This document shows, in pieces, positions 1 through 30,810 of a stretch of 30,810 bases of DNA. The stretch spans positions 1-30,810 of IMG/VR virus record IMGVR_UViG_3300027899_000047; one strand, written 5' to 3'. The first letter of the stretch is position 1, and each line of letters starts with the position of its first letter. The stretch comes from a virus. The translations under genes were made by a program, and so were the position numbers. The notes beneath the pieces are model-generated. The model saw only the letters and a list, made by a program, of their open reading frames with translations, had not been told where the DNA came from and ran no database searches.

Positions 1-110
1 ATTCTGTTTAGCATAGACTTTTGCAAACTTTAAATTATGTACGCCATGCAAAGGCTTACTTGATTAATAATGAGAAGTTTAAGGCAGCAAAAGTCTATGC
101 TAAACAGAAT
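1..110. repeat. Perfect 24-bp inverted repeat at the window edge
   Basis: Bases 1-24 are the exact reverse complement of bases 87-110, with a 62-nt spacer. The right arm lies inside a plausible coding frame, whereas the left arm introduces an in-frame TAG at 9-11 and ends recognisable coding. This is what a fold-back (strand-switch) artefact at a contig end looks like. A real hairpin or a local inversion is the alternative. Confidence 0.85.
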
Positions 111-170
111 GGTATGAAATTCGGTATAATTACCGAAAACTTTCTATTCAATAAAGTGTTTAATATATAA
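24..170 (+). CDS. C-terminal fragment of a probable T4 gp4-like head-completion nuclease
   Basis: The frame is open from about base 24 to the TAA at 168-170, giving about 48 residues. They include TLNYVRHAKAYLINNEKF followed by KAAKVYAKQNGMKFGIITE. The pattern of an aromatic/Lys-rich helix, then KxxAAxxYAxxxGMKFxIITE, is the C-terminal end typical of TnsA-like endonucleases, including phage head-completion nucleases of the T4 gp4 type. A position shortly before the portal gene fits a head-morphogenesis role. The catalytic N-terminal part is missing because the window begins here and the first 24 bases look rearranged. The family call is inferred from this short C-terminal pattern only. Confidence 0.4.
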   Translation, partial: QTLNYVRHAKAYLINNEKFKAAKVYAKQNGMKFGIITENFLFNKVFNI

Positions 171-181
171 ATGATTTTATC

Positions 182-802
182 TTGAAGAATTTTGACGACC
201 TTCCTAAGAATAACGGACAATTAAGTCTACTTGAGGTTGCAAATAACTTTGGCATATCTGAGACAGTTAACAATTTTCTACCTGGAAGATTCTACTCCCT
301 TAAGATAACAAGTCCAGTCGTTAACCTAACTGAAGGAATTATTCCATCCTTAACCAATGGAAAACCTTATCTTGATCTTAATCCTATTGGTTTAGTCTTA
401 TTCAATCAAAATTTCAAGGAGACTGTCCTAGTTCTTAATTTAAAGGTGATTCCTGCGCAAGTTTCTGCAAAGCTGCTTGAGGCATACTATTACTTTTCTA
501 AGCAGAATGGTCTTGATAAACTATTTAAGGATGGTAAGTTAATTCCTCTTTCTGAGAGAAGACTTATCGACCAGAGATTTTATCTAGTTCCACAAAAGAT
601 TCTAAGCGAGATCATTGGCCTAAGTAATTTAAACTACGCAATAAATAAATACAACATAGACGATATTTCAGAAGCTAAACTAATTGATTGGGATAATTTC
701 GGAATGATGATTCGACCTAAGTTTTCACAGGTCGGTCTTTTTCCAGAAACACTTAATATGCAGAAAGTTTTTGAAGATTTCATGACAAATTCAATAAAGT
801 AA
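182..802 (+). CDS. Conserved phage structural or assembly protein, function unknown
   Basis: A 206-residue protein with a TTG start 12 nt after the preceding stop; no in-frame ATG exists upstream. The N-terminal half contains LPGRFYSLKI, then DLNPIGLVLF, and then VLVLNLKVIP followed by an LLEAYYYF helix. This arrangement (PGRFY..., a hydrophobic P-x-G strand, then 'LNLxxxP') recalls a small conserved protein found near head genes of T4-like and cyanophage genomes, but I cannot name it with certainty. The stop at 802 is 1 nt before the portal ATG, so the two are probably translated together. No signal peptide or membrane segment is seen. Confidence 0.6.
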   Translation: MKNFDDLPKNNGQLSLLEVANNFGISETVNNFLPGRFYSLKITSPVVNLTEGIIPSLTNGKPYLDLNPIGLVLFNQNFKETVLVLNLKVIPAQVSAKLLEAYYYFSKQNGLDKLFKDGKLIPLSERRLIDQRFYLVPQKILSEIIGLSNLNYAINKYNIDDISEAKLIDWDNFGMMIRPKFSQVGLFPETLNMQKVFEDFMTNSIK

Positions 803-803
803 C

Positions 804-2516
804 ATGGCAGGATTTTTAGACACACCAAGAGGAAAAACTGGAGGAAAACTTTCAGGACTAAGTAAATTTGGAACAAAATATGAAGACTTATTGCTTAAGA
901 ACTCTCAAGCAATTGGATTTATCGAAGGTCAACTTGCAGCTAGAACAACTAAACTAGGCGCAGGTGATGATCTTCTTAGATTTTCAATGGCAATTGCCGA
1001 TACTACTTCACAACTTCGAACAAAAGCAATCGCTTTTTTCCAATTAGATTATGTAGTTAAGCGTGAACGTCTTCGTGATGTTGCATCCAATGGTGAAATT
1101 GAATTTATCTTAGAAACAATCGTAGATGATATGATTGTATACGATGATGAAAGTAGATTCTGCTACTCTAAGGATTTAACTGGAAAAATGATGTATCGTG
1201 GAAACACTAAAGAAGAACGTCTAAATTTCCAAGAAAAAGTGGTTAATAAGTATACTGATAATTTTGAAAAGATTTACAATGCTTGGGGATTCGGTGAGAG
1301 TATCTCAGCATGGCAGTATGCTTTTCAGTTTCTAGTAGAAGGTCACCTTTCTTTTGAAATTCTCTATGATGATCTAGTTAAACCTACTGAAATTATCGGA
1401 TTTAAGGAACTTGATCCTGCAAGTATTGCTCCTCAGCTACAAAAAGATGCTAAAGGTAAACTATTTTTACAGTGGGTGCAGTATGACCAAGGAACTGGTG
1501 GTACTAGAATATTGAATGACTCACAAATCATCTATATTTCGTATGCAAATCACTTTAGAACAAAGAGAGTTTCTTTCGTAGAGAGATTAATCAGATCATT
1601 TAATCTTCTTAGAATTATTGAACATAGTAAAGTTATTTGGCATACTATGAATGCTCCAATTAGGTTAACTACGACTGTTCCTACTGGATCTAAAAGCTTT
1701 CAAAAGAGTCAAGAGGACGTTCGTGAATTCATGAACTTATTGAAAGAAGATATCTACTTTAATGGAGACACTGGTGAACTTCATGTTGATGGAAAGCCGA
1801 ATATCATGTTCTATAAAAACTATGTACTTCCAGTAAATGATCAAAATCAGCAAGTAAAAATTGAGGCATTACAATTACCTGGTCCAAATCTTTCTGGATC
1901 TGAATTGCTAAACTACTTCTACAAGAAATTGAAAATGGATTCAAAGATTCCATATTCAAGATGGGAAGGTCAAAGCGGAATGGGTGCATTTACTCTAAAT
2001 GCTGAAGGTATTAGCCGTGAAGAGATTAGATATCAGAAATTTATTAGACGTCTCCGAACTGCCTTTTCAGAATTAATTGTTAAACCTTGGTATCTTCAAA
2101 TGTGTTTAGATTTTCCAGAACTAGGTGATGACCATAAGTTCAATAATGCAATAGGTATTAAATACCAAAACGATAACGTTTTCGAAGAGATGAAAGAGAA
2201 CGAGATCGAGGCAAAACGTATTGCATCTTTCACTGCTAAGAAAGGAGTTATGAATGACGATGGAACTCCATACTTCCATACTGAATATCTGATTCGAAAT
2301 GATCTTAAAATGTCAGAGGAAGAGATCAGATCTAATAAACAATGGTTTGATGCTAGTGAAAATACTGAGGAAGCTGCTGAAGCTGGAGGTGCAGGTGCAG
2401 CTCCTGCTGGTGGAATGGGTGGATCTGCAGCGGCACCAGCAGCAGCAGCGGAAGCACCAGCCGCTGGTTCTGAAACGACTGAAGGTGGTGAAGTAGCTGG
2501 AACCGGTCAACTATAA
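804..2516 (+). CDS. 20: Portal vertex protein, T4 gp20-like
   Basis: A 570-residue protein forming the dodecameric ring at the capsid vertex through which DNA is packaged and to which the neck attaches. Recognisable T4-type portal features are the early VVKRERLRDVA...EFILETIVDDM segment, the central 'IPYSRWEGQSGMGAF' region, and the late RIASFTAKKG...YFHTEYLIRNDL element, which in T4-like portals precedes the C-terminal end. T4 gp20 is 524 residues. Here the extra length is mainly a low-complexity Ala/Gly/Glu tail (from about residue 525) of the kind often seen in these proteins. Its stop overlaps the stop of a minus-strand lipoprotein gene by 6 nt, in tail-to-tail arrangement. Confidence 0.9.
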   Translation: MAGFLDTPRGKTGGKLSGLSKFGTKYEDLLLKNSQAIGFIEGQLAARTTKLGAGDDLLRFSMAIADTTSQLRTKAIAFFQLDYVVKRERLRDVASNGEIEFILETIVDDMIVYDDESRFCYSKDLTGKMMYRGNTKEERLNFQEKVVNKYTDNFEKIYNAWGFGESISAWQYAFQFLVEGHLSFEILYDDLVKPTEIIGFKELDPASIAPQLQKDAKGKLFLQWVQYDQGTGGTRILNDSQIIYISYANHFRTKRVSFVERLIRSFNLLRIIEHSKVIWHTMNAPIRLTTTVPTGSKSFQKSQEDVREFMNLLKEDIYFNGDTGELHVDGKPNIMFYKNYVLPVNDQNQQVKIEALQLPGPNLSGSELLNYFYKKLKMDSKIPYSRWEGQSGMGAFTLNAEGISREEIRYQKFIRRLRTAFSELIVKPWYLQMCLDFPELGDDHKFNNAIGIKYQNDNVFEEMKENEIEAKRIASFTAKKGVMNDDGTPYFHTEYLIRNDLKMSEEEIRSNKQWFDASENTEEAAEAGGAGAAPAGGMGGSAAAPAAAAEAPAAGSETTEGGEVAGTGQL

Positions 2517-2789
2517 TTTGACCTTCTTCTTCTCGATAAATTTATATGATTTAACGTGATTCGCGATTACTTGACCATCTTTCTTTATTAGAGAACCATC
2601 GAATAATTCAATGTAGTCCCAGTAAACAATTTCTAGAGTATCTGAAGTCTTTCCATTAAGTCTTTGTCCATCAGAGTCATATTTAATTACTACATCTGCC
2701 TCATATAGATTCTTATGTGAAATGACATATGTTGTTGCACACGAAGAGAAGAGTAACGCAGTTAAACTTACTTTAGCTAGATTAGTCAT
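2511..2789 (-). CDS. Small lipoprotein
   Basis: A 92-residue protein with a short N-terminal hydrophobic segment ending in a lipobox-like LLFSSC (Cys about residue 17), typical of Bacteroidota-type lipoproteins. The mature part is a small beta-rich sequence with no recognised domain. It is the last gene of a late minus-strand unit: its ATG overlaps the stop of the gp25-like gene by 8 nt, which suggests translational coupling. A membrane-anchored lipoprotein made late could act in lysis or superinfection exclusion; both are inference. Confidence 0.65.
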   Translation of the reverse strand: MTNLAKVSLTALLFSSCATTYVISHKNLYEADVVIKYDSDGQRLNGKTSDTLEIVYWDYIELFDGSLIKKDGQVIANHVKSYKFIEKKKVKL

Positions 2790-3159
2790 AGAAGATAGAG
2801 ATCGGCTTTTTTAATTCTGGAATATCTATTAGTAATACAAAGATATCTCTATTTGCTCGATCATCTGCGTATTTTGCAGGTCTAACTCCAATCGTTCTCT
2901 TCTTGGCCTCGCTTACGTATTTACTGATTTGGCCCTCCGCTTCTTTGGTTAAGATAAAAGGATCTAGCGTAAATTCAAATAGATACTTCTCAACGTCTAT
3001 TCCAAAATCTGGTTCCCCAAGGACTTCTCCCTTTCTAGTAAAAAGAGTCATCTTAACCTGCTGAACAGTTGACTCTATACTATCATACACTTCAAGCTGT
3101 TCTGGTCGAAACGCTGGGTCTGATTCAGGTCTAAGATAAAAATCTCTAAGTTGTGCCAT
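2782..3159 (-). CDS. 25: Baseplate wedge protein, T4 gp25-like (GPW/gp25 family)
   Basis: A 125-residue protein of the GPW/gp25 family, the small baseplate wedge component that joins the sheath-initiating region in contractile tails. The hallmark is the run VQQVKMTLFTRKGEVLGEP followed by DFGIDVEKYLFE, i.e. a helix, then 'T.kGE...p.fG.dl..yLFe', and a C-terminal strand pair ending FVLLIDIPEL. The length matches T4 gp25 (132 residues) well. It sits downstream of a candidate neck protein and upstream of a coupled lipoprotein gene. Confidence 0.88.
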   Translation of the reverse strand: MAQLRDFYLRPESDPAFRPEQLEVYDSIESTVQQVKMTLFTRKGEVLGEPDFGIDVEKYLFEFTLDPFILTKEAEGQISKYVSEAKKRTIGVRPAKYADDRANRDIFVLLIDIPELKKPISIFYD

Positions 3160-3174
3160 ATTTTACTAGTTAGA

Positions 3175-3909
3175 TTATTGATGGTATAAATACATCCAAT
3201 CTGGAGTATTTTCACCTTTCATCATTAGGACAACTGCATCCATCTCTTTCTCTGCAGTTGTTGTAATATTTTGATAGTTTACAGTAACATCTCCAGGCAA
3301 AGTATAGTTAAATGTCTGAAGCATATGCGCTAGCCTCACTTTAGCGTGTGCCCTAACATATCTTTGAAAGAGTTCATCCTCATATAATTTATCGGGTTCG
3401 ATCTTTTTAAATACTCTAAGAACTGCACTTGTAGCAGGTGTTCTTCCGAGTACTCCAAGTTGTTTAGTATTCTTATTGTAATCGTATGCAATCGTATCTA
3501 ACATCATTCCCTTAGTTAAATCTAGGAAAGAGAAGATTACAGTACGATACATGATACTTTCTCCAATAAAAGGAGTTAAGTAAATCTCTGAACCAATAAA
3601 TTTTTGTTCTGCAAAATCTCGGTCAATCGTTGCAAAGATTGATCCTCCTTTTGCTTCTTTAAAATCAACTACGAACTGCACGCAATCTGGTAAGATAATT
3701 TGTCTCTTCTTCTTAAACAACGGAGAAGAGAATAATTCAGGCGGAAGTAGCAAGTATTGACTCTCGATCGCATATCTCCAATTATCATAGAAATATTTAG
3801 AGTCATTCGCAATAATACGTCTGATCTCTTTTTCTGGAAGAGAATAAGGTAACGCTCCAGAAAAGGTTATCTCATCATTAATATCTGCAATTAGTTCAAG
3901 TTCGCTCAT
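3175..3909 (-). CDS. Virion structural protein, possibly neck or tail-completion
   Basis: A 244-residue protein. The C-terminal third has LYEDELFQRYVRAHAKVRLA, then a phenylalanine and LPGDVTVNYQNITTTAEKEM. This layout (a helix with regularly spaced Ala/Lys, then 'LPGG-x-x-x-N-x-x-x-I-...-a-x-x-E') is seen in T4-type neck and related virion proteins, including gp14. The middle carries a beta-rich 'SIMYRTVIFSFLDL' stretch. It stands 15 nt upstream of the gp25-like gene in the same operon, which supports a virion role. The gp14 assignment is a weak pattern match; another neck or baseplate subunit is equally possible. Confidence 0.5.
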   Translation of the reverse strand: MSELELIADINDEITFSGALPYSLPEKEIRRIIANDSKYFYDNWRYAIESQYLLLPPELFSSPLFKKKRQIILPDCVQFVVDFKEAKGGSIFATIDRDFAEQKFIGSEIYLTPFIGESIMYRTVIFSFLDLTKGMMLDTIAYDYNKNTKQLGVLGRTPATSAVLRVFKKIEPDKLYEDELFQRYVRAHAKVRLAHMLQTFNYTLPGDVTVNYQNITTTAEKEMDAVVLMMKGENTPDWMYLYHQ

Positions 3910-3915
3910 AGTTAA

Positions 3916-4362
3916 TTATTGATTTGAACCAGGACCTCCTCCTGGACTATCATCGCTAAATCTAACACTAGATTTGTCGATATTGATATTGAAATCTTTA
4001 TCTCCAAGCATTCTTCCCATGGCTCTCTGATTCTTCTTAGCAACGACGTTATCCTGTTTACCAGCACGTTCCATTGATTTATGCATCATTTGACCTAGAC
4101 CTTTACTCTTTAACTTCTTCTTCCAATCACTATGAAATATTAAATTCATAGCTCTAGTAATGTCTACCTCCTGAATAGAACCATCATATCTGTCTGGATT
4201 TCTAGCAGCTTTCTCATTTGCAAGTTGCTGTGCGATTGCCATTACTGAAGTGTAGACTCCAGCAAGTGCACTCTGTACCATACCTTTGAAGTCAGTAGGA
4301 TATACTACTTCTTTGGTAGATTCATTTATAAACTCACGATATGATTTTATCTGTTTTTTCAT
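3916..4362 (-). CDS. Probable packaged head protein with capsid-targeting-like N-terminus
   Basis: A 148-residue basic, helical protein of unknown fold. It begins MKKQIKSYREFINES, closely similar to the T4 internal-protein capsid-targeting sequence MKTYQEFIAE/A, including a prohead-protease-like I-N-E/S site at residues 12-15. The body has many Lys/Arg (HSDWKKKLKSKGLG) and ends with a Gly/Pro/Ser-rich tail. The start ATG overlaps the stop of the upstream gene by 1 nt. From the tag and late operon I infer a head-internal protein. The body itself gives no functional clue. Confidence 0.6.
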   Translation of the reverse strand: MKKQIKSYREFINESTKEVVYPTDFKGMVQSALAGVYTSVMAIAQQLANEKAARNPDRYDGSIQEVDITRAMNLIFHSDWKKKLKSKGLGQMMHKSMERAGKQDNVVAKKNQRAMGRMLGDKDFNINIDKSSVRFSDDSPGGGPGSNQ

Positions 4363-4676
4363 TATGTAGTTGGAGCAGCTGGTGTTTCAGGTGCATTTGC
4401 TGCCTTAGTTGCCTCTGCTTTAGTATTTGTAAGTACCGCTTGATCGTATGCCGCTTTTGCTTTATTGATCTCATCCTGTTTCATAACGACTTGTTTCTGT
4501 AGAGCAAGTAATTCGTTATTCTTAGCAGTAAGAGCGTTATACTGTGTGAGTAATGCCGGGTCAGTTGGTGGTGCACCAGCTACTGCTTCTTCTGCAACTA
4601 CTTGTGGGTTTGCACCCATTTCAGTAGGTTTTTCTTCAGTCTTAATAAACTTCTTAAAATTTTGGATATATGCCAT
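4362..4676 (-). CDS. Small Ala-rich helical protein
   Basis: A 104-residue protein starting MAYIQNFKKFIKTEE, a degenerate version of the tag found on neighbouring late proteins. The middle (about residues 45-90) is a predicted coiled coil rich in Ala, Lys and Gln, flanked by Ala/Pro/Thr-rich disordered ends. It overlaps the next gene by 1 nt. Size, composition and location fit a small scaffold or core protein of the prohead, but nothing in the sequence proves it. Confidence 0.55.
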   Translation of the reverse strand: MAYIQNFKKFIKTEEKPTEMGANPQVVAEEAVAGAPPTDPALLTQYNALTAKNNELLALQKQVVMKQDEINKAKAAYDQAVLTNTKAEATKAANAPETPAAPTT

Positions 4677-4684
4677 GTCTTTTA

Positions 4685-4969
4685 TTATTTATTGGAAAAA
4701 TCTCGTGTAGTCTTTATGAATTCGTGGTATGTAAGTACTGCCTTCTTCTTAGTCGCCTTTGGGTTTAATCCGAACGCACTGGTGAGTCTACCTCCTGAAA
4801 GGAATGGTGAATTATTCCATTGTGTTGGGATCGTCCCAGCAGTACCTGCATAGAATGACATTCCCGATGCTCTCTTTATGTCTGGCCGAAGTATCATGTC
4901 CGCTGGATCCCTTTCCATAGAATCTGCTCCCATTACTTCAACAATATACTGTTTGAAAGCAGGTATCAT
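4685..4969 (-). CDS. Small late protein, unknown function
   Basis: A 94-residue protein beginning MIPAFKQYIVEVMGADS, a variant of the neighbouring tags with V-E/V in place of the usual E/A, E/S or E/G. It also carries YHEFIK near the C-terminus, another F-I-K element of the same kind. The central region is Gly/Ser/Pro-rich (MSFYAGTAGTIPTQWNNSPF). It lies between two other small late genes with gaps of 1-8 nt. No fold recognised. Confidence 0.55.
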   Translation of the reverse strand: MIPAFKQYIVEVMGADSMERDPADMILRPDIKRASGMSFYAGTAGTIPTQWNNSPFLSGGRLTSAFGLNPKATKKKAVLTYHEFIKTTRDFSNK

Positions 4970-4970
4970 A

Positions 4971-5408
4971 TTATGCTGGAAAATTTAGGGACGCGTCTGT
5001 CTGATCTAGTGAAAAAGGTTTAACTGGTGCAGGTGGAGCCATCTGCCCTGGTTGAGCAACTTGATTAGAGAAGGTCAAGTCAGGTTCTGCTTCTGGAGTT
5101 TGCATCGGTTGAGGAGCCATTCCAGATTTACTCTGAACAAATGATTCGATTCCCATACAGATAAGAGGGTCAGTCTCTCTACACATATTAATAAAATCAC
5201 GAACAGTCATTGTCATAGGATCAGGAGCAGCAGATGATTCTCCTTCTGCCGGCAACATCGGTTGCTCTTCTGCTGGCATCATAGATTGGTCGTCAGCTGG
5301 CATCATTGGTTGCTCTGGCATTTCTGGTTGCATTCCAAACTCTGCAGTATCTTCTGGAGTTATTGCAGCTTGCTCAAGCAGTCGTCTAATGCTTTTGAAA
5401 TTCTTCAT
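4971..5408 (-). CDS. Acidic Pro/Met/Glu-rich late protein
   Basis: A 145-residue protein and first gene of the 5408-2511 unit. After MKNFKSIRRLLEQAA comes an acidic low-complexity region (about residues 22-62) with repeated QPMMPA/QSMMPAEEQPMLPAE units. A short folded segment follows (MTVRDFINMCRETDPLICMG), then a disordered Pro/Gln tail. The N-terminal helix ends in LLE/Q-AA, loosely like a prohead-protease site. Composition resembles prohead core or scaffold proteins; the role is inferred. Confidence 0.55.
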   Translation of the reverse strand: MKNFKSIRRLLEQAAITPEDTAEFGMQPEMPEQPMMPADDQSMMPAEEQPMLPAEGESSAAPDPMTMTVRDFINMCRETDPLICMGIESFVQSKSGMAPQPMQTPEAEPDLTFSNQVAQPGQMAPPAPVKPFSLDQTDASLNFPA

Positions 5409-5446
5409 TCTTTTCTATTATTTTAATGAGTAGTTTACTCTTTAGT

Positions 5447-5454
5447 TTATTTAT
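5447..5454 (-). promoter_or_regulatory. Candidate late promoter box (ATAAATAA) for the 5408-2511 unit
   Basis: Read on the minus strand, the region gives TCTAAATAAATAAACT, containing ATAAATAA 39 nt before the first ATG of the operon. The box resembles the T4 late promoter TATAAATA and recurs upstream of several other late units in this window. Confidence 0.45.
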
Positions 5455-5494
5455 TTAGAAACCAATCACAGATTTCGTAATATAAAAAGAATGT

Positions 5495-5743
5495 ATGACT
5501 CACCCAACTAATAAAAAAATTGAACTTACAACTAAAGAGCTCGAAAAGGAGATTTTAGGTAAGTTAAAAGCAATTGAGGAAAAGGTTTTGACTAGTAAAT
5601 TAGAGGATGCTACTGAAAATCTTCAGGTTCTTCTAATGGTAAATGATGAACTTGATGATGTTCTACTAAATTGGCAAACAGGACAGCTTGGTGTACGACA
5701 GTTTGGTGACGATCATTTTGATGATCTTGATGACGATTTTTAA
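5495..5743 (+). CDS. Small acidic helical protein, unknown function
   Basis: An 82-residue plus-strand protein lying between two divergent/convergent minus-strand units. It is a helical, coiled-coil-like protein (KELEKEILGKLKAIEEKVL) ending in a strongly acidic tail (DDHFDDLDDDF). Its stop overlaps the stop of the convergent GAF-like gene by 4 nt. An AT-rich box (TAATATAA) lies just upstream. The acidic tail could mimic nucleic acid or bind a basic partner; this is speculation. Confidence 0.5.
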   Translation: MTHPTNKKIELTTKELEKEILGKLKAIEEKVLTSKLEDATENLQVLLMVNDELDDVLLNWQTGQLGVRQFGDDHFDDLDDDF

Positions 5744-6333
5744 ATATGCTTAGTTAAGACGCCACCTAATTTAGTAGCTTCTACTCTTAACTTAATAATA
5801 TCATCTGCAGTTATTGTTTTCTTTCTGCCAGTGTAGTCAATTACTAAGACACCAATTAGTCTATTCTCAACATTTCTTATTGCAAATAGGTAAGAACTCT
5901 TTGAATTATGTTCCTCTGCAATATAGTTTAATCCATAAGTTGAGACAGTATCATCTTTGTAGTCGTAGATAGCAATAAAGTCATTATTTAAGATATGACT
6001 TAGAGCTTTACTGAAAAGATTTACTGGAATATTTTGAAAATCTGCTCTAATTGAGTTCTTATGATTCTTAACAGATTCAAAAAATATGCTAAACTTCTGA
6101 ATCGACTTACCAGTAGGATAATAATGTCCACCGTTGTGAAACTGTAAAAGCCACACGCGATCTCCAGAATATTCATCTAGGATCATATCAAGTTCATCAT
6201 TGATAATATTTGCGTTGTTTACTGCCTCTGCAATAAGATCTGGTTTCTTGCGATTCTGTAGATAACTTCTAACAATAAGTAGTATTACTGGGCCAAGAAT
6301 ACCAGTAATGAATGCGATTACGATTTCAGTCAT
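5740..6333 (-). CDS. Membrane-anchored GAF-like protein
   Basis: A 197-residue protein. Residues about 3-22 form one transmembrane helix, followed by a charged KKPD stretch and a cytoplasmic domain. The signature DRVWLLQFHNGGHYYPTG-x-x-x-x-KFSIFFESV, then a later strand RLIGVLVIDYTGRKK, matches GAF-like domains seen in phage and mobile-element proteins of the 'FHNGGH' type. Ligand unknown. It is the second gene of a two-gene late unit behind an acidic protein. It could sense the cell state or act at the inner membrane during lysis or exclusion; only the domain type and topology are supported. Confidence 0.55.
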   Translation of the reverse strand: MTEIVIAFITGILGPVILLIVRSYLQNRKKPDLIAEAVNNANIINDELDMILDEYSGDRVWLLQFHNGGHYYPTGKSIQKFSIFFESVKNHKNSIRADFQNIPVNLFSKALSHILNNDFIAIYDYKDDTVSTYGLNYIAEEHNSKSSYLFAIRNVENRLIGVLVIDYTGRKKTITADDIIKLRVEATKLGGVLTKHI

Positions 6334-6348
6334 GTCAATATTACTAGT

Positions 6349-6933
6349 TTACATATTACAGCCACAGCTGCTTCCAAATTCATTATAATCAATTGGCTCT
6401 CCGCAAGTTGAACATGGTTCATCATCGTAGAACTTAGAGTCACCTTCGTCTTCATCTTCTTTAAATGGATCATACGACTCTTCTCCAGAAGAGATTTCAC
6501 CCATTTCAAAATAAGATTCTTTAATGAACTGCGTAAATCCTTTAACTAGTGATTCTTCGATCTTCTCCTTTTTAGGATTTGCACCAGCTTCTGGTTCAGG
6601 AGTTTCTTCATCCTCTTCAGGAGTCTCCGTGATCTCTTCTTCAGGAGTTTCTTCGTATGGAATTTCTTCTCCTTCTGGAGCAGACATATCCATATCTACA
6701 TTTGTGCTAAATTTAGGTGCACCCTCTTCTCCAGGTTGTGGTGGAGTTACATCAATACCTCCTGAAACTGGACGGTTTGGTCCAATTTGAGTTTGATCAT
6801 ATGTTTCTTTATCGAATCCCTCTTCAAAATTAGAAGCAGAATTTGTGAAATCGTCTAGACTCTTTCCAGTATTTCCGGAATCCTTTGAATACTTATCAAA
6901 AAACTCTGAAAAATTTAATATTCTTCCTGGCAT
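6349..6933 (-). CDS. Acidic late protein with internal capsid-targeting-like motif and Cys cluster
   Basis: A 194-residue protein starting MPGRILNFSEFFDKYSK, a divergent tag. Residues 60-125 are extremely acidic and Pro-rich, like a scaffold or prohead core protein. At residues 129-140 there is a clear second tag, SLVKGFTQFIKES, with a potential prohead-protease cut after KE. The C-terminus has C174-x2-C177 and C190-x-C192, a small putative metal-binding knuckle. Cleavage at the internal site would separate the acidic half from the Cys-containing half. This is inferred from T4 prohead processing, not shown here. Confidence 0.6.
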   Translation of the reverse strand: MPGRILNFSEFFDKYSKDSGNTGKSLDDFTNSASNFEEGFDKETYDQTQIGPNRPVSGGIDVTPPQPGEEGAPKFSTNVDMDMSAPEGEEIPYEETPEEEITETPEEDEETPEPEAGANPKKEKIEESLVKGFTQFIKESYFEMGEISSGEESYDPFKEDEDEGDSKFYDDEPCSTCGEPIDYNEFGSSCGCNM

Positions 6934-6952
6934 GTTAGGTGTGTTATTTTAG

Positions 6953-6960
6953 TTATTTAT
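6953..6960 (-). promoter_or_regulatory. Candidate late promoter box (ATAAATAA) for the 6933-5740 unit
   Basis: The minus-strand sequence CCTGATAAATAACTAA has ATAAATAA starting about 20 nt upstream of the ATG at 6933. Same box and similar spacing as upstream of other late genes. Confidence 0.5.
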
Positions 6961-7035
6961 CAGGATATTAAAAAATATTCCTAATTATTCTCAATAAAAG
7001 TTTACCAGTTTTCCAATCTATAGTACTATATCAAC

Positions 7036-7491
7036 ATGAAAAAGATGATTTATTTAGATGATGTACGAACTCCTACTTCTCCTGACTGGGTAGTAGTTCG
7101 AGATTACGACGAGTTTGTTAATAAAGTGATGGAGATTGGTCTAGGAAATATCGATACGATCTCACTAGACCACGATCTAGGCGAGAGCGCAATGTCTGAA
7201 TATTTCAACAATGTCTCACCGAACTATCAACTTGATTACTCAAATATCCATGAAAAGACTGGATATGACTGTGCAAAATGGCTCGTTAACTATTGGTATG
7301 AGGTAAACCATCCTGATGAAGAGTCTCTAACTCCAGTTCGAGAAAGAGGACTAACTAGCTTTCCGATTGTCTATACACACTCAGCAAATCCAATCGGCAG
7401 TGCAAATATAATGGGATACGTTAATAACTTTTTAATGAATCACCATGTTCCGCAAACCTGTACTAGAGTAAGAATTGAACATACTGTATAA
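7036..7491 (+). CDS. cREC (cyclic-phosphate-processing receiver-like) domain protein
   Basis: A 151-residue single-domain protein. The N-terminus MIYLDDVRTP (D8-D9), DWVVVRDYDEF, then TISLDHDLGE at about residues 42-50 and GYDCAKWLV match the stand-alone receiver-like 'cREC' family. Comparative genomics has linked that family to processing cyclic nucleotide phosphates or RNA ends. The late HSANPIGSANIMGYVN stretch is also typical. It is the first gene of a three-gene plus-strand cluster with a small membrane protein and an SPFH protein. A TAGTACTATA box lies only 5 nt before the ATG. The biochemical role is not settled for the family. Confidence 0.72.
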   Translation: MKKMIYLDDVRTPTSPDWVVVRDYDEFVNKVMEIGLGNIDTISLDHDLGESAMSEYFNNVSPNYQLDYSNIHEKTGYDCAKWLVNYWYEVNHPDEESLTPVRERGLTSFPIVYTHSANPIGSANIMGYVNNFLMNHHVPQTCTRVRIEHTV

Positions 7492-7492
7492 T

Positions 7493-7720
7493 ATGAAACT
7501 AAACAACGATCCTATCTGGGATGCAATTTCAAATATCATAATTCGAGTAATTGTGTTGATGTTTGGAGTATATTTAATAACTCAACCATCTACAATCATT
7601 GCAATAATCGGATTTGTCTGGATTATGGTAAACCTGTACTCCTTTTCTAACTATGTGAATTCACTAATCTTTAAAAATAAAAAAAGTAAACCAAAACCAA
7701 AGCAAAATGACAAAACTTAA
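7493..7720 (+). CDS. Small two-helix membrane protein
   Basis: A 75-residue protein. I chose the ATG at 7493, 1 nt after the preceding stop, over an upstream in-frame TTG at 7475 that would overlap the cREC gene. Two hydrophobic helices (about residues 15-32 and 38-55) are followed by a highly basic Lys-rich tail. It overlaps the SPFH gene start by 14 nt, so the two are likely coupled and may work together at the membrane. No family recognised; a holin-like size is noted but unsupported otherwise. Confidence 0.55.
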   Translation: MKLNNDPIWDAISNIIIRVIVLMFGVYLITQPSTIIAIIGFVWIMVNLYSFSNYVNSLIFKNKKSKPKPKQNDKT

Positions 7721-8534
7721 AGTAATCGCAATTGCAGTAGTCCTCGGAGCATTCTTAATGTTTCTTCCAGCTTCATGTGAGCGTATCGAAGCAGGCCACG
7801 TAGGAATCAAAGTAAACAACACTGCATCCGAGAAAGGTGTTAGTAAAACAGAGTTAGTGACTGGCTGGCAGTTCTATCTTCCTTGGGTGAGCCAAGTATA
7901 TGAGTGGCCAACTTATGTCCAGCATAAGGAGTATGAAAAAATTGAAGTAACCATGAAGGGTGGAACAATTTTTACTGCGATTCCAGCAATCAACTACAGT
8001 GTAATTCCAGATTCAGTAAGTTCTATCTTTGAGACATTTCGAAGAGACTTACCAGAGATCGAAGATGGCTTCTTAAAGACCTGCATGCTTGAGGCATTCA
8101 GATCTACTGCAGGTGACTTCACACCTGACTCGTTGCTTATGAATCGACAACTTTTCGAAAATACTGTTCGAGGTAGATTTATCGATCAGGTTCGACCAAA
8201 GGGATTCCTACTAGCACAGTTGACCAGTAACTTAACACCGCCGCCTGCACTAGTTGAGTCAATTACCCTAAAGAATCGTGCTGTACAGAACGCACAAACT
8301 GAAGAGAATAAGGTTAAGATCTCAGTTGCCCAAGCAAATCAGAAGATTGCAGTAGCGCGAGGTGACTCTGCACGAATGGTAATTAGGGCACAGTCTGAAG
8401 CCAAAGCATATGAGTTACAGCAACGTAGTCTAACTGGTGAGATTCTTAAGAAGATGTACCTTGATAAGTGGGACGGTAAACTTCCAAGTGTGATGCCAGG
8501 TAATGGCTCAAATATGATGTATAATCTAAACTAA
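7707..8534 (+). CDS. SPFH/band-7 (prohibitin-like) lipoprotein
   Basis: A 275-residue SPFH (stomatin/prohibitin/flotillin/HflK-C) protein. The hydrophobic N-terminus ends LPASC with the Cys at residue 24, a plausible lipobox. The band-7 domain runs from about residue 27 (RIEAGHVGIKVNN) through TGWQFYLPWVSQVYEWPTYV to about residue 190. Then comes the long helical tail typical of prohibitins (ALVESITLKNRAVQNA... AQSEAKAYELQQRSL). Such proteins form membrane-associated rings or microdomains and regulate proteases. In a phage it may remodel the host membrane or interfere with host HflK/C-type control; this is inference. It is coupled to the upstream two-helix membrane protein. Confidence 0.85.
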   Translation: MTKLKVIAIAVVLGAFLMFLPASCERIEAGHVGIKVNNTASEKGVSKTELVTGWQFYLPWVSQVYEWPTYVQHKEYEKIEVTMKGGTIFTAIPAINYSVIPDSVSSIFETFRRDLPEIEDGFLKTCMLEAFRSTAGDFTPDSLLMNRQLFENTVRGRFIDQVRPKGFLLAQLTSNLTPPPALVESITLKNRAVQNAQTEENKVKISVAQANQKIAVARGDSARMVIRAQSEAKAYELQQRSLTGEILKKMYLDKWDGKLPSVMPGNGSNMMYNLN

Positions 8535-8606
8535 TTAAGTTACGCTAACCCAGCACAATGAATGATAAATTCGGAGTAGGGTGACTATCAGGAGAGACTG
8601 ATACAC

Positions 8607-8680
8607 GGTTCCGTAGCTCAGTTGGATAGAGCAACAGCCTTCTAAGCTGTGGGTCACAGGTTCGAATCCTGTCGGGATCA
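8607..8680 (+). tRNA. tRNA-Arg (anticodon UCU)
   Basis: A complete 74-nt cloverleaf. The acceptor GGTTCCG pairs with CGGGATC (two G-U pairs), D-arm GCTC/GAGC, anticodon arm ACAGC-CTTCTAA-GCTGT with anticodon TCT, and T-arm ACAGG-TTCGAAT-CCTGT. The discriminator base is A and no 3' CCA is encoded. It reads AGA, a codon frequent in the late genes here. A 6-bp hairpin (TATCAG/CTGATA) lies just upstream. Confidence 0.95.
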
Positions 8681-8683
8681 CAA

Positions 8684-9063
8684 TGAGTAAGAGATACTCA
8701 GCAGACTTGTCAATGTCTCATTTAAACTTGATAGGGTATTGGACACGGACATCCTAATATCTACATAGAAGACTATCTCATGGGTAGAAACTGGATGTAG
8801 CTCTATAAAACGCCGGTCTCGTGGGAACAAAGGAGAGCGACACACCTCCTCCCAGTAGTGTTGACCGTTTTAATGAGGGATGCCTCGCAGGTTTTTAGAA
8901 AGTGGAAAACCGAAATAACTACTCACCTCAAATCTCAAGGTGGGGAAATAACCTGTACCCTTGAGAAACTCGTATTAAGTAAGCTGAGATAAGGTACGCT
9001 GCATTGAAGTTGAAAAAGATAAGCAGGTTAGTTCCGATATAAAGGGGTAATAGAATAAGGAAC
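8684..9063 (+). ncRNA. Candidate large structured non-coding RNA
   Basis: About 380 nt without a credible gene, packed with local helices. Pairings seen: 8684-8689/8695-8700; 8737-8743/8752-8759 (one bulge); 8761-8766/8795-8800 enclosing 8773-8777/8783-8787; 8807-8810 and 8814-8818 with 8863-8871, enclosing 8822-8825/8851-8854 and 8831-8835/8846-8850; 8875-8878/8883-8886; 8890-8895/8906-8911; 8933-8940/8959-8966; 8999-9002/9023-9026; and 9031-9035/9059-9063. GTACC at 8955-8959 could also pair with GGTAC at 8993-8997, suggesting a pseudoknot or switch. It sits between a tRNA and a tRNA-like element, as GOLLD and ROOL RNAs of phages often do, but the family cannot be assigned by eye. The transcribed strand is inferred from the flanking tRNAs. 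Confidence 0.6.
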
Positions 9064-9067
9064 AAAT

Positions 9068-9156
9068 GGTCAGGTTGTGTAATTGGTAACACGGTGGAGG
9101 TAGTCGCAGAGATGTTGACCCAAAACAAAATACAGGTTCGATCCCTGTCCTGACTA
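9068..9156 (+). tRNA. tRNA-like element without a recognisable anticodon arm
   Basis: The acceptor GGTCAGG (9068-9074) pairs with CCTGACT (9149-9155). The D-arm is GTGT-AATTGGTA-ACAC (9077-9092) and the T-arm ACAGG-TTCGATC-CCTGT (9132-9148). Between D- and T-arms lie 39 nt in which I find no 5-bp stem with a 7-nt loop having U at position 33. It is a degenerate tRNA, a tRNA interrupted in the anticodon region, or the tRNA-like 3' end of the preceding structured RNA. GGTAGTC (9099-9105) could alternatively pair with GACTACT (9152-9158). Confidence 0.55.
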
Positions 9157-9173
9157 CTAAAAAATTAAAAATT

Positions 9174-9383
9174 ATGGAAAGTGAATTTCGTGTAAACGAT
9201 GACCACCGAAGAAATGAACTAAGTATTATTCCTGGTGGAGGAGTAGTCACAGTTGTCCACACTAATGGAAAGCGGTTCGTATACGATAAAATAAAAAATA
9301 TTCGAGCCTATTGCGAGCGTATTGGAGCTGATGAAAAGGTGTCTGAAATTTGGGTAGAAAATCAGTGTGTCTTCAAGCGATAA
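9174..9383 (+). CDS. Small conserved-looking phage protein, unknown function
   Basis: A 69-residue protein with a compact alpha/beta pattern: RRNELSIIPGGGVVTVVHTNGKR, then YDKIKNIRAYCERI and a final strand SEIWVENQ. No known domain is assigned. It begins 18 nt after the tRNA-like element and stops 7 nt before the DUF4326 ATG, so it likely shares a transcript with the accessory genes that follow. Confidence 0.55.
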   Translation: MESEFRVNDDHRRNELSIIPGGGVVTVVHTNGKRFVYDKIKNIRAYCERIGADEKVSEIWVENQCVFKR

Positions 9384-9390
9384 CTTGAGT

Positions 9391-9729
9391 ATGCAAGTAG
9401 TTCACTGCAAACGAGAACCTTATGATGTCTACATAGGCAGAGGTCAAGGATCAAAATGGGGAAATCCATTTACGCATATTGATGATAAGAAAACTATTGC
9501 AAAATATATTGTATCATCTAGAGATGAAGCCATTCAAAAGTATCGAGAATGGATCTTAACTGGTGAAGGTAAGTGGTTACTTGACTACTTACATGAACTA
9601 GATGGAAAGACTCTCGGATGCTGGTGCTGTCAAAAACCATCAGTGTATACTCAAGGAATGAAGATGATCTGTCATGGTGAAGTTCTTATGGAAATAATTT
9701 ATAATAAAAAGAAAAATGAAGAAATTTAA
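9391..9729 (+). CDS. DUF4326 domain protein
   Basis: A 112-residue single-domain protein. The ATG at 9391 is preferred to an in-frame GTG at 9367, which would overlap the previous gene; the homology begins right at this ATG. Diagnostic segments are VVHCKREPYDVYIGRGQGS, KWGNPF, EAIQKYREWI, LDGKTLGCWCC and CHGEVLMEI: the invariant 'G.GS.WGNPF', 'LGCWC' and 'CHGdvL' blocks of DUF4326. The family is widespread in phages; its conserved Cys/His residues suggest an enzyme acting on nucleotides, but no reaction is established that I know of. It overlaps the next gene by 14 nt. Confidence 0.85.
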   Translation: MQVVHCKREPYDVYIGRGQGSKWGNPFTHIDDKKTIAKYIVSSRDEAIQKYREWILTGEGKWLLDYLHELDGKTLGCWCCQKPSVYTQGMKMICHGEVLMEIIYNKKKNEEI

Positions 9730-10021
9730 AGTATTTGATGAAGGTGCATACGATCACGACATAACAGTTGAGGAAACTGATGAAGGATCAGTATATTCTC
9801 TGTATTATTCAAAAGCATCACACTGGACTTTTGCTGGAGAGTTAATTCTTTCTGCAACAGACGATGGCAACCATATTAAGTTCTCTAAAAAATTCGGGAG
9901 CACTATCGATTATGGTGATTTTGCATATTTGAAAATTCTGATAAATTTTATTGCACAGTTTGACAAACATATGCATTGTCAGTATGAAGTATCTGAGTGT
10001 ACTGACCAATTTATTGTTTAA
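9716..10021 (+). CDS. Small acidic protein, unknown function
   Basis: A 101-residue mixed alpha/beta protein rich in Asp/Glu and aromatic residues (EETDEGSVYSLYYSKASHW). No domain, signal peptide or membrane segment recognised. It overlaps the DUF4326 gene by 14 nt and ends 2 nt before the HtrL/YibB-like gene, so it belongs to the same accessory operon. Confidence 0.5.
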   Translation: MKKFKVFDEGAYDHDITVEETDEGSVYSLYYSKASHWTFAGELILSATDDGNHIKFSKKFGSTIDYGDFAYLKILINFIAQFDKHMHCQYEVSECTDQFIV

Positions 10022-10023
10022 GC

Positions 10024-10743
10024 ATGGTAACCTATGTGACTGCATTCATATCTAATATAAATGATAGACCTGATCGCGACACTGAAAGGTATCTAGAACT
10101 GGCCACACATTTACTAAGTCTTCCTTTTCCTAAGGTAGTTTTTACTGAATCAAAATACTCTAACTTCTTTAGAGAAAATTCGCAAGGTAATACGCAGGTC
10201 ATTGAATTTGAAAAGAGCGATCTTCTTAGATATTCTCAAATAAATAAAGTAGAGTTAATTCTTCCAGGAATTAGAAATATTAGCAAGGACACTCGCGAAT
10301 ACATGTTGCTAATGTCAAATAAAACATTTTTCACAAAGCTTGCAATTGAGAGTAATCCATTTAATACTGAAAAATTTGTTTGGGTAGATATTGGAATATT
10401 TCATATGCTAACTGATCTAGAAAAAAATAAGCCTCTTTTCAAATCAGATTTTATTTTTGAATTAGGAAAAGTGAGAGCCCCAGGTATTTGGAAGTACGAA
10501 TACTCTACTAACTTTGACCTTTTTCAACAAGTGAACTGGCTCTTTGCCGGAAGTATATTTGGAGGGTATTCAGAAGATCTCCTAGAGTTTCACGAGGCAT
10601 GTTTTAATCAATTTGATGAAAACTTAGAGCTAGATAAAATTACTTGGGAAGTAAACCTATGGGCTCAAGTGTATGCAAAGAATCCAGAAAAATTTGAGTT
10701 ATACTCTTCTGATCATAACTCATTAATTATTTCAAATCTTTGA
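10024..10743 (+). CDS. HtrL/YibB-type glycosyltransferase-like protein
   Basis: A 239-residue protein of the HtrL/YibB type, a family with a glycosyltransferase-like fold often found near LPS or surface-glycan genes. Matching segments in order: TAFISNINDRPDRDTERYL (residues 5-23), a 'KVVFTES' strand, LLLMSNKTFFTKLAIE-like residues at about 98-112 (REYMLLMSNKTFFTKLAI), then FVWVDIGIFHM with the D-x-G element, and VNWLFAGSIFGGYSEDLLEF. Such a protein could change host surface glycans during infection, for example to block re-adsorption, or could glycosylate virion parts. The substrate is unknown. Confidence 0.72.
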   Translation: MVTYVTAFISNINDRPDRDTERYLELATHLLSLPFPKVVFTESKYSNFFRENSQGNTQVIEFEKSDLLRYSQINKVELILPGIRNISKDTREYMLLMSNKTFFTKLAIESNPFNTEKFVWVDIGIFHMLTDLEKNKPLFKSDFIFELGKVRAPGIWKYEYSTNFDLFQQVNWLFAGSIFGGYSEDLLEFHEACFNQFDENLELDKITWEVNLWAQVYAKNPEKFELYSSDHNSLIISNL

Positions 10744-10777
10744 TAAAAAGTTAATCTCTTTTTAGTAATATAACAGC

Positions 10778-11161
10778 ATGAACCACGAAAAACTAAATAG
10801 CCTAGCCGATCGTCTGATTGGAATTCCTCAGGAAATTCTTGTAATCCAGACAAATATTCTTGAAAAATCTCAAGATCTACAAAAGATTTCTAACGAGATT
10901 TTACGATTTGAAACAAATTTGAGGGTAGAAATTGCCACACAAGTTGATGAAAATGGAAAAAAAGCTTACTCTAATGATGATTCTAGAAAAGCTGCATTTG
11001 TCGAAAGTTCAAATTCCTCTATCGAATTAGGTGAGTTACGGGAAAAACATCTTATTCTTGATCTGGAGATTCAACGCGAACGTATTTCCTTTGAATGTAT
11101 AAACAGTGAGCAGAGAAATATTCGAGCTCTATTGCAATTCTTTTCAAAAGAATTAGTATAA
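10778..11161 (+). CDS. Coiled-coil protein, unknown function
   Basis: A 127-residue protein predicted to be two long helices (about residues 18-55 and 82-120) separated by a polar segment KAYSNDDSRKAAF. No domain recognised, though similar helical phage proteins with a 'KAYSNdxsRxAAf' linker are familiar as conserved hypotheticals. A TAGTAATATAA box lies about 10-15 nt upstream and could be its own promoter. Confidence 0.55.
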   Translation: MNHEKLNSLADRLIGIPQEILVIQTNILEKSQDLQKISNEILRFETNLRVEIATQVDENGKKAYSNDDSRKAAFVESSNSSIELGELREKHLILDLEIQRERISFECINSEQRNIRALLQFFSKELV

Positions 11162-11191
11162 ATCTTTGAATAAATATATTGAATACTCAGA

Positions 11192-11680
11192 ATGAAGAAA
11201 TACACTGGACCACACGCTGAAATAGAAAGAAAGTTTCTCCTAAAGAGAATGCCTAGCCTCTCTCCACTAGACACTCGTAAAGTCACTCATCACTATGCAG
11301 ACGGAATACGATATACTTGCGACCTATATGAGGACGGCTCTGTTAAATATGTTAAGTGTATTAAACTACCATTAGATATAGTTGGAGGTAACTCAGAAGA
11401 TGAGACTGATATCTCTTATGAGGAATTTGAAGAGGCAATTCAGGGTACTCCTTCTATTATTAAGATGAGATCCCTATATGATATCGATGGATACCTTTGG
11501 GAAATTGATTACTTCTTAACAGTATCGCTTATCATGGCAGAAGTCGAATGGACATTTCCACTAGATGCTATTGATATGACTCAAGTAGCCGAGTTTATTG
11601 TTCCAGAAGTAATGCAACCTCTAGTAATTGCAGAGGTTACTGGAATTCCTGGATTTTCTAACTATAATCTTGCATCATGA
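11192..11680 (+). CDS. CYTH-like domain protein (triphosphate-tunnel fold)
   Basis: A 162-residue protein with the CYTH signature E-x-E-x-K at residues 10-14 (EIERK, followed by FLLK). Later strands are typical of triphosphate-tunnel enzymes: SIIKMRSLYDIDGYLWEIDYF (Lys/Arg and Glu/Asp lining the tunnel) and MAEVEWTF. Family members hydrolyse inorganic tripolyphosphate, thiamine triphosphate or RNA 5' triphosphates, or cyclise ATP. Substrate cannot be told here. AATAAATAT about 15 nt before the ATG resembles the late box. It overlaps the next small membrane gene by 4 nt. Confidence 0.75.
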   Translation: MKKYTGPHAEIERKFLLKRMPSLSPLDTRKVTHHYADGIRYTCDLYEDGSVKYVKCIKLPLDIVGGNSEDETDISYEEFEEAIQGTPSIIKMRSLYDIDGYLWEIDYFLTVSLIMAEVEWTFPLDAIDMTQVAEFIVPEVMQPLVIAEVTGIPGFSNYNLAS

Positions 11681-11880
11681 TAGAAATAATAGCAATTACT
11701 TCAATCAGTATTCTTCTTTTCCTTTGGACACTTGCGATAATCTACCAGGTAAAGACAGGTAAACGCAGAGCTCCGGGTGCTAAGAAGCTTAGGCGAAAAC
11801 TTTTTCCATGGTTCTATGGACCTCGCTCCTTGTTTAAAAATAAAACTAATAATAATGAAAAACCGAGCAACACTCTATAA
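11677..11880 (+). CDS. Small single-pass membrane protein
   Basis: A 67-residue protein with one N-terminal transmembrane helix (about residues 3-23) and a strongly basic tail (KTGKRRAPGAKKLRRKLF). It overlaps the CYTH gene by 4 nt (ATGA) and the next gene by 26 nt, implying coupled translation. Function unknown. Confidence 0.5.
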   Translation: MIEIIAITSISILLFLWTLAIIYQVKTGKRRAPGAKKLRRKLFPWFYGPRSLFKNKTNNNEKPSNTL

Positions 11881-12151
11881 AGACATATCTGCATCTGTTG
11901 AAATTGAAGTAGATGATGTTCTAAAGTTTATCAGATCGTATGCATCTGAGTATGAACTTTCTGAGATACGCAATACTCTTGAGTCATCACTAAACACTTA
12001 TCCAGGTGCAATCAGTGGAATATTTGAGTATACTGGTGTTGAGGGTACGTTAGTACAAGATCAAAAACTTGAATTGCTATCTATTGCATTTAAGAAATAC
12101 TCGCTGGCTGAGCTTGAGGAAAGACTTGGTCGTGCATTTGATATCCAGTAA
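11855..12151 (+). CDS. Small helical protein, unknown function
   Basis: A 98-residue protein. The ATG at 11855 is preferred to a start at 11777, since the extra residues would be a shadow of the membrane-protein gene. The sequence is helical (VDDVLKFIRSYASEYELSEI ... YSLAELEERLGRAFD). It is the last plus-strand gene before the bidirectional terminator at 12170-12197. No family recognised. Confidence 0.55.
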   Translation: MKNRATLYKDISASVEIEVDDVLKFIRSYASEYELSEIRNTLESSLNTYPGAISGIFEYTGVEGTLVQDQKLELLSIAFKKYSLAELEERLGRAFDIQ

Positions 12152-12169
12152 AAGGATACTACTATACTA

Positions 12170-12197
12170 AAAAAGCCAGTATCTCTACTGGCTTTTT
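12170..12197. terminator. Bidirectional intrinsic terminator
   Basis: A near-perfect hairpin: AAAAAGCCAGTA, loop TCTC, TACTGGCTTTTT, with A-run and T-run flanks that provide a U-tract on both strands. It lies between convergent transcription units ending at 12151 (+) and 12218 (-), exactly where termination in both directions is needed. Confidence 0.9.
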
Positions 12198-12217
12198 CTG
12201 TTTAACCTAGTTAAAGA

Positions 12218-12817
12218 TTAATCTTTGGGGATTGCGCCATTTTTATTAAACATATTGTAATTTACTTTAATTTTAACACTCGTTTCTTCATCATCCTTTC
12301 CTTTCTTTTCTTTAAAAATCTTTCCGTTATCATCTAATTTTTCTAATTCAATGACGTGTTCTCCTCCTACTGCTACTTTAAATCGAGTTGCATTATAGAT
12401 AACAGTATCTCCTTTTTTAATCTTTGCAAACTCAGTATGAGTAATACGCTCGCCTGCCTCTTTTTTAAGAGCTTCATTAACAAAATCTGAAAAAGAAAGA
12501 ACTTTCGATTCATACTGTTCTTCCATAAATGCTCTATCTATTTGCATAGGAGCACGCTTTATTTCATTCATAAAGAAGTCAGTAACATCTTGAATATCAT
12601 CCTTTGCTGTGGCGATATGATCGGATGCCCAATTGTGTTTACTGCTAAGTATTTGATCAACCTCTTCAGGATCCAATTTCATTAGTGCCTCAATTGCTGC
12701 CTTAATAGTATTCAAATTATTAAAAAACATATAGTTTTTTAGATTTCCTTTGTTAGATTTAGCCATGCATGAATCAGATGATCCTCCGCATCCACAAGAA
12801 CATTCGTTTAGTTTCAT
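12218..12817 (-). CDS. Late protein with N-terminal Cys cluster and internal capsid-targeting-like motif
   Basis: A 199-residue protein in three parts. First, an N-terminal Cys cluster (C6, C8, C10, C17) and a helical segment with HNWASDHIATAKDDIQDV (about residues 61-78). Second, VLSFSDFVNEA at 106-116, an internal copy of the tag found at the start of neighbouring late proteins, with a potential cut after NE. Third, a small beta domain (HTEFAKIKKGDTVIYNATRF) of SH3-like look. If processed like T4 core proteins, the Cys/helical part and the beta part would be released as separate products. Function unknown. Confidence 0.6.
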   Translation of the reverse strand: MKLNECSCGCGGSSDSCMAKSNKGNLKNYMFFNNLNTIKAAIEALMKLDPEEVDQILSSKHNWASDHIATAKDDIQDVTDFFMNEIKRAPMQIDRAFMEEQYESKVLSFSDFVNEALKKEAGERITHTEFAKIKKGDTVIYNATRFKVAVGGEHVIELEKLDDNGKIFKEKKGKDDEETSVKIKVNYNMFNKNGAIPKD

Positions 12818-13281
12818 TAGATATAATTATATTTTAGCATTTCCATTATTAAAGGTACAGACTCTTCACTAATTTCTAGGTCAGGCTCTGTGCATCTAAC
12901 ATAAAAACTCCTATTTTCTGGTTTAATCCACACATGGTACCCAGCATCGCTTTTAAAAATTAGAGAATAATTTGTCGCATTAGTATTGAATTTTATTGCA
13001 ACAAACTCACATGGACCATAGTTAGTTTCAACAACGGTATCGCCAATTGGAAACTCATCATAGAATCTACTAGTAAATCTAGCATTTGCAATAGTATTAG
13101 TCTGCTTCTGAATTTTACCTACACTTTTAGGATTCATCTTCTCTTCTTCAGATGAAAGATATTCTCTCCAAGGATAGTCATAAGTTTTATTGATTAACTT
13201 TGCATACCCAGCAGTTAGGTCACTTCCGCTTAACTCATTGAGTGCAATAAACTTATTAAATTGTAAGATATGAGATTTCAA
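12817..13281 (-). CDS. Late protein with capsid-targeting-like N-terminus
   Basis: A 154-residue protein beginning MKSHILQFNKFIALNEL, a variant of the F-x-x-F-I-...-E tag. The body is a beta-rich domain (IGDTVVETNYGPCEFVAIKF ... YSLIFKSDAGYHVWI), which could be an SH3-like or OB-like small fold. Its stop overlaps the start of the next gene by 1 nt. No enzymatic motif seen. Confidence 0.55.
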   Translation of the reverse strand: MKSHILQFNKFIALNELSGSDLTAGYAKLINKTYDYPWREYLSSEEEKMNPKSVGKIQKQTNTIANARFTSRFYDEFPIGDTVVETNYGPCEFVAIKFNTNATNYSLIFKSDAGYHVWIKPENRSFYVRCTEPDLEISEESVPLIMEMLKYNYI

Positions 13282-13294
13282 AGAGCCGCTCGAT

Positions 13295-14245
13295 TTATTT
13301 TTTACGTTGATCGATTAGCTTTTGGATAACCTCATGAATTTTTACAAGTTGATCCTTTGCACCTTTAATCTTTTCTTTTCTAGATTCAGTGATTGCTCCT
13401 GAAGCTTTCATTAAGTTCTTCGCTAACACTGCGCGCTTGTGTGTTTTTGCGTCCTTCTTATCTAGTTGAAGACCTGGCTTCTTTTTATCCTTGTCCTTTG
13501 CTTTAAGTTTCTTTTCAACCTCTGCGATATCCTTTGCAGTAATCTCAGTTTTGTCTAGGGCCTTCTTAAAAGCTCCTTTTTTCATGTTAACATCAGTAAG
13601 CTTTGTCTTTTTAGCTTCTCCAATAAAAGCATCAAAGCTTTTTATTTCAGATTTCATACGAGATTCATTTTTTTCAACTGATGGATTCATCCCAACCTTT
13701 ACATCTGCACCAATCATGTCTCCAGTCGCTGCAATCTTATTTAATTCTTCAGGAGTTTCTTCCGGGGTAGTTGCTGCCATCTGAGGTTCTTCAGTAGTTT
13801 GCTGTGCTGACTGTTGTGTTGCTACACCGACTATGCTTAAGTCAACTGTAGTAGTTGGATTAACCTGAACTGGAATAGTTACCGGAGAAGGTAATTGAGC
13901 AATATTTAACTGTTTTGGAAAAAATGGAAGAACTAGTGTCTTTGTCAAATCTACGCTAGAAGAGTCTGGAAACTGTGCATCTTTTGCATCTGAATTGGCA
14001 ATCGCTAGTGCTACATTTATTTCTCCTAATTTTGTATCAGGATTTGCTTTATCTACAATCTGTGCAGGTCTAGTAAAAAGAACTAGATCGTTATTATTGG
14101 TTAATAAATCGCCTAACTCATCTTGATCTTGGTCAGATAGAGTTAATACAATTCTTGAATTTTTACCAGTTAGCTGCTGAGTTTGCATAGGTTGAGTACT
14201 CTCTGCGTCTTCAAACAACTTACTATAGTTAATGAAATGATACAT
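13295..14245 (-). CDS. Putative prohead core/internal protein with two tag-like motifs
   Basis: A 316-residue protein and first gene of the 14245-12218 unit. It starts MYHFINYSKLFEDAES (D/A in place of E/A). An N-terminal domain (about 30-140) is followed by a Gln/Thr/Pro/Glu-rich linker. A full tag EIKSFDAFIGEAKK occurs at 200-213, and the C-terminal 100 residues are extremely Lys-rich and helical (KKLKAKDKDKKKPG), ideal for binding DNA or polyanions. Cleavage after GE at 210 would release the basic domain inside the head, as T4 does for its internal proteins. That is inferred from the motif and composition. Confidence 0.6.
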   Translation of the reverse strand: MYHFINYSKLFEDAESTQPMQTQQLTGKNSRIVLTLSDQDQDELGDLLTNNNDLVLFTRPAQIVDKANPDTKLGEINVALAIANSDAKDAQFPDSSSVDLTKTLVLPFFPKQLNIAQLPSPVTIPVQVNPTTTVDLSIVGVATQQSAQQTTEEPQMAATTPEETPEELNKIAATGDMIGADVKVGMNPSVEKNESRMKSEIKSFDAFIGEAKKTKLTDVNMKKGAFKKALDKTEITAKDIAEVEKKLKAKDKDKKKPGLQLDKKDAKTHKRAVLAKNLMKASGAITESRKEKIKGAKDQLVKIHEVIQKLIDQRKK

Positions 14246-14260
14246 ATCGTTTCTTTATTG

Positions 14261-14268
14261 TTATTTAT
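14261..14268 (-). promoter_or_regulatory. Candidate late promoter box (ATAAATAA) for the 14245-12218 unit
   Basis: The minus-strand sequence TCTAAAATAAATAACAAT carries ATAAATAA 16 nt upstream of the ATG at 14245. Matches the box ahead of the other late units. Confidence 0.5.
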
Positions 14269-14331
14269 TTTAGATACTAGCAAATTTCAGTGCATTATCG
14301 ACTTTAAAATAAGTTGTTAAGTCTTCTCTGA

Positions 14332-14339
14332 ATAAATAA
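14332..14339 (+). promoter_or_regulatory. Candidate late promoter box (ATAAATAA) for the gene at 14355
   Basis: GAATAAATAAAAA on the plus strand ends 15 nt before the ATG at 14355. This gene is the only plus-strand gene here whose product starts with the late tag, so box and tag go together even in the opposite orientation. Confidence 0.5.
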
Positions 14340-14354
14340 AAAAAAGATTACACT

Positions 14355-15311
14355 ATGTCGAAGCATATTAAATCATATTCTACACTATTAACTGAATCGG
14401 TCCAGGGAGGAGCAATTGTTCTAGTTAAAGGAAAACCTAAAGGTGGAAAATGTAAACTATATGCAACACATGTCCTAAGTAGTGTGACTACCTCACAGGG
14501 TGCAGTGATGCTCTTCTTAGCAGATGATTTTCATAGAATTAAAGAAGTAGAAGGCGAATTGCGTGCAACTAAAGTAGGATATCGATCCGAAGAAGAACTT
14601 AAAGCTTCACTAAATCTTAAGTCTCCAGGAAAAATTAGCGTTGTTAAAAATAATAGCAAGACTCCGCTTCACTGGAAAACACTAAAACACACGACTCTGT
14701 ATCAAGCCCTACGTGAGATTAAAGATGACCTTGTCGAAGATAATTTCTTACTTGAAAACGACACTGAACATGAAGATGCTTGGAATACTATGTATAATAG
14801 TATAATAAAACGTGTGTTAACGACTGCGTTTCTAGGTAAAAAGGAGATTGATTTTCTTGAATACGAATTACCTGAAGGTGACGACGTAATTGAACTAGAA
14901 TATAATGATATTGACGAAGAAGACCACCATTATTCAGAGTTTACAGTAGAGTGGTCACTAGACTTAACTGCGTTTGCTCGTGATCCTGAAACAGTTAAAC
15001 TATTGGAACGTTTTAGGATGATTGGAAGTTTCGAAGTAACTATCTTTTTTGAGTCACAAGTAGACGCTAGTATCACAGGATATTATCGTTCTGGTACTCG
15101 TAGTTACCCAGAATTTGAGATGGGCGCAATTGATAATAAACTAGACCTAATTACCTTAGGCGGTGGAGATGGAGTATACGATTCAGAATTAAAGAAGATA
15201 ACCGATCAAGTAACTTCAATTATTAAAGATAAAACGGACAGTCAGATAATGTCTGAGATCGTCTTACCTAATTTAAGAAATCAATTACTCCTAACTAAGA
15301 AAGGGTCATAA
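14355..15311 (+). CDS. Probable packaged protein with capsid-targeting-like N-terminus
   Basis: A 318-residue protein beginning MSKHIKSYSTLLTESVQ, with L-T-E/S matching a prohead-protease site. Next comes a basic segment with GKPKGGKCKLYATHVLSS (about 26-43); it looks Gly/Lys-rich but is not a proper P-loop. A helical middle, an acidic stretch and a beta-rich C-terminal half (EFTVEWSLDLTAF, GSFEVTIFFESQVDASITGY) follow. Unlike most tagged genes it is on the plus strand and has its own late-type box upstream. Function unknown; size and tag suggest cargo injected or retained in the head. Confidence 0.6.
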   Translation: MSKHIKSYSTLLTESVQGGAIVLVKGKPKGGKCKLYATHVLSSVTTSQGAVMLFLADDFHRIKEVEGELRATKVGYRSEEELKASLNLKSPGKISVVKNNSKTPLHWKTLKHTTLYQALREIKDDLVEDNFLLENDTEHEDAWNTMYNSIIKRVLTTAFLGKKEIDFLEYELPEGDDVIELEYNDIDEEDHHYSEFTVEWSLDLTAFARDPETVKLLERFRMIGSFEVTIFFESQVDASITGYYRSGTRSYPEFEMGAIDNKLDLITLGGGDGVYDSELKKITDQVTSIIKDKTDSQIMSEIVLPNLRNQLLLTKKGS

Positions 15312-15328
15312 ACTATCATATACTTTTT

Positions 15329-15337
15329 TAGTATAAG
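15329..15337 (+). promoter_or_regulatory. TAGTATA-type box before the GT25-like gene
   Basis: TTTTTTAGTATAAG lies 9 nt before the ATG at 15347. Similar boxes (TAGTATAAT at 28766-28774, TAGTATAGT at 29832-29840) precede other single plus-strand accessory genes. No clear -35 element is seen. Confidence 0.3.
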
Positions 15338-15346
15338 AAGCTTGAT

Positions 15347-16063
15347 ATGCTGAACGAAACTTATAAAATTTATTGTCTTTCCTACGATAATCCTGTTAGG
15401 TTATCTAATATGCAAGAGAGATTCTCTACAATTGGAGCCTCTTGTAGTTTTTATGAAGGTGTCCCGTCGACTGATCCAAGAATTTTAGGTAAAGGGTCGT
15501 CAGATTCAAATAATAAAGTTTGGTCGTGTATGTATGGTCACCTAGATATGATCCACAAATTTTATAATGATAGTGATTCACCATTTGGTATCTTCTGTGA
15601 AGACGATATCTTAATCGATCGAAAGCTATTAGAATATCTTCCTGAAATAATTACTGATTTTAGATCAATGGATATAGATGTATTGCTCTTAGGTTATCTA
15701 ATACCTTTTGCAATTGATTCAAGCACTCCTAATTTCACTTTAAGGAAGAGTAATCATACAACTCATCTAGCATATTATGATTATCCAGAGGATCTTTGGG
15801 GAACACAAATGTATATGATTTCCAGAGAATATGCAAAAGTGCTTATTGATAAGTACTCAAGCGGATACGCCGACCAAACTCTAGTAGACACGAGCCTAAC
15901 CCATTTTAGTGCAGACTGGACAATAACTAAGGATGGAAGACGAGCCATCGTATATCCTTTATTATCGATAGAAGATAATATCACTGAATACTCACATAGC
16001 GGACAGGCAGCATACCATGCACAGTGTCACTTTGCAAATTTTGATGAATCTATATTTATATAA
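15347..16063 (+). CDS. Glycosyltransferase family 25-like protein
   Basis: A 238-residue protein resembling GT25 (LPS-type) glycosyltransferases. The N-terminus YKIYCLSYDNPVRLSNMQER is the usual 'Y.isL..d..R...m' strand-helix. CMYGHLDMIHKF, then FGIFCEDDILID with the acidic E85-D86-D87 cluster, fits the nucleotide-sugar/metal site. LWGTQMYMISREYAKVL is the typical 'G..aY.is...a' segment. It probably modifies a host or virion glycan. It stands alone between late genes with its own TAGTATA box. Confidence 0.72.
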   Translation: MLNETYKIYCLSYDNPVRLSNMQERFSTIGASCSFYEGVPSTDPRILGKGSSDSNNKVWSCMYGHLDMIHKFYNDSDSPFGIFCEDDILIDRKLLEYLPEIITDFRSMDIDVLLLGYLIPFAIDSSTPNFTLRKSNHTTHLAYYDYPEDLWGTQMYMISREYAKVLIDKYSSGYADQTLVDTSLTHFSADWTITKDGRRAIVYPLLSIEDNITEYSHSGQAAYHAQCHFANFDESIFI

Positions 16064-16104
16064 AAGATCTTTTATAGTATTGTAATTACTAAATTGCTTA
16101 CCTA

Positions 16105-16356
16105 ATGCTACTTGACATCTACTTTACTGAACAGGAACAGGTTGACTACTTAACACAGTTAGGTTATCAGATTATTGATCACCCATTTGAAAAGTGGAGA
16201 CAGATAGGACATAATGATAATTGCGGAGAGTGGTCCTACTTTACTCTAAAGTGTGCAGTTAAACCAGACACAGTAAACATTACAGAAGACTTGGAGTATA
16301 CCAAAATATTTAAGAAGGAGATATCAACAAAAGTTCATGATCTTCTACTTAGCTAA
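16105..16356 (+). CDS. Small protein of unknown function
   Basis: An 83-residue protein (MLLDIYFTEQEQVDYLTQLG; W-x-x-I-G-H-N-D-N segment). No domain recognised. A TAGTATTGTAAT box lies about 18 nt upstream. It ends 1 nt before the convergent stop of the minus-strand late unit. Confidence 0.45.
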   Translation: MLLDIYFTEQEQVDYLTQLGYQIIDHPFEKWRQIGHNDNCGEWSYFTLKCAVKPDTVNITEDLEYTKIFKKEISTKVHDLLLS

Positions 16357-16357
16357 T

Positions 16358-16801
16358 TTATAGTCGAGATAAGATCCTTCGTATATCTTTAGAGAATTTG
16401 CCAACTCCTTCTTGTTCATCAAAGAAGTCAGCAGTCTCCATATTTAGTCTCCAACGACCACCGTCTGCCTTCTCGCAATATAATTCATAAAGTCCAGGAT
16501 TACTACGTCTACTTCCGGCTCTTAGCCAAAACGGCCTATCATCTGATCCATACAGATTTGTTGCATAATATCCACGATCAGTTTCGTGAGTGTATGCTCT
16601 GCCCTTTAGACTTAAGATAAATGTAATAACCTCTGTATGTGACCTACCCATTTCACCAGATTGATGAATGTATTCAAGAATCTTGAAAGCAATAGTACTC
16701 TTCTTCTTTTCAAGAGCCTCAATCGCAAGATCAGTGAGTCCTCCGCGGTATATTCCTGCAGACTTAGCTTCGAATACCTTTATATGTTTTAAGTCTGACA
16801 T
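16358..16801 (-). CDS. Late protein with winged-helix-like segment and tag-like N-terminus
   Basis: A 147-residue protein beginning MSDLKHIKVFEAKSAG: short, but with the F-E/A junction expected of a prohead-protease site. Residues about 35-70 (TIAFKILEYIHQSGEMGRSH, then TEVITFIL) look like a helix-turn-helix. Aromatic 'RGYYATNLYG' and a short beta hairpin (LYELYCEKADGGRWRLN) follow, consistent with a small winged-helix DNA-binding fold. Its ATG directly abuts the stop of the upstream 435-residue gene. DNA binding is inferred from pattern only. Confidence 0.55.
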   Translation of the reverse strand: MSDLKHIKVFEAKSAGIYRGGLTDLAIEALEKKKSTIAFKILEYIHQSGEMGRSHTEVITFILSLKGRAYTHETDRGYYATNLYGSDDRPFWLRAGSRRSNPGLYELYCEKADGGRWRLNMETADFFDEQEGVGKFSKDIRRILSRL

Positions 16802-18109
16802 TTATAGAACCCATTTTTCAAAGTCAGGTAGACCTTGTAAGTATTCAGAATTAGGATCGATTCCTAAAAGAGCAAGTACGTTAACTGCTGGTGAATCAAT
16901 GCGACCAGTAAGCATGAAAAACATGTATCTGTGTAACACACCATCTAGAGTATGTGCTTTAATCATGCTCTGAATATCAGCGTATTCTCCTGGAAGAGGA
17001 ATTCTTCTTGCGATTTTATCGGCGTCAACTGAACGTGCACGACGATCTCCTGGAGAGATTCGAGTATCTTTAGGATCGATTCCTCTATCAACACGGTAAG
17101 GACTGTATACAATTTGATTAGCTAATTCATTCTCAGCTTCCAGGTCAAACCCAGATGTCTTATGATATGCGCCTTTACCTTCACCCCATAGTTTTTTTCT
17201 GAAGTCGACTAGCGATTCATATAAGAATCTGTATGTTCGATCAGCATCTGCACTAACACCAGTTGCAAACTTCTTAACTTCAGCAGGTGCCTCTATATTA
17301 GATGATCTAGTAGTGCTAATTTTATTTGCTAGCTTCGATTTAATTTTAGTATTCGCTTTAGAAACAAGACCAGCGTATCTTTCTGTGAATACTCTGATTA
17401 TATCAAGTGAAGTAATTGCTCGTCTAGCTCCTCGCTCTTCTCTCTTTGATCTAACTTCTGGCTCAACTTCAAGTTCATATGAATACACTGGAACATTTCT
17501 GCTAGGTCCTCCTCCAGAAAGGCTGCTAATATATTCTTGAACTTTACCATTAGTATTTCCACCTTTCATCTGGTGAACAGATCTAACGAGCCTCTTCTCT
17601 ACACCTTCAGTAGTAAGACCTACAAATCCAAAATCTACTGCCTCTCTCTTTTCTCTGTCCCATACGATAATTGCGTATTGCTGACCGCCTGCATTAGGTC
17701 CTCCTCCCCATTTCTGTTTGTAATAAAGGTACAAGTATACTTCGCTAGAAGGTTCAGAAAGGATAATACTAAGCGGGCCGTTTGGTAAATCTTGTAAATA
17801 TTGTGCAAAATCAGTATAGTATGCAGTACGTTCTACATCAGCTGGTGGTGGAACTTTTCTTCCAGTAAAGGTTATTGGTGCTGGGATTTCAATATCATGA
17901 CTAGGGGTAAACGACATGTATGGAAGAGTTACTGGTCTTCCACCCATATTTACATAACCTAAGGTTTTATACTCTTCACTTCGGTGCTCTTCTTTTTGAT
18001 GGATAGCACTTACCATCTCCTTTGGAATACCCGTTTTTGTTAAATTAGATGCCTCTAGGAGAGCAGCTGAGATATAATTATTGAAAGAATGTAGTTCAAA
18101 CGTATTCAT
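16802..18109 (-). CDS. Large late protein of unknown function with tag-like N-terminus
   Basis: A 435-residue protein starting MNTFELHSFNNYISAALLEASN: F-x-x-Y-I plus an L-L-E/A junction, as in the tag family. The next region (about 60-210) is beta-rich with YAIIVWDREKREAVDFGFVG and several Gly-rich loops. The C-terminal half is helical and basic (RRAITSLDIIRVFTERYAGL; KTSGFDLEAENELANQIVYS). I recognise no catalytic motif. A late box at 18131-18138 stands 22 nt upstream. Possible injected effector or internal head protein. Confidence 0.55.
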   Translation of the reverse strand: MNTFELHSFNNYISAALLEASNLTKTGIPKEMVSAIHQKEEHRSEEYKTLGYVNMGGRPVTLPYMSFTPSHDIEIPAPITFTGRKVPPPADVERTAYYTDFAQYLQDLPNGPLSIILSEPSSEVYLYLYYKQKWGGGPNAGGQQYAIIVWDREKREAVDFGFVGLTTEGVEKRLVRSVHQMKGGNTNGKVQEYISSLSGGGPSRNVPVYSYELEVEPEVRSKREERGARRAITSLDIIRVFTERYAGLVSKANTKIKSKLANKISTTRSSNIEAPAEVKKFATGVSADADRTYRFLYESLVDFRKKLWGEGKGAYHKTSGFDLEAENELANQIVYSPYRVDRGIDPKDTRISPGDRRARSVDADKIARRIPLPGEYADIQSMIKAHTLDGVLHRYMFFMLTGRIDSPAVNVLALLGIDPNSEYLQGLPDFEKWVL

Positions 18110-18130
18110 TATACTAATTTTTTTATAGTA

Positions 18131-18138
18131 TTATTTAT
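18131..18138 (-). promoter_or_regulatory. Candidate late promoter box (ATAAATAA) for the gene at 18109
   Basis: The minus-strand sequence CACTAGATAAATAATAC has ATAAATAA 22 nt upstream of the ATG at 18109 and overlaps the stop codon of the preceding gene. It could give this gene a second, internal promoter in the 19781-16358 unit. Confidence 0.45.
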
Positions 18139-18566
18139 CTAGTGAATCTTCTAAATCTAATAAATTTAGAGCTCTCCATAATGTCAATATTTTGAGCATC
18201 CCCGAATTTATCAATAAAGTTATCCTCTTCGGATTTGTCTGAAATGTTGATCAATTGGTATAAGATAGATTCAATTGCGCTTGTCTTATCGTCGATTGCA
18301 TAGAAAAGATCTTCGATTCGAGTATGTTCATCCTCGTACTTTTCAAAGTATTCATCCTCTTCCATCGAATCAAATAGATTACTTAGGGATCTCTTTGTAT
18401 CTGATGCACTGTCTGAGATCGCGGTACACTTCTTATCAAGCTCACGTAAATCTACCTCATTGTTAATAACTTCAGCCACCTGAATAAAGGTAACCTTGGT
18501 CCAGAGCGCATTTGCTACAGAGTTAAGTCTAGCTGCAAGCTCTTCGTATTTTTGAAAATCTATCAT
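18135..18566 (-). CDS. Helical late protein, unknown function
   Basis: A 143-residue protein. The ATG at 18566 is preferred to an in-frame TTG at 18575 that abuts the upstream stop. MIDFQKYEELAARLNSVANA is loosely like the tag (F-x-x-Y-x-E-L/A). The rest is predicted helical, acidic coiled coil, ending in a basic FIRFRRFTR. Nothing in it points to a function; it is flanked on both sides by tagged late genes. Confidence 0.5.
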   Translation of the reverse strand: MIDFQKYEELAARLNSVANALWTKVTFIQVAEVINNEVDLRELDKKCTAISDSASDTKRSLSNLFDSMEEDEYFEKYEDEHTRIEDLFYAIDDKTSAIESILYQLINISDKSEEDNFIDKFGDAQNIDIMESSKFIRFRRFTR

Positions 18567-18575
18567 TATGTCCAA

Positions 18576-19781
18576 TTAAAATTTGTTTTGGCGTATCCAG
18601 TCCTCTACACTAAGTACTCCTCCGTTTATAAAGTCATTAACATCTTCTTCAGAAGCAAGTTTCTTTACAGTAATATCTTTTTCTCCAGAGTCAGGAATGT
18701 AGATTAGAACATACGCTAAGAACCTCTTATAATATGTTCGCATCATGTGACTATCGACTCTATCTGTGTCTGCAAAAATATCATTTGCAATGTTAGCGAT
18801 TACTTTAAATATGCCTCTAATATCTTTCTTTGTTCTTGAATTATCATCAACAAATAACATAGTTTCTTCACCAAGTATACACCGCTTTACTGCCTCAATA
18901 AATGAAGCGTCTCCAAACTCTCCAGAAGGTTTCGGAGTGTCGTACTTAGTCTTGAGCCACTCACGACTTCCTCCGTATGCAATTCCACTACTTCTAATAT
19001 TATACGGTGTGCTTTTCCAAAAAATAGTAGTTTTGCCTTCTGAATCATATTCATGATACCTATTTTTTGGATCAGCTGCTAATATAATTCCACGGAGTTC
19101 ATCTCCATTTCTTGCATTGTAGATATCACCTAGAATTTCAGGAGAAGTTTTTTCTTGATCAATTGCATCAACGATATCATGTTTCACTTTATCTAGTATT
19201 GGAGCAAGGTCTTTTTCTTTCACCTGTTCTTTGTTTTCTATACGTTCGTCATAATCTCTAATATATTTCCAATTTAGAGCATGTTCAAAATTATCAAATG
19301 AATATTTAGAAAGAGGAATAAATTTAGAACCATTGAAGTGTAGACTAAATGCTTCTGCTAAGTCTTTAGATAAACCAGCAGTAGAGCCTAGTGATACAAC
19401 ATAGTTGATGTTAGACTTATTTGATCTAATTTTATCTGCAGTAGGTTTAGTGAATTCAGATAAAGCAGCTTGAGAATTTAAGATATTTGATTTTTTAAGT
19501 AAGTCTAGTGTGTGTTTAAATAGAGGATCTTCATCGCCTAATTCTTTACTTCTGTCTGGATCAACAGTTAATCCATAATATATCTGAAAGGATCCGTCTT
19601 TAGTAATTCCGGGCAGAGATTTATCTTTAAATCCAGCAACGTTATGTAGCCCATTAGTTTTTAATACTTCTAGCGGAAGAGATTTTCTATCTTTCCATGA
19701 AAGATCGACTTTATCATAATTTGGAGGAACTAACGATGCTCCTTCGTTAATAAATTGATCAAAGTCCTTTATAAATGACAT
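18576..19781 (-). CDS. Tagged late protein with phosphoribosyltransferase-like motifs
   Basis: A 401-residue protein starting MSFIKDFDQFINEGAS, one of the clearest copies of the tag (I-N-E/G). Residues 308-319, MLFVDDNSRTKK, fit the PRPP-binding loop of type I phosphoribosyltransferases (hydrophobic strand, D-D, then T). NYVVSLGSTAGLSKDLAEAF (126-145) resembles the earlier pyrophosphate loop. Spacing between them is long for a minimal PRTase, so there are insertions or an additional domain. If it is packaged it could act on nucleotide or NAD pools right after injection. The PRTase link is a motif-level inference and lacks the usual T-G after the acidic pair. Confidence 0.55.
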   Translation of the reverse strand: MSFIKDFDQFINEGASLVPPNYDKVDLSWKDRKSLPLEVLKTNGLHNVAGFKDKSLPGITKDGSFQIYYGLTVDPDRSKELGDEDPLFKHTLDLLKKSNILNSQAALSEFTKPTADKIRSNKSNINYVVSLGSTAGLSKDLAEAFSLHFNGSKFIPLSKYSFDNFEHALNWKYIRDYDERIENKEQVKEKDLAPILDKVKHDIVDAIDQEKTSPEILGDIYNARNGDELRGIILAADPKNRYHEYDSEGKTTIFWKSTPYNIRSSGIAYGGSREWLKTKYDTPKPSGEFGDASFIEAVKRCILGEETMLFVDDNSRTKKDIRGIFKVIANIANDIFADTDRVDSHMMRTYYKRFLAYVLIYIPDSGEKDITVKKLASEEDVNDFINGGVLSVEDWIRQNKF

Positions 19782-19799
19782 ACACTACTCTACTTTTTA

Positions 19800-19807
19800 T
19801 TATTTAT
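19800..19807 (-). promoter_or_regulatory. Candidate late promoter box (ATAAATAA) for the 19781-16358 unit
   Basis: The minus-strand sequence TCTAGAATAAATAATAAA places ATAAATAA 19 nt upstream of the ATG at 19781. Confidence 0.5.
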
Positions 19808-19842
19808 TCTAGAAATAGTATAGTATTATTGACTTTATACAA

Positions 19843-20304
19843 ATGAAAAACTACATACCTTTTACAAAAGTAGCTTTGCCATACGGTTGGCTTGGAAATA
19901 TGTCACCGTATCCTATCATTTATAATGATCGTACCTGGAGAACAAGCGAAGCTCTTTTTCAAGCATTAAGATTCGATGATGAAACTATCATCGATCAGAT
20001 TTGTGCAGAAAAAAGTCCGATGGGTGCAAAGTTTAAGGCAAAAGCAAATAAGGGAAAGATGATAGTTACTCCATTATCAGATAAAGATTTTGAAAATATG
20101 GAGATTTGTATAAAATTAAAGGTGACCCTTCATCCAGAACTTATCGAACTTCTTAAATCTACTGGAGACTCTGTCCTGTTCGAAGACGTTAGTTCTCGAG
20201 CTAGAGGAAATAATCTCGTTTGGGGTGCAGTATTAAAAAATGGAGAACTAATTGGAGAAAATATATTAGGTCAAATTTGGATGAAGATTAGAGCTAGTCT
20301 CTAA
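19843..20304 (+). CDS. NADAR domain protein (YbiA-like)
   Basis: A 153-residue NADAR/YbiA-family protein. Hallmarks are GWLGNMSP (15-22) followed by a strand YPIIYNDRTW, then RTSEALFQALRF (with the conserved Glu at about 36), KSPMGAKFKAKANKG and the C-terminal LVWGAVL...GENILGQIWMKIR. Family members are N-glycosidases: YbiA acts in riboflavin-intermediate repair, and others remove ADP-ribose from guanine in nucleic acids. In a phage it may reverse an ADP-ribosylating defence or clear damaged nucleotides. It overlaps the convergent gene by 11 nt; TAGTATAG lies upstream. Confidence 0.88.
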   Translation: MKNYIPFTKVALPYGWLGNMSPYPIIYNDRTWRTSEALFQALRFDDETIIDQICAEKSPMGAKFKAKANKGKMIVTPLSDKDFENMEICIKLKVTLHPELIELLKSTGDSVLFEDVSSRARGNNLVWGAVLKNGELIGENILGQIWMKIRASL

Positions 20305-20635
20305 ATTTATTTGGAAATATTCTTCTTAACGTATCTTCTTTTGGAATATATCTCGTGTCTATTCCAAAAATCCTTTTTGTAGTAGTATTCTTTTCTTCTG
20401 GGCAGGCATTTTCTCCGTTCCACTTGAATCTATTCGTACACGCCCAATTCTTCATGAACACAGTTACTGGTTGATCTTTAAAAAATGGAAAATTAATAGT
20501 CCTCGGCTTTTCAATCTCTTTAATCAGCCCGTTTTTTGTTCTCACAATAATCTTTCCTTCCTGTCTTGAGGTAAGAACGATCTCCTCTTCTTCTTCACGG
20601 TGCCAGTTTTCAAATATTCTGCGAATGTACTTCAT
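20294..20635 (-). CDS. Small basic late protein, unknown function
   Basis: A 113-residue protein starting MKYIRRIFENWHREEEEE, only loosely similar to the tag of the other late proteins. An acidic run is followed by a beta-rich part (GKIIVRTKNGLIKEIEKPR) and a Cys/Trp-containing region (NWACTNRFKWNGENACPEE). It follows the lysin gene by 17 nt and may be co-expressed with it. Confidence 0.5.
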   Translation of the reverse strand: MKYIRRIFENWHREEEEEIVLTSRQEGKIIVRTKNGLIKEIEKPRTINFPFFKDQPVTVFMKNWACTNRFKWNGENACPEEKNTTTKRIFGIDTRYIPKEDTLRRIFPNKFRD

Positions 20636-20652
20636 TTTTACTTAGATATATT

Positions 20653-22515
20653 TTATACTAATGAATCGATTTCTTTACCTATTGTTGCATAAATAGGTAA
20701 ATTACCATGTGGGTCAGTAACACTCCCAATTGCGTTTGTTAAAACAGTTACGCCTTCATCGGAAAACTTCTTATAATAATTTGCAACTTTTGATTGAGTT
20801 ACATTTTTATTACCTCCCCAACCCCAACTTCCTTGAATTGCAAATAATTTAGCACCAGGGAATTTTGTTTTAATTGAATTCACTAGGCCGGCTACATCAT
20901 CGTTTATGTTGAAACCTCCATTTGTTCCTATATTGATAAATATCGAATTGACATTCGGAGAAACTGGGTATGCACTTACTGCATCCTTTAACCATTTAAG
21001 ACCTACTCCACCTTTCCATAAACTCTCTGTACCTTGGTTGTCAGAAATTTTAGACACTTTACTAGAGTTTTTATCTAAAAATGGAGTTTGCGAATCTCCA
21101 ATAACATAATTCATATTCTTTCCGGTATTTGGAAGACTATTCATCTGAGTTTTTCCACCTAATATTAAAGTTCCAACATACTGTAGAGCATCCCAATGAC
21201 TTTTTCCACTCGGGGTCGGAGTTGCTCCATCGACTACACCATTTCCTCTAGGTTGGGATGGACCTACAATAACATTTTTACTAGGTACTCCTGAAGAAAC
21301 TGCTGCTTGCACAGAAGCTTTAGTGTTTGAACTTGCGGCATACGGTTCAACGATATACAAATTGTTCTTATTTCGCATAGCTTCTGCAACCTGCTTAGAG
21401 TACGCGCAACCTGCACTAAATAAGATAACTTTAGCATTTGGATTTTTTGAAATTGACCCTAATACTGCGGCAAGTTCAGTATATCTATGACCTACTACTT
21501 TCATCCCTGTGCCTAATCCAGTAGATAAGAGTTTAACCTGTGCATCTATCTTGTAATCTCCAGCTCTATAATCTAATCCTCCCATTAGGATTACATCAGC
21601 TGATTCGCCAGAAGGAGTCGTCTGATTAGTTTCAGGTGCAACTTCCTGTGTTCCGAATAGTGCTTCTCTAGTTCTAGGTCCTACTACTCCATCTATTCGT
21701 AATGCCTTGCCTGATGCATCCTTATTTTTTGATTGAAATTCTCGAACAGCTTTATATGTTTCAGTATCGTACGTTCCAGAAGGGGATAATCCTAATCTTA
21801 CTTGTATTGCCTTTACCATTGCACCAGTTGATCCTCGCTTAACTAGCTCTCCGCTTACTCCAGGTTTACTTTGATCATTTGACGGTTCAGCTAAAGCATC
21901 AGGTGCTTGTTCTATATCAGAAACTGTGAAATTAGAGTCAACTGGTTTATCCCAATTTTGAATGACATACTCTTTAATTGTTTTGCCTTCATCCGGGGCT
22001 TTCCTTGTGCTTACTTCACCATGTCCAACGATTTGATTAGGGGAGTATCCTAAATATTTAATTAACTGTCTCACTGCCTCTGCTTGTCTAGGAAGTATGC
22101 CTTTTGCGATATCCGCATCATGTTGTGCTTTAATATATGCATCATCGTCGCCGACCACCTCTACTCCCTCAGTGTTAGAGTTACTAACACTTGGATTTTT
22201 TCGATTAGACCCAACATGCGCACCGACAGTATTTGCAGGTAACGATCTGTATATTTTTCCATCTAGATCAACAACCCACTGTATACCTAATGGGTAGTCT
22301 CGTGTAGGTGTAGGCGTATTTAAAGTTGTAACCACACCGCGTGCTGTTCCATGTCCAGCAGTATGATGAATCATGAAATAGTCTTTGCTTTTAAATTTAT
22401 TATTAGTTGGATAAGTTGATTCATCTGAGATATCAATAATCGCAACTTCTGATATTGCAGATACTTGACCTTCTGATAAATTTTTCCAGTTACGGTAGTT
22501 TAATAGGTATCCCAT
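20653..22515 (-). CDS. Multidomain lysin: amidase_2, peptidoglycan-binding, SGNH hydrolase
   Basis: A 620-residue protein. It starts MGYLLNYRNWKNLSEGQ, with L-S-E/G like the tag cleavage site. Residues about 45-185 are an N-acetylmuramoyl-L-alanine amidase (amidase_2/PGRP fold) with zinc ligands visible as IHHTAGHG (H50/H51) and H165 in VGHGEVSTRKAPDEGK. Residues about 224-288 are a peptidoglycan-binding domain (LVKRGSTGAMVKAIQ ... GVVGPRTREALF). An unassigned domain spans 305-450. Residues 468-620 look like an SGNH hydrolase: GDSQ (473-476), GTN (530-532) and D601-P-H603. It would cut the peptide stem from the glycan and perhaps remove acyl groups. It is followed by an L,D-transpeptidase-like gene upstream in the same unit. 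Confidence 0.8.
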   Translation of the reverse strand: MGYLLNYRNWKNLSEGQVSAISEVAIIDISDESTYPTNNKFKSKDYFMIHHTAGHGTARGVVTTLNTPTPTRDYPLGIQWVVDLDGKIYRSLPANTVGAHVGSNRKNPSVSNSNTEGVEVVGDDDAYIKAQHDADIAKGILPRQAEAVRQLIKYLGYSPNQIVGHGEVSTRKAPDEGKTIKEYVIQNWDKPVDSNFTVSDIEQAPDALAEPSNDQSKPGVSGELVKRGSTGAMVKAIQVRLGLSPSGTYDTETYKAVREFQSKNKDASGKALRIDGVVGPRTREALFGTQEVAPETNQTTPSGESADVILMGGLDYRAGDYKIDAQVKLLSTGLGTGMKVVGHRYTELAAVLGSISKNPNAKVILFSAGCAYSKQVAEAMRNKNNLYIVEPYAASSNTKASVQAAVSSGVPSKNVIVGPSQPRGNGVVDGATPTPSGKSHWDALQYVGTLILGGKTQMNSLPNTGKNMNYVIGDSQTPFLDKNSSKVSKISDNQGTESLWKGGVGLKWLKDAVSAYPVSPNVNSIFINIGTNGGFNINDDVAGLVNSIKTKFPGAKLFAIQGSWGWGGNKNVTQSKVANYYKKFSDEGVTVLTNAIGSVTDPHGNLPIYATIGKEIDSLV

Positions 22516-22521
22516 TTATAA

Positions 22522-23115
22522 TTAGATTATGTCTCTACTTTCAATTAGCGTGTATGTGAAAGAGTTACCGTGTACTGTTCTTGCCATTCTGCAAATCTTC
22601 ATAAAGCTCTCGAAATCATTCGCTCTTTTAAATACTTGACAGCCTTCTGACCAGTTTTCAACGTATGTTGAGTCTGCACCAGCTTTGTGAATGTTTATTC
22701 CAAATAATCCTTCTTGAATCCTTTCCTCGTCATTGTACAGGTCTCGATTAGCATCACGGAACACTTTAACTGGTTTTTGTTGACCAAGCGCTTCGTATTT
22801 TCCTTGATGTAGTCTAATTGTGTGAGATCCGCGATACTGTCCTTCCACAAGTCGAGCAACACCAGCAGCATTACGATATTCCAGGACACCTTTTCTACCA
22901 GGATCAGTAGTTGCTGGCCATGTATGAAATTTCCATACTCCACTAACTTTATAGGAGATCGTTAGTAAATCGTCGAATACGTTAGTAACTATCTCCTCTG
23001 ATTCAGAATTTCGAATACCTACTATATTTACATCGTAATCGCTAATACTGTCGAACCATACATAACCTTTTGCACGTACAGCCGCTTCTACTTGTTCTCT
23101 AGTAATACCCTTCAT
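22522..23115 (-). CDS. L,D-transpeptidase-like catalytic domain protein
   Basis: A 197-residue protein whose FGINIHKAGADSTYVENWS-EGCQVF run gives H143, S156, G158 and C159: the H-x(n)-S-x-G-C motif of YkuD-type L,D-transpeptidases. No signal peptide is seen, so it would act from inside the cell or in the virion, or reach the wall through the holin. The upstream half has a beta-rich 'TISYKVSGVWKFHTWPATTDPGRKG' type region, common in related phage proteins. Located 6 nt from the amidase gene, it probably forms a cell-wall cassette with it. Whether it links, trims or binds peptidoglycan is unknown. Confidence 0.65.
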   Translation of the reverse strand: MKGITREQVEAAVRAKGYVWFDSISDYDVNIVGIRNSESEEIVTNVFDDLLTISYKVSGVWKFHTWPATTDPGRKGVLEYRNAAGVARLVEGQYRGSHTIRLHQGKYEALGQQKPVKVFRDANRDLYNDEERIQEGLFGINIHKAGADSTYVENWSEGCQVFKRANDFESFMKICRMARTVHGNSFTYTLIESRDII

Positions 23116-23193
23116 CTTATTATATTATTTTGAATAAAAGTAAATCCTTTCAGTAACTTATAGTATTATATTACTGAACGTCACTATCTTAAG

Positions 23194-23201
23194 TTATTTA
23201 T
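23194..23201 (-). promoter_or_regulatory. Possible late promoter box for the 23115-20294 unit
   Basis: ATAAATAA on the minus strand (CGAAAATAAATAACTTAAG), 79 nt before the ATG at 23115: farther than at other sites, hence less certain. A TAGTATTATAT box at 23161-23171 lies between. Confidence 0.3.
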
Positions 23202-23227
23202 TTTCGATAGTCTTTATGTTTAATTAA

Positions 23228-23473
23228 ATGTCAAATAAACAAGGAAATCGTAATCTTCTTGATCTTGCACTACACTATAAAGAGTGGCAGAGCCAACTTC
23301 GAGGGACTGGAATAATTTTTGAATTCGAAGAGGAAGAACTAACAGATCAGCTAGCTAGGTATTGCCTTGAAGGATTTGAAGAAAAACCAGAGTGGGATCA
23401 ACTACGACGTATGCTAGTTAACATGTATGCTCTTGGAAAAATTAACGGACTTACCTCAAGTACAAAAAAATAA
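23228..23473 (+). CDS. Small acidic protein, unknown function
   Basis: An 81-residue helical protein (RNLLDLALHYKEWQSQLRGT, acidic EFEEEELTDQLARY). No domain recognised. It is the first plus-strand gene of the exported-protein block and stops 4 nt before the next ATG. Confidence 0.5.
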   Translation: MSNKQGNRNLLDLALHYKEWQSQLRGTGIIFEFEEEELTDQLARYCLEGFEEKPEWDQLRRMLVNMYALGKINGLTSSTKK

Positions 23474-23477
23474 TTAT

Positions 23478-23774
23478 ATGAAATACTCTATCTTCTCAAT
23501 CCTACTCTTTTTAACTAGCTCAGTCTTTTCTCAAAATGTAAAGTTCACAAGTTTATCTAAGTCAACACATATTGTTCGAAGAGACTGTGAACTTATCCTA
23601 ATCACTAAAGACGATTCTTTAGTGAATCGACTTAAGACTTTTCCAAATATATTAGAGTCATCTGACTGTTATGATACTTCGACTCGAGGAATTGCAAAAA
23701 TGTACTGGTTTCCGGTAGAATACGAAAAAACTCTTAGAGCTTATCTTTTCACAAAATTAGAGTATACTCAATAA
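23478..23774 (+). CDS. Small secreted protein
   Basis: A 98-residue protein; ATG at 23478 gives a clean signal peptide MKYSIFSILLFLTSSVFS followed by Q, a typical Bacteroidota signal-peptidase I site. The mature part has two Cys residues (C38 and C63 or nearby), possibly a disulfide, and no known fold. It opens the series of exported proteins that continues to 28750. Confidence 0.55.
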   Translation: MKYSIFSILLFLTSSVFSQNVKFTSLSKSTHIVRRDCELILITKDDSLVNRLKTFPNILESSDCYDTSTRGIAKMYWFPVEYEKTLRAYLFTKLEYTQ

Positions 23775-23838
23775 AAATCAGCAAGTTATTTATTAAATAA
23801 TTTTCTAAATTTTATCTAAAAACTAAAATATTTATTAG

Positions 23839-23891
23839 ATGCATAGATAGATAATACTATACCAGAGTAATAAAAACTAGTATCTATGCAT
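23839..23891 (+). promoter_or_regulatory. 11-bp inverted repeat overlapping a start codon
   Basis: ATGCATAGATA (23839-23849) is perfectly repeated inverted as TATCTATGCAT (23881-23891), with a 31-nt loop. The right arm covers the region just before the ATG at 23890 and includes its first two bases, so in RNA the hairpin would block ribosome entry. As DNA it could be an operator. No Shine-Dalgarno sequence is present. Confidence 0.5.
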
Positions 23892-24807
23892 GAAAAATCT
23901 AATCACCGCGTTAGTCTTCTTCTTATCAGTAGAAGGGATAGCTCAGACTTATCCGTCTGTCGTTGTTAGTTTTGATCAAGCCCTAGATAACGAGAATAAT
24001 CCAGTACAACTTGCCCGATCAAATCCCTCAAAAGCATTAGGGATTCCTCAAAATTCAGATGCAGCAAGTGCGCCTATCAATTATGTTTCATTAGGTTTCG
24101 GTGGATCGATTACTGTCGGATTTACCTCTCCCATTCCAGTTACTCCAAATACTGTTCTTAGTATTTACGAGACTACTTATAACTAATGAAACATAATTGA
24201 TCCAGAGATAAGTCAGATCTACGTTTCAAAAGATGGAAGTACCTATTTTTTTGTTGGCGAATCTTGTGGAAACAGTTCTCTGCCTCTTCAATTATACGGG
24301 ACAGTTGATTCAGTAAAATATATTAAAGTCGAAGACGTTAGTGTTCTTTCTGAATTTTCAATGTTTGTTGGTGCAGATGGATATGATCTAGACGGGATAG
24401 AAATATTTACACTAGACCCATTAGCAATAGAAGTCGGATCCTTTAAGATAGTTTGGGACGGTACTAAAATCTATGTTGATTTTGAAACTCTTAGCGAAAG
24501 TAATACTTGGAAGTTTGACGTTCAGGTATCAGACGACGCTGTAAATTTCAGGGATCTTATTCGTTTTGATGGAGCAGGATGGTCATCAAGCACTAGAAAA
24601 TACACAGGATCAGTTAATTTTGAACCAACAAATACTATTAGTTACTTTAGATTAAAGGAGATTGATTATAATGGAGAAGTAAGTTATTATAACTTGACTC
24701 AAGTAGTTACTAAACTAAATAATTTCCACATTCTACTTAACTATGACCTGGCCGGTAGGCTTAGTAGTGACAGACAAGGATTCTTTATTCCAGCAGTAAA
24801 AAAATAA
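23890..24807 (+). pseudogene. Secreted surface-protein gene interrupted by tandem in-frame stops
   Basis: The signal peptide (MKNLITALVFFLSVEGIAQ) and first 98 residues end at TAA-TGA (24184-24189). The same frame then stays open to 24807 with no further stop. The protein pattern runs across the stops: GFGGSITVGF, then SIYETTYN ** NIIDPEISQIYVSKDGS, then ADGYDLDGIEIF, as in Bacteroidota surface proteins with the 'SLGFGGSI...ETT...VSqDG...DGFDLDgI' domain. The downstream half continues with a beta domain and a degenerate T9SS type A-like end (YDLAGRLSS). The codon before and the codon after the stops are both AAC. Options are a recent mutation, a sequencing error pair, two separate products, or recoding. 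An ATG at 24361 could start a shorter C-terminal product. Confidence 0.6.
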
Positions 24808-24818
24808 TTGTATTTGTT

Positions 24819-25316
24819 ATGAATAACTTAACGTTTAGTGCGATTTTATTAGTATGTATGTTTATTTCTGGAATATCTGAAGTATCCAATAGGATTGACT
24901 CATCTACTCCAGAGCCATTAGTAATTGACAGTACGACAACTGTCCAGCCAATCAGCGAAAATACTGATCTTAGTAAAGAATTACAGTACACTCGAACAAT
25001 TAAGTTCTACTATCGAGATCCTATGAAGACACCTATTGCTCTTTCTAGAGGAGGTAAGTTGGTGAGCTACTGTTCTGACTCAACTGTCGTAACCTTTATC
25101 ACTGCGCTTGGTGATACTGTGAGCAGACCTTCTGTAAAGAGAATGAGTTGTCAGATACTTGCGGTTGTCAATTTTGAAAAAGAAGATATTAATGCGTTAC
25201 TCAAATCTAGGGTCAAGTCGTTAACTATAATGAATTGTGTAACTGATAACTCGTATACTTACGAGTTAAACACTGATTATTTTCAACGCAACCTAATTAA
25301 ATGGCAACGAAACTAA
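24819..25316 (+). CDS. Exported protein of unknown function
   Basis: A 165-residue protein with an N-terminal hydrophobic signal (MNNLTFSAILLVCMFISGIS) and a Ser/Thr/Pro-rich linker, then a beta-rich domain with several Cys residues (VSYCSDSTVVTFI; RMSCQILAVVNF; IMNCVTDNSYTY). No family recognised. It overlaps the next gene by 16 nt. Confidence 0.5.
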   Translation: MNNLTFSAILLVCMFISGISEVSNRIDSSTPEPLVIDSTTTVQPISENTDLSKELQYTRTIKFYYRDPMKTPIALSRGGKLVSYCSDSTVVTFITALGDTVSRPSVKRMSCQILAVVNFEKEDINALLKSRVKSLTIMNCVTDNSYTYELNTDYFQRNLIKWQRN

Positions 25317-26245
25317 CGTATCTTCTTGTTTTAATAGCTAATTTTACTTTTGCTCAGTGCGCATGGATTAATACAGGTCAAGATATTAATCTTACTTGTA
25401 CTAGTCCATGCACAACTGTTGTTGCTGATTATGCACGAGCGTATGCAACTACAAGCTATTCCGTATCAAGTATTCAATATGCACCGTATTCATACACACT
25501 AGGAACAGTATACAATATTCCTATTGATGATAGATGGTCGCCTGTTCTAAATCTACCCTTTGAGTTTTGTTTCTACAATCAAGTATACACGCAATACGTA
25601 TTTAGTACAAATGGAATCATATCATTTAACCTAACCTATGCTGGTGCATTTTCACCATGGGCATTTGCTGCAAGTATTCCAACGAATGTTGCTCTCTTTC
25701 CAAGATCGATGATAGGATTATTTCATGATATCGATCCATCCATTGGAGGAACTGTAAGGTACGGCATTCAAGGAACCTACCCATGTAGAAAATTAGTATT
25801 AAGCTTTTCAAATGTTCCGCACTTTCAATGTAATACTCAAAGATCTACGTTTCAAATAGTACTACATGAAATTACTAATATTATCGAGGTATTTGTTGAA
25901 AGAAAACAGACATGCTTTCCTTGGAATGGAGGCAGAGCCTGCTTAGGAATACAGAATACTGCAGGTACACTAGCAACATTTCCAGTAGGCCGAAATACTG
26001 CCGCATATACTATTAATGTACCTGAAGCCTGGCGGTTTACTCCAGCTGGTCCAGAGACAAGTGTGTTCAACTGGTACGGCACAAGTAATTCAAACTTATC
26101 CTACTCTTCATGTTACTCAGCAGACAGTCTAGTGATTGGTGAAGTAACCTACACATGCGGATCAACTCCAATAACTTTAAGAGATTCAACCCGGATCACG
26201 ATAAATAATAGTAACATACAAATAACTCCAATCTCACATAACTGA
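25301..26245 (+). CDS. Secreted nidogen-like protein with shared C-terminal tail
   Basis: A 314-residue protein with signal peptide MATKLTYLLVLIANFTFAQ. The body matches the nidogen-like beta domain common in Bacteroidota adhesins: VLNLPFEFCFYNQVYTQYVF, then 'STNGIISFN', IGLFHDIDPSIGGTVRYGIQ, an FQIVLHEITNIIEVFVERK strand pair and ACLGIQNTAGT...AYTINVPEAWRFTPAG. It ends NSNIQITPISHN, the first of three copies of a shared tail. TGATG overlap couples it to the next gene. It probably goes to the cell surface; virion role is not excluded. Confidence 0.7.
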   Translation: MATKLTYLLVLIANFTFAQCAWINTGQDINLTCTSPCTTVVADYARAYATTSYSVSSIQYAPYSYTLGTVYNIPIDDRWSPVLNLPFEFCFYNQVYTQYVFSTNGIISFNLTYAGAFSPWAFAASIPTNVALFPRSMIGLFHDIDPSIGGTVRYGIQGTYPCRKLVLSFSNVPHFQCNTQRSTFQIVLHEITNIIEVFVERKQTCFPWNGGRACLGIQNTAGTLATFPVGRNTAAYTINVPEAWRFTPAGPETSVFNWYGTSNSNLSYSSCYSADSLVIGEVTYTCGSTPITLRDSTRITINNSNIQITPISHN

Positions 26246-26802
26246 TGAAGAATTTACTGCTACTCGCCCTATTGCTTTTAAACACTGCTGTGTTTTCACA
26301 AAGCCTACTCCAACCAGATACCGTGTGTATTAATACTCCAGGATCTACATATCAGGTTGCAAATATTCCTGGTGTAACATTTACCTGGACAGTCCTTGCA
26401 CCTGGAGTTATCGTATCTGGTCAAAATACTAACTCTATTCAAGTAAACTGGAGTGCTGCTCCCGCCGGACTTATTACAAATGGAGTAACTGTCACTGCAA
26501 CTGGTGCAGCCTGTCCAATTATTCCAGTGGATATTGATGTATTCATATACCAGCCAATTTCGAATATTACACTAATTGGGCCGTTCTGTCAAGGCGATCC
26601 TTGTGCGACCCTTAGTGCAACTCCATTGATTGGAACGTTTAGCGGTACTGGTGTCTCAGGATCTACCTTCTGTCCAAGTATCTCTGGCATAGGAACATTT
26701 CCAATCACCTACTCAGGAACAGATCGTGGTTGTCCTGTCACATCTACTATAAATGTTATAGTAAACTCATCCATTACGATTGGCCCAATCCAACATAACT
26801 AA
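26245..26802 (+). CDS. Secreted PKD/Ig-like protein with shared C-terminal tail
   Basis: A 185-residue protein with signal peptide MKNLLLLALLLLNTAVFSQ. Then PDTVCINTPGSTYQVANIPG and FTWTVLAPGVIVSGQNTNSI, the PKD-like domain typical of Bacteroidota secreted adhesins, and a second Cys-containing Ig-like part (TFSGTGVSGSTFCPSISGIG). It ends NSSITIGPIQHN. Coupled to both neighbours by 1-nt TGATG/TAATG overlaps. Confidence 0.68.
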   Translation: MKNLLLLALLLLNTAVFSQSLLQPDTVCINTPGSTYQVANIPGVTFTWTVLAPGVIVSGQNTNSIQVNWSAAPAGLITNGVTVTATGAACPIIPVDIDVFIYQPISNITLIGPFCQGDPCATLSATPLIGTFSGTGVSGSTFCPSISGIGTFPITYSGTDRGCPVTSTINVIVNSSITIGPIQHN

Positions 26803-27365
26803 TGAGGACCTGGGCAATCATATTCCTATGCCTACTTAGTAAAATTGCGAGTAGTCAATCTGTCCAGACAATCGTCTTGTGTCCTTCTGCTCGAACTGAA
26901 TATAAGTATTTCATAGAAGGTCAATTAGATAACCTTAGTTGGACAACTCCGTCTGGTGAATATTCTTCTCCATCTGTTTTAATTAATTGGCAGGACACTG
27001 GACGATATACGATTGCTGTAGAGTATATTGATCTAACTACCTGTAATTATTCAAAGCGCACAATGCAGGTTAATGTGCTTCCATGTAGTGAATCAAGTAT
27101 ATGGATTCCCAGTGCATTTACACCAAACGATGATAGGATAAATGATTCTTTCGATATCAAAGGATATAATATAGTATATTATAAACTGCTTATATTTAAT
27201 CGTTGGGGCCAGGAGATATTTGTAAGTGACTCTCTTGATCTTGACTGGGATGGAACTTATCTTAATAATCCAGTACAAGAAGACGTATATGTATATTCAG
27301 TAAAGTGGCAAGGAATATTAGGAAAATGGGGTTCTCGAATCGGCTCAGTTACATTAATGCGTTAA
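26802..27365 (+). CDS. Secreted protein with T9SS type B (gliding-motility-associated) C-terminal domain
   Basis: A 187-residue protein: signal peptide (to about residue 19), a small Ig-like part, then residues 100-187 forming a gliding-motility-associated C-terminal domain. The pattern is complete: IWIPSAFTPNDDRINDSFDI, then YYKLLIFNRWGQEIF, LDWDGTYLNNPVQEDVYVY and a final G-SVTLMR. In Bacteroidota this domain directs proteins through the type IX secretion system to the cell surface. It is the only member of this operon with a T9SS type B signal, and lacks the I-x-I-x-P-I-x-H-N tail of its neighbours. The next gene starts 40 nt before its end. Confidence 0.85.
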   Translation: MRTWAIIFLCLLSKIASSQSVQTIVLCPSARTEYKYFIEGQLDNLSWTTPSGEYSSPSVLINWQDTGRYTIAVEYIDLTTCNYSKRTMQVNVLPCSESSIWIPSAFTPNDDRINDSFDIKGYNIVYYKLLIFNRWGQEIFVSDSLDLDWDGTYLNNPVQEDVYVYSVKWQGILGKWGSRIGSVTLMR

Positions 27366-28750
27366 TTCTTCAGTTTATCCTACTTACAAGTGTAGGATAT
27401 TCTCAGGGTCAAAATTCCAACTGGTATTTTGGAACAAATGCTGGAATAACATTTAACTCAGGAGTGCCGGTCGCACTTACAAATGGTGCGCTTACCACAA
27501 CTGAAGGCGTTGCAACAATCTCTGATAATTCTGGAAATCTACTCTTCTACACAAATGGTATAACTGTTTGGAATAGAAACCACCTAATAATGACAAATGG
27601 TACTGGACTATTGGGTGACTTTTCATCTACACAATCTGCGATAATAGTTCAGAAACCGTTATCAAATAATATCTACTACATTTTCACCAGTGATAATGAC
27701 GCTGGCCCTGATGGAATACGATGGTCAGAGGTGAATATGACACTATCTGGTGGGTTGGGTGCAATAACCACTAATAAGAATATAGCTTTACTTTCACCTG
27801 GTCAACTATCCTGTGAGAAACTTTGTGCAGTTAGACACTGTAACAACCAGGATATTTGGATTATATCCAAAGATTGGAACTCAAACGTATTTAGATGCTG
27901 GGCTATAGGTGATGTACTGGTAGGTACAAGTCCTTGGTACATACAATCATGGTCCGGAGTAGGAGTTGTACCATCTGGTGCAACACAAGGGGCGTATGGT
28001 CAGTTGAAGGCAAGTCCGGATGGTAGAAAGTTAGCCGCGTGTTACTATGGTCTTGCTGGTGGTATTAATAAAATAGAAATCTATGACTTTGATCCCGCAA
28101 CTGGTTGGGCGAGTAATGCTCAAACACTATCAACTGAGGCTGGAATATATGGTTGTGAGTTTTCACCGAATGGTAAAGTTTTATATGGCGGATGTAATCA
28201 AGGATTACTTCTACAATGGAATTTATGCGCAGGCACTCTTGCTCAAATCCAGGCAAGTAGAACAGTTATATCTAACGCAGGTCCGTTTATCGGATCATTA
28301 CAGATTGGTCCAGATTCAAAGATATATGTCGCACGGGGAACTACCTCACTATCCGTTATAAATTCTCCAAATACTGTAGGATTAGGGTGTAGTTATTCTG
28401 ATCTTAGTATACCACTAGCTGGTAGAAACAGTAGGATGGGTCTTCCAAACTTTGCATCTTATTATAATCAGCAAACGATAACTATACCTCCTCCTATTAC
28501 TTTGAGTTGTAACTCATTTCAATTTAATACGCCGGTACTACCACAAGGTTGCACTGTTACAAATTATACAGTTTTGTGGAATTTTGGAGACGGCACTACA
28601 AGTAATTTGGTTAATCCTATCCATAACTATGTATCTCCTGGAGGTTACACTGTAACCCTTACTGTAAACAATGGATGTACTACTAGTCAGGCAACAGTCT
28701 CAATAGTAACAAACTCTGCAATTTCAATTTCACCAATTATTCACAATTAA
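27326..28750 (+). CDS. Secreted PKD-domain protein with shared C-terminal tail
   Basis: A 474-residue protein. The ATG at 27326 gives a good signal peptide (MGFSNRLSYINALILQFILL, TSVGYSQ); an upstream GTG at 27305 is possible. The large N-terminal domain starts NSNWYFGTNAGITFNSGVP and contains VATISDNSGNLLFYTNGITV and STQSAIIVQKPLSNNIYYIF, a beta-propeller-like domain common in Bacteroidota T9SS proteins. Residues about 413-447 form a PKD domain (LWNFGDGTTSNLVNPIHNY). The end is NSAISISPIIHN. No T9SS signal of its own is seen. Confidence 0.72.
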   Translation: MGFSNRLSYINALILQFILLTSVGYSQGQNSNWYFGTNAGITFNSGVPVALTNGALTTTEGVATISDNSGNLLFYTNGITVWNRNHLIMTNGTGLLGDFSSTQSAIIVQKPLSNNIYYIFTSDNDAGPDGIRWSEVNMTLSGGLGAITTNKNIALLSPGQLSCEKLCAVRHCNNQDIWIISKDWNSNVFRCWAIGDVLVGTSPWYIQSWSGVGVVPSGATQGAYGQLKASPDGRKLAACYYGLAGGINKIEIYDFDPATGWASNAQTLSTEAGIYGCEFSPNGKVLYGGCNQGLLLQWNLCAGTLAQIQASRTVISNAGPFIGSLQIGPDSKIYVARGTTSLSVINSPNTVGLGCSYSDLSIPLAGRNSRMGLPNFASYYNQQTITIPPPITLSCNSFQFNTPVLPQGCTVTNYTVLWNFGDGTTSNLVNPIHNYVSPGGYTVTLTVNNGCTTSQATVSIVTNSAISISPIIHN

Positions 28751-28775
28751 TAGAACAAAATAATTTAGTATAATT

Positions 28776-29138
28776 ATGTTAACGAATATTAAATACACAA
28801 TTAACCGAGTATACAATGGAATACTTAATGTGATCGAGTATTTTCCTATAATCTATCGTGATCGAGACTGGGATTTTGCCTATTATGAAACTCTGCTTCT
28901 TTTTAAACTTAAAAGAATGTACGCTTGCCTAGAACATAGAGCAGCGGACGATACAATTTGGGAAGAATCAGTAAAGGCATTACGAATCTGTATTACTATT
29001 CTAGAGAGAAGAAAAGATGACTTTTATATTGATCTCGTTTATGAAGAGTCAGTCGAGCAAGTTATCAAAGTAGAGAAGAGAGACCTAAAACTGCTCTATA
29101 CTCTACTGCATAAGTACTCAGAATACTGGTGGGATTAA
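28776..29138 (+). CDS. Conserved phage helical protein, unknown function
   Basis: A 120-residue helical protein. The segment YRDRDWDFAYYETLLLFKLK, KRMYACLEHRA, a long helix ALRICITILERRKDDFY and the final YSEYWWD match a small family frequent in large phages of unknown function ('RDWD...L..KL.RM ... RI.I.LLeR...d.Y ... WWD'). TAGTATAAT ends 1 nt before the ATG, so a transcript from it would be nearly leaderless or begin inside the gene. Confidence 0.6.
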   Translation: MLTNIKYTINRVYNGILNVIEYFPIIYRDRDWDFAYYETLLLFKLKRMYACLEHRAADDTIWEESVKALRICITILERRKDDFYIDLVYEESVEQVIKVEKRDLKLLYTLLHKYSEYWWD

Positions 29139-29189
29139 CGGTTACTAACTACATCTAAAATTTAATCAATAACTAAATATAAAAACCAA

Positions 29190-29783
29190 ATGAACAGAAT
29201 CAGTATCATCAATGGCTTGATTGCCAAAAACAATTACTCATCATATTTAGAAATAGGTGTCTTCGACGGAAGTTGTTTCAACGTAATTAACTGTGCAAAT
29301 AAAATAGGAGTGGATCCTGATTTAGGAAGTGCTGCAACTGTGCATAAAACTTCTGACGAGTTTTTCAGTAAAAATGAAAAAATGTTTGATATCGTATTCA
29401 TTGATGGTCTTCATCACGCAGATCAAGTTGAAAAAGATATTGAAAACGCATTAAAGTTCCTATCTGAAGGTGGAACGATTGTAATGCACGATTGTTTGCC
29501 TACATCAAAAAGAATGCAGGAGATCCCACGAGAAGACAGAACGGATTGGACTGGTGATACATGGAGAGCATATTTAAAAAATAGAACAACTCGTTCTGAT
29601 TTAAGCATGTGTGTGGTGGATGCCGATTGTGGCTGTGGAATCATTCGAGTAGGTTTCCAAGATCTTATTGTTTTAGATAAGCAAGTTGATGAGGTGACTT
29701 ATGAAGATTTCACAGTTGCTAGAAATCGCTGGATGAATGTAATCTCAGTTGATCAATTCAAACACGTATTTCTAAGCGAATAG
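29190..29783 (+). CDS. Class I SAM-dependent methyltransferase-like protein
   Basis: A 197-residue Rossmann-fold protein. YLEIGVFDGSCF (19-30) is motif I of class I methyltransferases; IGVDPDLG is the acidic end of strand 2, FDIVFIDGLHHADQVEKDIE the motif II/III region, and GGTIVMHDCLP the later strand with conserved H-D-C. This matches the methyltransferase family often named Methyltransf_24, usually acting on sugars or small molecules. Target unknown. Confidence 0.8.
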   Translation: MNRISIINGLIAKNNYSSYLEIGVFDGSCFNVINCANKIGVDPDLGSAATVHKTSDEFFSKNEKMFDIVFIDGLHHADQVEKDIENALKFLSEGGTIVMHDCLPTSKRMQEIPREDRTDWTGDTWRAYLKNRTTRSDLSMCVVDADCGCGIIRVGFQDLIVLDKQVDEVTYEDFTVARNRWMNVISVDQFKHVFLSE

Positions 29784-29846
29784 AAAGACGATAGTTAATT
29801 TATTGGATCATTTTTAATGTCTAACTAATTTTAGTATAGTTAGTGT

Positions 29847-30092
29847 ATGACTGTAAAAGAACTAATCGACCACTTACAAACACTTGATCCTGAACTGAGA
29901 ATCTTTACTAAAGGATATGAATCTGGATTCGACGATATTATTGTAGAGCCAACTACTTCTCATTTCGAATTAAATGAACAAACTGAATGGTATTATGGAC
30001 CGCATACTCGAGTAAAAGAGGTATCACAAAGTACCGTGCCTGCAATCGTAATTCGCGCATGTGAAACAAACAGCAATTGTATATTCTATTGA
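29847..30092 (+). CDS. Small conserved phage protein
   Basis: An 81-residue protein. The start MTVKELIDHLQTLDPELRIF and GYESGFDDI is a pattern seen in small phage and bacterial hypothetical proteins of this size; no function is known. A TAGTATAGT box ends 6 nt before the ATG. Confidence 0.6.
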   Translation: MTVKELIDHLQTLDPELRIFTKGYESGFDDIIVEPTTSHFELNEQTEWYYGPHTRVKEVSQSTVPAIVIRACETNSNCIFY

Positions 30093-30110
30093 TTTGATGT
30101 TCCTTAACAA

Positions 30111-30788
30111 ATGAAAATCTGGCATATCAGCGATACACATACCTACCATGGACTACTGGATATTCCAAAGGATATCGATATGGTTATCCACTCAGGTGAC
30201 TGTTCAAATCCACAAGAGATAGTTAAGTCCCATAGTGAAATCTTAGACTTTATAAATTGGTTTAGTATTCTACCGATTAAACATAAAGTATTTGTGGCTG
30301 GGAACCACGATGTTGCTATTGAACGCAATTGGATTACTAGAGACCATTTTATAGAAAAGGGAATAGTCTATCTTCAAAACGAATCAATTACTCTTGATGG
30401 TGTAAATATTTGGGGTTCTCCATTCACACCTTCATACGGTACTGGTTGGGCATTTAATAAAAAACGAGATAAACTACACCAGTTATGGGCAACTATTCCT
30501 GACGATACAAACATAGTAGTAGTTCATGGTCCACCTAAAGGCATTTTAGATCTATCGCATAGTCGAGAAAATATATTAGAATTCTGTGGATGTGCAGCAT
30601 TCAAAAAGCGAATGCTTCAACTACAACCTGAGCTGTGCTTATTTGGACATATCCATAATTGCGAAGATATTATTAATGCTGGTACAACTAAACTATCAGC
30701 ATATGAAACAGTATATTCAAATGGTTCAGTAGTGACTGATGGTAAATTTGGTAGGTTAAGTTCAAACGGAAATATATTAGAGATATGA
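30111..30788 (+). CDS. Calcineurin-like metallophosphoesterase
   Basis: A 225-residue metallophosphoesterase with the full di-metal motif set: D-x-H (D8, H10), GD (D30, in IHSGDCSN), GNHD (64-67), H139 in VVHGPPKG and GHIH (179-182). It hydrolyses phosphomono- or diesters; possible targets are nucleotides, cyclic nucleotides, RNA ends or phosphoproteins. It overlaps the next ORF's ATG at the stop (ATGA). Confidence 0.88.
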   Translation: MKIWHISDTHTYHGLLDIPKDIDMVIHSGDCSNPQEIVKSHSEILDFINWFSILPIKHKVFVAGNHDVAIERNWITRDHFIEKGIVYLQNESITLDGVNIWGSPFTPSYGTGWAFNKKRDKLHQLWATIPDDTNIVVVHGPPKGILDLSHSRENILEFCGCAAFKKRMLQLQPELCLFGHIHNCEDIINAGTTKLSAYETVYSNGSVVTDGKFGRLSSNGNILEI

Positions 30789-30810
30789 CAGATAAAACTC
30801 CAGTACAGTG
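30785..30810 (+). CDS. Start of a downstream gene, cut by the window end
   Basis: An ATG at 30785 overlaps the preceding TGA by 4 nt and the frame (MTDKTPVQ) runs off the end of the window. Too short to assign; only the coupled start is visible. Confidence 0.4.

Follow-up and report, generated by a model that had tools for sequence, protein, structure and literature searches.

Two conserved structured RNA families in phage tRNA arrays

Positions 8684–9063 of a phage tRNA array are occupied by two adjoining conserved, structured RNA modules, which we refer to as family A and family B, rather than by one RNA. Positions are those of the window, i.e. the whole 30,810-nucleotide stretch of DNA analyzed (IMG/VR record IMGVR_UViG_3300027899_000047). 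The original prediction had proposed a single, highly structured 380-nt RNA in a gene-free region between a tRNA and a tRNA-like element. Both neighbors were confirmed, as a tRNA-Arg(UCU) gene directly upstream and a tRNA-like gene downstream (Table 1), and no conserved ORF was found in the region. The proposed single RNA, however, resolved into one module at 8682–8949 and another at 8950–9063, which we regard as separate because each also occurs without the other. Given their recurrence in more than 100 related viral DNA pieces and their covarying base pairs, we consider the two RNAs to be real genes. They are probably two stable non-coding RNAs of the phage tRNA array that are released by tRNA processing and play a structural role in trans.

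Table 1. Features of the tRNA array in the window, with the evidence for each
Feature	Position	Strand	Basis
tRNA-Arg(UCU)	8607–8681	+	ARAGORN; Rfam 70.6 bits; directly upstream of family A
Family A RNA, ~268 nt	8682–8949	+	Covariance model R1, 196 bits (training set included the window); profile without the window, E 7e-35
P1 hairpin, GAGTA-AGAGA-TACTC	8685–8699	+	Covariation alignment; nearly invariant
Pseudoknot 2: P2 8703–8706/8715–8718, loop helix 8709–8713/8728–8732	8703–8732	+	Swap test z 14.2
Pseudoknot 3: 8733–8736/8752–8755 and P3 8741–8748/8813–8819	8733–8819	+	Swap test z 7.2 (PK3), 14.6 (P3)
Pseudoknot 4: P4 8822–8826/8850–8854, inner helix 8832–8835/8846–8849, loop helix 8838–8843/8858–8863	8822–8863	+	Swap test z 8.3 (P4), 7.3–8.4 (PK4)
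P5 hairpin, GAGG-GATG-CCTC	8875–8886	+	Covariation alignment
P6 stem, GGTTT/AAACC	8890–8911	+	Covariation alignment
P7 hairpin, CTCACC/GGTGGG, loop AATCTCAA	8922–8944	+	100% paired; double changes in 6/6 pairs
Family B RNA, ~114 nt	8950–9063	+	40-odd distinct relatives; hairpin covariation
Family B outer stem	8950–8955/9024–9029	+	Pairs checked in window
Family B pseudoknot	8956–8962/9043–9049	+	Pairs checked in window
Family B hairpin	9031–9035/9059–9063	+	Covariation among relatives
tRNA-like gene	9068–9156	+	Rfam tRNA 41.4 bits; abnormal anticodon region

The window, 30.8 kb in length, is a fragment of a phage record and encodes a portal protein, a head-tail adaptor, an endolysin and a glucosyltransferase; the nearest relatives of its portal protein, at 33–39% identity, come from uncultured phages of 460–735 kb and from Prevotella Lak phages. 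Genes flanking the array (7036–7491, 7707–8534 and 9367–9729) encode cREC_REC (cyclic-phosphate processing receiver), SPFH/Band 7 and DUF4326 domains. The downstream tRNA-like gene has good acceptor, D and T arms and is devoid of a normal anticodon arm. A small ORF beginning CAATGAGT was considered within the region and rejected, as its ATG is not conserved among relatives (CAAAGAGT, CAACGAGT, CGGTGAGT).

With a profile built without the window, relatives of family A were found in 113 IMG/VR contigs (114 including the window) of up to 464 kb, and the covariance model R1 gave 95 matches; full-length copies number 80 distinct sequences, the window counted. The 18-mer CCGAAATAACTACTCACC recurs in 23 IMG/VR stretches, and at least 119 have the 5' hairpin GAGTAAGRGATACTCA. 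Pairwise identity within the family averages 65%, and the copy closest to that of the window shares 85% with it. When 24 records were searched in their entirety, 23 matched, 21 of them with one copy and two with two copies. The contigs L013 and L018 carry a second, diverged copy (2446–2645 in L018), which lacks the P1 hairpin and follows the first at a distance of about 500 nt. Members are compact, at about 215–270 nt, and share a self-consistent model of their own with 218 positions; the P3 loop of the window copy is enlarged by an insert of about 50 nt, and two further copies (L040 and L111) are of similar total length.

Beyond IMG/VR, blastn of family members against 50,697 phage records (INPHARED) returned tRNA or chance matches only, and hence no annotated record. 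Among the huge phages whose portal proteins are most similar (LR756500-504, LR745206 and Lak-B5), R1 detected nothing significant, and it had zero matches in 395 Bacteroidota genomes, a search that had no positive control. Among GTDB genomes, an exact 20-mer was found in one Bacteroidia MAG contig, which ends inside the element and is possibly a phage contig.

From 5' to 3', family A comprises the P1 hairpin, three consecutive H-type pseudoknots (2, 3 and 4), of which pseudoknot 3 contains the window-type insert of about 50 nt, and the stems P5, P6 and P7. All pairs of the model are present in the window sequence. Across 93 distinct alignment rows, standard pairs occupy 91.7% of the cells, compared with 74.5% when partners are shuffled and less than 50% when partners are slid by 1–3 columns, and double changes occur in 39 of the 47 pairs. 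The pseudoknot helices pair in 85–87% of cells, although they were absent from the model that built the alignment, and an independent swap test counted at least 40 distinct helices for each of pseudoknots 2, 3 and 4; both the shuffle and the swap controls leave the shared ancestry of the family members in place. Covariation thus supports the P1 hairpin, three pseudoknots and three further stems as the predicted fold of family A. In addition, the P1 loop (8691–8695) is complementary to 8932–8936, and nearly all members have AGAGAU opposite AUCUC of the P7 loop. This complementarity suggests a P1–P7 loop-loop contact, whose almost invariant sequence offers little variation to judge it by.

The description of the region as highly structured thus holds with respect to conserved, covarying structure, but not with respect to folding energy, which is ordinary (z -0.54; 32 of 100 shuffles folded as well). 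As the folding energy lends no support, the comparative evidence decides. The region does contain conserved pairings, but these differ from the two helices singled out in the original prediction. In the long-range stem proposed there at 8807–8871, the strands are complementary, but some of the bases belong to the covarying P3, and relatives do not preserve the pairing (z -1.9, a partial test in that the aligner assigns AAAACG of the window to insert columns). The proposed pseudoknot 8955–8959/8993–8997, while likewise complementary, lies within a family B insert that is hypervariable and missing from most relatives.

In family B, this hypervariable insert lies between the conserved pairings. 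The family B pattern AACCTGTACCCTTGA was located in 93 viral stretches, yielding 43 distinct candidates, of which at least L242 matches by chance; nearly all have AACCTG/CAGGTT, TACCCTT/AAGGGTA and the hairpin. Among 37 sequences the hairpin is built from 27 distinct helices, with a native score of 4.74 versus 3.14 (sd 0.13) after swapping. Families A and B are adjacent in the window, while A without B and B without A both occur elsewhere.

The placement of family A within tRNA arrays is precise. In 75 of the 80 copies, a count that combines ARAGORN calls, pattern matching and inspection of T arms, the 3' end of a tRNA or tRNA-like gene is flush with the family A 5' end, and the gap to the downstream tRNA is 0–3 nt in 52 of the 53 copies in which ARAGORN called one. 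The identity of the neighbors differs from copy to copy (Asp, Thr, Glu, Tyr, Gln, Met, Gly, Arg and Leu tRNAs, as well as tRNA-like genes). In the nearest relative of the window (G004), family A is located between tRNA-Tyr and a tRNA-like gene, with a GOLLD gene beside tRNA-Met; in another relative (G009), tmRNA, GOLLD, more than 20 tRNAs and family A are found within one 9-kb array. The GOLLD genes of these two relatives (306 and 256 bits) are separate from family A and about 6 kb away from it.

Based on this placement and on the precedents of GOLLD, ROOL and the T4 RNAs C and D, we suggest that A and B are co-transcribed with the tRNAs of the array and subsequently freed by tRNA-processing enzymes. 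The 5' end of family A would be generated by an RNase Z-type cut after the discriminator base of tRNA-Arg, and the 3' end of family B by an RNase P cut at the tRNA-like gene. In family A, the loops of the 5' and 3' hairpins would touch and clasp the three H-type pseudoknots into a compact, nuclease-resistant RNA, which may accumulate during infection and act in trans as a structural RNA, possibly through contacts with the host translation machinery or with other RNAs, or through self-assembly, following the example of GOLLD and ROOL. In favor of this scheme, GOLLD and the T4 RNAs C and D are found at sites of the same type, and no family A match turned up in the 395 Bacteroidota genomes, bearing in mind the missing positive control of that search. 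The five copies that have no tRNA directly upstream count against this scheme, as their 5' ends would have to be formed in another way.

The flush position between tRNAs of the same strand and the absence of an ORF are also what one would expect of a cis-acting spacer that aids folding, processing or protection of the adjacent pre-tRNAs and is discarded once cut. We consider such a function unlikely, since there is usually one copy per array despite many tRNA junctions, the varied neighbors imply that no particular tRNA is served, and the fold of family A is much more elaborate than a spacer would need. The junction exactly at a tRNA 3' end, together with the differing neighbors, could alternatively reflect a mobile or intron-like element inserting at tRNA 3' ends. 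This origin appears very improbable, as there is neither an ORF nor an Rfam intron match, the flanking tRNAs are both complete, family A is mostly single copy per record, and its covariation is strong and purifying.

Two further alternatives draw on known RNAs. A, B and the tRNA-like gene follow directly upon one another in the window, and three consecutive pseudoknots beside a tRNA-like fold recall tmRNA and the tobamovirus 3' end. All three elements might constitute a single functional transcript acting on the ribosome, with the tRNA-like gene as its 3' domain, akin to tmRNA or to plant-virus tRNA-like ends that have pseudoknots upstream. This arrangement is improbable, however, because in most relatives an ordinary tRNA, or a tRNA-like gene without B, comes after A, B is also found without A, and a true tmRNA coexists with family A in G009. 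A strongly diverged GOLLD or ROOL, as also considered in the original prediction, would share the type of location and the presence of pseudoknots, but we regard it as extremely unlikely: neither A and B in the window nor their relatives gave a covariance-model match, family A has a self-consistent 218-position model, and the separate GOLLD genes near family A in G004 and G009 already contradict it. Two stable RNAs processed from the tRNA array and acting in trans thus remain our preferred explanation.

Other RNAs recur in the same arrays. The tRNA-like gene of the window belongs to a family (with members in L137, L037, L054, L123 and others) that has a constant acceptor, AGTCAGG/CCTGACTA, a tRNA-Leu-type D arm and a T arm, and a hypervariable interior in place of the anticodon arm; pattern searches yielded 88 distinct sequences, a few of which may be composites, with up to seven per locus. 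These genes may represent natural tRNA scaffolds or decoys. A third RNA family, family C (GTGTTGTTCCCTTGAGAAAGGA ... ACAACACAGAGGACTTCTCATCCTC), has two hairpins, whose loops are complementary (TGAGAA/TTCTCA), and a variable insert (L020, L035, L039, L073, L088, L093, L098, L100, L105, L106, L109, L137, L142, L156 and L211). Outside the family, the best match of its model, at a borderline 24 bits (E 0.015 in 138 kb), lies inside T4 rnaD (L152, 1567–1636), and a kinship with rnaD is possible. More recurrent non-coding blocks (such as GAGCCAACCAAGCTA.., TTCGGTACCCATACCGCTGACGATGGGC.., CACAGAGTGGCGCAGGTTGATAC..) belong to none of these families (L059, L098, L054, L081, L039, L076, L105, L112 and L011), and in L245 (2936–4405) a phage tRNA array opens with adjoining tmRNA and GOLLD genes. 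Speculatively, and at rather long odds, the tRNA arrays of these large phages might encode a multi-component RNA system, in which A, B, C, GOLLD and many hypervariable tRNA-like RNAs are co-excised by tRNA processing and interact mutually or with the ribosome, the T4 RNAs C and D being small remnants of this system.

With the two well-supported families described here, both absent from Rfam 15, the short list of ornate phage RNAs grows, and such RNAs can evidently coexist with GOLLD and tmRNA in one tRNA cluster. Their compact size, strong covariation and exact tRNA-defined ends make direct tests of structure and expression feasible. They thereby offer a route to the long-standing question of the role played in phage tRNA clusters by RNAs other than tRNAs, T4 RNAs C and D among them.

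Regarding known RNA classes, 8684–9063 had no Rfam match at gathering or to E 10 beyond trivial chance ones, and the models suggested for checking in the original prediction (GOLLD, ROOL, HEARO, tmRNA and group I introns) found nothing there; group I/II intron and HEARO models had no match in the relatives either. tmRNA contains several consecutive pseudoknots, but family A, unlike tmRNA, is without tRNA-like ends of its own, and 8684–9063 gave no ARAGORN call for a tmRNA, with its tRNA-like ends and tag ORF, and no RF00023 match. As GOLLD and the genuine tmRNA of G009 are separate genes in the same arrays, family A is neither of them. The GOLLD model (RF02032, at ≥150 bits), which does pick up the GOLLD genes elsewhere in the two relatives, had no match at gathering or E ≤ 10 in the window or in relatives of its RNAs. 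Like families A and B, GOLLD is an ornate non-coding phage RNA adjoining tRNA genes; unlike them, it has a model of 416 positions, with no sequence or covariance-model similarity to A or B, is often longer than 800 nt and increases during lysis (PMC12286853). ROOL (RF03087, at ≥99.1 bits) had no match in the window, nor in 13 phage records searched without a positive control. It resembles family A as a pseudoknotted phage RNA near tRNA islands, differs from A and B in its model of 574 positions, and is reported to reach an abundance like that of 16S rRNA, yet to be non-essential in one strain (PMC12286853). The stable RNAs C and D of T4 (rnaC and rnaD; species 1 and 2), of 139 and 119 nt, lie directly against tRNA-Arg, where the T4 tRNA cluster ends. 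R1 matched nothing in the tRNA region of T4, even with E values up to 10. A search of non-subscription literature found no description of the A or B motifs. Absent from Rfam 15 and from annotated INPHARED records, families A and B appear, as far as can be tested, to be new, and the homologs and covariation support the original proposal of a new class of tRNA-adjacent ornate RNA. In kind they join what is already known: like T4 RNAs C and D, family A is located within a phage tRNA cluster, and like GOLLD and ROOL, it would belong among the ornate tRNA-adjacent RNAs of phages.
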